Part shown: in pieces, positions 1 through 64,000 of the stretch | Layout: the number at the start of each line of letters is the position of its first letter | How positions within the stretch are numbered: the stretch's first letter is position 1 | Origin: Sinomonas cyclohexanicum | GTDB lineage: Bacteria; Actinomycetota; Actinomycetes; Actinomycetales; Micrococcaceae | Length of the DNA: 64,000 bases | Direction: 5' to 3' | Assembly (NCBI RefSeq): GCF_020886775.1 | Contig: NZ_AP024525.1 | Span: 2,232,001-2,296,000, forward strand | Program-made: the position numbers and the translations under genes | The notes under the pieces: generated by a model | Told to the model about the DNA's origin: nothing | What the model saw: only the letters and a program-made list of their open reading frames with translations | The model's database searches: none

Positions 1-62
1 GTACTCGTGGTCCCCTGGTCGATGGCGATCACATACTGCGCGGTCCGCGCCTGGTCAGACAT
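1..62 (-). CDS. glpK: Glycerol kinase, N-terminal fragment (runs off window)
   Basis: The minus strand encodes 20 residues from an ATG at 62, ending in AIDQGTTS at the window edge. That is the N-terminal phosphate-binding signature of FGGY-family glycerol kinases. The enzyme would phosphorylate glycerol to glycerol-3-phosphate in the cytosol. A GAAGGAG Shine-Dalgarno (SD) lies about 7 bases upstream and decides the start. Only the tip is visible, so another FGGY kinase is possible, but AIDQGTTS strongly favours glycerol kinase. Confidence 0.85.
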   Translation of the reverse strand, partial: MSDQARTAQYVIAIDQGTTS

Positions 63-88
63 CCGTGGCTCCTTCGTCACAAGCCCAG

Positions 89-117
89 ACTGTTGTCTCC
101 TTCACACAGGAAGTCAA
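89..117 (-). promoter_or_regulatory. Candidate glpK promoter
   Basis: Minus-strand TTGACT (117-112), a 17-base spacer and AACAGT (94-89) lie just upstream of the glpK SD. The -35 is a good match and the -10 is weak. Confidence 0.4.
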
Positions 118-170
118 TCAGTCGTTCCGTGCGAGCGCGCGGGGCTCCGGCCGGGCAGGCACCGCTTCGG

Positions 171-183
171 TAGGGTGGAGACC
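171..183 (+). promoter_or_regulatory. Leaderless-type -10 element
   Basis: TAGGGT at 171-176 is followed by 7 bases and then an ATG at 184. This TANNNT-N6/7-start spacing recurs in the window and is typical of leaderless actinobacterial transcripts. No clear -35 is visible. Confidence 0.4.
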
Positions 184-243
184 ATGATCGCCTCCCCCGC
201 CTCCGCTGTGGCGCACCCGGGCACGGTGAGCCGGCGCCGATGA
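184..243 (+). CDS. Possible 19-codon leader ORF upstream of hydrolase
   Basis: An ATG placed exactly where a leaderless transcript from the TAGGGT element would begin opens a 19-residue ORF (MIASPAS...RRR). Its TGA overlaps the hydrolase ATG at 240 as ATGA. The hydrolase has no convincing SD of its own, so translation of this mini-ORF may deliver ribosomes to it. No peptide function is recognisable. This is an inference from position; the short ORF could be chance in GC-rich DNA. Confidence 0.3.
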   Translation: MIASPASAVAHPGTVSRRR

Positions 244-1157
244 CCGCCATGACTGCCGAGCCCTTCCTCTCCGACGAGCTGTCGCGGCGCGAGCACCGGT
301 CGTCGCTCGACGTCGCCGGTACTCCGACGGCCGTCTTCACGTACGAGCCGCGCAACCCAGAGGCCAGCGCGGTGCCGACCATCCTCGCCGTCCACGGGTT
401 CCGCGGCACGCACCACGGCCTGCTGCGGATTGTGGACGCGCTCCCTGGGTTCCGGGTCATCATGCCGGACCTGCCCGGCTTCGGGGAGTCGGGCGTGCTC
501 CCGAAAGGCGAGCACAGCATCGCCGGCTACGGTGCCTGGCTCGGGGAGCTCGCGGATGCGCTCGGTCTGGGTCCCGAGACGGTACTGCTCGGACATTCGT
601 TCGGCTCGATCGTCGTGTCCCACTTCCTCGCCGAGCACCCCGGCCGCTTCACCCGCCTCGTGCTGGTCAACCCCATCTCGGCGCCGGCCCTGGAGGGGCC
701 CAAGGCCGTCCTGAGCCGCATCGCGGAGGCCTACTACTGGGCGTCCGCGAATCTGCCCGCGGGAGTCGGCACGGCACTGCTGCGAAGCCGCGCCGTGGTG
801 CGCCTGATGAGCGAGGCGATGGCCAAGAGCCGCGATCCGCAGCTGCGCGGATTCGTCCACGGCCAGCACCGCGAGCACTTCAGCGATTTCGCGACGCGCG
901 AGTCGCTCCTGGAGTCCTTCCGCGCGTCGATCTCGCACGACGCCGCCGAGGTCGCCGATGCGCTGCAGCTGCCTGTGCTGCTCATCGCCGGGGAGCAGGA
1001 CGAGGTGGCGGCGCTGCCGGACGTGCGCCGGCTGCACGAGCGGCTTGCGGATTCGCGGCTGACCGTGATCCCCGGTGTGGGGCACCTCATCCACTATGAG
1101 ACGCCGGGCCCGGCGGCCACGGCCATCGCAGACTTCATCGGAGGCACGCCCGCATGA
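240..1157 (+). CDS. Alpha/beta-fold hydrolase
   Basis: This is a 305-residue cytosolic alpha/beta hydrolase. An oxyanion-type HGFRG motif is near residue 52, the nucleophile elbow GHSFGS near 119, and a C-terminal catalytic His in GVGHLIHYE near 280. The acid is probably the Asp in the GEQDEV segment. Length fits the family, whose members include esterases, haloperoxidase-like enzymes and C-C hydrolases; the substrate cannot be told. ATG at 249 is an alternative start. The stop overlaps the next start as ATGA, so it is co-translated with the glycosyltransferase. Confidence 0.85.
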   Translation: MTAMTAEPFLSDELSRREHRSSLDVAGTPTAVFTYEPRNPEASAVPTILAVHGFRGTHHGLLRIVDALPGFRVIMPDLPGFGESGVLPKGEHSIAGYGAWLGELADALGLGPETVLLGHSFGSIVVSHFLAEHPGRFTRLVLVNPISAPALEGPKAVLSRIAEAYYWASANLPAGVGTALLRSRAVVRLMSEAMAKSRDPQLRGFVHGQHREHFSDFATRESLLESFRASISHDAAEVADALQLPVLLIAGEQDEVAALPDVRRLHERLADSRLTVIPGVGHLIHYETPGPAATAIADFIGGTPA

Positions 1158-2245
1158 GGATCCTCATCGACGCCCGCTTCACCCGGACCGACCAGCACGA
1201 CGGCATCAGCCGGTTCGGTGCGAGCCTGATCGAGGCCGTGGCGCGCCGGGCCGACGTCGCCATGCTCATCAGCGACGAGCGCCAGCTCGCGCTGCTGCCG
1301 GACGTGCCCCACGTGAAGGCCTCCAGCCCCCTCTCCCCCGCCGAGCTGTTCATCGCGGCACGAGTCAACGGTCTGAGGCCAGATGTCGTGTTCTGCCCCA
1401 TGCAGACCATGGGCTCGTGGGGGCGCAGGTACCCGCTCATCCTCACCCTGCACGATCTCATCTACTACGAGCACCCCGAACCGCCCGGCTTCCTGCCGGC
1501 GCCCGTGCGTGTCCTGTGGCGCCTGTACCACAAGGCCTACTGGCCGCAGCGGGTGCTCCTGAACCGGGCCGACGTCGTGGCGACCGTGAGCCACACGACC
1601 CGCTGGCTCATGTCGGAGAAGAGGCTCACCAAGCGTCCGGTGCGGATCATCGGGAATGCACCCCAGGGCGGGCGGGAACCGCGGCCGCTCGAGGGCGCCG
1701 CCGAGAAGACCCTGCTCTACATGGGCTCGTTCATGCCGTACAAGAACGTCGAGACCGCCATCGCCGGCATGGCCGAGCTGCCGGACTATGAGCTCCATCT
1801 CCTCTCCCGTGTCTCCCCCTCGAGGCGGGCCGAGCTCGAGGCGCTCGTCCCCGCCGGCGCGCGCGTGGTGTTTCACGGCGGTGTGTCCGAGGACGAGTAC
1901 GAGTTGCTCCTGAGACGCACGACGGCGCTCGTGAGCCTCTCGCGGTCGGAGGGCTATGGCCTGCCGCTCGTCGAGGCGATGAGCCTCGGGACTCCGGTCA
2001 TCGCGAGCGACATCCCGATCTTCCGCGAGGTGGGGGGCGCTGGGGCCTCCTTCGTGGACCCGGACTCGCCCGCAGACTTCGCCGCGGCCGTCCGCGCCCT
2101 CGAGGCGCCCGGGGCGTGGGAGGCTGCCTCCCGGGCAGCTCGGCGGCAGGCCGCGACGTTCAGCTGGGACGCGTCTGCCGAGGCGCTCCTCGCCGCGGCA
2201 CGCGAGGCGATCGAGGCGTTCGGGCGGCAGCACCGGCGGACGTGA
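1154..2245 (+). CDS. Glycosyltransferase family 4 (GT-B fold)
   Basis: A 363-residue group 1 glycosyltransferase. The N-terminal Rossmann half starts MRILIDARFTR, with the acceptor-side HDLIYYEHPE segment near residue 100. The C-terminal half has the nucleotide-sugar signature EGYGLPLVEAMSLGTPV around residues 265-285 (the E-x7-E motif). No signal peptide or membrane span. It probably transfers a sugar from an activated donor to a glycan or lipid acceptor on the cytoplasmic face. Donor and acceptor are unknown. It is coupled by ATGA to the hydrolase upstream. Confidence 0.85.
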   Translation: MRILIDARFTRTDQHDGISRFGASLIEAVARRADVAMLISDERQLALLPDVPHVKASSPLSPAELFIAARVNGLRPDVVFCPMQTMGSWGRRYPLILTLHDLIYYEHPEPPGFLPAPVRVLWRLYHKAYWPQRVLLNRADVVATVSHTTRWLMSEKRLTKRPVRIIGNAPQGGREPRPLEGAAEKTLLYMGSFMPYKNVETAIAGMAELPDYELHLLSRVSPSRRAELEALVPAGARVVFHGGVSEDEYELLLRRTTALVSLSRSEGYGLPLVEAMSLGTPVIASDIPIFREVGGAGASFVDPDSPADFAAAVRALEAPGAWEAASRAARRQAATFSWDASAEALLAAAREAIEAFGRQHRRT

Positions 2246-2421
2246 CACAGCGGCAGGTTCAGCCCGGGACGCGCGGGCCTCAGCCAACGGACTCAGAACG
2301 GTTTTCGGATCTAAGAACTAGGTACCTGCTCGGCTGAAGTTCGTCCACGTATGCAAGAACTCGGACGTTCGCAGCCGCGGGCCTTCGTAGCCGACGAGCA
2401 TCGGCAGGCCGAGCGCCGTTT
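2246..2421. other. Intergenic spacer of lowered GC
   Basis: No gene, RNA or hairpin recognised. By hand count, bases 2281-2340 are about 52% GC, well below the flanking genes, marking the left edge of the accessory patch. Confidence 0.5.
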
Positions 2422-2862
2422 TCACTCGCCGAGCAAGACCCCTTCGATTACACCATCTAGCGCGTAGAAGGACATGCGCCACGAAGGATCAACGATCGCA
2501 CCTTCCTCCGCGATCGAATCAAGCCCTCGCTCTGACAGCAGATCACGCAGTTGCCCCATCGAGATCCCTAGGAGGGCTGAGCCAGCCAGGTGCGGTGCTG
2601 CCGGCTCAGCGAACTCGATCAGGGCTGCCCGATCCTGTGAGTCGTAGGTGACCAGCAGCCCGGTCTTAATGAATTGATCGGACTTCGGCGACGTCGGCGT
2701 TCGACGGAACTCCCGGAAGCCCCCGAGACACACTTGACGGCTCGACTCGCCCCACCGAACAGCCTCTTGCTCGTGCTCGACCCCCGCACTGGCGATGACC
2801 CCACGGAGCCCGACGTCATCTGGGTGCTGGCCACGTCGTGAACAGAACCTCCTGTGGAGCAT
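2422..2862 (-). CDS. Hypothetical protein, possibly truncated or frameshifted at its 5' end
   Basis: A 146-residue ORF of no family I recognise. The last 110 residues look like a genuine soluble protein: VRWGESSRQV, FREFRRTP, then a strand-rich LLVTYDSQDRAALIEF and LLGISMGQLRDLL. The first 20 or so residues are arginine- and cysteine-rich and look like out-of-frame translation. The ATG at 2862 has no SD. Upstream another frame encodes a protein-like GELVPVIENAPQEVLFTTWP that stops just where this frame becomes plausible. A lost or shifted N-terminus is therefore possible. It lies in the low-GC patch. Confidence 0.45.
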   Translation of the reverse strand: MLHRRFCSRRGQHPDDVGLRGVIASAGVEHEQEAVRWGESSRQVCLGGFREFRRTPTSPKSDQFIKTGLLVTYDSQDRAALIEFAEPAAPHLAGSALLGISMGQLRDLLSERGLDSIAEEGAIVDPSWRMSFYALDGVIEGVLLGE

Positions 2863-2987
2863 TTTCGATGACCGGGACGAGTTCTCCTGTGAAGATCCGC
2901 CCGTTGCCGCTCCTGCGGATCAACTTCAGCTAAGCAGATACCCAAGAATTATGTACTAACTAGATGTCGATAGCTGTGGATTTCATC

Positions 2988-2999
2988 GAAGATATCTTC
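2988..2999. promoter_or_regulatory. 12-base perfect palindrome next to the nuclease -10
   Basis: GAAGATATCTTC is a perfect dyad that ends immediately before the TAAGAT -10 of the HNH gene. The position suits a repressor operator. The bases around it (2941-3000) are only about 37% GC by hand count. Confidence 0.35.
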
Positions 3000-3011
3000 T
3001 AAGATTGATGC
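3000..3011 (+). promoter_or_regulatory. Leaderless-type -10 of the HNH gene
   Basis: TAAGAT at 3000-3005 is followed by 6 bases and the ATG at 3012. No SD precedes that ATG, so leaderless initiation is likely. Confidence 0.45.
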
Positions 3012-4679
3012 ATGGTGGAGGTATCGCGGTGGGGACAATGGGCGGAGGAGTCCGAGCCACTGCCCGACGCGCCGGCGCCTGATGACCCGGTGCCATCCGA
3101 ACCGGTGCCTGATGACCCCGCCGGGGACCTCTTCGCCGAGTGCCCCGAGCCGCCGGAGCCGGGAATCCTCGATGACGACACCGCTGACCGCGATGCCTTT
3201 GAGGCAGGTTGGTGGGACCGCAACGGGGAGGCGCTCGTTGCGCAACGGGACGATGATGACGATGAGGCCGACCTGCGCGAGCTCGCTGCCCTCTGGAACG
3301 AGAACCCTGGCGGTGTCCGGGTCCGGCACACTCCGGGTCCGGACGCCCTGGAGTACGCCGCGCTGCTCGTGCGCGCACTCGAGCGGGCCGAGGCGACCCA
3401 GGCCCGCCTCGACGCGGGCCGGGTCTGGATGACGGCCGAACTCGTGAAGTCACTGGGCGGGGCGGCTCCCGACCCCATCGCCCGTCTCGAGGCCCCGGGC
3501 CTGGCGGCCTCGGAGATCGCCGCAGCCCTCAGGATCCCCCAACGCACTGCAAGAGCGAAGGTCGAAGAAGCCAGGGCCCTGTGCGACCCGGCCATGGCAC
3601 CGCTGCTCGAGCGCATGCGGGACGGCAGCCTGAACAGGCAGCGCGCAGCGATCGCCCTCGACGCCGCGGCCCCGGTGCCCACGGGCCGGCTCGCGGACTT
3701 CGCCGAGGCCGCGGCCGAGATCGCCGCCCCCGCCGACCCCGACCGTGTCCCCACCCCGGCCGCCCTGGGCCGGCGGCTGCGGCGCCTCGCAGAGGACTAC
3801 GCCGACGAGCCGCTCGCTGCCCGCAAGGCCAAGGCCGCCGCCGACCGGCACGTGGACATCACCCCGGCCGGGGACGGGATGTGCCACCTCGTCGCCCTCC
3901 TCCCGCTCGAGCAGGGCGCCCTCATCGACACAAGGCTCGGCGCGATCGCCCGCTCCCTCCACAGCCCCGATGAGGCCCGTACGATCAACCAGCTCCGCGC
4001 CGACGCCTTCCGCGACCTCCTCCTGGGCTCCACGCCCCCAGAGTCCGAGTCGCCGACCGGCCCGCCACCGAGAGCACCGCTGGGGTCCCCGAGAGCACCG
4101 CTGGGGTCCCCGAGAGCACCGCTGGGCGGGGTCCGGATGCAGCTCGTCGTCACCGCCACCGAGGCCACCCTCACCGGGGCAAGCCGGGCCCCGGGCGAGA
4201 TCCTCGGCTACGGCCCCATCGACGCCGACACCGCCCGGAACCTCGCGGCCCAGACCCAGTCCTGGTCCAGGCTCGCCGTCGGCGGGAAGGACGGGGCACC
4301 GCTGTCCATCGGCAGGATCCGCTACGCCCCCACCGCCGCGATGCGCCGCTTCCTGGCCCTACGCGACGCAACCTGCCGATTCCCCGGATGCGACAAACCC
4401 TCAGCAGCCACCGACACCGACCACACCATCGAATGGGCCCACGGCGGCACCACCGGGGTGGACAACCTCGCCCTGCTATGCCCCGAACACCACCGCCTCA
4501 AGAGCCTCGCCCACTGGACCGTACGCCAGACCGGCACCCCCACCAATCCCACCCGAGACGACTCCCCCGCCACCACCGAGCGCGAGACCGGCGCTCCGCC
4601 CGGAACACTCGAATGGACCTCCCCCTCAGGCCGCAAGCACACCACCTACCCACACATCGAACACCCACCACCCTTCTGA
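3012..4679 (+). CDS. DUF222 / 13E12-repeat family HNH endonuclease-like protein
   Basis: A 555-residue protein of the actinobacterial 13E12/REP13E12 type. It has an acidic low-complexity N-terminus (about 1-90), a DUF222 helical region (about 105-400), and a C-terminal HNH module near residues 453-500 with CRFPGC, the DTDHTIEWAHGG core and LLCPEHHRLKS. The Cys-Cys pairs could bind zinc and the His residues a catalytic metal. Members are multicopy in many actinobacteria and are thought to be nuclease-derived and mobile; their biological role is unclear. A PRAPLGS triplet repeat sits in the linker near residue 355. The gene is alone, with a low-GC upstream region. Confidence 0.85.
   Translation: MVEVSRWGQWAEESEPLPDAPAPDDPVPSEPVPDDPAGDLFAECPEPPEPGILDDDTADRDAFEAGWWDRNGEALVAQRDDDDDEADLRELAALWNENPGGVRVRHTPGPDALEYAALLVRALERAEATQARLDAGRVWMTAELVKSLGGAAPDPIARLEAPGLAASEIAAALRIPQRTARAKVEEARALCDPAMAPLLERMRDGSLNRQRAAIALDAAAPVPTGRLADFAEAAAEIAAPADPDRVPTPAALGRRLRRLAEDYADEPLAARKAKAAADRHVDITPAGDGMCHLVALLPLEQGALIDTRLGAIARSLHSPDEARTINQLRADAFRDLLLGSTPPESESPTGPPPRAPLGSPRAPLGSPRAPLGGVRMQLVVTATEATLTGASRAPGEILGYGPIDADTARNLAAQTQSWSRLAVGGKDGAPLSIGRIRYAPTAAMRRFLALRDATCRFPGCDKPSAATDTDHTIEWAHGGTTGVDNLALLCPEHHRLKSLAHWTVRQTGTPTNPTRDDSPATTERETGAPPGTLEWTSPSGRKHTTYPHIEHPPPF
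4069..4131 (+). repeat. Three tandem 21-base units inside the HNH gene
   Basis: Units at 4069-4089, 4090-4110 and 4111-4131 (the last diverged at its end) encode PRAPLGS three times in the linker before the HNH half. The repeat stays in frame, so copy number can vary without breaking the gene. Confidence 0.8.
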
Positions 4680-4878
4680 CTCGACAGCGAGTGGTTCCTT
4701 GCCGAGGTCGTGCGCCTCTACCACAGAGGCAGCACCCTGACCGTGATCGTGAGGGCCCCCGGGGGGCAATGCGCAGTGGAGCCAGCCGCCAGCCCCGCGG
4801 AGCGCAGCTCAGACGTTCAGAGCAGGGTCCAGACCCGAAGCGGGCCAGGTCCTCAGGGGCTGGGGGCACGTCCAGCGT
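4680..4878. other. Intergenic region between convergent HNH gene and priA
   Basis: A small hairpin (ACTCG, loop ACAG, CGAGT) begins at 4680 directly after the HNH stop. An 11-base direct repeat CGTTCAGAGCA occurs at 4814-4824 and again at 4876-4886, where it overlaps the priA stop. No gene is visible. Confidence 0.4.
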
Positions 4879-7002
4879 TCAGAGCAAGTCAGGGGCGTCG
4901 ACCCGGAGCGTGACCGGCCCCCCGGTCCGACGCGCGGCAAGCGCGACCCGAACGCCGTGCAGGCCCCGTGTCACCGCGGGGCCGGACGCGATGGGGAAGA
5001 ACACGAGCGCCTGGGCCGGGTCGCCCTCCACGGGTCCTGCCACGCGGACCCCGGGATGGGCGAGAACATCCTGTGCCGCGGCGAGGAACGCCTCGACGTC
5101 CGCCATCGCGCCGGTCACCGCGGCGATCCGCACGGCAGGCGGCAGCGCGAGCTCGCGCCGCAGAGCGAGCTCACGACCCGCGAAGCCGGCGGGGTCCCAC
5201 CGCACGAGGGCGGCGACGGCCTCGCCCTCGCCCGCCGTGATGACGACGCGGCCGCCCTCGGACGCCGACCGCACGAGCGCAGCGGCGTTGAGCCATCGTC
5301 GCAGTGCCTCCTCGGGCGCCCTGAGGCTCTCCCGCCGAAGGAGCGCGTCGCCGTCGAGTAGGAGCGCCGCAGCGTATCCGTCCGGGGCCACCGGCTCGGC
5401 GCCGACCGTCGCAACGACGAGCGCAGGACCTCCCTCGAGCTCGGACTTGACCGCATCCCCCGACGACGTGACGACCAGCGCGCCCGGGAACGCGCGGCCC
5501 AACTCCTCGGCGGTCCGGAGCGCTCCGATCGCGGTGCGGCGCAGGGACTTCCCGCCGCAGACACGGCACGAGAACGCGAGCTCGGGGGTCCCGCACCAGC
5601 GGCACACCACAAGGCGTTCCCGCCCCGAGGCCTGCTCCGCGAGCGGGCCAGCGCAGTGCCGGCACCGCGCGGGCTCCCGGCAGCGGCCGCACGCGAGCGA
5701 CGGCGCGTACCCGGCCCGGGCCACCTGCACGAGGACCGGACCGATGGCGAGGGCCTCCCGGGCCACCTGCCACGCGGTATGCGGCAGCCGGGCGATCCGC
5801 GCGAGGGGGTCGCGCGCTGACTCCACGCTGTCCGCGGTGCTCGTGACCCGGGGCACGGCAGCCCGCAGCACCGAACGCTCCGCGGCGACCCGGTGAAGCC
5901 AGCCCGACTCGACGAGCCGCTCCGCCTCCACCGAGACCGCGTGCCCGGCCAGCAGCAGCGCGCAGCCGGTCTGCTCGGAACGCAGGAGGAGGACCTCCCG
6001 GGCGTGGAAGTACGGCGCCCGGGGCTCGATGTGCAGGTCGTCGCCGTCGTCCCAGCACACGACGAGGCCGAGGTCCCTGACCGGGGCGAACGCCGCGCCC
6101 CGCGTGCCGACGGCGACGTGGGCGGCCCCGGAGAGCAGTTCGAGGAAGCCCCGGGAGCGGGTGCTGGGCCCATCCTCGGCGGACAGCCGCACGATCCGCT
6201 CGCCCGGCAGCGCGGCCTCGAGTGCCGAGTGCACGCGGAGCAGGTCGCGCCGGTCAGGCACGACGACGAGCGCTCCCCTCCCGGAGGACCTCGCCGCGAC
6301 GACCGCCCGGGCGATGGTGTGCGGCCACGCGTCCGGCCCGTAGCCGTGCACCGCCTGGAGGACGGCACGCGGGCTCCCGCCGGCGGCCAGATGGCGGAGG
6401 TACGCGGCCCCGTTGTGCAGGCGGTCCCAGCCGCCCGGCACCTGCTCCGGACCGGCAGCATTCTTGGCCCCCGCGGCCGGGGGGCCAACGGCGTCGCCCG
6501 GCTGGGCGGCGTCGTGCGCGGGAGAGGCAGGGACCGCGACGTCGTCCCCGCGCGCCGCGAACTCCGCCTCGACCCGGGCCGCCCGGGGCGGCACCGCGAA
6601 TCGGAGGACGTCCCCGAGCGCCCCAGCCCAACGCTCGGCCACGGCGCGGGCAAGCTCGGCGATCTCGGGCGCGAGCACGGGCAGGGGTGAGAGCACCGCG
6701 CCGAGCGGCGAGAGTCTGACGCCAGAATCGGAGGAGCCGAGCCGCTCCAGCAGGAACCCGACGTGCTCGCGTCCGGCAACCCGGACCTTGACCCGCACAC
6801 CGGGAACGGCGGCGGCGTCCAGCTCCTCGGTCACGAGGTAGTCGAACGGACGGTCGAGCTGCGGCAGGGGCGACTCGACGCACACTCTGGCCACGGGCAG
6901 GCTTGACGCGGGCCGGGGGCCGGAAGGTGGCGGCTCGGCGGCCGGGAAGCCGCTCAGGAGGGACGGCTGGACCGGCTCGGCGCGCGGCTGGCGTGCAGTC
7001 AT
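4879..7002 (-). CDS. priA: Probable primosomal protein N' (PriA, ATPase-degenerate)
   Basis: A 707-residue PriA homologue. The N-terminal DNA-binding domain (LPQLDRPFDYLV) is intact, and the zinc-binding region near residues 430-490 keeps CGRCREPARCRHC and CRVCGG. The Walker A site is replaced by GYGPDAWPH, and the DEXH box by CWDDGDD. Actinobacterial PriA proteins are known to lack these helicase motifs, so replication restart would rely on DNA and protein binding only. I chose the ATG at 7002 because a longer reading would run into metK; the stop of metK is 20 bases upstream, so they are probably co-transcribed. Confidence 0.85.
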   Translation of the reverse strand: MTARQPRAEPVQPSLLSGFPAAEPPPSGPRPASSLPVARVCVESPLPQLDRPFDYLVTEELDAAAVPGVRVKVRVAGREHVGFLLERLGSSDSGVRLSPLGAVLSPLPVLAPEIAELARAVAERWAGALGDVLRFAVPPRAARVEAEFAARGDDVAVPASPAHDAAQPGDAVGPPAAGAKNAAGPEQVPGGWDRLHNGAAYLRHLAAGGSPRAVLQAVHGYGPDAWPHTIARAVVAARSSGRGALVVVPDRRDLLRVHSALEAALPGERIVRLSAEDGPSTRSRGFLELLSGAAHVAVGTRGAAFAPVRDLGLVVCWDDGDDLHIEPRAPYFHAREVLLLRSEQTGCALLLAGHAVSVEAERLVESGWLHRVAAERSVLRAAVPRVTSTADSVESARDPLARIARLPHTAWQVAREALAIGPVLVQVARAGYAPSLACGRCREPARCRHCAGPLAEQASGRERLVVCRWCGTPELAFSCRVCGGKSLRRTAIGALRTAEELGRAFPGALVVTSSGDAVKSELEGGPALVVATVGAEPVAPDGYAAALLLDGDALLRRESLRAPEEALRRWLNAAALVRSASEGGRVVITAGEGEAVAALVRWDPAGFAGRELALRRELALPPAVRIAAVTGAMADVEAFLAAAQDVLAHPGVRVAGPVEGDPAQALVFFPIASGPAVTRGLHGVRVALAARRTGGPVTLRVDAPDLL

Positions 7003-7022
7003 CGCCTGCGGTTGGACGCGCC

Positions 7023-8255
7023 TCAGGCGCCGAAGAAGTCCTTGAGCTGCGCCACCCGATCGAGGCGCTCCCACGTGAAGTCCGGCTCCTCGCGGCCGAA
7101 GTGGCCGTGGGCGGCGGTCTTGGCGTAGATCGGGCGCTTGAGGTCAAGGGCCTCGATGATGGCCCTGGGGCGCAGGTCGAAGACCTCGTTGATGGCCGCG
7201 CTGATGCGCAGCGGGTCCACGCTCTCGGTACCGAACGTCTCAACGTAGATGCCCACGGGCCGGGCCTGGCCGATCGCATAGGCGACCTGGATCTCGGCGC
7301 GCCGCGCGAGACCTGCGGCCACCACGTTCTTGGCGACCCAGCGCATCGCGTAGGCTGCCGAGCGGTCCACCTTCGAGGGGTCCTTGCCGGAGAACGCGCC
7401 GCCGCCGTGCCGTGCGAACCCGCCGTACGTGTCCACGATGATCTTGCGGCCGGTCAGGCCGGCGTCGCCCACGGGGCCGCCGATGATGAAGGCGCCCGCG
7501 GGGTTCAGGATGCTGCGGACGTGGTCCGACTCGAGCTCGGCCATTGCGAGGACCGGCTTGACCACGTGGTCCGCGAGGTCGGCCCGCAGCGTCGAGAGGT
7601 CCGTGCCTTCCGCGTGCTGGCTCGAGATGACGACCGTCTCGACGCTCACGGGCCGGTCGCCGTCGTAGCCGACGGTGACCTGGGTCTTGCCGTCCGGGCG
7701 CAGGTACGGCAGCTCCCCGCCCTTGCGGACCTCGGTGAGCCGCTCGGAGAGCCGGTGCGCGAGCCAGATCGGCGTGGGCATGTAGGTGGCCGTCTCGTCC
7801 GAGGCGTAGCCGAACATGATGCCCTGGTCGCCGGCGCCCTGGAGGTCGTACTCGTCCTCCATGGTGCCCTCGCGGGCCTCGAGCGAGTTGAACACCCCCT
7901 CGAAGATGTCCGAGGACTGCTGGCCGATCGAGACGGAGACGCCGCACCGGGCTCCGTCGAAGCCGTTCGCCGAGGAGTCATAGCCGATTCCGAGGATCGT
8001 GTTGCGCACGATCTGGGGGATCTCCACATACGCATCCGTCGTGACCTCGCCTGCCACGTGCACGAGCCCAGTCGTCGCCATCGTCTCGACCGCGACCTTG
8101 GAGTCGGGGTCCGCCGCAAGGAGCGCGTCGAGGATGGCGTCGCTGATCTGGTCGCAGATCTTGTCCGGGTGCCCCTCGGTGACGGACTCGGAGGTGAAGA
8201 GGCGGAGGGCCGTCAGGCCAGAGGGAATCATGCCGGAATCGGGTGCGTGGGTCAC
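7023..8255 (-). CDS. metK: S-adenosylmethionine synthetase
   Basis: 410 residues, full family length. It makes S-adenosylmethionine from ATP and methionine in the cytosol. Visible signatures are [19 protein letters not shown] at the N-terminus, the [12 protein letters not shown] motif and the [20 protein letters not shown] phosphate-binding loop. The GTG at 8255 follows TAGAGT by 6 bases, which fits a leaderless start; an internal ATG at 8231 is an alternative. It lies 4 bases after coaBC, so it probably has both read-through and its own promoter. Confidence 0.96.
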
Positions 8256-8259
8256 TGGT

Positions 8260-9582
8260 CTACTCTACTGGCTCTGTCCGGGCGTCCCGTCCGCGGGCCT
8301 GAGCCAGCTCGAGCGCGATCCGGCGCACGACGGCGCGCGCGACCTCGTCCTTGGTCCCCGCCTCGTGCTCGGGCTCGCCGCCGGTGCGGGAGAGGATGAC
8401 GACGGCGTTGGTGTCTTGGCCGAACACTCGCTCGGCGCCCATGCGGTCTGCGCCGACCTCGTTGAGCACGAGCAGGTCGCAGCCCTTGCGGTCGATCTTG
8501 GCCCTGCCGTACTCGAGCACGCTCCCGCCGGCGTCACCGGTCTCCGCCGCGAATCCGACGATGAACTGGCCCGGGTGCGACTCGTTGCGACGCTGTACGA
8601 GCTCGACGAGGATGTCCGGGTTGCGTACGAGGGTGATGATTGGGTCGGCCGTGTCGTCGCGTTTCTTGATCTTGCTCGTTGCCTGCTCGGAGGGGCGGAA
8701 GTCCGCGACGGCGGCGGCCATGACCACTACATCGGCTCCCGGGGTGTGGGCGAGCATCGCGTCGCGGAGCTCAAGGGCCGAGTCGACACGGACCACGTCC
8801 GCGCCGTCGGGCGGCGGTACGTCGATGTGGGCTGCGACGAACGTCACGTCGGCGCCGGCCGCGAGGGCCGCGCGGGCGATCGCCGCCCCCTGCTTGCCGG
8901 ACGACCGGTTGCCGAGGAAGCGGACGGGGTCGATCGGCTCTCGGGTTCCGCCCGCCGAGACCACGACACGGGTGCCCGCGAGGGGACCCGGCGCGGAACC
9001 GGAGGGCCAGTCACCCGGGCGCGCGTCGCCGTCGTGCGCCGCTTCGCTGTCCGAGCCACCGCGCACGAGCGCGAGCGCCGCGGCGAAGATGTCCTCCGGC
9101 TCGGGCAGGCGCCCGGGCCCGCTGTCGGCGCCCGTGAGTCTTCCAACGGCTGGGTCGAGGACGTGGACCCCGCGCTCGCGCAGGAGTGCGACGTTGGCCT
9201 GGGTGGCGGCATTGCGCCACATCTCGGTGTGCATGGCCGGCGCAAGGAGTACCGGGCAGCGAGCCATGAGGAGTGTGTTGGTCAGGAGGTCGTCGGCGTG
9301 GCCGCCCGCAGCCCGAGCGATGAGGTCCGCGGTGGCCGGGGCCACCACGATGAGCTCGGCCTCATGCCCGAGGCGGACATGGTTGACCGTCTCGACGGCC
9401 TCGAACACATCGGTTCGGACTGGCTTGCCCGAGAGCGCCTCCCAGGTGGCCTTGCCGACGAACTTGAGCGCCGAGGCTGTCGGCACCGCGGTGACGCTGT
9501 GCCCCGCCTCGGTGAAGAGCCTCAGCAGGAGTGCCGCCTTGTACGCGGCGATCCCGCCGCCTACCCCGAGGACGACCCGCAC
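8260..9582 (-). CDS. coaBC: Bifunctional phosphopantothenoylcysteine decarboxylase / phosphopantothenate-cysteine ligase
   Basis: 440 residues in two domains. The N-terminal CoaC flavoprotein has [18 protein letters not shown] and the [10 protein letters not shown] substrate clamp. The C-terminal CoaB ligase has [20 protein letters not shown]. Together they turn 4'-phosphopantothenate and cysteine into 4'-phosphopantetheine for coenzyme A. A loosely conserved linker rich in Asp, Gly and Pro lies between the domains. The start is GTG at 9582, 14 bases after the rpoZ stop. Confidence 0.95.
8262..8267 (-). promoter_or_regulatory. Leaderless-type -10 of metK
   Basis: TAGAGT reads on the minus strand 6 bases before the metK GTG. 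It overlaps the coaBC stop codon, so it would be an internal operon promoter. Confidence 0.4.
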
Positions 9583-9596
9583 GCTCCCGCGGCCCC

Positions 9597-9896
9597 CTAC
9601 TCGTTCTCGGAGTCTTCGGCTGACTGCTCGGCCGGGGCATCCTCCGCGGCGATGGGGTTCGCGACGAGGAGGCCGTCGTTGATCTCGCGAAGCGCGATCG
9701 AGAGGGGCTTCTCGTTCAGCTTGGTGTCCACAAGAGGGCCGACGTACTCGAACAGGCCCTCGTGCAGCTGGGCGTAGTACGCGTTGATCTGGCGGGCCCG
9801 CTTGGCCCCGAAGATCACGAGGCCGTACTTCGAGTCCGACTTCGTCAGGAGGTCGTCGATCGGCGGGTTGATGATGCCTTCGGGGTTCGAGGACAC
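9597..9896 (-). CDS. rpoZ: RNA polymerase omega subunit
   Basis: 99 residues. [20 protein letters not shown] and the GAKRARQIN helix are the omega core that clamps the beta-prime subunit of RNA polymerase. The C-terminal tail ([16 protein letters not shown]) is acidic. The GTG start at 9896 has GGAG 8 bases upstream. It sits between gmk and coaBC, a common actinobacterial order. Confidence 0.93.
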
Positions 9897-9936
9897 GGTG
9901 GAATCTCCAATGCTCTTGGTTGCGGGGAACGGCGCG

Positions 9937-10551
9937 CTAGTGCGACGCCTGGCGGGCGTGCGGCGTCAGACCCATGAGTGACACAAGCTCGTCTGCCGCG
10001 CGCTTCACGTCGTCGTTGACGACGGTGACATCGAATTCGGGCTCGGCAGCGAGCTCTATTTTAGCCGTTTCGAGACGGCGCTGCTGTTCTTGGGGTGATT
10101 CGGTGCCGCGGCCGACCAGCCGGCGCACCATTTCGTCCCAGCTCGGGGGTGCCAGGAACACGAAGCGGGCGTCCGGCATCGCCGCCTTCACCTGGCGCGC
10201 GCCCTGGAGATCGATCTCGAGCAGGACATGCTTGCCGGCCGCGATCGCCTCCTCGACGGTGCGGCGCAGTGTGCCGTAGCGGTTCTGGCCGTGGACCACG
10301 GCCCACTCGAGGAAGGCGCCCTCGTCCACGAGGCGGTCGAACTCCTCGCTGCCGATGAAGAAGTAGTGGACACCGTCCTCCTCGCCGGACCTCGGCGCGC
10401 GCGTCGTCGCGGAGACCGACAGCCACACCTCGGGATACGTGTCGCGGATATAGGTCGACACCGTGCCCTTGCCGACTGCGGTTGGCCCCGCGAGCACCGT
10501 CAGCCCGCTGTGGCCCGTGCCGCCGTGCGTCCGGCCCTGTTCCTGCTCCAC
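9937..10551 (-). CDS. gmk: Guanylate kinase
   Basis: 204 residues. P-loop GPTAVGKGT starts near residue 22; [19 protein letters not shown] is the GMP-binding segment, and the lid has the [10 protein letters not shown] region. It phosphorylates GMP to GDP. The GTG at 10551 has an AAGGGA SD at a good distance. A GCCCGG/CCGGGC imperfect hairpin lies in the 63-base gap after mihF and might tune expression. Confidence 0.95.
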
Positions 10552-10615
10552 GCTGTCCCTTCGATGAGGCCCGGCATGGTGATTCGTGCACCGGGCAGTG
10601 TTCGGCCAGAAATAG

Positions 10616-10930
10616 TCAGCCCGCCAGAAAATCTACCAGCGCACGGCGCTGATGCACGCCCAGGCCCCGCAGCCGGCGGCTCGGGGCGATCCCGAGGTCC
10701 TCGAGGATGGCGAGCGCCCGCACGGGGCCGATGCCGTGGAGGCACTCGAGCATCTCAGTGACCTTGAGCCGCGCGAGGGCCTCATCGGCGTGCGCTCGGG
10801 CGAGCAGGTCCTCGACGGAGAGCTCGCCCGCCCGGAGCGCGGCCTTGGCTCGCGACCGCGCGCCGCGGGCCTCCATGGCCTTGCCGAGCGCCTCTCGCCT
10901 CTCGTGGGGTGTCAGGGGTTCGAGGGCCAT
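10616..10930 (-). CDS. mihF: Actinobacterial integration host factor (MihF-type)
   Basis: 104 residues matching the actinobacterial sIHF/MihF family. The N-terminus is [15 protein letters not shown]; the DNA-binding core has [16 protein letters not shown] and the highly conserved [18 protein letters not shown] end. It bends and compacts DNA in the nucleoid and in mycobacteria is needed for phage L5 integration. It is unrelated in fold to the proteobacterial IHF heterodimer. An AGGAGG SD sits 8 bases before the ATG at 10930, and a separate promoter lies upstream. Confidence 0.92.
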
Positions 10931-10968
10931 CTGCGCCGCCTCCTGCTCCGCCTCGTCCAGTTGCCTTG

Positions 10969-10997
10969 AAACTAGACCCCGACCCGCCGGAAGGCAA
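10969..10997 (-). promoter_or_regulatory. mihF promoter candidate
   Basis: Minus-strand TTGCCT (10997-10992), a 17-base spacer and TAGTTT (10974-10969). It lies in the 74-base gap between pyrF and mihF and gives a leader of about 30 bases ending in the strong mihF SD. Confidence 0.5.
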
Positions 10998-11004
10998 TGA
11001 CGCG

Positions 11005-11871
11005 TCAGGATGCGAGGCCCGCGAGGGTGCGCTCGGCCCGGGCGCGCACCTTGGCCCTGTCCGGGCCGGCGGCCAGGATGTCACGGCTGGAGGTGCCGAG
11101 CACACGCGGGTACGCGGCGCCGAACGTCTCGCGCATCATCTCGGCGGTGGCGCCCTGGGCGCCCAGGCCGGGGGCGAGGACCGGGCCGCCCATCGCTGCC
11201 AGGTCGAGGCCGAGGCGGGCCACCGCGTCCCCCACCGTCGCGCCGACCACGAGCCCCACCGACCCGTGGCCCGCGTCCGCGCCGGAGTACCGGCGGTTCT
11301 CCGCTCCCGCAGCCTCGACGATCCTGCGCGCCACGGACGCCTCACCGCCCACGTGCTGGACGGACGCGCCCTCCGGGTTGGAGGTGAGGGCGAGGACGAA
11401 CACGCCGCGGCCGGTCTGGGCCGCGAGGTCGAGCGCGGGCCGCAGCGACTCGAACCCCAGATAGGGGCTGAGCGTCACCGCATCCGCTGCCAGGGGCGAG
11501 GTCTCCCCCAGCCACGCCTGGGCGTACGCGGCCATGGTCGAGCCGATGTCGCCGCGCTTGGCGTCGGCGATCGTGAGCACGCCCGCGCCGCGCGCGTCGG
11601 CGAGGAGCTCCTCGAGGGCGGCGATCCCGGCGGAGCCGTGCCGCTCGTACAGGGCCACCTGAGGCTTGACCGCGGCAGCCACGTCGGCGACCGCCTCGAC
11701 GACCGCCGCCGAGAAGCGGCGGAGGCCCTCGGCGTCGTCGGTCAGGCCCCACGACGCGAGCAGCGCCGGATGCGGGTCGATGCCCACGCAGAGCGGGCCC
11801 CGGCGCTCGACGGCGGCCGCGAGCCGCTCGCCGAACGCCGGGCGGCCGCCGGGGTGCTGCGTGTCAGGCAC
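11005..11871 (-). CDS. pyrF: Orotidine-5'-phosphate decarboxylase (subfamily 2)
   Basis: 288 residues from a GTG at 11871. That start lies 8 bases inside carB (GTGCCTGA) with GGAG upstream. CVGIDPHPALL and the catalytic ADAKRGDIGST motif mark the longer mycobacterial-type enzyme. It decarboxylates OMP to UMP, the last step of pyrimidine synthesis. The frame stays open far upstream, but that part overlaps carB and is not protein-like, so the longer reading is rejected. Confidence 0.93.
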   Translation of the reverse strand: MPDTQHPGGRPAFGERLAAAVERRGPLCVGIDPHPALLASWGLTDDAEGLRRFSAAVVEAVADVAAAVKPQVALYERHGSAGIAALEELLADARGAGVLTIADAKRGDIGSTMAAYAQAWLGETSPLAADAVTLSPYLGFESLRPALDLAAQTGRGVFVLALTSNPEGASVQHVGGEASVARRIVEAAGAENRRYSGADAGHGSVGLVVGATVGDAVARLGLDLAAMGGPVLAPGLGAQGATAEMMRETFGAAYPRVLGTSSRDILAAGPDRAKVRARAERTLAGLAS

Positions 11872-14800
11872 GCGCCGGCTCCGCGGCCGTGCCCTGAGGC
11901 GTCTCGCGCACTGCGGCCTCGTGCTCCTGGAGGCTCGTGACGCTCCATTCGAAGCTGCGCATCGCCTCGATCGCCAGGACCGCGAAGTTGAACTCGGCGA
12001 CGGTCGTGATGCACGGCTTGCCGTTCGACGTCGCCGCGGCGCGGATCTCGTAGCCGTCGCCGCGCGCGGTGCCGCCGGACGGGGTGTTGAACACCATGTC
12101 CACCTTGCCGTCGTTGATGAGATCAACGATCGTGCCCTCACCGTCGGCAACCGGGGTGCCCGCCGCAGCGCCGGCAGCCACGGAGCTGTCCGTGACCTTG
12201 CGGACCACCGTGGCGTTGATCCCGTTGCGGTTCAGGACCGCCGCGGTGCCACCCGTGGAGAGGATCTCGAACCCGAGGTCGGAGAGCTTCTTGACGCCCA
12301 TGATCACCGAGCGCTTGTCCCGGTTCGCCACGGACACGAACACCCGCCCCGACGTGGGCAGCGAGCTGTTCGCGGCCGCCTGGCTCTTGGCGAAGGCCGT
12401 TATCGAAGTGCTTGTCGATGCCCATGACCTCGCCGGTCGAGCGCATCTCCGGCCCGAGCAGGCTGTCCACGACCGTGCCCTCGGGCGTGCGGAAGCGGCT
12501 GAACGGCAGCACAGCCTCCTTGACCGCCACCGGGGCGTTCGCTGGCACCACCGCGCCGTCGCCCGTCTCCGGGAGCATGCGGTAGGCCGTGCGCAGCTGC
12601 TTGATCGTCACGCCGGTGCCGATGAGGGCGGCGGCCTTGGCGAGCTGGACGCCCGTGGCCTTCGAGACGAACGGCACGGTCCGTGAGGCCCGCGGGTTCG
12701 CCTCGAGGACGTACAGCACGTCCGCGGCGAGGGCGAACTGGATGTTGATGAGGCCGCGGACGCCCACACCCTTGGCGATCGCCTCGGTCGCGGTGCGCAC
12801 CCGTGCGGCCACGTCGGTGCCGAGGGTCACGGGCGGGAGCACGCACGCCGAGTCGCCGGAGTGGATCCCGGCCTCCTCGATGTGCTCCATGATGCCGCCG
12901 AGGTAGAGATCGGTGCCGTCGTAGAGGGCGTCGACATCGATCTCGATGGCGTCCTCGAGGAAGCGGTCGATCAGGACCGGGTGGTCCGGGGTGATCTCGG
13001 TCGCGTTGTCGATGTAGCGGTGCAGGTTGGCCTCGTCGTAGACGATCTCCATGCCGCGTCCGCCGAGCACGTAGGAGGGGCGCACGAGGACCGGGTAGCC
13101 GATCTCGTCCGCGATCCGCTTGGCGTCGTCGAAGGAGACGGCGGTGCCGTTCTTCGGGGAGACGAGCCCCGCGTCGTCGAGCACCTTCGCGAACGCGCCA
13201 CGGTGCTCGGCGAGGTCGATCGCCTCGGGGGATGTGCCGAGGATCGGCACGCCCGCGTCTGCGAGCTGCTGGGCGAGCTTGAGCGGTGTCTGGCCACCGA
13301 GCTGGACGAAGACGCCGATGACGCCGCCCGTGCGCTCCTCGGCCGCGATGACCTCGAGGACGTCCTCGAGTGTAAGCGGCTCGAAATAGAGGCGCGTGGA
13401 GATGTCGTAGTCGGTCGAGACGGTCTCGGGGTTGCAGTTGACCATGACCGTCTCGTAGCCGGCCTTGCGCAGGGCCATCGTCGCGTGCACGCACGAGTAG
13501 TCGAACTCGATGCCCTGGCCGATCCGGTTCGGACCGGAACCGAGGATGATGATGGACGGCTTCTTGTGCAGCTCGACCTCGTCCTCCTCGTCGTAGGACG
13601 AGTAGTGGTACGGCGTGTAGGCCGCGAACTCCGCGGCACACGTGTCCACCGTCTTGTAGACCGGACGCACCCCGAGGGCCAGCCGCACGCCCCGGACGAC
13701 CGCCTCGGACGTGTGCGTGAGGGCACCGATCTGGGCGTCCGAGAAGCCATGCCGCTTCGCGAGGCGCAGCACGTCCTCCGTGAGCGCGGGCGCGGCCTTG
13801 ACCTCGGCGGCGACCTCGTTCAGGAGCACGAGCTGGTCCAGGAACCACGGGTCAATCTTCGTGGCTTCGAAGAGGTCCTCGACGCTCGCGCCGCCCAGGA
13901 GGGCGCGCTGCACCTGCGAGAGGCGGTCGGTGCTCGGCCGCTTCGCCTTCTCGATGAGCTCCGCGACCTCGTAGTCGGGCACGGGAGAGAAGTCGAGCTC
14001 GGCGCCCTTCTGCTCGAGCGAGCGGAGCGCCTTCTGCAGCGCCTCGGTGAAGTTGCGGCCGAGGGCCATGGCCTCGCCGACGCTCTTCATGGTCGTGGTG
14101 AGCGTCGGGTCCGCGGCCGGGAACTTCTCGAACGCGAAGCGCGGAACCTTGACGACGACGTAGTCCAGGGTCGGCTCGAAGCTCGCCGGCGTCTTCTGGG
14201 TGATGTCGTTCGGGATCTCGTCGAGCGTGTAGCCGAGGGAGAGCTTCGTGGCGATCTTCGCGATCGCGAAGCCGGTGGCCTTCGAGGCGAGCGCAGATGA
14301 GCGGGACACGCGCGGGTTCATCTCGATGACGACGACACGCCCCGTGGCCGGGTCGACGGCGAACTGGATGTTGCAGCCGCCCGTGTCGACGCCGACCTCG
14401 CGGATGACGGCGATCGCGACGTCGCGCAGCTTCTGGAATTCGCGGTCCGTCAGGGTCAGCGCGGGGGCGACGGTGATCGAGTCGCCGGTGTGCACGCCGA
14501 CCGGGTCGAAGTTCTCGATTGAGCACACGACCACGACGTTGTCGTTCTTGTCGCGCATCATCTCGAGCTCGTACTCCTTCCAGCCGAGGATGCTCTCCTC
14601 GAGGAGCACCTCGGTGGTCGGGCTGTACTGGAGGCCGGCGCCCGCGATCCGGTGCAGGTCCTCCTCGTTGTAGGCCATGCCGGACCCGAGGCCGCCCATC
14701 GTGAACGATGGGCGCACCACGACCGGGTAGCCGAGGTCTTCGACGGCCTTGAGCGCGTCGTCCATCGAGTGGACGATGTGGCTGCGCGCGCTCTCGGCGC

Positions 14801-15218
14801 CGCAGCGCTCGACGACGCCCTTGAACTTCTCGCGGTCCTCGCCCAGCTCGATCGCGGCGATGTTCGCGCCGATCAGCTCGACGCCGTACTTCTCGAGGGC
14901 GCCACTCTTGTCGAGGGCGATCGCGGTGTTGAGCGCCGTCTGCCCGCCGAGGGTCGGGAGGATCGCGTCGGGGCGCTCCTTGGCGATGATCTTCTCGACG
15001 ACCTCGGGCGTGATGGGTTCCACGTAGGTCGCGTCCGCGAGCTCGGGGTCCGTCATGATCGTCGCGGGGTTGGAGTTGACCAGGATGACCCGCAGGCCCT
15101 CCTCCTTGAGAACCCGGATGGCCTGCGTGCCGGAGTAGTCGAACTCGGCGGCCTGGCCGATCACGATCGGGCCTGAGCCGATGACCAGGACGCTCTTAAG
15201 GTCTGTGCGCTTGGGCAT
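11864..15218 (-). CDS. carB: Carbamoyl-phosphate synthase large subunit, frame interrupted once
   Basis: The span encodes a full CarB of about 1,117 residues if one base is removed. The N-half begins [17 protein letters not shown] with the first ATP-grasp; the second half restarts at [19 protein letters not shown]; the C-terminal MGS-like allosteric domain has [19 protein letters not shown]. At 12399-12404 the coding strand reads GATAAC where the family needs GAT-ACG (FD-TAFAKSQ). One extra base at about 12400-12402 moves the C-terminal 180 residues into another frame. The span is 3 x 1118 + 1 bases, consistent with a single insertion. ATG at 15218 overlaps the carA TAA by one base. It makes carbamoyl phosphate for pyrimidines and arginine. 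Confidence 0.93.
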
Positions 15219-16417
15219 TACTTCGCTTCCTCGGTCTTCTTGGTCTCGTTCGCTTCCATCACGTCGATGAAGCGGTCGAACAGGTATGCGGCGTCGTGCG
15301 GGCCCGCGGCGGCCTCGGGGTGGTACTGGACGGAGAACGCCGGGATGTCGAGGCACGCGAGGCCCTCGACGACCTGGTCATTCAGGCTGATGTGGCTGAC
15401 CTCGACGCGGCCGTAGCGCTCCTCGGGTGCCACGGTCGCGCCCTCGATCGGGGCGTCGACGGCGAAGCCGTGGTTCTGGCTCGTGATCTCGACCTTGCCG
15501 GTGCGCCGGTCCATGACGGGCTGGTTGATGCCGCGGTGGCCATAGCGGAGCTTGTACGTCCCGAAGCCGAGGGCACGGCCGAGGATCTGGTTCCCGAAGC
15601 AGATCCCGAAGTAGGGCAGCTTGGAGTCGAGGACCGAGCGGAGCAGCCGGACCTGGGTGTCCGCGGTTGCCGGGTCGCCCGGGCCGTTCGACATGAAGAA
15701 CCCGTCGGGGTTGACGGCCTTGACGTCGTCGGCGGTGGCGGTGGCCGGCAGGACGTGCACCCTCACGCCGCGCTCGGCGAAGCGGTGCGGCGTCATGGCC
15801 TTGATGCCGAGATCGATCGCCGCGATGGTGAACCGGGGCTCGCCCTCCCAGCCGTGCTCGGACGGCTCGACCGTGTAGGCGGTGTCGACGCTGACCTCTT
15901 CCGCGAGGCGTGCGCCCTCCATGGGGGCGCTCGCGAGCACGTCGTCGAGGAGCTCCTTGTCCGAGCGGCGCGCGGCCTCGCCGGAGAAGATCGCGGCGCG
16001 CATCGTCTTGTGCTCGCGGAGGTGGCGGGTGATCGCGCGGGTGTCGACCCCCTGGATGCCCACGATGCCCTCCTCGACGAGCTCGTCGTCGAGGCTGCGC
16101 TCGCTGCGCCAGTTCGACGGGCGGCGGGCGGGGTCCCGGACCACGTAGCCGGCGACCCAAATGCGGCGGGACTCGGCGTCCTCGGAGTTCACGCCAGTGT
16201 TGCCGATATGCGGCGCGGTCTGCACCACGATCTGCCGCGCGTACGAGGGATCGGTGATTGTCTCCTGGTATCCGGTCATGCCGGTCGCGAAGACTGCCTC
16301 GCCGAACGCGGTGCCGACGGCGCCGTAGCTGCGGCCGCGGAACATCTTCCCGTCCTCGAGGACGAGCACGGCGGGCTCGGCCTTGGTCGGATTCTGGGTT
16401 GTGGCCTTCTCAGTCAC
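15218..16417 (-). CDS. carA: Carbamoyl-phosphate synthase small (glutaminase) subunit
   Basis: 399 residues. The N-terminal CarA domain has [19 protein letters not shown]; the class I glutamine amidotransferase domain has the nucleophile Cys in [16 protein letters not shown] and the His-Glu pair in [12 protein letters not shown]. It hydrolyses glutamine and channels ammonia to CarB. GTG start at 16417, 3 bases after the preceding stop. Its stop overlaps the carB ATG, ensuring equal synthesis. Confidence 0.96.
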
Positions 16418-16420
16418 TGC

Positions 16421-16945
16421 TCACTCTTTCCCTGATCCGCTGCCATTGCTGGCCGCGGAGCCCATCAAATCTTCGATTGCGGCCACGAGGGCCCTCTTCT
16501 CTTCGGCATAGCGGGGCCGGAAGCCGGTGTCGACCGCGGTTCCGCCGAGGTTCCACCCGAGAACGACGAGCCCGTCCTTCTCGACGAACTTGCCGGCCAT
16601 GCCGGACTCGAGCCGCACCCCGTCCAGGTCCTCGCGCGGCACGAACACCGCGTCGGCTCCGGCACGGTCGAACTCGACTCCCGCATCCGTCACGATCGCG
16701 TCGGCCCCAGTGCGCACGCCCAGCCCGTGGACGGCAATGCGGTCCAGCCAGTCCCCGGCCGTCGTGGTGACGACGTACTGGCCGGAGCATCGGTACCGTT
16801 CGGCGCCGAGGTCCGCCGGGACCTGCACCGGGGCGGCGATGCCGGCCTGCCTCTTGAGACGTCCTCGCCAGCCGACCCACACGAGGGCCATCAGCACGAG
16901 GGCCACGAGCAGCATGAGGAGGCCGGGGCCGAGTCGCTCCATCAT
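16421..16945 (-). CDS. Pyrimidine-operon membrane protein, PH-like domain
   Basis: 174 residues. One N-terminal membrane span (GLLMLLVALVLMALVWVGW, about residues 8-26) is followed by a basic RGRLKRQ stop-transfer and a cytosolic beta-rich domain. A protein of this shape sits between pyrC and carA in many actinobacteria and is sometimes labelled a transporter without evidence. Its role is unknown. The ATG at 16945 overlaps the pyrC stop as ATGA. Confidence 0.7.
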   Translation of the reverse strand: MMERLGPGLLMLLVALVLMALVWVGWRGRLKRQAGIAAPVQVPADLGAERYRCSGQYVVTTTAGDWLDRIAVHGLGVRTGADAIVTDAGVEFDRAGADAVFVPREDLDGVRLESGMAGKFVEKDGLVVLGWNLGGTAVDTGFRPRYAEEKRALVAAIEDLMGSAASNGSGSGKE

Positions 16946-18275
16946 GCCTCCACCGCGCCCTGCGGCGCGTGGGCCGGGTGCGGGGCGTTGAGCGCGCCGT
17001 CGAGCACCGTGGGGTGGCCCGCATAGAACGTCGCGACGACTCGTCCGGGGAGCTCCCTGCCGGCGAACGGCGAGTTGCGGCCCTTCGTGGCCTGGACCGA
17101 GGGGTCGACCGTCCAGCGGGCGGCCGGGTCCACGAGCGTGACGTGCGCGGGCTCCCCTTCAGCGAGAGGCCGGCCCTGGTCCGCGACGCGGCCGATCCGG
17201 GCCGGGACCTCGGACATCGCGCGCGCCACGTCGCGCCAGCCCGCGAGGCCCGTCTCGACCATAGCGAGCTGGACCACGGAGAGCGCGGTCTCGAGCCCCG
17301 TCATGCCCATCGCGGCCTGGACCCACTCGCAGTCCTTGTGCTCGCTCGGGTGCGGGGCGTGGTCGGTGCCCACGACGTCGATGGTCCCGTCGGCCAGCGC
17401 TGCCCGGAGCGCCTCGACGTCGTCGTGCGTCCGCAGGGGCGGGTTCACCTTGTAGACCGGATCGTAGGAGCGCACGAGCTCGTCCGTGAGCAGGAGGTGG
17501 TGCGGGGTGACCTCGGCCGTGACGTTGATCCCCCGGGCCTTGGCCCAGCGGATGATCTCCACCGACCCCGCGGTGGAGACGTGGCAGACGTGGAGCCGCG
17601 AGCCGACGTGCTGGGCGAGCAGGACGTCGCGCGCGATGATGCTCTCCTCGGCCACCGCGGGCCACCCCGGCAGGCCCAGGATCGAGGAGACGGAGCCCTC
17701 GTTCATCTGGGCGCCCTCGGTGAGGCGCGGCTCCTGCGCGTGCTGGGCCACGACGCCGTCGAACGCCTTGACATACTCGAGGGCGCGGCGCATGAGCACG
17801 GGGTCATGGACGCACATGCCGTCGTCCGAGAACATCCGCACCGCGGCGGCAGACTCCGCCATGGCGCCGAGCTCGGCGAGGCGTTCGCCCTTCAGGCCGA
17901 CGGTCACGGCGCCGACCGGGCGCACGTCGACCCAGCCCGCGCGGCGGCCGAGGTGGGCGACCTGCTCGACGACGCCGGCCGTGTCCGCCACCGGGTTCGA
18001 GTTGGCCATGGCGTGGACCGCGGTGTAGCCCCCGAGCGCAGCGGCGCGCGAGCCCGTCTCGACGGTCTCGGCGTCCTCGCGGCCGGGTTCGCGCAGATGG
18101 GTGTGGACGTCCACGAGACCGGGCAGGGCCACAAGGCCCTCGGCGTCGACCACGGTCGCGCCGGACGCGTCCAGTCCCGGGCCGATCCCGGCGATCACGC
18201 CGTCGGCGATGAGGAGGTCGGCGGCCTTCTCTCCGTACAGCGACGCGCCGCGGACGAGGTAGCGGGGCGAAGGCG

Positions 18276-18279
<4 letters not shown>
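16942..18279 (-). CDS. pyrC: Dihydroorotase
   Basis: 445 residues of the class I amidohydrolase type. The metal-binding [10 protein letters not shown] is near residue 60, followed by the glycine-rich [11 protein letters not shown] region, and the catalytic Asp lies in GTDHAPH near residue 308. It cyclises carbamoyl aspartate to dihydroorotate. It overlaps pyrB (stop/start ATGA) and the membrane protein downstream, in a tightly coupled pyr operon. Confidence 0.95.
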
Positions 18280-19945
<1,666 letters not shown>

Positions 19946-20010
19946 TTAAATGAGGAAAACTGTCGATCCACGCTACCACATGCCGGCCGCGCCCCCGGGG
20001 CCGGCGCGGA

Positions 20011-20022
20011 TAGCCTTGAACC
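20011..20022 (+). promoter_or_regulatory. Leaderless-type -10 of the PrsW-like gene
   Basis: TAGCCT at 20011-20016, then TGAACC and the ATG at 20023. No SD is present, so a leaderless mRNA is likely. Confidence 0.45.
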
Positions 20023-21180
20023 ATGAGCACCCAGCCACCGCAGATGCCCGTTGCAGTGCCTGCCCCGAGGCGAGCGGGCGTCCGCTACGGGCTCCTCGCG
20101 CTGGTGGTGGGCGGTGCCGCGGCCCTGCTGGCCGGGCTCGCCGTCGTCGTGCCGTTCCTGCTGCGGGCGACGGGCAGCTCCGGATTCCTCGTCGGCTTCC
20201 TGCTCTCCCTGTTCCCGCTCGCCATCGTGCTCCTCGCCGTCCACGTGGTCGACCGCTGGGAACCGGAGCCGCGCAGGCTCCTCGCGTTCGCCCTCACCTG
20301 GGGCGCAGTCATGTCCGTCGCGGCGACAACCCTGATCCAGCCGCTCTTCCTCGCAGCGTTCGGTCCCCGCGCCGCGACGCAGGCCCAGGCACTCGAGTTC
20401 CTCGCGACGGTGGAGGCTCCCGTGGTGGAGGAGACCTCGAAGGGGCTGGGCCTTCTCATCCTCATGCTCGCCGCGCGCAAGCACGTGGACGGCCCCGTGG
20501 ACGGCATCGTCTATGGGATGACGATCGCCGCGGGCTTCGCGTTCACCGAGAACATCCTGTACTTCGGGCGCATGTTCTCGGAGACCTCGGGATCGGCCGC
20601 GTCGCTCGCGGTGATCTTCACCATGCGCGGCCTCCTCTCCCCATTCGCCCACGCGATGTTCACGGGGACGCTCGGCCTCATCATGGGGCTGGCCGCCCGG
20701 CGGTGGAGCCCCGGGCTCGTGGTTGGCGCGTTCGTGATGGGCCTCATCCCCGCCATGCTCCTGCACAACATCTGGAACAGCGCGGGCGCGGACTTCTTCT
20801 TCCTCTACGTGCTCGTCCAGATCCCGCTGTTCGGGGCCGCCATCCTCGTCGTCTACGTGCTGCGGCGCTCCGAGGCGCGCCTCACACGCGCGAGGCTCAC
20901 CGAGTACGCCCGGGCCGGGTGGTTCACACCGCTCGAGGTGGACATGCTCGCGACCCCGCGGGGCCGCGCGGCGGGCCTGCGGTGGGCCGCATCGACGGGT
21001 CGACGCAACGAGATGCGGACCTTCATCCGCACCGCGACGGACCTCGCGGCCGTCCGCCAACGGGTCCTCAGCGGTCGAGACGTGCGCGGCTACGCCGCCG
21101 CGCAGCGGGAACTGCTCGAGCGGATCGGGCGCGAGAGGTCCGCGGTGCTCGGCATTCCCCACGGAACACCGCAGCTCTGA
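20023..21180 (+). CDS. PrsW-family intramembrane metalloprotease
   Basis: 385 residues with about eight hydrophobic spans between residues 22 and 290 and a soluble C-terminal tail. The catalytic motifs are visible: VEETSKG (EExxK type), FAFTENILYF, and conserved His residues in FAHAMFTG and LLHNIWN. In Bacillus, PrsW makes the site-1 cut of the anti-sigma factor RsiW; the target here is unknown. It is monocistronic, divergent from pyrR and convergent with nusB. Confidence 0.88.
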   Translation: MSTQPPQMPVAVPAPRRAGVRYGLLALVVGGAAALLAGLAVVVPFLLRATGSSGFLVGFLLSLFPLAIVLLAVHVVDRWEPEPRRLLAFALTWGAVMSVAATTLIQPLFLAAFGPRAATQAQALEFLATVEAPVVEETSKGLGLLILMLAARKHVDGPVDGIVYGMTIAAGFAFTENILYFGRMFSETSGSAASLAVIFTMRGLLSPFAHAMFTGTLGLIMGLAARRWSPGLVVGAFVMGLIPAMLLHNIWNSAGADFFFLYVLVQIPLFGAAILVVYVLRRSEARLTRARLTEYARAGWFTPLEVDMLATPRGRAAGLRWAASTGRRNEMRTFIRTATDLAAVRQRVLSGRDVRGYAAAQRELLERIGRERSAVLGIPHGTPQL

Positions 21181-21182
21181 TG

Positions 21183-21219
21183 CGCGAGGGGGTACCGCAG
21201 TTGGCGGGACCCCCTCGCG
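21183..21219. terminator. Bidirectional terminator between prsW-like gene and nusB
   Basis: CGCGAGGGGGT (21183-21193) pairs perfectly with ACCCCCTCGCG (21209-21219), with an inner CCGC/GCGG stem. It serves two convergent genes. There is no T tract, which is usual at this GC content. Confidence 0.75.
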
Positions 21220-21243
21220 AGTCGTCTCAGGCTGCGGACGGCA

Positions 21244-21654
21244 TCAGGCCAGCAGCGTCGGCTTGAGCTCCTGGAGCCGGCCGAGGAGGCCGTTGACGAA
21301 CGCGGGCGACTCGTCCGTGGACATGGTCCGCGCGAGCGATACGGCCTCGCTCACGGCGACACCGTCCGGGACGTCGTCGTTGAACAGCAGCTCCCACGCG
21401 CCGATCCGCAGGATGATGCGGTCGACGGCGGGCATCCGCTCGAGCGTCCAGCCCTGGGCGTACGTGCGCAGGATCTCGTCGATCTGGGCCTGCTTGGCCG
21501 TGACGCCGTCCACCACCTGAACGGTATAAGGATTGATGATCTGCTCGGTCCGGACGCGGCGCCCCTGAATGGCTTCCGTGGGCGAGACCGAGCGCTGCTC
21601 CGCCTCGAAGAGGATCTCTAGCGCCCGTGCACGGGCCTTACCGCGGGCGCTCAC
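21244..21654 (-). CDS. nusB: Transcription antitermination protein NusB
   Basis: 136 residues. ARGKARARALEILFEAEQR is the N-terminal arginine-rich RNA-binding segment and VDRIILRIGAWELLF the conserved core helix. It binds boxA RNA with S10 in rRNA antitermination. The GTG at 21654 shares a base with the efp stop (TAGTG). Last gene of its operon. Confidence 0.93.
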   Translation of the reverse strand: MSARGKARARALEILFEAEQRSVSPTEAIQGRRVRTEQIINPYTVQVVDGVTAKQAQIDEILRTYAQGWTLERMPAVDRIILRIGAWELLFNDDVPDGVAVSEAVSLARTMSTDESPAFVNGLLGRLQELKPTLLA

Positions 21655-22217
21655 TAGTCGTTGACACGTCCCAGGTAGCTGCCGTCACGGGTGTCGACCT
21701 TGACCTTGGTGCCGGTCTCGAGGAAGAGCGGGACCTGGATCTCGTAGCCCGTCTCGATGGTCGCGGGCTTGGTACCGGCCGAGGAGCGGTCGCCCTGGAG
21801 GCCCGGCTCGGTGTAGGTGATCTCCATGACGACGCTCGGCGGGAGCTCGACGTACAGCGGGCTGCCGTCGTGCAGCGCGATGAGCACCGTCTGGTTCTCG
21901 AGCATGAAGTTGGCCGCGGCGCCCACCGTCTCGTTCGCCACGGTGATCTGGTCATACGTGTCCGTGTCCATGAACACGAAGTCGGTGCCGTCCTTGTAGA
22001 GGTACTGGAAGTCCCGCCGGTCCACGGTGGCCGTATCGATCTTCGTCCCGGCGTTGAACGTCCGGTCCACGACCTTGCCCGAGAGGACGTTGCGCAGCTT
22101 GGTGCGAACGAAAGCGCCGCCCTTGCCCGGCTTGACGTGCTGGAACTCGATCACGTTCCAGAGTTGACCGTCCAGATTCAGCACGGTGCCGTTCTTGATG
22201 TCGTTGGTGGTTGCCAC
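21654..22217 (-). CDS. efp: Elongation factor P
   Basis: 187 residues. The N-terminal KOW-like domain carries the loop [10 protein letters not shown] with Lys32 at the tip, then two OB-fold domains. EF-P relieves ribosome stalling at polyproline. No EpmA-type modification gene is in the window. GTG start at 22217 with a purine-rich AGAGGCG SD. A TAGAAT -10 candidate lies at 22264-22259, so it probably has its own promoter after the TPR gene. Confidence 0.95.
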
Positions 22218-22287
22218 GAAAGCGCCTCTCGTCTCTTCTGCTCAGAAATCCGCAGACCATTCTAACCGGAGCGGAAGAGATCCACCG

Positions 22288-24453
<2,166 letters not shown>

Positions 24454-24457
<4 letters not shown>

Positions 24458-25665
24458 CCGGCCACCGAGTCGGCCACCGAGTCGAGCTCGGCCGGGATCG
24501 CGGCGAGGAAGCCTTCGATGTTGCGCCGGGTCTCGGCGACAGAGTCGCCCCCGAACTTCTCGAGGACGGCCTGGGCGAGCACGAGGGCCACCATCGCCTC
24601 GGCCACGACACCCGAGGCGGGCACGGCGCAGACGTCCGAGCGCTGGTGGTGCGCCTTGGCGGGCTCGCCGGTGGCGACGTCGATGGTCCGAAGGGCACGG
24701 GGAACGGTCGCGATGGGCTTCATCGCCGCCCGCACGCGCAGCACGTCGCCGATGCTCATGCCGCCCTCGATGCCGCCGGCGCGGTTGGTCGACCTGACGA
24801 TCTTGCCGCTCGCGTCCCGCACGATCTCGTCGTGGGCGGCGGAGCCGCGGCGCGCCGCCGTGCGGAATCCGTCCCCCACCTCGACGCCCTTGATGGCCTG
24901 GATCCCCATGAGCGCGCCAGCGAGGCGTGCGTCGAGCCTCCGGTCCCAGTGGACGTAGCTGCCCAGTCCGGGCGGGAGCCCGTAGGCGAGCACTTCGACC
25001 ACTCCGCCGAGGGTCTCTCCCTCCTTGTGGGCGGCGTCGACCTCCGCCACCATCGCCGCGGACGTCGCGGCGTGGAAGCAGCGCAGCGGGTCGGCGTCGA
25101 GCGCCGCGACGTCGGACGGGAGGGGAACCGGGGCATCCTCCGGGACCGCGACCGCGGCGATCTGCGTCGTGTGGCTCACGAGCCCGATGCCGAGCTCCTT
25201 GAGGAAGGCCGCCGCCACGGTCCCGAGGGCCACACGTGTGGCCGTCTCCCGTGCTGAGGCACGCTCGAGGACGGGGCGGGCCTCGTCGAATCCGTACTTC
25301 TGCATGCCTGTGAAGTCCGCGTGGCCTGGGCGGGGGCGCGTGAGCGGGGCGTTGCGGGCCTGGCCCTCGAGCGCCTCGGGCGCCACCGGATCGGCGGCCA
25401 TGATCTGCTCCCACTTGGGCCACTCGGTGTTGGCGACCTCGATGGCCACAGGGCCGCCCTGGGTCCGGCCGTGCCGGACGCCGCCGAGGATCGTGACCTT
25501 GTCCTCCTCGAACTTCATCCGGGCGCCGCGGCCGTACCCGAGGCGGCGACGGGCCAGGGCCTGCCGGATGTCCTCGCTCGTGAGCGCCACGCCCGCGGGG
25601 AGCCCTTCGAGGATGCCAACGAGTGCCGGGCCGTGCGATTCACCGGCAGTCAACCAACGCAACAT
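24454..25665 (-). CDS. aroC: Chorismate synthase
   Basis: 403 residues from the ATG at 25665 ([13 protein letters not shown], the usual family start); an ATG 9 bases earlier is possible. [17 protein letters not shown] and [14 protein letters not shown] are the FMN/EPSP-site signatures. It makes chorismate from EPSP. It is the first of the coupled aroC-aroK-aroB genes; aroE ends 26 bases before. Confidence 0.95.
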
Positions 25666-25691
25666 GACATCCATCCTGCCACGCTGCCGCG

Positions 25692-26563
25692 TCAGGCCGC
25701 GCGCCGGGGTACGCCCACTGAGTCACACATCACATCTATGACTTCCCGGGAGCGTGCGTCCTCGCGGCCCGTGAACAGGACGATCTGCTCGACCGCCTGG
25801 TAGACCAGCATCTCGAGCCCGTGGAGCACGAGGCCGCCACGGGCCTCCCAGGCCGCGGAGAGCCTGCTGGGCCAGGGATCGTAGGCGACGTCGAGCAGGA
25901 CGTGCCGCGCGCCGTCGTCCGCGGGTGCGAGCCGCGCGAGCTCGTCGGCAATGCCGTCGGCGGCCAGCGGCGGCAGCGTGCTCACGACGGCGTCTGCCGC
26001 GCTCAGGCGGGCGGCGCCGCCCGAGAGGGGCGAGACGCTGACCGAGAGGCCGAGCCGGTGCGCGAGGGAGGCGGCCTCCCCGAGCGGGACGCGTTGCGGA
26101 CGAGGAATTCGATCCGCTGCGCGCCCAGCTGGTGCAGGGCGGCCACGGCCGCGAGGGCGGTGTTGCCCGCGCCGATCACCACGGGGTCGGCGACCCGGGC
26201 CAGGCCCGCATGGCGGAAGGCCTCGGTGATGCCCGCCACGTCGGTGTTGTAGCCGATCAGTACGGGCCCATCGGGGCCGGCGTCGACCACGACCGTGTTG
26301 AGCACGCCCAGCTCGGCCGCGAGCCCCTCCACCCGATCGACGAGTGGCACGAACGCGGCCTTGAGCGGCATCGTCACGGACAGGCCGCGCCACCCAGGCT
26401 CGGACCGCACGCGGGCGGCAAACGCCGGGAGCTGCTCCGCTGTCAGGTCGAAGGCACCATAGTCGAGGTCGATGCCCAGGAGACCGTACGCGGCACGGTG
26501 CAGGGCCGGGGACTTCGAGTGGCCAATGGGGTGGCCCAGGACGGCGGCGCGCAGTGCCGTCAC
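25692..26563 (-). CDS. aroE: Shikimate dehydrogenase, frame interrupted once
   Basis: The N-terminal frame (from GTG 26563) has [13 protein letters not shown] (shikimate site), LSVTMPLK and the NADP loop [19 protein letters not shown]. It runs out after LVRNASRSG. The correct C-terminus continues one frame over: [40 protein letters not shown] and [18 protein letters not shown]. Adding one C to the CCCC run at 26078-26081 joins them as [18 protein letters not shown], restoring about 290 residues. AroE reduces 3-dehydroshikimate to shikimate. Confidence 0.9.
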
Positions 26564-26593
26564 CGGTACCCGCCCTTCATCGGCCCTTCTCCG

Positions 26594-28675
26594 TCATTGG
26601 CACTTCCCCGCATTCGCCTGGCACCACTGCTCGTACTGCTGGGCATAGACCTGGTGCTCGGCGTACGTCTTGGAGAACTTCGTCTCCCCCGTGTCGAGGT
26701 TCACCGTGACCCAGTACAGGTAGTCGTTCGGGGTCGGCTTGGCGGCCGCGTCGATGGCCGAGGCCCCGGGTGAGCCGATCGGGCCGGCGGGCAGGCCCGG
26801 GTTCGCGTACGTGTTGTACGGGTTGCTCTTGTCCGCCTTCTCATCTTCCGTGATGTGGTAGCTCTTCTTGCCGAGCCCGTAGGTCACGGTCGCGTCCGAC
26901 TGGATGTACCCGTTCGTCTCGGTGTTCGGCTTGAGGCGGTTGTAGATCGCGCCGGCCACGTTGCCGTAGTCCGCGCGCCCGCCCTCGGCCTGGACGATGC
27001 TGGCGACGGTGAGGACGTCGTACTGCTTCGACGGGTCGGTGATCCCGTCCGCCTTGAGCTTGTCGAGCGTCGTGGTGACGAGCTTGGTGAGGATGTCCTT
27101 CGCCGATGTCCCGACGGGGAAGCGGTACTCGCCCGGTGCCAGGTAGCCCTCGAGGTTCTTCGCCTTCGCGGGCAGGCCGAAGTCGGTCGGCTTGGCGCTG
27201 AGGGCGTCGAGATCCTTGCGGTCCACCGAGGCGGCCTTGGCGATCGCGTCGAGGGACTCACCCACGCGCATGCCGGCGCTCAGGGCGAAGTAGATGACTT
27301 TGTCGTTCGACGTGCCGACCAGGACTTGGGCAGCGTCGGAGGACTTCATCTCCTTCTTGAACGTGTAGTCTCCGGGGTGGAGGCTCCCGCCCGCGGCCGC
27401 GAAGGCCTTGAGGAACGTCCCCGCGTCGGCGATGACGTCCTGCTTCTCGAGCGTGCTGGCCACCGCGGCGGCCCCCGAGCCGGGCTGCACGGTCACGGTC
27501 ACCGAACCCGCGCCGGGGCCCGGGAAGTCCGTGACCTTGTCGATGCCGAGGATCGGCTTGAGGAACTGCACACCGATCAGCGCCGCGCCCACGAACAGTG
27601 CGAGCGCGAGGGTCAGGCCGATGGTCACGCGGAGCCGGCGCGACCTGCGCGGCTTGGCGGCGACGGGCTCCCCGAAGACGGCGTGCGCGTCGTCGAACGA
27701 GTGCGGATGGTGGCCGAGGTCCGCCTCGTGTGCGTGGTCCACGGGCGCCGCGAACGCGTTGTCGTGGTGGAGGAACGCGTTGTCGTGGTGGAGGTCCGTG
27801 TGATGCTGCAGGCCGTCGTGGAACTCGAACGCGTCGTCATAGTCTGCCGGGGCGTCGTCGAACCCCCAGTGGTGGGTGGGCTCGTGGACGGGCTCCGCGT
27901 GCGCGGGCGGTGTGTGCGCGGGGGCCGCGACAGCGCTGTGGGCGAATGCCTGCGCCGCGGCGGGGAACACGTTGCGCCGGATCGGCGCCTCCTCGGACAC
28001 CGTGGGGACGGTCGGTAGGTAGGCGGTCGCAGGAGTGGCTTCCGCGAGTGCCGAATCGCCCGTCGCGGCGGACGACGGCGCATGCGGGCTCTGCGGATCG
28101 GCCACCGGTGCGGGGGCCGCCACGTCGAGGGAGGCCCGCGCGGCCGGAACCGGGGAGGGCAGGACCGACGGCGCACCGGAGTCGGGCACCGTGATCGGGG
28201 AGGGCGGTGCATACACCGCGGCGTACGAGGAGGCGGTCGGCCCCGAGGAGGGCGGGTACGAGCCCCAGCCCATCGCGGCCGACGTCGGCGTCAGCGGTCC
28301 CGCGGAATACGCTGCCGGCTGGAGCGGCTCGGCGGTGCGTGCGCGCCGTCGTCCGTGCGGGGTGGCGTGCGCGGAGCCGTCGTCGGGACGCTGCACGGTC
28401 GGACGGTCCGGCTGGACATTCGCCGGTGCCGCCGCGGTGGGCGCCGCGGGTGGGGCGCTGGGCCTGTCCGGCGGGGTGCTCGCGGGGGCCGAGGTCTCGG
28501 CCGCAGGCGCAGTCGTGGAGCGAGGGAACGCCGAGTCCGGGGCCGAAGAGGCGCGGCGCTGCGGCGTGAGCAGCCTCTGGGCGGCCTCCTGCTGGGCGCG
28601 CTCGCGCTCGCGCAGCTCGCGGCGCGTCAAGGGCCGGTCAGGCACGGCCGGGGTCGTGGGGTCCTGGGGGTCCAT
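26594..28675 (-). CDS. mltG: Endolytic murein transglycosylase MltG with long disordered N-terminus
   Basis: 693 residues, about twice the Escherichia coli length. Residues 1-340 are a cytosolic Pro/Ala-rich region with a His-rich stretch. One membrane span (VTIGLTLALALFVGAALIG, about 347-365) follows, then the extracellular YceG domain. Its catalytic Glu is in QAEGGRADYGNVAGAIYNRL near residue 561. MltG cleaves nascent glycan strands and is thought to end peptidoglycan polymerisation. It lies 6 bases after ruvX. Confidence 0.93.
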   Translation of the reverse strand: MDPQDPTTPAVPDRPLTRRELRERERAQQEAAQRLLTPQRRASSAPDSAFPRSTTAPAAETSAPASTPPDRPSAPPAAPTAAAPANVQPDRPTVQRPDDGSAHATPHGRRRARTAEPLQPAAYSAGPLTPTSAAMGWGSYPPSSGPTASSYAAVYAPPSPITVPDSGAPSVLPSPVPAARASLDVAAPAPVADPQSPHAPSSAATGDSALAEATPATAYLPTVPTVSEEAPIRRNVFPAAAQAFAHSAVAAPAHTPPAHAEPVHEPTHHWGFDDAPADYDDAFEFHDGLQHHTDLHHDNAFLHHDNAFAAPVDHAHEADLGHHPHSFDDAHAVFGEPVAAKPRRSRRLRVTIGLTLALALFVGAALIGVQFLKPILGIDKVTDFPGPGAGSVTVTVQPGSGAAAVASTLEKQDVIADAGTFLKAFAAAGGSLHPGDYTFKKEMKSSDAAQVLVGTSNDKVIYFALSAGMRVGESLDAIAKAASVDRKDLDALSAKPTDFGLPAKAKNLEGYLAPGEYRFPVGTSAKDILTKLVTTTLDKLKADGITDPSKQYDVLTVASIVQAEGGRADYGNVAGAIYNRLKPNTETNGYIQSDATVTYGLGKKSYHITEDEKADKSNPYNTYANPGLPAGPIGSPGASAIDAAAKPTPNDYLYWVTVNLDTGETKFSKTYAEHQVYAQQYEQWCQANAGKCQ
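27752..27793 (-). repeat. Two perfect 21-base units in mltG
   Basis: GAACGCGTTGTCGTGGTGGAG (plus-strand reading shortened here to positions 27752-27772) repeats at 27773-27793. It encodes HHDNAFL twice in the His-rich cytosolic region. Confidence 0.8.
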
Positions 28676-28681
28676 CGTCGC

Positions 28682-29233
28682 TTAGCCTCTCACATCCGAG
28701 TCGTCGCTACGGATTTCCCCACTCCGCACCTTGGGGGCCTCCACCAGGGCCCCCGCCTCTCCACGGCCGCGGATCAGGTCCAGCGCATGCGCGAGGATTC
28801 CGACGGCCGCCATTTGGTCCACCACTCTACGATGCTCGCGCGAGTCCATGCCAGCTTCGCGGAGGTTCCGGTGTGCCTCGACGGTCGTGAACCGCTCGTC
28901 CACGAGGCGGACCGGGCACTCGAGCCCCGCGGCGGCGAGCTCGGCGGCGAGCCGTTCGGCGAAGCCCCTCGCCATCGCGGCCGACTCGGCCTCGCGGCCC
29001 GCGAGAGTCCGCGGAAGCCCGACGTACGCCTCGACGGCGTTCCGGGCCGCGGCCTCCTTGACGAGAACCTTGATGTCGCTGTTGCGCTTGGGGTCACGGC
29101 TCAGGGTCTTCAGGGGGGTCGGCAGGATGCCGTCGGCGTCGCAGACCGCGACACCGACACGCACCGAGCCGACGTCCACACCGAGCCTCACGCCCCGGGG
29201 GAAGGGATGACCTTGCAGATCGTTGGAAGTCAT
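28682..29233 (-). CDS. ruvX: RuvX/YqgF family Holliday-junction resolvase-like / pre-16S rRNA nuclease
   Basis: 183 residues with an RNase H fold: LGVDVGSVRVGVAV, VGLPRTLAG, and the conserved DERFTTVEAHRNLREAG. YqgF proteins take part in 16S rRNA 5' maturation; the resolvase role is by similarity. The ATG at 29233 has GGGAG 7 bases upstream and follows alaS by 13 bases. Confidence 0.93.
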   Translation of the reverse strand: MTSNDLQGHPFPRGVRLGVDVGSVRVGVAVCDADGILPTPLKTLSRDPKRNSDIKVLVKEAAARNAVEAYVGLPRTLAGREAESAAMARGFAERLAAELAAAGLECPVRLVDERFTTVEAHRNLREAGMDSREHRRVVDQMAAVGILAHALDLIRGRGEAGALVEAPKVRSGEIRSDDSDVRG

Positions 29234-29246
29234 AGGCGGCTCCCTC

Positions 29247-31937
29247 TCAGCGCTGCGCGACAGCGGTCGCGATCGCCCCCAGGGCTTCCACGATCTTGGC
29301 CGGATCGGTGCCGCCGCCCTGGGCGACGTCATCCTTGCCGCCTCCGCCGCCGCCGAGGATCCCGGCCGCGGTGCGCACGAGCGCACCGGCCTTGACCCCG
29401 GCCTCGCGGGCCGCAGCGTTGGTGGCCACGAGGACCGCTGGGCGGCCCTTCGCGACGCCGGCGACAGCGACGGTCGCCGCAGGCGCGTCGGTGCCGTCCC
29501 CGAGCCGTCCCCGCAGGTCGAGGGCGAGCGCGCGGAGCTCGTCCGCCGAACCCAGCTCCCCGGCGTCGTGCGTGATGAGGCGCACGCCGGCTACATCCTT
29601 CGCTGTTCCCACGAGCGCTGCGGCGGACGCGGCGAGCTTCTCCTTGCGGAGCCGCTCGAGCTCCTTCTCGGCCGCCTTGAGCTTCTCGAGGGTGCCGGCG
29701 ATGCGCTCCGTGAGCTGCGCCGAAGGCACCTTGAACATCTCGCTCAGCTCGGACACGAGGGCACGCTCGGCGGCCTGGTGGCGGAACGCGTCGAGCCCCA
29801 CATAGGCCTCGACGCGACGATTGCCCGATCCGACCGACTGCTCGCCGAGGAGGGTCAGAGAGCCGATGAGCGCCGTCGAGTCCACGTGCGTCCCACCGCA
29901 GAGCTCCATCGACCAGGGGCCGTTGATCTCGACGACCCGCACGCGGGAGCCGTAGTTCTCGCCGAAGAGGGCCATCGCGCCGGCGGCCTTGGCCTCGGCG
30001 AGCGGCATCTCGGCGGTGTTGACCGTGAAGTTGTCGCGGATCGCGAGGTTCGCGACCTCCTCGATCTCGCTCTTCGCGGCGCCGGAGAGCTGCTCCCCCC
30101 ACGCGAAGTCGAAGCGGAGGTAGCCGGCCTTGTTGAACGAGCCGCGCTGGACGGCCTCCGGGCCGAGGATCTGGCGCAGCGCCGCGTGCACGAGGTGAGT
30201 CGCGCTGTGGGCCTGCTCGCCGCCGTGGCGGCGCTCGCGGTCCACAGCGGTGCGCACCACGGCCTCCGCGTTCAGCTCGCCCTCGCGGACGATCGCCTTG
30301 TGGACGGAGAGGCCCTTGATCGGGCGCTGGACATCGAGCACCTCGACGAGGAACCCGTCCCCGGAGATGAGGCCACGGTCGGCCGCCTGGCCGCCTGCTT
30401 CGGCGTAGAACGGGGTCTCCTCGAGGACGATCTCGATCTCCTCGCCGGTCACGGCGCGGTCCACGCGGGAGCCGGCGGAGACGAGGCCGCGGATGCGGGA
30501 CTCGCCCTCAAGCTCGGTGTAGCCCGTGAAGACCGTGTCTCCCGAGGCGTGGAGCTCCTGGAAGAGCGTGAGGTCGGCGTGCCCGGACTTCTTCGCCTTC
30601 GCGTCCTTGCGGGCGCGCTGGCGCTGGTCCTCCATGAGGGCCCGGAACCCGGCCTCGTCGACCGAGACGCCAGCCTCCTCGGCCATCTCGAGGGTCAGGT
30701 CGATCGGGAAGCCGTACGTATCGTGCAGGGTGAAGGCCTCCTCGCCCGAGAGGGGCTGCCCCTCGGCCTTGGAGTGGGTGACGGCCTCGTCCAGGCGCGC
30801 CGTGCCTGCCGCGATCGTGCGCAGGAACGCCTTCTCCTCGCCGTAGGCGATGCGGGCGATCCGGTCGAAGTCCTTCTCGACCTGCGGGAAGACGCCCTTC
30901 ATGGCGTCGCGCGAGACCGGCAGGAGCTCGGGGAGCACGGGCTTCTCGACCCCGAGCAGGCGCATGGCGCGCACGGCACGGCGGATGAGGCGGCGCAGCA
31001 CGTACCCGCGGCCCTCGTTCGAGGGGGTCACGCCATCGGTGATGAGCATGAGCGCGCTGCGGACGTGATCGGCGACGACGCGCATCCGGACGTCGTCAGT
31101 GTGGTGCGGGTCGTCGGAGGACTCGGCGGACGTGTACTCGCGGCCCGAGAGCTCGGCGGCCTTGTCGATGACCGGACGGACCTGATCCGTCTCGTACATG
31201 TTCTCGACGCCCTGGAGGATCATCGCGAGGCGCTCCATGCCGAGGCCCGTGTCGATGTTCTTCTTCGGGAGCTCGCCGACGATGTCGAAGTCGACCTTCG
31301 AGCGCACGTTCTCGATCTGGTACTGCATGAACACGAGGTTCCAGATCTCGATGTAGCGGGTGTCGTCCACCGCCGGGCCGCCCTCGGGTCCGTACGCCGG
31401 GCCGCGGTCGTAGTAGATCTCCGAGCAGGGGCCCGCGGGGCCGGGCTGGCCCGTGGACCAGTAGTTGTCGCTCTTGCCCATGCGCTGGATGCGCTCGGCC
31501 GGGATCGAGGTGTGCGCGAGCCAGAGGTTGGCGGCGTCGTCGTCATCCTCGTAGACGGTGACCCACAGCTTCTCGGCGGGCAGGCCATAGCCGCCATCGT
31601 CGACACCCATGGTGAGCAGCTCGAACGCGAACTTGATCGCGTCTTCCTTGAAGTAGTCCCCGAAGGAGAAGTTGCCGCACATCTGGAAGAAGGTCCCGTG
31701 GCGGGCAGTCTTGCCCACCTCCTCGATGTCCGCAGTGCGGATGCACTTCTGAACGCTCGTGGCGCGCGGGAAGGGCGGCTCCTCGCGGGCCGTGAGGTAC
31801 GGGATGAACGGCACCATGCCGGCGATCGTGAAGAGGATCGACGGATCCGGGGAGACGAGCGACGCCGAGGGCACAGCCGTGTGCCCCTTGCTGACGAAGT
31901 AGTCGATCCAGCGTCGGGTGATCTCGTGCGACTTCAT
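29247..31937 (-). CDS. alaS: Alanyl-tRNA synthetase
   Basis: 896 residues from ATG 31937 (MKSHEITRRW, the family start). Class II catalytic core with FTIAGMVPF and RATSVQKCIRTADIEEVG, the editing domain zinc motif HSATHLVHAAL and MELCGGTH, and the C-Ala tail with a glycine run (GGGGGGKDD). It charges tRNA-Ala and edits Ser/Gly mischarging. An upstream TTG at 31979 extends the frame but has no support. Confidence 0.96.
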   Translation of the reverse strand: MKSHEITRRWIDYFVSKGHTAVPSASLVSPDPSILFTIAGMVPFIPYLTAREEPPFPRATSVQKCIRTADIEEVGKTARHGTFFQMCGNFSFGDYFKEDAIKFAFELLTMGVDDGGYGLPAEKLWVTVYEDDDDAANLWLAHTSIPAERIQRMGKSDNYWSTGQPGPAGPCSEIYYDRGPAYGPEGGPAVDDTRYIEIWNLVFMQYQIENVRSKVDFDIVGELPKKNIDTGLGMERLAMILQGVENMYETDQVRPVIDKAAELSGREYTSAESSDDPHHTDDVRMRVVADHVRSALMLITDGVTPSNEGRGYVLRRLIRRAVRAMRLLGVEKPVLPELLPVSRDAMKGVFPQVEKDFDRIARIAYGEEKAFLRTIAAGTARLDEAVTHSKAEGQPLSGEEAFTLHDTYGFPIDLTLEMAEEAGVSVDEAGFRALMEDQRQRARKDAKAKKSGHADLTLFQELHASGDTVFTGYTELEGESRIRGLVSAGSRVDRAVTGEEIEIVLEETPFYAEAGGQAADRGLISGDGFLVEVLDVQRPIKGLSVHKAIVREGELNAEAVVRTAVDRERRHGGEQAHSATHLVHAALRQILGPEAVQRGSFNKAGYLRFDFAWGEQLSGAAKSEIEEVANLAIRDNFTVNTAEMPLAEAKAAGAMALFGENYGSRVRVVEINGPWSMELCGGTHVDSTALIGSLTLLGEQSVGSGNRRVEAYVGLDAFRHQAAERALVSELSEMFKVPSAQLTERIAGTLEKLKAAEKELERLRKEKLAASAAALVGTAKDVAGVRLITHDAGELGSADELRALALDLRGRLGDGTDAPAATVAVAGVAKGRPAVLVATNAAAREAGVKAGALVRTAAGILGGGGGGKDDVAQGGGTDPAKIVEALGAIATAVAQR

Positions 31938-31978
31938 GTGCGTGTGCTTCAACCTTCTTGTGTGTGCGGGCTCCATCA

Positions 31979-31984
31979 ATTCTA
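31979..31984 (-). promoter_or_regulatory. -10 candidate for alaS
   Basis: TAGAAT on the minus strand, giving a leader of about 35 bases with GAAGG before the alaS ATG. No -35 match is visible. Confidence 0.35.
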
Positions 31985-31994
31985 GGCGCCGGCG

Positions 31995-32207
31995 CTAATC
32001 GGTGAGACCAAGCCCCTTGCGCAGCTCGGCCTCGCGCTCGGACATGCCCTCGCGGACCTGACCGGCGAAGTCCGCCACGCTGTCGGCGAGCGAGGCGACG
32101 GCCCGGTTGATCCCGCCCGGCGAGGCGAGCGAACGTGCCCTGGCGATCTTCTGGTAGGCCACGACGCCGACTGCGACGCCCACGCCGAGCCACACGATGC
32201 GCTTCAC
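31995..32207 (-). CDS. Small single-pass membrane protein (DUF6167-like)
   Basis: 70 residues. An N-terminal span (VWLGVGVAVGVVAYQKIA) is followed by a short cytosolic amphipathic helix ending REAELRKGLGLTD. Similar small proteins precede alaS in Micrococcaceae, together with the DUF948 protein upstream. Function unknown. Confidence 0.7.
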   Translation of the reverse strand: MKRIVWLGVGVAVGVVAYQKIARARSLASPGGINRAVASLADSVADFAGQVREGMSEREAELRKGLGLTD

Positions 32208-32250
32208 TTCGTCAGGGTTTCCCTTCTGGTGGTGTCCAGCCGTGCTGAGG

Positions 32251-32631
32251 TCAGCGGCTGCGGCGGCCGGAGCTGCGCGGTGCCTTCTGGTGCTGTGCGA
32301 AGGCGGAGCGGACGCCGTAGGAGAACGCGGCGACCTTCACGAGCGGAGAGCCGACGGTGGCCGCGACGAGGGACGAGAGCGCGGAGACGTTCGCCGTCGT
32401 GTCCGAGACATTGGAGGCGATGCCGTCCACCTTCTTGAGCTGCTCGTGCGTGGTCGAGACGGTCATCGTCACCTCGTCCAGGAGCGGGGTGGCCCCGTCC
32501 GCGAGCGTACGGATCGAGCCGCGCAGCTCGTCAAGGACTTTGCCGAGCTTCAGAATCGGCACGGCCAGCAGCGCCACCAGGACTGCGAAGACGCCCGCCG
32601 CGATGAGCCCTGCAATGTCCCCTCCGGACAC
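32251..32631 (-). CDS. DUF948-domain membrane protein
   Basis: 126 residues from GTG 32631, which has a strong GGAGGAGG SD; an earlier reading at 32652 has none. An N-terminal span (IAGLIAAGVFAVLVALLAVPI) is followed by an amphipathic coiled-coil-like region (LDELRGSIRTLADGATPLLDEV) typical of DUF948, a general-stress-like membrane family. The C-terminus is basic (RSSGRRSR). Role unknown. Confidence 0.78.
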   Translation of the reverse strand: MSGGDIAGLIAAGVFAVLVALLAVPILKLGKVLDELRGSIRTLADGATPLLDEVTMTVSTTHEQLKKVDGIASNVSDTTANVSALSSLVAATVGSPLVKVAAFSYGVRSAFAQHQKAPRSSGRRSR

Positions 32632-32689
32632 GGTTCCTCCTCCCGGGCACACGGCGTGCCCGCGCGCCCTCTGGCTACCTTACACACGC

Positions 32690-32721
32690 GAGGAGCCCGC
32701 GGCGCACGCCGCGGGCTCCTC
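32690..32721 (-). terminator. rpsD terminator
   Basis: A 14-base perfect stem (32690-32703 with 32708-32721) and a 4-base loop, placed 33 bases after the rpsD stop. Confidence 0.8.
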
Positions 32722-32753
32722 GATGCCTGTCCTCTCGCCGATGGGCGCGGGGA

Positions 32754-33377
32754 TCAGCGGGCGTAGTACTCGACGACGAGCTGCTCTTCGCAGGTCACGG
32801 GGACCTCGGAGCGCTTCGGGCGGCGCACGAGGCGGGCCTGGAGCGACTCGATCTTCACATCGAGGTAGCCGGGAACGGTCGGGAGGACGTCGCGGTGCGC
32901 GCCGGCGGCGGCGACCTGGAACGGCGTCATGGTCTCGGAGCGCTCGTGGACGCCGATGAGCTGGCCCTCGGCGACGCGGAACGACGGGCGGTCCACGCGC
33001 TTGCCGTCGACCGTGATGTGGCGGTGCACGACGAGCTGGCGGGCCTGGGCGATCGTGCGGGCGAAGCCGGCACGGAGCACGAGGGCGTCGAGACGCATCT
33101 CGAGGAGCTCGATGAGGTTCTCACCAGTGAGGCCCTTGGTGCGCTTGGCCTCCTCGAAGGCGCGGGTCATCTGCGCCTCGCGGATGCCGTACTGGGCGCG
33201 GAGACGCTGCTTCTCGCGGAGGCGGACCGCGTAGTCCGAGTCCTGCTTCTTGCGGGCACGGCCGTGCTCACCGGGGCCGTACGGACGGCGCTCCATGTAC
33301 TTGGCGGCCTTGGGGGTCAGCGCGAGGCCGAGAGCGCGCGAGAGGCGCGTCTGACGGCGGGCACGAGTGCTAGACAC
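32754..33377 (-). CDS. rpsD: 30S ribosomal protein S4
   Basis: 207 residues. The S4 domain has RLDALVLRAGFARTIAQARQLV and HRHITVDGKRVDRPS. The N-terminal zinc cysteines of the C+ paralogue are absent, so this is the zinc-independent form. S4 nucleates 30S assembly and in many bacteria represses its own mRNA. The GTG at 33377 has an AAAGGA SD. The gene stands alone with a leader of roughly 145 bases. Confidence 0.96.
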   Translation of the reverse strand: MSSTRARRQTRLSRALGLALTPKAAKYMERRPYGPGEHGRARKKQDSDYAVRLREKQRLRAQYGIREAQMTRAFEEAKRTKGLTGENLIELLEMRLDALVLRAGFARTIAQARQLVVHRHITVDGKRVDRPSFRVAEGQLIGVHERSETMTPFQVAAAGAHRDVLPTVPGYLDVKIESLQARLVRRPKRSEVPVTCEEQLVVEYYAR

Positions 33378-33524
33378 GTGTGTCCTTTCATACTGCCGCG
33401 GCGTGTGGATTCCTGGCCTCCGGAGGTGGAGAGCATTGGCCCGCGACTGCCTTCTGCTACCGAGGGCGCGGCTCTTCCCCGGGGGGAAGGAGCGATTGCG
33501 CCCGGACGTGCCAGACGGTCATCC
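33378..33524 (-). promoter_or_regulatory. Structured rpsD leader
   Basis: From a TAGGCT -10 candidate (33530-33525, right after the rarA stop) to the GTG lies a leader of about 145 bases. It holds a CTTCCC/GGGAAG hairpin (33474-33489) and the CCTCCGGAGG palindrome (33417-33426). The length is unusual here and could carry S4 autoregulation. Inferred from position. Confidence 0.3.
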
Positions 33525-33530
33525 AGCCTA

Positions 33531-34977
33531 TCACGTGCCGCGGATGATCCCGCGCAGCCGTTCAACCCTCGACTGGAGCTCGCGCTCCGCGCCGTTGGCC
33601 GTCGGCGTGTAGTAGTCCTTGCCGACGAGGTCGTCGGGCGGGTACTGCTGGCGCGCCACTGCGTGGGGCGCGTCGTGCGAGTACTGGTAGCCCTTGCCGT
33701 GGCCGAGGCGCTGCGCACCCGCATAGTGCGCGTCGCGCAGGTGGCCGGGAATGCCGGTCCCGAGCCCCGCACGGACGTCCGCGATGGCCGCGTTGATGCC
33801 GTTGTACGCGGCATTGGACTTCGGTGCGGTCGCGAGGTGCACAACCGCCTCCGCGAGGACGATCCGGCCCTCCGGCATGCCGATGAGCTGGACGGCCTGG
33901 GCTGCGGCCACGGCGGTCTGCAGCGCCGTCGGGTCGGCCATGCCGATGTCCTCGGCGGCGGAGATGATGATCCGCCGCGCGATGAACCGGGGGTCCTCCC
34001 CCGCCTCGACCATGCGCGCCAGGTAGTGCAGGGCCGCGTCCACGTCGGAGCCCCGGATCGACTTGATGAACGCGCTCACCACGTCGTAGTGCATGTCCCC
34101 TGCGCGGTCGTACCGCACCGCATGCGCGTCGACGGCCTTCTCGGTGTGGGCCACCTCGACGGTCACGGGGCCGCCGTCGTCCCCTCCCCCGCCGTCACTC
34201 TGCCCGAGCGCGACGGCGGCAGCCGCTTCGAGCGCCGTCAGGGCGCGCCGGGCGTCTCCGCCGGCCAGCCGCACGAGGTGCTCCGCGGCGTCGTCCGCGA
34301 GCACGACGGCGCCGCCGAGCCCGCGCGGGTCCGTCACCGCGCGCTCGAGGAGGCCCCGGATGTCCGCGTCCGTGAGCGGCCGGAGGGTGAGCAGGAGCGA
34401 GCGCGAGAGCAGCGGCGAGACCACGCTGAACGAGGGGTTCTCCGTGGTCGCAGCGACGAGCACGACCCAGCGGTTCTCGACCCCGGGCAGGAGCGCATCC
34501 TGCTGCGCCTTCGTGAAGCGGTGGATCTCGTCAAGGAACAGGACCGTCGTGGTGCGGTGGAGGTCGCGGGCCGTGAGGGCCTCGTCCATAACGCGGCGGA
34601 CGTCCTTCACGCCTGCGGTGATGGCCGAGAGCTCGACGAACTTCCGCCCCGGGCCGCGGGCGATCACGTGCGCGAGGGTCGTCTTCCCTGTGCCGGGCGG
34701 CCCCCACAGGATGACGGAGCTAGGCCCTGTCACCGAGGCAGTGCCCCGCGGCAGCGCCGGCCGCGAGCGGCGGCAGGGGGGAGCCCTCCCCCAGCAGGTG
34801 CTGCTGGCCGACGACGTCGTCGAGGCTCCTTGGGCGCATGCGGACCGCGAGGGGGCTCCGTTGGGCGTCTCGGGCGGCCTTCGCGGCACGCTCGCCCATC
34901 CCGGACGACGGCGCGGACTCGCCATCGTCGTCGAACTCGCCGCTGCCCCCGCCCAGGGAACCGAACAGATCTTCCAT
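33531..34977 (-). CDS. rarA: Replication-associated recombination protein A (RarA/MgsA), frame interrupted once
   Basis: An AAA+ ATPase of about 481 residues once corrected. The true N-terminus ([11 protein letters not shown], then [25 protein letters not shown]) lies in a frame that stops at 34720. The rest ([21 protein letters not shown] Walker [15 protein letters not shown] Walker B, and the C-terminal tetramer region) is in the next frame. Deleting one C from the CCCC run at 34744-34747 joins them as [18 protein letters not shown]. RarA acts at stalled forks with clamp loader and SSB. Confidence 0.9.
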
Positions 34978-34984
34978 CGCCTCT

Positions 34985-34990
34985 ACGCTA
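34985..34990 (-). promoter_or_regulatory. Leaderless-type -10 of rarA
   Basis: TAGCGT on the minus strand with 7 bases to the ATG at 34977. Confidence 0.35.
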
Positions 34991-35028
34991 CCCCGGCCAC
35001 GCCGGGCCTTCGTCCGCGGCCGCAGCGG

Positions 35029-35074
35029 CGACGGCGGAGGGCCGGCTCGCGCGGGAGCCGGCCCTCCGCCGTCG
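35029..35074 (-). terminator. aspS terminator
   Basis: A 20-base perfect stem (35029-35048 with 35055-35074) with a 6-base loop, directly after aspS. The strongest hairpin in the window. Confidence 0.85.
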
Positions 35075-35094
35075 TGGCTGAGATCCGGGCGAGG

Positions 35095-36930
35095 CTACGC
35101 CCCGACTACCTTCTCTGGATGTTCTGGCTTTTCTGGCTTGTCTGCCTTCTCTGTCTTCTTCGGCTCGGGCTTCGCGTCGACGCCGGCCTCCTTGCGCTGC
35201 TCCGGCGTGATCGGCGCGGGCGCGGCCGTGAGCGGGTCGTATCCGCCGCCGGTCTTCGGGAACGCGATGACCTCGCGGATCGAGTCCACGCCGGCGAGCA
35301 GGGCCACGACCCGGTCCCAGCCGAACGCGATGCCGCCGTGCGGCGGCGCGCCGTACTTGAAGCCCTCGAGCAGGAACCCGAACTTCTCCAGAGCCTCGGC
35401 CTCGCCGATGCCCATGACCTTGAACACGCGCTCCTGGATCTCGCGGCGGTGGATACGGATCGAGCCGCCGCCGATCTCGTTGCCGTTGCACACGATGTCG
35501 TAGGCGTAGGCAAGGGCCTCGCCGGGCTCGGTGTCGAACGTGTCCATGAACTCGGGCTTGGGCGACGTGAATGCGTGGTGGACGGCAGTCCAGGCGGAGT
35601 AGCCGAGCGCCACATCGCCGGACGCCTTCGCGTCCGCCGACGGCTCGAACAGGGGCGCATCCACGACCCACACAAACGCCCAGTCGTTGGGGTCGATGAG
35701 GCCGGTGCGGTGGCCGATCTCCACTCGGGCAGCGCCGAGGAGCGCCCGCGAGGCGCCCTTCTCGCCGGCGGCGAAGAAGATGCAGTCACCGGGCTTGGCC
35801 CCGACGGCGTCCGCGAGGCCCGCGCGCTCGGCGTCGGTGAGGTTCTTCGCCACGGGGCCGGAGAGCTCGCCGTCCTCCTTGTACAGGACGTACGCAAGGC
35901 CCTTCGCCCCGCGCTGCTTGGCCCACTCCTGCCACGCGTCGAGCGTGCGGCGGGGCTGGGACGCGCCGCCGGGCATGACGACGGCGCCGATGTAGCCCGC
36001 GGCGTAGCCGGCCTTGAAGACGCCGAACGTCGTGTCCTTGAAGTACTCGGTGAGGTCCGTGAGCTCGAGGCCGAAGCGCAGGTCGGGCTTGTCCGAGCCG
36101 TACTTCGCCATCGCCTCGGCGTACGTCATGCGGCGGATCGGGGTCGGGATCTCGACGTCGATGAGTTGCCAGAGCGCGGAGACGATGCGCTCGCCGAGCG
36201 CGATGATGTCGTCCTGCTCGACGAAGCTCGCCTCGATGTCCAGCTGGGTGAACTCGGGCTGGCGGTCGGCGCGGAAGTCCTCGTCGCGGTAGCAGCGCGC
36301 GATCTGGAAGTACTTCTCGATCCCGCCCACCTGGAGGAGCTGCTTGAACAGCTGTGGGGACTGCGGGAGCGCGTACCAGGAGCCGGGCGCGAGGCGCGCA
36401 GGCACAAGGAAGTCGCGGGCGCCCTCGGGCGTGGAACGGGTCAGCGTCGGGGTCTCGACCTCAGTGAAGTCCTCGCCGTGGAGCAGCTCGCGCGCCACGC
36501 GGTTCGCCTCGGAGCGCAGGCGCATGGCGCGCGCCGGGCCGGGGCGGCGGAGGTCGAGGTAGCGGTGCCGCAGGCGCGCCTCCTCGCCGACTTCGACGTG
36601 CTCGTCGACCTGGAACGGCAGCGGGTCCGCCGTGTTCAGGACAACGACCTTCTCCGCGATGACCTCGATCTCGCCCGTGGCGAGCTGCGGGTTCTCGTTG
36701 CCGTCCGGGCGGCGCTCGACCGTGCCGACGACCTGGAGCACGTACTCGTTGCGCAGTCCGTGGAAGACCTCCTCCTCGCGGACCACGACCTGCGACACTC
36801 CCGTCGCGTCGCGCAGGTCCACGAAGGCCACCCCGCCGTGGTCTCGGCGGCGGGCCACCCAGCCCGCGAGCGTGACAGTCTGTCCGATGTGCTCGGGACG
36901 CAGGGTCCCGAGGCCGTGTGTGCGCAGCAC
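35095..36930 (-). CDS. aspS: Aspartyl-tRNA synthetase
   Basis: 611 residues. N-terminal OB-fold anticodon domain ([20 protein letters not shown]), class II core with [10 protein letters not shown], the bacterial GAD insertion, [14 protein letters not shown], and motif 3 [14 protein letters not shown] low-complexity Lys/Glu/Pro tail ends the protein (about 25 residues). Whether it is discriminating or also charges tRNA-Asn cannot be told from this window. GTG 36930 has an AAGGA SD. A TAAACT -10 candidate lies at 36975-36970. Confidence 0.95.
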
Positions 36931-37003
36931 AGCTCTTCCTTCAGTTGTATCGTCAGTGGTTCGGATCGAGTTTACCCGCGACGGCGCCTGCGCCGGCCCG
37001 CGC

Positions 37004-38353
37004 CTATCCGGCGGCGGGCGCTGGGAGCACCTGCGGGACGAGGTCTTCGGCCGGGGGCATCCACGTTGCCGGATCCGCGGCGACCTGCTCGCCGGAGCGG
37101 ATGTCCTTGACCTCGTGGGTGCCGTCCGCGTGGGAGAACCAGACGAACGGGATGCCCCGGCGGTCCGCGTACTTGATCTGCTTGCCGAACTTCTCGGCCT
37201 TGGCCGCGACCTCCGCCGGGATGCCCCGGCCCCGGAGCTGGGCGGCGACGCCCTGTGCGGCGGCCCACGAATCGTCGTCCACGAGCGTCACGTAGACAGC
37301 GCTGGGGACCGAACGGCTTGCCGTCGCGAGCTGCTGGCTCAGAATCCGGGACACGAGACGGGTCACGCCGATCGAGAGGCCCACGCCGGGGAACTTGCGG
37401 TTCCCCTTCGTCGCGAGGGCGTCGTAGCGGCCGCCCGAGCAGATCGAGCCGAGCTGCTCATGGCCCACCAGCACTGTCTCGTAGACCGTGCCCGTGTAGT
37501 AGTCGAGCCCGCGGGCAATAGAGAGGGCGGCCACGACCTTGCCGGGCGCGGCGGCGGAGGCTGCGGCGATGACCTGTTCGAGCTCGGTGAGGCCCTCTTC
37601 GAGGAGGTCATCCTTGACGCCGAGCGCCCGGACCTGCGCCACGAACGAGGTGTCCTCGGTCTGGATCGAAGCGAGCTCGAGTGCGGCCTTGGCCTGCTCA
37701 GGCGTGGCGCCGAGCTCCTCCTGGAGGAGCTCGGCTACCTTCTCGGGCCCGACCTTCTCGAGCTTGTCGATGCTCCGCAGGACACCGGCCGTGTCGGTGA
37801 GCCCGATGCCTCGGTAGAAGCCCTCCGCGAGCTTGCGGTTGTTGATACGGAGCCGGAACGGCGGGATCGGGAGCGCGGACAGCGCCTCCGCGATGACCAG
37901 CGCGAGCTCGACGTCGTAGCGGAAGGGCAGCTCGCCGTCGCCCACCACGTCGATGTCCGCCTGGGTGAACTCTCGCGCGCGCCCCTCCTGCGGGCGCTCA
38001 CCCCGCCACACCTTCTGGATCTGGTAGCGGCGGAACGGGAAGGCGAGGTAGCCGGCGTTCTCCACGACATAGCGGGCGAACGGCACCGTCAGGTCGAAGT
38101 GCAGCGCGAGGGCGTTGGCGTCGTCGCGGCTGGCCGAGTCCTCGTCATCCTGGAGGCGGGAGAGGCCGTACACCTCCTTGTCGATCTCGCCCTTGCGCAG
38201 GAGCTGGCCCACGGTCTCGACGGCGCGGGTCTCGATGGAGGCGAAGCCGTGCAGCTCGAACGTACGCCGGAGCGTGTCGAGCACGTGGAGCTCCACGAGC
38301 CTCTCCTGCGGAAGCCACTCGGGGAATCCGGACAGCGAGGCGGTACGTGCCAT
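37004..38353 (-). CDS. hisS: Histidyl-tRNA synthetase
   Basis: 449 residues from ATG 38353 with AAGGAG 10 bases upstream; a TTG 9 bases earlier is not needed. Class II motifs: [48 protein letters not shown] and [14 protein letters not shown]. The C-terminal anticodon domain follows. It charges tRNA-His. A TAAACT -10 candidate sits at 38398-38393. It is divergent from the cyclophilin gene. Confidence 0.96.
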
Positions 38354-38401
38354 GGGGGACAAACTCCTTGTGCGTAGACTGACTGCTGCACAAGTTTATG
38401 C

Positions 38402-38413
38402 GCCTGATCAGGC
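38402..38413. promoter_or_regulatory. Perfect palindrome between hisS and cyclophilin gene
   Basis: GCCTGATCAGGC, a 12-base perfect dyad in the 96-base divergent gap, 3 bases upstream of the hisS -10 candidate. Possible shared operator. Confidence 0.3.
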
Positions 38414-38449
38414 ACCCGTCGGATGCGCGAGCGTAGGAGGACTCCCAAG

Positions 38450-39238
38450 GTGGTCAAGCGGAACGCGCGGGAGGAGCGCCGCCGGGTCCAGCTCATGGAG
38501 GCGAAGGCCGAGCTGCGCAAGGGCAAGGAGAAGCGGCGCCGCCGCGACAACACGATCGCCGCGGCCGCGTGCGCACTGGCGGTGATCGTGGCGGCGGTCC
38601 TCCAGGGGACGGTCTTCGCCTCGAACCCTACCGCCGCCGAGTACGCCGCCGCGCAGGCCGGCCTCGAGGCGCCCAGCGCGACGCCGAGCGCGAGCCCCGC
38701 GCAGACCAACGGGCCCGACATCCCCAAGCCCGAGACGGCAGCCGGCAAGACGTTCACCGGGCAACTCGTGCTGAACGGGAAGCCCGTCGGGGTCGAGCTC
38801 GACGGGACGAAGGCACCGCAGGCGGCGGCAGTCTTCGCCTCCCTGGCACAGGCGGGAACGCTGAACGGGCGGCAATGCGGCCGTCTCACGAACAGCGCCG
38901 GCTTCGCGCTCCTCCAGTGCGGGCAGAAGGCGGACGGAAGCTCGGACACGGCCTACACGTGGGGTCCCCTCGAGAACACGCCCGCGGACGGCACCTACCC
39001 GGCAGGGACGATCGCGGTCGCCCGCACGGCCAACAACGCCTACGGGAACGGCCAGGAGTTCTTCATCGTGTACAAGGACACGACGATCCCCGCGGACAGC
39101 GCGGGCGGCTACACGGTCGTGGGCAAGGTCACGTCCGGCCTCGACGTGGTTGACGGCATCGCCGCTGCGGGGGTGAAGACAGGAAACGACGGGGCTCCCG
39201 TGACGCCAGTCACGATAGACTCGTTCACGGTGAAATGA
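38450..39238 (+). CDS. Membrane-anchored cyclophilin-type peptidyl-prolyl isomerase
   Basis: 262 residues from GTG 38450, preferred over ATG 38423 because AGGAGG lies about 9 bases before it. A very basic cytosolic N-terminus is followed by one span (IAAAACALAVIVAAVLQGTVF), a Ser/Pro linker and an extracellular cyclophilin domain. Recognisable parts are LNGKPVGVELDG, VARTANNAYGNGQEFFIVYKD and VVGKVTSGLDVVDGIAAAGV. Several canonical active-site residues appear altered (no FHR motif), so isomerase activity is uncertain. It probably helps fold secreted proteins. Confidence 0.8.
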   Translation: MVKRNAREERRRVQLMEAKAELRKGKEKRRRRDNTIAAAACALAVIVAAVLQGTVFASNPTAAEYAAAQAGLEAPSATPSASPAQTNGPDIPKPETAAGKTFTGQLVLNGKPVGVELDGTKAPQAAAVFASLAQAGTLNGRQCGRLTNSAGFALLQCGQKADGSSDTAYTWGPLENTPADGTYPAGTIAVARTANNAYGNGQEFFIVYKDTTIPADSAGGYTVVGKVTSGLDVVDGIAAAGVKTGNDGAPVTPVTIDSFTVK

Positions 39239-39301
39239 CGTGGGCTGCCCCATCAGGCAGCTCCCTCTGAAAGACAAACCACAAGCGAAAGAGTTCTAGC
39301 G

Positions 39302-40711
39302 GTGACCGAAAGTCAGAAATCCGACGACACCGCGGCCCCGGCGGCCGCACCAGTTCCCTCCCCCGCCGCCTTCGCGGCCAAGCCCAGGCCTGCCGCTCCG
39401 GCACCGGCCGCTCCTCCCCTGCAGCCGGTGGCGCCGAGCGCTCCCGTGCCCGCGGTGTCGCTCACAGAGGCCGCGAAGTGGGGCCGCGTCGAGGGCGACG
39501 GCCATGTGTTCCTCACCATCGACGGCGAGGAGCATCCCGTGGGCCAGTACCCCGGCGTCTCCGCCGACGAGGCGCTCGCCTACTTCGCGCGCAAGTTCGA
39601 GGACGTCCTCGCCCAGATCTCGCTGCTCGAGCAGCGCGTGAGCTCCCACGCAGCGGTCGCGGACGTCCGCAAGGCGGCCGGCCACCTCCGCTCGCAGCTC
39701 GCCGAGCGGACCATGGTAGGAGACCTGCGCTCCGCCGAGGCCCGTCTCGATGCGCTCGAGGGCTCGCTCGCCGAAGCGGAGGCCGCGGAGAAGGCCCAGC
39801 ACGACGCCGCGCGCGCCCAGGAGCTCGAGCGACGCGAGGCGATCGTGGCCGAGGCGGAGCAGATCAGCGGCCAGGACCCGGAGCGGACGCAGTGGAAGTC
39901 GAGCGGCGCCCGGATGAACGAGCTGTTCGAGGACTGGAAGGCCTCCCAGAAGTCTGGCCTGCGGCTCGGCCGTGCGGCCGAGGACGCGCTCTGGAAGAGG
40001 TTCCGTGCCGCCCGCACCCAGTTCGACCGCCACCGCCGCGCGTACTTCTCGCAGCTCGACAGCGTCAACGCGCAGGCCAAGGCCGTCAAGGAGAATCTCA
40101 TCGCGGAGGCCGAGACGCTCCAGACCTCGACTGAGTGGGGCTGGGCGGCCGGCGAGTACCGGCGGCTCATGGACGAGTGGAAGGCGGCCCCCCGCGCGAG
40201 CCGGAAGGACGACGACGCCCTGTGGGTCCGCTTCCGTGCCGCGCAGAACGTCTTCTTCGAGGCGCGCCAGGCCGCCAACGACGCCGTGGACCGCGAGTAC
40301 TCGGCCAACCTCAAGGTCAAGGAGACTCTCCTGGCCGAGGCGCAGCAGATCCTCCCGGTGAGGGACTTGGCCTCTGCGAAGAAGGCGCTCCAGTCCATCC
40401 GCGACCGCTGGGAGGAGGCCGGCCGCGTCCCGCGCGCCGACATGGGCCGTATCGAGTCCGGCCTGCGCAAGGTCGAGGACGCCGTGGCGCAGGCCGAGCA
40501 CGAGAACTGGCGGCGAACGGATCCTGAGACGAAGGCCCGGACGGACTCGGCGCTCACCCAGCTCGAGTCCTCGATTGCCGGCCTCGAGGACGACCTGGCG
40601 GCGGCACAGGCGAAGGGCGACAGCCGCGCGGCGTCGAAGGCGCAGGAAGCCCTCGATGCACGCCGTGCGTGGCTCGAGACGCTCCAGAAGGCGGCGGGCG
40701 AGCTCGGCTGA
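39302..40711 (+). CDS. DUF349-repeat coiled-coil protein
   Basis: 469 residues. An Ala/Pro-rich N-terminus (about 1-50) precedes KWGRVEGDGHVFLTIDGEEHPVGQYPG and a long helical region with three DUF349 units (WKSSGARMNELFEDWKA, WGWAAGEYRRLMDEWKAAPR, ALWVRFRAAQNVFFEAR). Family members are cytosolic and poorly understood. GTG start at 39302 with a weak SD. It stands alone, ended by a hairpin. Confidence 0.82.
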   Translation: MTESQKSDDTAAPAAAPVPSPAAFAAKPRPAAPAPAAPPLQPVAPSAPVPAVSLTEAAKWGRVEGDGHVFLTIDGEEHPVGQYPGVSADEALAYFARKFEDVLAQISLLEQRVSSHAAVADVRKAAGHLRSQLAERTMVGDLRSAEARLDALEGSLAEAEAAEKAQHDAARAQELERREAIVAEAEQISGQDPERTQWKSSGARMNELFEDWKASQKSGLRLGRAAEDALWKRFRAARTQFDRHRRAYFSQLDSVNAQAKAVKENLIAEAETLQTSTEWGWAAGEYRRLMDEWKAAPRASRKDDDALWVRFRAAQNVFFEARQAANDAVDREYSANLKVKETLLAEAQQILPVRDLASAKKALQSIRDRWEEAGRVPRADMGRIESGLRKVEDAVAQAEHENWRRTDPETKARTDSALTQLESSIAGLEDDLAAAQAKGDSRAASKAQEALDARRAWLETLQKAAGELG

Positions 40712-40728
40712 CCCTTTCCTGCTGCACC

Positions 40729-40768
40729 CCGGGGGCCCGATCCGCAGAAGCGCAGACCGGGCCCCCGG
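40729..40768 (+). terminator. Terminator after the DUF349 gene
   Basis: CCGGGGGCCCG (40729-40739) pairs with CGGGCCCCCGG (40758-40768), 18 bases after the stop. Confidence 0.7.
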
Positions 40769-40791
40769 TGTCTCTGGGTGCCCGGGCCCAC

Positions 40792-40816
40792 TTATCCACA
40801 GGCCGCGCTGTCCACA
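40792..40816. other. Pair of DnaA-box-like sites
   Basis: TTATCCACA (40792-40800) matches the DnaA-box consensus exactly, and CTGTCCACA follows at 40808-40816 in the same orientation. They lie upstream of the AbiEi-like gene, far from any visible origin genes. Confidence 0.4.
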
Positions 40817-40851
40817 GGACGCCGCGTCGCGCTCCGCGGGATGATGGCGCT

Positions 40852-41445
40852 ATGCCCGGCACTGAACACCGTTTCCCACGTCCGACCCTTGAGACGCCTG
40901 TGCTCACCGCGGGCAGTCCGTTCACCGCGGTCGAGCTCCAGGCTATGGAGTCCGACGGCATCCTGCACCGCCTGGTGGGACGCGCGTACGTCCCTGGCGG
41001 CGCGCGACCGACGCCGGAGCTGCGGGCGCGCGCCCTCTCCGCGACGCTGACGCCTCGCGTGCGCCAGCGCACGGTGGCCGGACGCATGACCGCGGCATGG
41101 ATCCTGGGCTGCGCGCCGGCGCCCGAGATGCCCGTGATGCTCGTCGAGAGCACCCGGAGGATGGCGAGGCTCGGGACCGGGGAGAGGCTGCTGGTCCATG
41201 AGGTGAGCTTCGGGGCCTTCGACGTCTTCGATATCGCGGACCTGCGCGTCACGAGCGGCCTCCGCACGGCGATCGACCTCGCCCTGCACTCGGAGGAACG
41301 GGCCGCCCTCCCCGTGCTGCGCCGCATGCTCGCCCACCCTGCCCTCGGACTCACGGTCGGCCTCATGGAACGCGGTCTCGACGCGCTGCCCACGCAGCCT
41401 CACAAGCAGCGAGCCCGCCGGATCCTCGCGAAGCTCGACCGGTGA
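40852..41445 (+). CDS. AbiEi-like / hypothetical actinobacterial protein
   Basis: 197 residues from ATG 40852. The N-terminus resembles the winged-helix start of AbiEi-type proteins (FTAVELQAMESDGILHRLVGRAYVPGG). The middle has ALSATLTPRVRQRTVAGRMTAAWILG and the C-terminal part VTSGLRTAIDLALHS. No AbiEii-like nucleotidyltransferase toxin is next to it, so an antitoxin role is doubtful; such orphans are common in actinobacteria. It converges with relA, the stops being only 5 bases apart. Confidence 0.65.
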   Translation: MPGTEHRFPRPTLETPVLTAGSPFTAVELQAMESDGILHRLVGRAYVPGGARPTPELRARALSATLTPRVRQRTVAGRMTAAWILGCAPAPEMPVMLVESTRRMARLGTGERLLVHEVSFGAFDVFDIADLRVTSGLRTAIDLALHSEERAALPVLRRMLAHPALGLTVGLMERGLDALPTQPHKQRARRILAKLDR

Positions 41446-41450
41446 GCGGC

Positions 41451-43910
41451 TCAGGTGCGGCGGCGGTTCCCGGTAGTGCGGTAGACGTCGAAGACGCCGT
41501 CAATCCGGCGCACGGCGCTGAGCACGTGGCTGAGGTACTTCGGATCCCCCATCTCGAATGCGAAACGGGAGACGGCGAGCCGATCGGTCGAGGTGTGCAC
41601 GTGGGCCGAGAGAATGTTCACGTGGTTCTCCGAGAGCACCCGGGTGACGTCGGAGAGGAGGCTCTTGCGGTCGAGGGCCTCCACCTGGATCTCCACGAGG
41701 AACACGCTGGACTGCGTCGGCGCCCACTCGACGTCGACCATGCGGTCCGGCTCGGAACGCAGCGTCGCGATGTTCGTACAGTCCGTCCGGTGCACCGACA
41801 CGCCCGAGCCACGGGTCACGAACCCGACGATCGGGTCCGGCGGCACGGGAGTGCAGCACCGGGCGAGCTTGACCCAGACGTCCCCGACGCCCTTCACGAT
41901 CACCCCAGAGTTCGAGTACCGCGGCGGCACGCTGCCCTTCGTGGGGGCTATGGTCTCTGCGATGTCCTCCGCGGCTCCCGCGGCCCCGCCGAGGCTGTCG
42001 ACGAGCTTCTCGACGACCGACTGCGCCGAGGCGTGACCGTCCCCGATGCCCGCGTAGAGTCCGGCGATGTCCGTGTAGCGGAACTCCTGTGCCACCGCGA
42101 GCAGGGCATCGTGGCTCAGGAGCCGCTGCAGGGGAAGGTTCTGCTTGCGCATGGCCCGCGTCAAGAGATCCTTGCCCTTGTCGATGGCCTCCTCGCGACG
42201 CTCCTTGGAGAACCACTGCCGGATCTTGTTGCGGGCGCGGGCGCTCTTGACGAAGTGCTGCCAGTCCTGGCTCGGCCCGGCCCCCTCGGCCTTGGACGTG
42301 AAGATCTCGACCCAGTCGCCGTGGTTCAGCTCGCTGTTGAGCGGCACGAGCTTGCCGTTGACCCGCGCGCCGATGGTCCGGTGGCCGACTTCGGTGTGCA
42401 CCGCGTACGCGAAGTCGACCGGGGTCGATCCGGCGGGAAGCGCCATGACCTCGCCCTTGGGCGTGAACACGAAGACTTCCTTCGCGTTGATCTCGAAGCG
42501 GAGCGAGTCGAGGAACTCCCCCGGGTCGGACGTCTCCTGCTGCCAGTCCACGAGCGAGCGGAGCCAGCCCATCTCGGACGCCTTGCCACTGGGGCTGTGG
42601 CTCTGGGCTCCCGGCTGGTCCTTGTACTTCCAGTGCGCCGCGACGCCGTACTCGGCGCGTCGGTGCATGTCATGCGTGCGGATCTGGATCTCGACAGGCT
42701 TGCCGCCGGGGCCGATCACGGTCGTGTGGAGCGACTGGTACATGTTGAACTTGGGCATCGCGATGTAGTCCTTGAAACGCCCCGGCAGGGGGTTCCAGCG
42801 TGCATGCAGCGTGCCCAGTACTGCATAGCAGTCACGGACGGTGTCGACGAGGACCCGCACGCCCATGAGGTCGTTGATGTCGTCGAATTCCTTCTGGCGG
42901 ACGATCATCTTCTGATAGATCGAGTAGTAGTGCTTGGGGCGCCCGGTGATCTCCGCCTTGATCTTGGCGGCACGCAGGTCGTCGGCGATCTGCGTCCGGA
43001 TGACCGAGAGCTGCTTCTCCCTCTCGGGGGTCCGCGCCCCCACCATGCGCACGATCTCCTCGTACACCTTGGGGTAGAGGGCCGCGAAGGAGAGGTCCTC
43101 GAGCTCCCACTTGATGGTGTTCATGCCGAGCCTGTGGGCCAGCGGCGCAAAGATCTCGAGCGTCTCGCGCGCCTTCCGCGCGGACGACTCCGGGGAAACG
43201 AACCGCCAGGTGCGGGCGTTGTGCAGCCGATCAGCGAGCTTGATGACGAGCACGCGGATGTCCTTGGCCATGGCCACGACCATTTTGCGGACCGTCTCGG
43301 ACTGCGCCGCCTCGCCGAACTGGACCTTGTCGAGCTTCGTGACCCCGTCGACCAGCATCGCGACCTCGGGGCCGAAGTCCTTGCGGAGCTGGTCCAGCGT
43401 GTAGGACGTGTCCTCGACCGTGTCGTGCAGCAGCGCCGCGGCCAGCGTAGTCCCAGTCATGCCGAGCTCGGCGAGGATCGTGGCCACTGCAACGGGGTGG
43501 GTGATGTACGGGTCGCCGCTCTTGCGCTTCTGGCCCTGATGGCTGCGCTCCGCGACCTCGTATGCACGTTGGATGAGCTCGAAGTCCTCGCGGGGGTTGT
43601 TGGCCCGCACCGTGCGAAGGAGTGGCTCCAGGATCGGCGAGTGGGCGCTCGGACCGCGCCCCGTGAGCCGGGCAAGCCGGGCGAAGGACCAGTCCCTGCG
43701 CCCGAGCGTGGGCCTCTCGAGGAGACTGTCTCCGCCCACCAGCCCACTGCCGCCCGGGGCGCCGTTCACGGCTGGGGCGGCTGGGGGCGGGGCCGCGGCG
43801 GGGCGGCGCTCCGGAGCGGGCGACGTCGTCCTCCCGGTGCCGCTCTCTGCGGCACCGGGAGTACCGGACTGGGCCGGGGACGATGCCGGACGCTCGACCA
43901 CTGAGGGCAC
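41451..43910 (-). CDS. relA: Bifunctional (p)ppGpp synthetase/hydrolase RelA/SpoT
   Basis: 819 residues from GTG 43910 (AAGGAG, 5-base gap); GTG 43901 is also possible. Order: Pro/Ala-rich N-terminus, HD hydrolase ([25 protein letters not shown] near 160), synthetase ([13 protein letters not shown] near 323, then [20 protein letters not shown]), TGS ([14 protein letters not shown] near 485), and C-terminal ACT ([20 protein letters not shown]). Both catalytic sites look intact. It makes and breaks the stringent alarmone. A TACACT -10 candidate (43970-43965) gives a leader with a CAGACC/GGTCTG hairpin. Confidence 0.95.
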
Positions 43911-43986
43911 CTCCACTCCTTGACGGAATTCCCAGACCACGTTCGGTCTGTACGGGATTCCCTCAGTGTATGCCCGACGACGAGGG

Positions 43987-44982
43987 TCAGACGCCCGCGT
44001 TCGCCGTGGACCGACGCGCGTGGACGCGCTCAGCCTGCTTGACGAGCGCTGGCTCGTGCTCCCGCAGCCAGGCGTACATCGGCGCGGCGATGAAGATCGT
44101 CGCGGCCGTGCCGATGAGGATGCCCACGAACAGCGCCAGCGAGAGGTCGCGCAGGGTGCCCGCACCGAGCAGGCCGGCCCCGATGAACAGGATCGCGGCG
44201 ACCGGGAGGACGGCGACCATCATGGTGTTGATCGACCGCACGAGCGTCTGGTTGACGGCGAGGTTGACCTCCTCGGCGAACGTGCGGCGCGTGGACGAGG
44301 TGATGTCCGCGGTGTTCTCACGGATCTTGTCGAACACCACGACCGTGTCGTACAGCGAGTAGCTGAGGATGGTCAGGAACCCGATGATGGCTGACGGCGT
44401 CACCTCGAACCCGCTGGCGGCGTACACGCCGCCCGTGACGATCATGGTGACGAACATCCCGGTGAGCGCGGACAGCGACATCTTCCACGTGCGGAAGTAC
44501 AGCGCCATCAGGACGGCCGCCAGGACCACGAAGATGATGAACCCGAGCAGTGCCTGCTGGGATACGTCCGCGCCCCAGGTCGGGCCGACGAAGGAGGACG
44601 TCACGTGGTCCGCGCCGACGCCGTAGGCGGAGGCAAGCTTGTCCTTCACCTCGAGGGTCTGGTTGTCGCTGAGCCGCTCGGTCTGGACGCGCATCGTCCC
44701 GGGCGCGATGTTGCTCACGCGCGGCTGGTTGCCCGGCGCCACCGCGTCCACAGCCTGCTCCCCGAGGTGGACGTCGGTGGACGTCGTCTCGGAGACGCGG
44801 AACTCGCTGCCGCCGCGGAACTCGATTCCGAGGTTGAAGCCGCCCGAGAGGAGCGGAATGAGGATCGACACGATCGTGAGCACCCCGGCGATGCCGAGCC
44901 AGAGCCTCTTGCGCTCCACGAACGGGTAGGAGCGCTTGCCGGCGTACAGCTCGTTGCCGAAGCGCGCGAAGAAGTTGGACAT
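43987..44982 (-). CDS. secF: Protein translocase subunit SecF
   Basis: 331 residues with six membrane spans; [12 protein letters not shown] near the first periplasmic loop and [17 protein letters not shown] in the RND core. With SecD it uses the proton gradient to finish Sec export. Start ATG 44982 shares a base with the secD stop (TGATG). Confidence 0.95.
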
Positions 44983-46751
44983 CAGTTCTCCTCCCCCGTG
45001 CGCTCGGGCGTGCGGCTGGACCGCCCCGATGCGGAGGACATCTCGGACTGCTTCTGCGCCTCGGCCGCGCGGCGCTCGGCGATGGTCATGCGGCGCCCAG
45101 CCTCGCCCGCTGCGGCGCTGTTCTTGGGCTTGAGGTTGGCCTTGGCCGCCTCGGAGGCCTCCCGGAGCCGGCCCGCGCCGCGGTACAGCGGCACGGCGCC
45201 GAGGCGGGCGGGATCGAGCCCGGAGAACCGGTGCCCCTCGCCGAAGAACCGGGTCCGCGCAAGCATCTGGAGCGTCGGGTGGGTGAAGATGAACACGACG
45301 ATGAGGTCGGCGATCGCCGTGAGGCCGAGCGTGAACGCGAAGCCGCGCACGTTGCCCACGGCCACGAAGTACAGCACCACGGCCGCCAGCAGGTTGACCG
45401 CCTTGGAGGCCAGCACGGTCCTCTTGGCGCGCTTCCAGCCGTTCTCGACCGCGGAGACGAGTCCGCGTCCTTCACGTAGCTCGTCGCGGATGCGCTCGAA
45501 GTACACGATGAACGAGTCAGCCGTCTGGCCGATGGCGACGATGAGGCCCGCCACGCCGGCGAGCGAGAGCCGGTAGTTCTGGGTCCAGCCGAGGATGGCG
45601 ATCGCGAGGTAGGTCAGCGCGCCGGCGACGACGAGCGACGCGATCGTGACGAAGCCGAGGGCCCGGTACTGGAACAGCGAGTAGATGACCACGAGCAGGA
45701 GTCCGATCCCGCCCGCGAGGAGGCCCATCTCGAGCTGCTGCGTGCCGAGCGTCGCGGAGATCTGCTGCTCGCTCTGGATCTCGAAGCTGATCGGCAGTGC
45801 GCCGTAGCGGAGCTGGTCGGAGAGCGCCTGCGCGCTCTGCTGGGTGAAGTTGCCCGTGATCTGCGGCCGCCCGTCGGTGATGACGGCCAGCGTGCGCGGA
45901 GCCGAGAGCACCTTGTCGTCCAGGACGATCGCGAACTGGGCCTTGGGGTCGTTCTGGTTCGCGACGTAGAAGCCATTCAGGCGCGTCGTGACGGCCTTGA
46001 ACTTCTGCGTTCCGTCGCCGTTGAACTGGATGTTCACGGCCCACTCGTTGGTCACCGCGCCCTGCTGGCCCTGCTGGAGCTGGAACGTCGAGCCGGAGAT
46101 GTCGGTGCCGGCGATCTCGACCGGACCGAGGATGTACTTCGTCGCGGGCCGCGTGCCGTCGGCCGGCTCGCACGTGACGAGCGGCTTGGAGGGATCCGAG
46201 CGCTGGGTCTTCTCCGCCTGCGGCTGGGTGCAGTCAAGGGCCTCGTACTGCTTGTACACGTCGGCCGTGATCCAGTTGCTGTCGCTCGCGTCGGTGGGCG
46301 CAGCGGTCGGCTTGGGGAGCTTGTCGTCGGTAAGCCGCTGGTCCTGCGGAACGGCAGCAGGATCGCCCGCCATGAGGACGGGCCGGAAGTTCATGTCGGC
46401 CGAGGCCTGGATGAGCTGCCGGGTCTCGGCGGACGGGGTCCCTGGGAGGCTCACGACGACGTTGCGCCCGGACTGGGTGCTGATCTCGGCCTCGGCGACG
46501 CCGGAGCCGTCCACGCGCTGGCGGATGATCTCGACGGCCTGGTTGAGCTGGTCCTGGTTGATCTGGGACCCGTCGGAGACCTTCGGGGAGAGGATCATCT
46601 CGGTGCCGCCCTCGAGGTCGAGGGCGAGCTTGGGGGCCCAGGAGGCCTTGCCTGCGATCACCCCGCCGGCGAGGATGCCGACGAGGGCGACGAGGATCAC
46701 GCCGAGGGAGATGAGTGTCTTGAGTCCCGGCCGCGTGCGGGATCGTGCCAT
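44982..46751 (-). CDS. secD: Protein translocase subunit SecD
   Basis: 589 residues. One N-terminal span, LGLDLEGG-type motif (PKLALDLEGGTEMIL), a large extracellular P1 domain, then five C-terminal spans with GQTADSFIVYFERIRDELREG. The C-terminal tail is cytosolic and basic. Works with SecF. ATG at 46751. Confidence 0.95.
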   Translation of the reverse strand: MARSRTRPGLKTLISLGVILVALVGILAGGVIAGKASWAPKLALDLEGGTEMILSPKVSDGSQINQDQLNQAVEIIRQRVDGSGVAEAEISTQSGRNVVVSLPGTPSAETRQLIQASADMNFRPVLMAGDPAAVPQDQRLTDDKLPKPTAAPTDASDSNWITADVYKQYEALDCTQPQAEKTQRSDPSKPLVTCEPADGTRPATKYILGPVEIAGTDISGSTFQLQQGQQGAVTNEWAVNIQFNGDGTQKFKAVTTRLNGFYVANQNDPKAQFAIVLDDKVLSAPRTLAVITDGRPQITGNFTQQSAQALSDQLRYGALPISFEIQSEQQISATLGTQQLEMGLLAGGIGLLLVVIYSLFQYRALGFVTIASLVVAGALTYLAIAILGWTQNYRLSLAGVAGLIVAIGQTADSFIVYFERIRDELREGRGLVSAVENGWKRAKRTVLASKAVNLLAAVVLYFVAVGNVRGFAFTLGLTAIADLIVVFIFTHPTLQMLARTRFFGEGHRFSGLDPARLGAVPLYRGAGRLREASEAAKANLKPKNSAAAGEAGRRMTIAERRAAEAQKQSEMSSASGRSSRTPERTGEEN

Positions 46752-46789
46752 GGTGGTCCTTCGATGGTGGAGTTCGCCCGGTGGACGCG

Positions 46790-46821
46790 CACGCCGCCCG
46801 GTATGTGCGCCGGGCGGCGTG
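46790..46821 (-). terminator. Hairpin between yajC and secD
   Basis: A perfect 12-base stem (CACGCCGCCCGG at 46790-46801 with 46810-46821) and 8-base loop, 9 bases after the yajC stop. It probably attenuates read-through into secDF. Confidence 0.7.
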
Positions 46822-46829
46822 TAACGGAC

Positions 46830-47279
46830 TTAGTGGGCGTTCTTGCCCTCGTCGTTGAGGCGCCGCAGGGTCTCCTCGGGCGTCTCGTTCAGCTGCTCCT
46901 GCGGCGCGGGCGAGGCGTCCTTGCCGAGGGAGATGCCGGACGACGGCGCGCTGCCCGCCTCGGAGGGGATGTCACCGGTCCCGAGGCCAGCCTCGGTAGC
47001 GGAATCCTCCGCGGGTGCGGTCGGCTCGACGACCTTGGTGACGGCCTGCCGGTGGACGGTGGCCTCAGTGCCGGGGCTGAGCTCGAGGACGACCTTGTTC
47101 TCGGCATCGTCAATCGAGACGATCCGGCCGTACAGGCCGAAGCTCGTCATGACCTCGACGCCCGGCGCGAACTGGGACTGCATCTCTCTCTGCTGCTGCT
47201 GGGCCTTCTTGTTCCGACGGAACATCGTGAAGATGAAGAAGGCGAAGACGGCCAACAGGAGGATGGTCATCAGGTCCAT
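46830..47279 (-). CDS. yajC: Preprotein translocase subunit YajC
   Basis: 149 residues from ATG 47279 (MDLMTILLLAVFAFFIFTMF span, then RRNKKAQQQQREM). The family core GVEVMTSFGLYGRIVSIDD is present; an acidic Pro/Ser-rich tail of about 60 residues follows. It associates with SecDF. A TACACT -10 candidate lies at 47378-47373. The longer frame to 47339 is not supported. Confidence 0.9.
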   Translation of the reverse strand: MDLMTILLLAVFAFFIFTMFRRNKKAQQQQREMQSQFAPGVEVMTSFGLYGRIVSIDDAENKVVLELSPGTEATVHRQAVTKVVEPTAPAEDSATEAGLGTGDIPSEAGSAPSSGISLGKDASPAPQEQLNETPEETLRRLNDEGKNAH

Positions 47280-47402
47280 GCGAGGTCCAATCTGTTTCGT
47301 GGGCACGGGAACCGGCCAGGGCGGTCCCGGGCACAGCATGAGGCTCCCGGCTCAGCGGGAAGCATGTCTTTCAGTGTAGTGGCTCACGCAGGGGCGTGGC
47401 GC

Positions 47403-48491
47403 TCAGTCCAACGAACCAGCGTCCTCGTCCGATCCCGGGCCGAACAGGGTTGCGCTGTCAGCGAACGCCGCGTTGCCGGCGAACGGAGCATCGGCCGGGA
47501 CCGGCAGCCCGAGATGCGAGTACGCGAGCGGCGTCGCGATCCGTCCGCGCGGGGTCCTGCCCATGAGCCCCTCGCGGACGAGGTAGGGCTCCGCCACCGT
47601 CTCGACCGTCTCGGGCTCCTCGCCCACCGCAATCGCGAGGGTCGAGAGCCCCACGGGGCCTCCCCCGAACTTCGTGGCCAGCGCCGAGAGCACAGACCGG
47701 TCCAACCGGTCGAGTCCCCGGGCGTCCACCTCGTACATGTCCAGCGCCGCCCCCGCCGTACGGGCGTCGATCTGGTCGATCCCGTGCACGAGCGCCCAGT
47801 CCCTGACCCGCCGCAGGAGCCGGTTCGCGATGCGCGGGGTGCCGCGCGAGCGTCCGGCCACCTCCGTGAAGCCCGCGGACGTCACCTTGAGGTCCAGGAG
47901 GCCCGCCGAGCGCCTCAGGACGAGCTCGAGCTCCTCGACCGAGTAGAACTCGAGGTGGCCGGTGAACCCGAAGCGATCTCGCAAGGGACCGGGCAGCAGG
48001 CCGGCCCGCGTCGTCGCCCCGACCAGCGTGAACGGCGGCAGGTCGAGCGGGATAGCAGTCGCGCCCGCGCCCTTGCCCACCACGATGTCGACCCGGAAGT
48101 CCTCCATCGCCATGTACAGCATCTCCTCGGCGGGACGCGACATGCGGTGGATCTCGTCGAGGAACAGGACCTCCCCCTCGGACAGCGACGAGAGGATGGC
48201 CGCGAGGTCTCCCGCGTGCTGGATCGCGGGCCCCGAAGAGATCCTCAGCGGGGCGTTCATCTCCCCCGCGATGATCATGGCGAGGGTGGTCTTCCCGAGC
48301 CCGGGGGGCCCGGAGAGCAGCACGTGGTCCGCGGTCCGGCCGCGGAGCCGGCTCGCCTCCAGTACGAGCGAGAGCTGGCGGCGCACTCGGGCCTGCCCCA
48401 CGAACTCGTCGAGGAACTTGGGCCGGAGAGCGGCCTCGATGACACGCTCCTCCGGTTCCTCCTGGCTCGCCACGAGCGAAGGCTCAGCCAC
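47403..48491 (-). CDS. ruvB: Holliday junction branch-migration ATPase RuvB
   Basis: 362 residues. Walker [21 protein letters not shown], Walker [11 protein letters not shown], sensor GATTRAGLL and the C-terminal winged helix ([15 protein letters not shown]). It forms the hexameric motor with RuvA. GTG 48491 overlaps the ruvA stop by 8 bases. Confidence 0.96.
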
Positions 48492-49125
48492 GGGCGCCAG
48501 CCTTCACGGCTCGTGCGCCCTGGCCCAGCCAGCGAAGGGTCGCACGCAGGATCTCCGGCACGCTTCCGGCCTCCGCGATCTCGGGCGCATCTGCCATGGC
48601 CTTGTCGATGCTCGAGGCGGCGTCCTTCTCGCTCCACCCCAGCGAGGCCATGGCCGCGATGACCTGGGGCTTCCACGCCGCATCCGCCTGCGCCGGGGCA
48701 GCGGCGTGCACGTCGCCCGAACCGAGGGGCACGAGCTTGCCCTTGAGCTCAAGGACGAGCCGCGCCCCCACCTTCGGGCCGATCCCCGGGACCTTGGTGA
48801 AGGCCTTCGCGTCCTCGGTGTGCGCCGCGACCCGAACGGCCTCCGGGGTGTGCACGGCGAGAACCGCCAGCGCGAGGCGGGGTCCCACGCCCGAGACCCC
48901 GAGGAGTACCTCGAAGACCTCGCGCTCCTCCGGCGCGGCGAATCCGAACAGCGTCAGCGAGTCCTCGCGCACCACGAGAGACGTGTGGACCGTCGCCTCC
49001 TCGCCGACCCTCAGGCCCGCAAGGGTCTGCGGGGTCGCCCAGAAGGACATGCCCACACCGTTGACGTCCACCACGCACGAGGACAGGCCCACGTGCGCCA
49101 CCGGCCCACGGAGAAAGCTGATCAC
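48484..49125 (-). CDS. ruvA: Holliday junction DNA helicase subunit RuvA
   Basis: 213 residues from GTG 49125 ([13 protein letters not shown]-type start) with TAGGAG 5 bases before; ATG 49158 is less likely. OB domain, two helix-hairpin-helix motifs ([16 protein letters not shown] and [19 protein letters not shown]) and the C-terminal domain III ([12 protein letters not shown]). A TAGAGT -10 candidate at 49174-49169 may start ruvAB transcription. Confidence 0.94.
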
Positions 49126-49197
49126 CGACACTCCTAGCGCTTCGCTGGATCCGAACATATCTACGAGAACTCTAGCGGCCGACGCCGGCCACCCGCC

Positions 49198-49833
49198 TCA
49201 TCTGCCGCGGCGCGCCCTCGCCTCCGCCTCCTGCCACAGGCGCTGCGCAGGCGTCAACGCCGAGGCCCCCACCGCCGTCGTGCGTCCCGCCGCGGACGGC
49301 GAGCCCGGCGCGCTGCCGCGCCACGCGTGGGCGAGGGCGAGGGCGAGGGCGTCCGCGGCGTCCGCGGGCCGCGGTGCGGTCTCGAGCCGGAGGATCTTCG
49401 TGACCATCCGCGTGATCGCCTCCTTGTCCGCTCGGCCGCTCCCGGTCACCGCGGCCTTGACCTCGCTCGGGGTGTGCAGCGCGACCGGGATGCCCCGCCT
49501 CGCGGCGGCCGCGATGACGATTCCCGAGGCCTGGGCGACGCCCATCACGGTGCTGACGTTCATCTGCGAGAAGACCCGCTCGACCGCGACCACGTCCGGG
49601 CGATGCCGATCGAGCCACTCGTCGATCGCCGTCGCAATCGCAAGCAGTCGGGCATCGAGGGGCTCATCCGCCTTCGTCCCGACGACCGTCACGCCGACGA
49701 GCGTCGCCTTGCGGTCCCGCGCGACGTCGACCACACCGATCCCGCAACGCGTGAGGCCCGGGTCGACGCCCAGCACACGCAGGGCAGACCCGGGCCTCAC
49801 CGCGCCGGCATCGGCATCAGCAGAAGCGGACAC
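49198..49833 (-). CDS. ruvC: Crossover junction endodeoxyribonuclease RuvC
   Basis: 211 residues. [17 protein letters not shown] and [20 protein letters not shown] give the catalytic Asp and Glu; [13 protein letters not shown] the last acidic pair. It resolves Holliday junctions. GTG 49833 lies 3 bases after the yebC stop. The C-terminal 35 residues are an extension. Confidence 0.95.
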
Positions 49834-49836
49834 GGT

Positions 49837-50592
49837 TCAGTCGTTCTCGAGCTCCGCCATGACCTCGTCGCTCATGTCCGCGTTCGAGTACACGTTCTGG
49901 ACATCGTCGAGGTCCTCGAGCGCATCGACGAGGCGCACGAACTTGCGCGCGCCATCGGCATCGAGCCCGACCTCCATCGAGGGGACGAACTCGGCCTCAT
50001 CGGTGTCGTACTCGATGCCTGCCTCGTTGAGGGCGTCGCGGATGCCCTGGAGGTCGCTGGGGTCCGAGTACACGATCCAGTTCTCGCCTCCGTCCTTGAC
50101 CTCCTCGGCGCCGGCGTCGAGGACGGCCATGAGCAGGTCGTCCTCGGACAGGCCGTTCTTCGGCAGGCTCACCACGCCCTTGCGGGTGAAGAGGTAGTTG
50201 ACGGACCCCTGGTCCGCCATCGTGCCGCCGTTGCGCGTCACGGCGAGGCGGACGTCCGCCGCCGCACGGTTGCGGTTCTCCGTGAGGCATTCGATGAGGA
50301 GCGCGGAGCCCTGCGGGCCGCGGGCCTCGTACGTGATCTCGGTGTACTCGATCGCCTCGCCGGTCAGGCCCGCGCCGCGCTTGATCGCACGGTCGATGTT
50401 GTCGTTCGGGACCGAGTTCTTCTTCGCCTTGCTGACCGCTAGGTCGAGGGCGGGGTTGCCGGAGAGGTCTGGGCCGCCCATCCGGGCCGCGACCTCGATG
50501 GTCTTGATGTACTTCGCGAACGCCTTGGCACGCTTGGCGTCGATGACGGCCTTCTTGTGCTTGGTGGTCGCCCATTTGGAGTGGCCGGACAT
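49837..50592 (-). CDS. YebC/PmpR-family protein
   Basis: 251 residues: [20 protein letters not shown], then the acidic groove with [11 protein letters not shown]. Family members are annotated as transcription regulators, and recent work links relatives to translation of polyproline. It sits directly before ruvC as in most actinobacteria. Confidence 0.93.
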
Positions 50593-50594
50593 GC

Positions 50595-51287
50595 CTATGC
50601 TCCTGTCCTGATCATGCGGATGAAAAGTTCATGGATCCGTGTCTCGCCCGTCACCTCGGGGTGGAAGGATGTCGCGAGCAGCGCTCCAGAACGCACTGCG
50701 ACAATTCTAGACCTGCCCCCAAGCGTGGCCGTGTGCGACGCGTGGGCCGGGTCGACCTCGGCGAGGACTTCGACGCCCGGACCCACCCTTTCGACCCACG
50801 GACCGCGGATGAACACCGCATGCACCGGTCCCCCCGCCTGGTCGACCTCCTTGAAGTCGAGGTCCGTTTCGAACGACTCCCGCTGGCGGCCGAAGGCGTT
50901 GCGCCGCACCGTGATGTCCAGGCCGCCGAAGGACTCCTGGGGGCGGCCCGAGAGGTCCTCGGTCGGGTCGGCGATCTCGTCAGCGAGGAGGATCATGCCC
51001 GCGCACGAGCCGTACACCGGGAAGCCGGCGCGGATCTTGGCCCGCAGCGGCTCGGTGATGCCGAACGCGCGTGCGAGCTTGTCGATCGTCGTGGACTCTC
51101 CGCCGGGGATGACGAGCCCGTCCAGCCCCTCGAGCTCCTCCGGCCGCCGCACCTTCACCGCACGCGCCCCGGCATGGGCCAGCGCCGCGAGATGCTCGCG
51201 CACGTCGCCCTGGAGCGCCAGCACGCCGACAACGGGCGCGTCCGGTGTCACGTCCGACGAGGATGGAAGAGGGGGGTTCTGGGTCAC
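50595..51287 (-). CDS. pdxT: Pyridoxal 5'-phosphate synthase glutaminase subunit PdxT
   Basis: 230 residues from GTG 51287, chosen because TACACT lies 6 bases upstream; ATG 51290 is the alternative. Class I glutaminase: [30 protein letters not shown], the nucleophile Cys in [12 protein letters not shown] and [15 protein letters not shown]. It feeds ammonia to PdxS, whose gene is not in this window. Separated from yebC by 2 bases. Confidence 0.94.
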
Positions 51288-51293
51288 CATGAC

Positions 51294-51299
51294 AGTGTA
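51294..51299 (-). promoter_or_regulatory. Leaderless-type -10 of pdxT
   Basis: TACACT followed by GTCATG and the GTG at 51287, heading the pdxT-yebC-ruvC unit. Confidence 0.4.
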
Positions 51300-51338
51300 G
51301 TCACCCCCGCCCGGCCGCCCGGCCCGGAGGCCCGCCGG

Positions 51339-51344
51339 TAGCAT
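51339..51344 (+). promoter_or_regulatory. -10 candidate for the asparagine synthetase fusion
   Basis: TAGCAT, giving a leader of about 34 bases with GAGG before the ATG at 51385. Divergent from pdxT. Confidence 0.4.
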
Positions 51345-51384
51345 GGACCGCGGACCTTCACTTCCGACAGATGAGGACAGCACT

Positions 51385-54048
51385 ATGTGCGGAATCGCCG
51401 GATACTTCGGCGCTGGGCTCGAGGAATCACTCCTGAAGGAGATGAACAGCTGCATCGTGCACCGCGGGCCCGACGGCGAGGGGTACTTCGCAGAGGGCAA
51501 CGTGGGCCTCGCCCACCGCCGGCTGGCGATCGTCGACGTCGCCCACGGCCAGGAGCCCATGGTGAGCGCCGACGGCGAGACCGTCCTCGTCTACAACGGC
51601 GAGGTCTACAACTACCGCGAGCTGCGCGCCGAGCTCGAGCAGCTCGGCCGCAGGTTCCGCACCGCCTCGGATACCGAGGTGGTCCTCCAGGCCTACGAGC
51701 AGTGGGGCACTGAGGCGTTCGACCGCTTCAACGGCATGTTCGGCCTCGCTCTCCTCGATCGGCGCCGCAACCAGCTGGTGCTCGTCCGCGACCACTTCGG
51801 CATCAAGCCGCTCTACTGGGCCAACGCGGGAACGGAGCACGAGCCGCAGCTGCTGTTCGCCTCCGAGATCAAGCCGATCCTCGCCACGGGCCTCGTCGAG
51901 GCCAAGCCCAACGAGCGGATCCTGTACCGCTACCTCCAGTACCGCATCCACGACGACACGGAGGAAACGTTCTTCGAGGGCGTGCGCAAGCTCCTCCCCG
52001 GCGAGATGATGACGGTCGAGCTGGATTCGGGCCGCTTCCGCATCTCCTCCTACACGCGCCTCCGCGAGGAGCTCGCCGAGCTTGCCAAGGTCAACACGCC
52101 GTACACGCCGGACGTCGTCGACGAGTACCGCAGGCGCTTCACCGAGGCCATCCGGATCCGCCTGAACTCCGAGGTCCCGGTGGGCAGCGCACTGTCCGGC
52201 GGCCTCGACTCCTCCGCCGTCGTCGTGACGATCAACCGGCTCATGCAGGAGAAGGCCGAGGGCCTCGAGGCCGTCGGCGCCAAGCAGAACACCTTCAGCG
52301 CGGTGTTCCCCAACGCGATCAACGACGAGGAGGCCTACGCCGACGCCGCGATCGCCGTGTGCAGCGGCAACGTCGAGGCCCACAAGATCAAGCCCACGCC
52401 GGAGGGCTTCGATGCCGACCTCGTCGACTTCGTGCGCACCATGGAGGAGCCGATCATCTCCTCGGGCCCGTACGCCCAGTACTGCGTCATGAAGGAGGCC
52501 TCCAAGCACGTGACCGTGCTCCTCGACGGCCAGGGCGCCGACGAGATGATGGCCGGCTACATCCCCTACTACTTCGCCTACCTGCGCCAGCTCAAGGCCT
52601 CCGGCGACTACGCGACGCTCGCCAAGGAGTCGTCGTCGAGCCTCGACATCTTCTACCGCCTCGGCCGGTTCCGCCTCGCGGGCATGGCCAGCGGCAAGAA
52701 GTCCGTCGCGATGGGCACGCTGCTGAAGAAGTCCTGGACGGAGAAGTTCTCCGGCGAGTCGTTCGGCAACATCCCGGCCAACCTCAAGGCCCGCCTCATC
52801 GACGACCTGTTCGCGAAGTCGCTCCCTTCGCTGCTGCGGTACGAGGACAAGAACACGATGCGCTTCTCGCTCGAGGGCCGCGTGCCATTCCTCGACAAGG
52901 AAGTGGTCAAGTACCTGTTCTCCCTCTCGGACGAGGCGATCATCAAGGAAGGCTGGAACAAGCGGGTGCTCCGCGACGCGACGCGCGGCCTCCTGCCCGA
53001 GATGATCAGCAACCGGCGCAACAAGATCGGCTTCACCACGCCCGAGGCGGAGTGGTTCAAGCTCATGAAGGAGCGCCTCTACAGGATCTTCATGTCCAAC
53101 TCGTTCTACTCGCGCCCGTACTGGGACCGCGAGCAGGTCCTCACGGCCTTCGAGGAGTACCTCAACGGCAAGAACGACGCCGACACGATGATCTTCTGGC
53201 GCCTCCTGAACGTCGAGCTCTGGCTGCGCGAGTTCATCGACAAGGACGAGGCCCCGGCGGACGTCACGGCGGACAAGAGCGACTACGAGGCGAACCCGGG
53301 CAAGGAACTCGACATCGCCTCGAACGGCTCGGTGTTCCGCAGGTATCCGCTCCAGACCGAGGTCTTCGCGAAGGACACCGACCTCGCCGCGGGCGTCACA
53401 TCGTACGTGAAGCGATTCTTCGAGGGGCTGCCGGACGCGCCCGCGGAGGCGCGTGCCGCCGTCGACGGCAAGAAGTGGTACCTGCTCGTGAGCGAGAAGA
53501 TCGTCGCGATCACCCAGGGGCGGTCGTTCCCCGTCTGGGAGATCAACGTGACCCCTGCGGCGCGCGTGCTCTCGAAGTTCGTGACGCGCACGCCGGCCGG
53601 GATCGGCCTCGGCAGCCCGTGGTCGATGCAGATCGCGATCAACGAGGTCGGCCTGCCGCTCATCGCGAAGGCCGCCGCCGCCTCGGTCGTCGGGAAGCTG
53701 CAGGGCAAGAGCGGCGTCTTCTACGACGTGGTGGGCCACAACATCAACGCAATCGACGGCGCGACCCCGTACAGCCTCGGCGCGGCCAGCAACTCGGTGA
53801 AGCTCGCGCCCAAGGATCCCGACGGCGTCGCACGTGCGCTCAGCGCCGCGGTGCGCGCCGCCCTCCCGGCCGAGGCCGTGGCGTCCTTCGGTGGCTCCGC
53901 CGTCATGGATGCGAACGACCTCGGCGTGGTCGTGATGGGCCACGACACGGATCTGCCCACGGAGACCATCGCGGGCATCTTCAAGGACAACCCGCAGGGC
54001 CAGGGCTCTCAGGCCACGCCGATGTCCCTCGTGTTCACGCAGGGCTGA
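51385..54048 (+). CDS. asnB: Glutamine-dependent asparagine synthetase fused to a CofE-like gamma-glutamyl ligase domain
   Basis: 887 residues, about 250 more than a usual AsnB. From ATG 51385 (MCGIAGYFG) Cys2 is the class II glutaminase nucleophile, followed by [10 protein letters not shown] and [11 protein letters not shown]. The synthetase domain has [11 protein letters not shown] near residue 270 and [16 protein letters not shown]. From about residue 650 a second domain begins: [76 protein letters not shown] and [11 protein letters not shown]. This is the F420-0:gamma-glutamyl ligase (CofE/FbiB-N) pattern, including the KDNPQGQG end. Both halves look complete. An ammonia-dependent amidation linked to a glutamyl ligation is conceivable; the substrate is unknown. 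Confidence 0.88.
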
Positions 54049-54067
54049 CCACCGCGAGGCCATCGCA

Positions 54068-54102
54068 CTCTGGCCCCGGGCATCCCTTGCCCGGGGCCAG
54101 AG
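54068..54102 (+). terminator. Terminator after the asparagine synthetase fusion
   Basis: A 14-base perfect stem (54068-54081 with 54089-54102) and 7-base loop, 19 bases after the stop and before the peptidase gene. Confidence 0.8.
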
Positions 54103-54121
54103 CCCGTGAAAGGCTCCTTTC

Positions 54122-56134
54122 ATGACCAACCCGCTCCTGACGCCCAGCACGCTCCCCTACGGCCTCCCGGCCTTCCCCGAGATCCGCGACGAGCACTACG
54201 CGGAGGCGATCCGTGCGGGCCTCGCGGAGCATCTCGCGGAGATCGAGGCCATCGCGTCCTCGGACCAGGCTCCCGACTTCGAGAACACCGCCGTCGCCAT
54301 GGAGCGTTCGGGGCAGTTGCTCACGCGCGCCTCCGCCGCGTTCTTCAACGTGGTCTCCTCCCACGGCACCGAAGGGATCCGCGCGCTCGAGACGGAACTC
54401 ATGCCCGAGCTCTCCGCCCACGACGACGCAATCTACCTCAACCGGGCCCTCTACGCGCGCTTCGCCGCGGTCCCCACCGAGGGGCTCGATCCGGAGTCGG
54501 CGCGGCTCGTCTCGGAGTGGCTGGCTGCCTTCCGGCGCGCCGGCGTCGCACTCGACGACGCCGGCCAGGAGCGCCTCCGCGCGGTCAACGCGGAGCTGTC
54601 CCGGCTGGGCACCGAGTACGGCCAACGGGTCGCGAAGGGAATCAACGAAGCAGCGATCCTCGTGACGGACGAGTCCGAGCTGGCGGGCATGCCCGAGGAC
54701 GACCGCGCCTCCGCTGCCGAGGCCGCGCGGGCGGCGGGCCACGAGTCGGGATGGCTCCTGACGTTCATCCAGCCGACGAGCCAGCCGCAGCTCGCCGTCC
54801 TCGAGGACCGCGCGCTGCGCCAGCGCATCTTCGAGGCCTCGGTGGCCCGCGGCAGCTCAGGCGGGCCGACCGATGTCCTCGCGCTCGTGACCGACATGGC
54901 CCGCCTCCGGGCGGAGAAGGCCGAGCTCCTGGGCTTCAAGGACTTCGCGGAGCTCGCCGTGGACGACCAGACCGCGCCGTCCATCTCGGCGGTCAAGGAC
55001 ATGCTCGGGCGCCTGACGCCGGCCGCAGTGCGCAACGCCGCCGCGGAGGCGGAGATCCTGGCCGAGTCCGCGGGCCATGATCTCGAGCCATGGGACTGGG
55101 CGTTCTACTCGGCCCAGGTGCACCGCGAGAAGTACGCGGTGGACGAGCGGGCCCTACGCGACTACTTCGAGCTGGACAGCGTCCTCGCCGACGGCGTCTT
55201 CTACGCGGCGGGCCAGCTGTACGGTCTCTCGTTCACGGAGCGTTCCGACCTCGCGGGCTACCACGAGGACGTGCGCGTCTGGGAGGTCTTCGACGCGGAC
55301 GGCTCCGGCCTCGGGCTGTTCCTCGGCGACTACTTCGCCCGCCCGACCAAGCGCGGCGGAGCGTGGATGAACTCCTTCGTCGAGCAGTCCCGGCTGCTGG
55401 GCCGCTCCCCCGTCGTCGTGAACAACCTCAACGTGCCCAGACCGGCCCCGGGCGAACCCGCGCTCCTGACCCTGGATGAGCTGCGGACCGTGTTCCACGA
55501 GTTCGGGCACGCCCTTCACGGACTGCTCTCGGACGTGGAGTACCCGCGCTTCTCCGGCACGAACGTGCCCCGCGACTTCGTCGAGTACCCTTCGCAGGTC
55601 AACGAGATGTGGATGTTCGCGCCCGAGGTGGTAAGCCACTTCGCGCGGCACCACGAGACCGGTGAGCCGCTCCCCGCGGAGGACCTCGCCCGGCTCGACG
55701 CGGCCAGGCTCTGGGGTGAGGGATTCGCCACGACGGAGTACCTCGGCGCGTCCCTCCTCGACCTCGCCTGGCACGGCCTCGGTCGCGGTGACGACGCCGG
55801 AGACGCCCTCGCCTTCGAGGCCACGGCGCTGGCCGACGCCGGTGTGGCCGTCGCGCTCGTGCCGCCCCGCTACCGGACCGGGTACTTCCAGCACATCTTC
55901 GCGGGTGGCTGGTACGCGGCGGGCTACTGGTCCTACATCTGGAGCGAGGTGCTCGATGCGGACACGGTCGAGTGGTTCAAGGAGAACGGCGGGCTCACGC
56001 GCGCCAACGGCGACACCTTCCGCCGCGAGCTCCTCTCGCGGGGCAACTCCCGGGACCCGCTCGAATCGTTCCGGGCCTTCCGAGGCCGGGATGCGGACGT
56101 CGCGCCGCTCATCGCGCGGCGCGGCCTCGCCTGA
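54122..56134 (+). CDS. M3-family oligopeptidase / peptidyl-dipeptidase
   Basis: 670 residues, the length of oligopeptidase A and Dcp. Zinc motif VFHEFGHALHGLLSDVEYP near residue 459 with FVEYPSQVNEMW supplying the downstream Glu. No signal peptide, so cytosolic peptide turnover. The SD AAAGG at 54110 can pair with CTTTC next to the ATG in a small hairpin, which may dampen initiation. Confidence 0.92.
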   Translation: MTNPLLTPSTLPYGLPAFPEIRDEHYAEAIRAGLAEHLAEIEAIASSDQAPDFENTAVAMERSGQLLTRASAAFFNVVSSHGTEGIRALETELMPELSAHDDAIYLNRALYARFAAVPTEGLDPESARLVSEWLAAFRRAGVALDDAGQERLRAVNAELSRLGTEYGQRVAKGINEAAILVTDESELAGMPEDDRASAAEAARAAGHESGWLLTFIQPTSQPQLAVLEDRALRQRIFEASVARGSSGGPTDVLALVTDMARLRAEKAELLGFKDFAELAVDDQTAPSISAVKDMLGRLTPAAVRNAAAEAEILAESAGHDLEPWDWAFYSAQVHREKYAVDERALRDYFELDSVLADGVFYAAGQLYGLSFTERSDLAGYHEDVRVWEVFDADGSGLGLFLGDYFARPTKRGGAWMNSFVEQSRLLGRSPVVVNNLNVPRPAPGEPALLTLDELRTVFHEFGHALHGLLSDVEYPRFSGTNVPRDFVEYPSQVNEMWMFAPEVVSHFARHHETGEPLPAEDLARLDAARLWGEGFATTEYLGASLLDLAWHGLGRGDDAGDALAFEATALADAGVAVALVPPRYRTGYFQHIFAGGWYAAGYWSYIWSEVLDADTVEWFKENGGLTRANGDTFRRELLSRGNSRDPLESFRAFRGRDADVAPLIARRGLA

Positions 56135-56206
56135 AGATACGGCCCTTGGCCTCTGTGTGACGGCGCTGGCAAGGAGGACAGTGGAGGCCACACGCGAGGA
56201 GGAGCC

Positions 56207-57535
56207 ATGCACGTCTTCAAGGACAGGACCGAAGCCGGGCGGGAACTGGCCCGCGTGCTCACCCGGTTCCGCGGGCCCGACACGGTCGTCCTCGGCCTTC
56301 CCCGCGGTGGCGTGCCTGTGGCGTTCGAGGTCGCGGTCAGCCTGGGCGCTCCGCTGGATGTCATCGTGGTGCGCAAGCTCGGCGTCCCGTTCCAGCAGGA
56401 ACTGGCCATGGGCGCGATCGGCGAGAACGGCGTGCGCGTGGTCGACGATCGGGTCAGGTCACTCTCGGGGGTGACCGAGCGCGAGTTCGGTCTCGTCGAA
56501 CACCGCGAGCGTGAGGTCCTCGAGGCCCGCGTTGCGCAGATCAGGGCCGTGCGGGCACCCGAGGACCTGAACGGCAAGACGGCCATCGTGGTGGACGACG
56601 GCATCGCGACGGGGTCCACGGCGAGGGTGGCGTGCACCATCGCACGCGCACTCGGGGCGGCACGGGTCATCCTCGCGGTCCCGGTCGGGCCGAAGGACGT
56701 GGTCGGGGACTTCGCCGAGGCCGACGAGGTCGTGTGCCTCTCGACGCCGTCGCCGTTCCGGGCGGTCGGCCGCTTCTACAACGATTTCTCCGCGACAAGC
56801 GACGAAGATGTCCTGCACCTCCTCGACGCCGCGGCGCGCCGCCCGGTGCCGGCGTCACGTTCAAAAGGTCCCGCCCCGAGGCACGAGGACGTGCTCATCC
56901 CGGTCGACGGCGTGACCATCCAGGGGAGCCTGCACCTGCCGGCGACCGCCGGCGTCGTGGTCTTCGCCCACGGCAGCGGCAGCAGCCGCCACAGCCCGCG
57001 CAATCGCGCCGTTGCCCGCGTCCTCCAGGACGCCGGACTCGGGACGCTCCTGCTGGACCTGCTCTCCCCCGACGAGGAGCTCGAGCGGCGTGCTGTGTTC
57101 GACATCGGCCTCCTCGCCTCCCGCCTCTCCGCGGCGACAGACTGGCTCCGAGCCGGGGCCGCTGGCGTCGAGAGGCCGATCGGCTACTTCGGGGCGAGCA
57201 CCGGGGCGGCCGCGGCGCTGTGGTCCGCGGCCGATCCGGATGCCCGCATCGACGCCGTGGTCTCACGGGGCGGGCGCCCCGACCTGGCCATCCAGCGGCT
57301 CGGAGCGGTGCGTGCGCCGACACTCCTGATCGTGGGCGGCGCGGACCGCCAGGTCCTCGAGCTCAACCGCGAAGCGGCACGGCACCTCACGTGCCCGAAC
57401 CGGCTCGAGATCGTTCCCGGCGCGACCCACCTCTTCGAGGAGCCCGGGGCGCTCGACGCCGTCGCCCGCCTAGCGCGCGACTGGTTCGTCGAACACCTCG
57501 GTGCGGCGGCCGTCGGCGGGGAGGGCCCGGCCTGA
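56207..57535 (+). CDS. Phosphoribosyltransferase - alpha/beta hydrolase fusion
   Basis: 442 residues in two domains. Residues 1-215 are a type I phosphoribosyltransferase: LGLPRGGVPVAFEVA, VVRKLGVPFQQELAMGAI and the PRPP loop TAIVVDDGIATGSTAR near 128. Residues 225-440 are a dienelactone-hydrolase-like domain: FAHGSGSSRHSPRNRAVA, nucleophile Ser in YFGASTGAAAAL near 330, and His in PGATHLFEEPG near 406. Fusions of this kind occur in actinobacteria; the substrate is unknown. A GAGGAGGAG SD fixes the start. Convergent with the acyl carrier protein gene. Confidence 0.88.
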   Translation: MHVFKDRTEAGRELARVLTRFRGPDTVVLGLPRGGVPVAFEVAVSLGAPLDVIVVRKLGVPFQQELAMGAIGENGVRVVDDRVRSLSGVTEREFGLVEHREREVLEARVAQIRAVRAPEDLNGKTAIVVDDGIATGSTARVACTIARALGAARVILAVPVGPKDVVGDFAEADEVVCLSTPSPFRAVGRFYNDFSATSDEDVLHLLDAAARRPVPASRSKGPAPRHEDVLIPVDGVTIQGSLHLPATAGVVVFAHGSGSSRHSPRNRAVARVLQDAGLGTLLLDLLSPDEELERRAVFDIGLLASRLSAATDWLRAGAAGVERPIGYFGASTGAAAALWSAADPDARIDAVVSRGGRPDLAIQRLGAVRAPTLLIVGGADRQVLELNREAARHLTCPNRLEIVPGATHLFEEPGALDAVARLARDWFVEHLGAAAVGGEGPA

Positions 57536-57544
57536 ACGGCACCG

Positions 57545-57790
57545 TCACGCGTGATGCGCGGCGACGTAGGCCACGAGCCCGCCGAAGGTTGCGACCAGTG
57601 GGTAGTCCCGCTCGGGGACGTCCACGCCGGTTGCCTTCGCGATCTGCTCGATGAGGCGCAGGAAGTCCAAGGAGTCGAGGTCGAGGTCCTGCCTGAGACG
57701 GTCCGAGTCGGCGATCTCGTCAGGCTCGAGCTCGGGTGCGATCTCGCGCAGCGCGGCGAGGGCCGCCGAGCGTGGGTCGAGGGTTGTCAT
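57545..57790 (-). CDS. Acyl carrier protein
   Basis: 81 residues with the phosphopantetheine site DLDLDSLDFLRL (Ser40) and an acidic helix II. Its ATG overlaps the E2 stop as ATGA, so it is the last gene of the dehydrogenase cluster. It is not the fatty-acid-cluster ACP. It might accept an acyl group from E2 or supply octanoyl for lipoylation; both are inference. Confidence 0.85.
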   Translation of the reverse strand: MTTLDPRSAALAALREIAPELEPDEIADSDRLRQDLDLDSLDFLRLIEQIAKATGVDVPERDYPLVATFGGLVAYVAAHHA

Positions 57791-59028
57791 AGCTCCTCCG
57801 GGGCGAGCAGGAGTTCGTGGACGCGGGCGAGGTAGCGGCCGCCGCCCAGGCCGTCGCTCACGCGGTGGTCGGCCGAGAGGGTCGCCGTGACGGTGGGCCG
57901 GACGCCGAGCATCCCGTTCTCGGCCCAGGGCCGCTCGACCACGCGCCCGAACCCGACCATCGCGACCTGCGGCGGGACGATGACCCCGAAGACGGACTCG
58001 ACGCCGAGGTCCCCGAGACTTGTGACCGTGATGGTCGCGTCCGCCATCTCGGCCCGCAGCAGCCGGCCCGCACGCGCACGCGCCGCGAGGTCGCGGAGCT
58101 TCGCCATCAGGTCGTCGACGGTGAGCGTGTCGGCGTCATGGAGTGCCGGGGCCACGAGGCCGCCGCCGCGCAGGGCAAGCGCGACGCCGAGGTGCACGTG
58201 CTCGCTCGGGGCGAAGCCGCTCTCCGTGAAGAATCCGTTCATGCCGGGCACCTCGCGGGCCGCGACTGCCGCGGCCTTGAGCAGGAAGGCCGCGGGGACG
58301 AGGCGCTCGGAGACGGGCCGCGCGAGGTTGCGGTCCTGCATGAGCGCGACGGTCCTGCCCAGATCGATCGTGGTGCTGAGGTAGTAGTGCGGGATGGTCG
58401 CCTTGGACCTGGCCATGAGGCTGCCGAGGGCCGCCCGGAGCGTCGCGGCCTTGCCCTGCGGCTGGTCCGCGCCCGACGGCGATGCCTCCTCGGGCGCGGG
58501 CTGTGGGCTCGGCCGGGTGGTCGCCGGCCCGTCCGCCTGTTCCGGCCCGGCTCCCTGCACGGCGGCCCGGCGGACATCTGCCTCGGACACACTCCCCTGG
58601 GGACCGGTTCCCTCGACGGTCCCCAGGTCGATCCCCAGTCGGGCCGCGAGGCGCCTGGCGAGCGGCGACGACCGCACGTGGTGGCTGGCGGCATGCGCCG
58701 CGGGGGCGGCATGCGCCGCAGGGGCGGCCTGTGCGGCCCCAACGTGCTCTGCCGCCGGGCGTGGGGGCTCGGGCGGAGCCTCCGGGCGCGCTGTGCGCTC
58801 GTCGAGTCTCACGATGGGCGTGCCAACGGAGACCGTTTCCCCGAGGGGCACGAGGTACTCGCCAATCACGCCGTCCTCGAAGGACTCGACGTCCATGATC
58901 GTCTTGTCCGTGTCGACAACCGCGATGAGGTCGCCGCGGTGCACAGTGTCGCCGGGCTTGACGAGCCATTCGACGATCTTCCCGTGCTCCATGTCCGCCC
59001 CGAGCGAGGGCATCGTCAGCTCACGCAT
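57787..59028 (-). CDS. 2-oxo-acid dehydrogenase E2 (dihydrolipoyl acyltransferase)
   Basis: 413 residues. Single lipoyl domain with the modified Lys42 in [16 protein letters not shown], an Ala/Pro/His linker, the E1/E3-binding domain ([17 protein letters not shown]), and a catalytic domain with [15 protein letters not shown] (HxxxDG). Length fits acetoin- or pyruvate-type E2. ATG 59028 overlaps the E1 beta stop by 8 bases; the long upstream open frame is a shadow. Confidence 0.9.
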
Positions 59029-60001
59029 GGGTGGACACCGTTTCGAGTGCGGCCGCGACCACACGTTCGGCGGAGGGCAGGGCGGCCTGTTCGAGGTGCT
59101 TGGCGTAGGGCATCGGGACCTCTGCCCCGCAGACCCTGACGACCGGCGCGTCGAGCTCGTAGAAGGCCCTTTCGGTGATGCGCGCACTGACTTCGGCCGA
59201 GAGGCTCCCGCTGCGCCATGCCTCGTCGACGACGACGGCGCGGTGGGTCCGTGCGACGCTCGCCAGGATCGTCGCGTCGTCGAGGGGGCGCAGGGTGCGC
59301 AGGTCAACCACCTCAGCGCTGATCCCCTGCGCCGCGAGCTGCTCGGCGGCGTCGAGCGTGAGCGGAAGGGTCCCGCCGTAGGTGATGAGGCTGACGTCGG
59401 TGCCTTCCCGACGCACGGCCGCGCTGTCGATCCCGACCGGGCCGGCGCTGTCGTCGAGCTCGCCCTCGGCTCCGTAGAGCGAACCATGTTCGAAGATGAG
59501 CACCGGATCGGGGTCCTCGAGGGCTGTCCACAGCATGCCGCGTGCGTCCTCGAGCGTAGCGGGGGCCAGGATCTTCAGGCCGGGGATGTGGGCGTACCAG
59601 CCCTCGAGGCTGTGCGAATGCTGGGCGCCGAGCTGCCGCCCCGCACCCGTCGTCATGCGGATGACGATCGGGACATTGAACTGGCCGCCGGACATGTGCA
59701 GGAGGGACGCGGCGCTGTTGACGATCTGGTCGAGGGCCAGGAGGCTGAAGTTCACGGTCATGATCTCGACGATGGGCCGCATCCCGCCCAAGGCGGCCCC
59801 GATGCCCGCGCCCACGAATCCGGACTCCGAGAGCGGTGTGTCGCGGACCCGTTCCGGGCCGAACTCCTCGAGGAGGCCGAGGCTCACGGCGTAGCAGCCG
59901 CCGTAGGCGCCCACGTCCTCGCCCATGAGGAACACGCGCTCATCCCTCCGGAGCGCGTCCCGCAGCGCGGCGCGCATGGCCTCGCGATACGTCGTCGTCA
60001 T
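59021..60001 (-). CDS. 2-oxo-acid dehydrogenase E1 beta subunit
   Basis: 326 residues: [60 protein letters not shown] and [20 protein letters not shown]. It forms the TPP-dependent E1 heterotetramer with the alpha subunit. Overlaps E1 alpha by 4 bases. Confidence 0.92.
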
Positions 60002-60999
60002 GGCGCGCTCCGCTCGCTGTAGACGAACCGTGTCAGCTCGTCGACCGGCTCGAGGGTGCCCGCCTCCGCGAAGGCGACGGCGTCCGCGATCTCCTCATCC
60101 GCTTCGCGCCCGAGCTGCGTCCACGCGCCGTCGTCGAGGAGTTCGGCAGCTCCGAGGGCCCCGCGGAGGGCGGGAATGGGGTCGCGCTGCATCCATGCGG
60201 TGACCTCGGCCTTGTCCCGGTAGCGCTCCGGATCGAACATCGAGTGCGCGCGGAATCGATAGGTCCTCAGCTCGAGGAAGTATGGACCGCCGCCGCCCCG
60301 CACCGCATCGACCGCCCGGCGCGCTGCGCCCGCAACTGCGAGGGAATCCATGCCGTCGACCTCCCAGGCGGGAACGCCATAGGCGGCGGCCTTGAGCGCG
60401 AGGTCGGTCTGCGACTCCGACCGGGTCAGTGCCGTCCCCATCGCGTAGAGGTTGTTCTCGCAGCAGAACAGCACGGGCAGGCGCCACAGCGCTGCGAGGT
60501 TCATGCTCTCGTGGAACTCGCCCTCGGCCATGGCACCCTCGCCGAAGAAGCATGCGGTCACCCGGTCGCGGCCCTGCATGGCGTCCGCGAGTGCGAGCCC
60601 GACGGCAAGTGGAAGTCCGCCGGCCACGATCGCGTTGCCGCCGTAGAACCTCGTGCCGGCGTCGAAGAGGTGCATCGACCCACCGCGGCCACGGCTGCAG
60701 CCCTCGGCCTTGCCGTACATCTCGGCCATGAGCCGCCGCGCCGGCACGCCCCTCAGGAGCGCGTGGCCGTGCTCGCGGTACGTCGCGACGACCGCATCGT
60801 CGGGCCCCAGAGCGCTCATGACGCCGGCAACGACCGCCTCCTCGCCGATGGACACATGCAGGAAGCCGCGGATCTTCTGTTCGGTGTAGAGCCGCACGCA
60901 CGCCTCCTCGAGACGCCGGACCCGCAGCATGGACCTCAGGAGTCCGACTGCCGCCTCGGGGTCAGTGTCGAGGACGCCGGTCGCTGGAGCGCTGCTCAT
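59998..60999 (-). CDS. 2-oxo-acid dehydrogenase E1 alpha subunit
   Basis: 333 residues from ATG 60999. [34 protein letters not shown] and the TPP motif [19 protein letters not shown] near residue 150 match acetoin/pyruvate E1 alpha (AcoA/PdhA) more than branched-chain BkdA. It overlaps the ligase stop as ATGA. Substrate uncertain. Confidence 0.9.
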
Positions 61000-62798
61000 G
61001 GCCTGGCCTCGAGCGTGGAGGTGTCGCCCTCGGGGAGGCCGAGCTCGCGGGCCTTGAGGAGGCGGCGCAGCACCTTGCCGCTGCGCGTGTGCGGGAGCGC
61101 CGCCACGAACTCCACCGAACGAGGCGCGACGGCGGCGCCCAGCCGGCGTCGTGCGAAGCCGATGATGTCGAGGCGCAGCTCGTCGGTGGCCTCGTGCCCG
61201 GCACGCAGCTCGACGAACGCCTTGACCACCTCCCCGGCCACCGGGTCCGGCACGCCGATGACGCCTGCCTCGGCTACCGCGGCGTGTTCCATGAGCGCGC
61301 TCTCCACCTCGAAGGGCCCGATGAGGTGGCCAGAGGACTTGATCACATCGTCGCCGCGGCCCACGAACCAGTAGTACCCGTCGGCGTCGCGCGTCGCGAG
61401 GTCGCCGGTGAGGTACCAGCCTCCGGCGAAGCACTTCTGGTAGCGCTCGTCCTCGTTGAGGTACCCACGGAACATCGAGGGCCAGCCGGGCCGCAGAGCG
61501 AGCTCGCCGACGGCGCCGGGCTCGGCGACCGGCACGGCCTCGCCGTCCCGCAGCACGGGCCGGTCGTCGGGCCCGCGCGTCAGGACGGTCGCCTCCACAC
61601 CGGGCAGCGGCTTCCCCATGGATCCCGGGCGGATGTCCATGGCGGCGTAGTTGGAGATCATGATGCCTCCGGTCTCGGTCTGCCACCAGTTGTCATGCAC
61701 CGGCAGGCCCAGGGCTTCCTGCCCCCAGAGGACCACCTCGGGGTTGAGGGGCTCACCGACGCTGGCCACGAATCGCAGCGCGCTCAGATCGTGCTCGCGG
61801 GCGCGCTCGGCGCCTGCTTTCATGAGCATTCGCAGCGCGGTCGGCGCCGTGTACCAGACAGTGACGCGCTCCTCGGCCAGGATCCGGTACCAGCGGTCGA
61901 CGTCGAGCTCCTCCTCGTCGACGACCGCGGTGACCCCATGGACGAGGGGAGCGATGATCCCGTACGACGTCCCGGTGACCCACCCCGGGTCCGCCGTGCA
62001 CCAGTAGACATCATCCGGGTGGAGGTCGAGGGCGTATCGTCCCGTGGCCCAGTGGGCCACGACGGCCTCGTGCACGTGGAGCGCACCCTTGGGCGTCCCG
62101 GTCGTGCCGCTCGTGAAGTGCAGGAGCGCGTAGTCGTCAGGGAGCGTCCGCGCCACCTCCGCGAGGGGCTCGGCCTTGAGCATGAGCGCCGCCAGGTCGA
62201 GCGTTCCCGGCTCGGGCGAGTCTCCGGCGTCAACCAGGAGGACGTGCCGGAGATCGGGCAGGTCGGAGCGGATGGCCGCGACCTTCTTGCGGTACAGGGA
62301 CCGCGTTGTCACGAGCACCCGGCCGCCGCCCAGCCCGAGGCGCTGGCGCACGGGGTCCGGGCCGAATGCCGAGAACAGTGGACAGAACACGCTTCCTGCC
62401 TTGAGCGTGCCAAGGACGGCGGCGTAGAGTTCGGGCCTCCGGCCGAGGAGTGAGAAGACCCGCTCCCCCGGGCCCACACCGAGACCGCGCAGGACGCCGG
62501 CGAAGCGGCTAGCCCGCTCGGCCAGATCCGAGTACGTGAGGGACTCGACGCCACCGTCGGCGTGCACGAAGCGCAGGGCCTCGTGGCCGCCCAAAGGACC
62601 TGCAGCGTGCCGATCGACCGCCTCGTGGGCAATGTTGAGCCCGCCGCCCGGCAGGCCCGTGAGGGCACGGCGCGCGTCCTCCCAGCGGAACACGGCGCAC
62701 TCCCCGTCATAGTCCGCGAGATGGGGCGCGACGGTCAGGGCCCGGGGGTCCTTGTGGATCACCGGCCACGTTGTAGCCGCGTGGGTTTCTGCGCTCAC
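60996..62798 (-). CDS. Acetyl-CoA synthetase-like acyl-CoA ligase
   Basis: 600 residues from GTG 62798 (a longer frame to 62825 is poorly supported). AMP-binding P-loop [18 protein letters not shown] near residue 228, [35 protein letters not shown] and the catalytic Lys in [16 protein letters not shown]. It activates acetate or another short acid to CoA via acyl-AMP. First gene of the cluster, so it probably recycles or feeds the acid linked to the E1-E2 reaction. Confidence 0.88.
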
Positions 62799-62879
62799 GA
62801 CTCCATGACACGCCGCCCGCCGCATGCGGCCAAGTGCCTAAAGTCCCCGGGTGCTTCCGCAGCCCCCGGCGCCCTTCTC

Positions 62880-62900
62880 TTGACAGTGACGCAACGTCAC
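62880..62900 (+). promoter_or_regulatory. merR promoter and MerR-type operator
   Basis: A consensus -35 TTGACA (62880-62885) is followed by the dyad GTGACG-CAA-CGTCAC (62886-62900). This dyad sits in the spacer where MerR-family activators bind. The -10 is not obvious (CTGCAT at 62902-62907). The transcript would start close to the ATG at 62917. Confidence 0.6.
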
Positions 62901-62916
62901 ACTGCATCGTGGAGGC

Positions 62917-63777
62917 ATGCGCATCAGCCAACTGGCCGAGATCACGGGAACGACGCCGCGGACCGTCCGCTACTACCACCAGATCGGCCTGCTTCCCGTC
63001 CCACCCTCGCCGCACGGCTACCGCGACTACGGCTTCGAACATGTGGCACGGATGCTGCATATTCGGTGGGTCACCGACGGCGGTGTTCCCCTCGACCAGC
63101 TGCCCGACTTCATCATGCGCGATTCCTCGGCGGACGCGGCCGAGGACCTGAAGGCCGCCCTTGAGGCGGTCAGCAGACGCATCAAGGAGCTGACGGCCCA
63201 GCGCGAGCATGTGGCGCGATTGCTGGAGATCGTCGAGTCGGGCTCGGCGCTCACCCCACTTCCGTCTCCCCTTGTACGGCTCTACGACGAGATCGAGAAC
63301 CACACCAGCGACGAGGCCCTCCGTCGCGGTATTCGCGGCGAGCGGGAGCTGCTCGAGGTCGCGGCCTACCGGGGGGTGCTTCCTGAAGCCGTGACCGCGT
63401 TCGCGATGAACTTCTACGGGTCGACCCTCGAGGAGGCTCTCGCGCTTTTCGGCGAGCTGCAGCACCTCGGCGAAGAAGCTGCTCAACTGCCAGAGGGCGA
63501 CCTCGCGGCGGCCATCGACGACCTGGCCGACCGCACCATCGAGCTGATCGTCCGCGCTGGCGGTGTGGGCGTGGTCGACGTCATCTCCCGGTTCGAGGGG
63601 AACGTGCCACCGTCCGTCGTCGAGCTCGTCACGCTCGTCTTCCCCGAACACATTCACACGCTCTTCCTCACAGCGCTCGCCGAACGTGCGGGCGTCCTGT
63701 CCCAGAGCCAGCCCTCGGGCGGCGGCACAGGCCCCGCTGCGCCTGGCTCTGCCGCAGCGGGGGTGGCAGGGCCATGA
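62917..63777 (+). CDS. MerR-family transcriptional regulator
   Basis: 286 residues. N-terminal winged helix [25 protein letters not shown] with [17 protein letters not shown], a dimerisation helix, and a long helical effector domain with no metal-binding cysteines. It probably binds the dyad in its own promoter and controls the divergent dehydrogenase cluster and/or the ABC transporter to which it is coupled (ATGA). Confidence 0.9.
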
Positions 63778-64000
63778 CCGCCGCCCACCTCCCGTCGGCG
63801 CACGCCATCGAAGTCCGCGGCCTCGTCAAGGCGTTCGGCAGTTTCCGTGCGGTCGACGGGCTCGACTTGGTCGTGGGCCGGGCGGCGGTCCATGGCTTCC
63901 TGGGGCCCAATGGCGCGGGGAAGACGACGACTATCCGCGTGCTCCTCGGCCTCTACGCACGCTCCGCAGGCGAGGTTCGGGTTCTGGGTCTGGATCCCGG
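63774..64000 (+). CDS. ABC transporter ATP-binding protein, N-terminal fragment (runs off window)
   Basis: 75 residues from ATG 63774: [20 protein letters not shown] then Walker [21 protein letters not shown]. The type fits drug or polyketide exporters (DrrA-like). Starts inside the merR stop, so the MerR protein likely regulates it. The permease is beyond the window. Confidence 0.9.

Follow-up and report, generated by a model that had tools for sequence, protein, structure and literature searches.

A conserved fusion of an AsnB-type amidotransferase with a divergent CofE-fold domain in Sinomonas cyclohexanicum and its relatives

In asparagine synthetases of the AsnB type, ammonia is released from glutamine and an adenylated carboxylate is amidated. 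Enzymes of this type are also described, in the available portions of two reports, as amidating the mDAP of peptidoglycan in several Gram-positive bacteria, and the corresponding clade of mDAP amidotransferases, LtsA and AsnB1, is distinguished by an extra loop and a conserved proline (PMC8554201; PMC7920481). CofE, the F420-0:gamma-glutamyl ligase, is likewise known in more than one setting. In mycobacterial FbiB it is fused to a nitroreductase domain (PMC8498797, in excerpt), and the Chlamydia protein CT611 (FolC2) is, according to the accessible part of its description, a CofE homologue able to replace FolC (PMC1971073).

Both enzyme types meet on one chain in a protein encoded in a window of 64,000 nucleotides from Sinomonas cyclohexanicum, the whole stretch of DNA that was analysed (Table 1). 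The initial annotation had reported a single uninterrupted frame of 887 codons joining an AsnB to a CofE-like domain, and this was borne out: the same fused frame recurs in 50 of 80 relatives, which rules out a sequencing artefact or a chance frame, and the gene is confirmed as a real fusion of an AsnB-type amidotransferase with a relative of CofE. Its N-half has the Cys2 glutaminase and the SGGLDSS loop, as had been described; furthermore, its Asn_synthase domain scores above the cut-off, it passes TIGR01536, and it is the sole full Asn_synthase of the Sinomonas genome. We take Cys2 to be the glutaminase nucleophile. Judged by its fold and motifs, this half can apparently still hydrolyse glutamine and activate a carboxylate. 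With AsnB (TIGR01536; PDB: 1CT9) and the mDAP amidotransferases LtsA and AsnB1 it has in common the Cys2 glutaminase, the pyrophosphate loop and the whole fold, but it differs from them in carrying a C-terminal ligase, in occurring in genomes without an asparaginyl-tRNA synthetase (AsnRS) above the cut-off, and in having lost its motifs in several lineages. FbiB is similarly a two-domain protein with a CofE-type domain (PMC8498797, in excerpt); however, its layout, with CofE followed by the nitroreductase, is not that of the Sinomonas fusion, where the partner is AsnB-type and N-terminal, the CofE-like domain is C-terminal, and no F420 pathway was found. A literature search of open-access papers returned no title on an AsnB/CofE-like fusion, and none of 342 matching plasmid records covers 80% of the fused protein.

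Table 1. Features of the fused gene, in positions of the window
Feature	Position	Strand	Remark
Whole fused gene	51385..54048	+	887 codons + stop; fused frame in 50/80 relatives
AsnB-type half, residues 2-617 (Ntn glutaminase + Asn_synthase domain)	51388..53235	+	
Cys2	51388..51390	+	
SGGLDSS pyrophosphate loop, residues 271-277	52195..52215	+	
Linker, residues 618-642	53236..53310	+	coil in full-length model; pLDDT lowest at 621-630
CofE-like domain, residues 643-887	53311..54045	+	
11-residue motif of CofE-like domain, residues 703-713	53491..53523	+	
AIDG motif, residues 789-792	53749..53760	+	
KLAPKDPD motif, residues 806-813	53800..53823	+	
DANDLG motif, residues 842-847	53908..53925	+	
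DNPQGQ motif, residues 868-873	53986..54003	+	absent from 8 aligned canonical CofE sequences

The folds of both halves, AsnB-type and CofE, are supported by structure prediction, and when the predicted structure of the C-terminal domain was compared with known structures it had the CofE fold, with no unrelated fold near. Profile searches with this domain gave a divided answer: it scores 19.2 bits against PF01996, below the cut-off of 25 bits, and has no match to TIGR01916, whereas a PDB search with a profile of the family alignment reached an E-value of 0.0014. A PDB search with the single domain sequence returned nothing useful, and the Sinomonas genome as a whole has no PF01996 match at E 1e-3. 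Among 43 family sequences, all match PF01996 and 27 match TIGR01916 (E up to 1 in both cases). A direct hhalign comparison of the family with canonical CofE gave an E-value of 0.00099 with a probability of only 21.7%, and aligned the SxK..GR and DPD parts without firmly placing the AIDG motif. Because the latter is so loosely placed, we make no assignment of metal ligands in the CofE-like domain; in CofE itself we presume these to be Asp109 and Asp150.

The alignment of the 43 sequences, which range from Actinomycetota to Clostridia, has 45 invariant columns, some of which become variable once more distant rows join it. The fold and the SxK..GR, DPD and D-x-N/T elements are common to the family and to CofE and the FbiB N-domain (PF01996, TIGR01916; PDB: 2PHN, 7ULD). 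In contrast, 37 residues separate the D-T/D-A-N element from the last conserved proline, about 26 fewer than the 63 in CofE, and the motif differs; the stretch between GR and the conserved Asp that follows exceeds that of CofE by about 37 residues (78 versus 41), if D153 is the counterpart. A D..G..T..ADE..GK segment after D-T-x-G-R, invariant in 8 canonical CofE sequences, was not found as such in the 43-sequence family, where the region is also shorter. Hence the claim that the domain has conserved F420-0:gamma-glutamyl ligase motifs holds for the core elements, but not for the acceptor region, which differs, nor for the curated models, which miss the domain, and no F420 pathway was found in the Sinomonas genome. 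Three clostridial sequences (L121-L123, from G356, G354 and G414) have changes in many of the otherwise invariant columns and sit on a long branch (1.67); they form a second, more distant CofE-like subfamily, probably another ligase.

The C-domain was found at 80 loci, comprising 50 long fused frames, 27 short frames and 3 fragments cut by contig ends (L044, L074 and L080; L061 is also cut, yet counted as a short frame). The fused loci come mainly from Micrococcaceae, Intrasporangiaceae and Dermacoccaceae, with others in two further actinobacterial MAGs, one of them from Coriobacteriia, and in one Firmicutes MAG. The main home of the short-frame loci is Clostridia, and the standalone frames measure about 230-330 codons. 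In an order-level sample of 297 genomes the domain is present in 37, as a long frame in 28 and as a short frame in 9, all nine belonging to one family (f19); one of the 28, L095 (G294), is an interrupted fused gene with a 496-codon frame across the C-half. In a class-level sample of 148 clostridial genomes 11 match, 9 of them clearly, and 3 of these 9 are the distant subfamily. On a tree that leaves out the fragments and 17 close relatives (L002-L011, L015-L017, L037, L039, L045 and L048) and retains three duplicate pairs, the fused rows, including those with eroded AsnB motifs, form a single clade (97/82), sister to the standalone row L067 (96/88). The AsnB half was therefore probably joined to the ligase once. 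In the clostridial clade L071 branches first, with L053 among the next; the placement of L064 is unsure because of its long branch.

The two halves of the fusion have evolved under different regimes: the AsnB half is under relaxed, sometimes near-neutral constraint, whereas the CofE-like half is conserved and the frame stays open. The motif check covered 72 rows, or 69 distinct frames once the duplicates L169, L170 and L171 are discounted (further duplicates, L081, L082, L083, L168 and L172, and the row L095 were left out). By the script's rule 59 of the 69 keep the AsnB catalytic motifs, with L035 passing weakly. Ten are changed, of which one, L040, only has its N-terminus unaligned, and the remaining nine (L042, L043, L091, L092, L093, L158, L159, L160 and L164) have neither Cys2 nor an intact SGGLDSS loop. 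Asn_synthase scores within this group grade down from 139 bits in L164 through 50 in L091 to no match at E 0.001 in L159. In the CofE-like halves of the same nine proteins only 0-3 of the 45 invariant columns are changed, and all changes at these columns also occur in intact relatives. The eroded state takes five changes on the tree, at least three of which are imposed by well-supported branches. Across the 11 pairs that include an eroded protein, pN/pS runs from 0.51 to 1.06 for the N-half and from 0.16 to 0.42 for the C-half, as against 0.10-0.48 and 0.12-0.40 in nine intact pairs, and for L035-L030, a borderline pair, the values are 0.66 and 0.29; some of these pairs are close to saturation at synonymous sites. 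Not one stop codon is present in the nine eroded N-halves, whereas a simple neutral simulation, started from a relative with intact motifs, produced 4.1-8.4 stops on average and a stop-free outcome in at most 27 of 2000 runs; the eroded N-half is thus probably still translated. Another full-length Asn_synthase was absent from seven of eight eroded genomes searched and present in two copies in the eighth, G062 (G090, which carries L164, lies outside this count). The repeated loss of AsnB motifs with the CofE-like half retained means that the ligase can be uncoupled from AsnB catalysis: on this evolutionary evidence, ligation by the C-half does not need amidation by the N-half. The family thus offers a clean natural example of fusion evolution, in which one half repeatedly decays while the other stays conserved and the frame open. 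What is new here is that the CofE-like domain, standing alone in Clostridia and in one family of Micrococcales, is the protected part; the fusion is old and conserved, and this part of it is a divergent CofE-fold ligase.

The neighbours of the standalone genes point to an acceptor among cell-envelope precursors, though they are suggestive only. Across 40 distinct short-frame loci the direct neighbours include, as raw counts, glmS at 5, murB at 3, mraZ at 1 and an ATP-grasp gene of PF14397 (ATPgrasp_ST, 'sugar-transfer associated') at 8; cell-wall genes thus directly adjoin the standalone gene at 9 of the 40 loci (raw count), and Pfam confirms them at 3 glmS, 2 murB and 1 mraZ loci. ATPgrasp_ST adjoins standalone CofE-like genes in two phyla. 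In each of the nine f19 genomes its coordinates place it next to the standalone gene and convergent with it, and it also adjoins the clostridial L053 and L071; past the ATP-grasp gene lies an alanine racemase in L086 and L088, and by clustering also in L087. In the order-level sample PF14397 is above the cut-off in 9/9 short-frame carriers, 0/28 fused genomes and 9/260 genomes without the domain (Fisher p 1e-12 for short-frame carriers versus the rest, the nine being one family and not independent). It is likewise above the cut-off in 17 of 20 clostridial or uncultured genomes with short-frame loci (these cover 20 of the 27 loci), but in the wider clostridial sample it is not enriched in carriers (3/9 versus 30/139, p 0.42). 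The neighbours of the fused gene in Micrococcaceae, namely ruvABC-, yebC- and pdxT-like genes and an M3 peptidase, give no hint of an envelope role, and one kind of neighbour of the standalone genes, the formate-tetrahydrofolate ligase of L070 and, by sequence similarity, L078, speaks for another direction.

Several functions might be proposed for the CofE-like domain, and that of an F420 ligase acting on F420-0, whether self-made or imported, would accord with its predicted CofE fold. FO synthase (CofH), however, is above the cut-off in 0/50 carriers, with no match at all in the Sinomonas genome, and in one of four non-carrier controls; together with an acceptor region unlike that of CofE, this makes an F420 enzyme extremely improbable, even though FbiC-like matches below the threshold, at 194-255 bits and within frames of 839-901 codons, occur in three standalone f19 carriers (G069, G083 and G205). 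The survey of the fusion and of F420 genes that had been proposed at the outset found the fusion at the 50 loci given above, and the domain is probably not an F420 enzyme. Since the family matches CofE models, its members risk being misread as F420 genes where no F420 pathway is found. As a separate observation, G001, G017 and G021 have a canonical CofE above the cut-off (143-176 bits) and no CofH match. The addition of gamma-glutamyl tails to folate has its precedent in CT611, likewise a CofE relative without F420 in the part of its description that is available (PMC1971073). TIGR04132, a putative folate ligase model, is matched by 23 of the 43 relatives (E up to 1, best 6.3e-5), and a formate-tetrahydrofolate ligase directly adjoins the standalone gene on its upstream side at L070 5965-6672 (recognised by Pfam) and, by sequence similarity, at L078 5947-6672. 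Yet the window domain itself has no match to TIGR04132, and FolC is above the cut-off in 46 of 48 carriers, Sinomonas included. Unlike FolC2, then, the family does not stand in for a missing FolC, and in actinobacteria it is mostly fused to AsnB. The domain is probably not a folate enzyme, and folate tailing in particular seems very unlikely.

Two other readings concern how the halves relate. Were they unrelated enzymes that share only their expression, the N-half would make free asparagine and the C-half would be a separate ligase; that the N-half passes TIGR01536 as the only full Asn_synthase of its genome, and that the halves come apart in evolution, would agree with this. AsnRS, however, is above the cut-off in none of 48 carrier handles (at most 46 distinct, since by identical coordinates G150 is G468 and G277 is G469); seven f19 genomes and two others match the model at 143-239 bits, and these may be other class II enzymes. 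With no AsnRS above the cut-off, we infer that carriers probably make the asparagine of proteins on tRNA and that AsnB is probably not needed for it; a role of the fused AsnB in translation was judged against on the same ground. As the fusion is moreover retained across families though its parts decay independently, we consider two unrelated enzymes a rather unlikely arrangement. It had also been suggested that the halves act on one molecule, amidation and ligation following in sequence where both are intact. The many fused frames with intact AsnB motifs, the similar constraint on both halves of intact pairs, and the ATP-grasp gene, found in every standalone and no fused genome of the order-level sample as if AsnB had replaced it, speak for such a sequence. 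But the CofE-like domain is conserved both where it stands alone and where the AsnB motifs have gone, so that joint action, possible where AsnB is intact, as in this Sinomonas, is not required; we regard it as unlikely. The alternative suggestion, that the second domain was recruited for another amide ligation, is probably correct.

The reading we favour, tentatively and at a little under an even chance, is of a bifunctional fusion with a conserved CofE-fold core, a carboxylate-amine ligase not acting in F420 synthesis, and a separable AsnB half, the acceptor possibly being an envelope precursor. The catalytic activity, nucleotide, substrate and envelope role of the C-half we infer from fold, motifs and neighbours. 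By analogy with CofE (the mechanism as given in the available part of PMC8498797), the C-half would probably phosphorylate a carboxylate on its acceptor with GTP or ATP, and an amine, perhaps glutamate, would then be joined to it; the acceptor would not be F420-0 and probably not folate, and the recurrent neighbours of the standalone genes hint that it may belong to cell-envelope precursor metabolism. The N-half, by analogy with AsnB, would take ammonia from glutamine and amidate a carboxylate activated by adenylation, an activity presumably useful but separable from the ligase. A wider version of this favoured reading, possible but doubtful, would place an F420-independent family of CofE-type ligases at the core of an amide-building module acting on an envelope precursor in Clostridia and Micrococcales, with the neighbouring ATP-grasp protein and the fused AsnB as alternative partners, the AsnB half being in some lineages a catalytically dead but translated leader. 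Since the two activities have already come apart in evolution, a small standalone clostridial protein or an eroded fusion offers a route to the ligase substrate that can be tested without AsnB activity.

Downstream in the window, a 442-residue protein (56207-57535, plus strand) has an N-terminal phosphoribosyltransferase domain and a long C-terminal part with no Pfam match at E 1e-5 that looks, by eye, like an alpha/beta hydrolase. On the minus strand, 57787-62825 holds what appear by eye to be the E2, E1-beta and E1-alpha components of a TPP-dependent dehydrogenase and, beyond these frames, an AMP-binding acyl-CoA synthetase recognised by Pfam.
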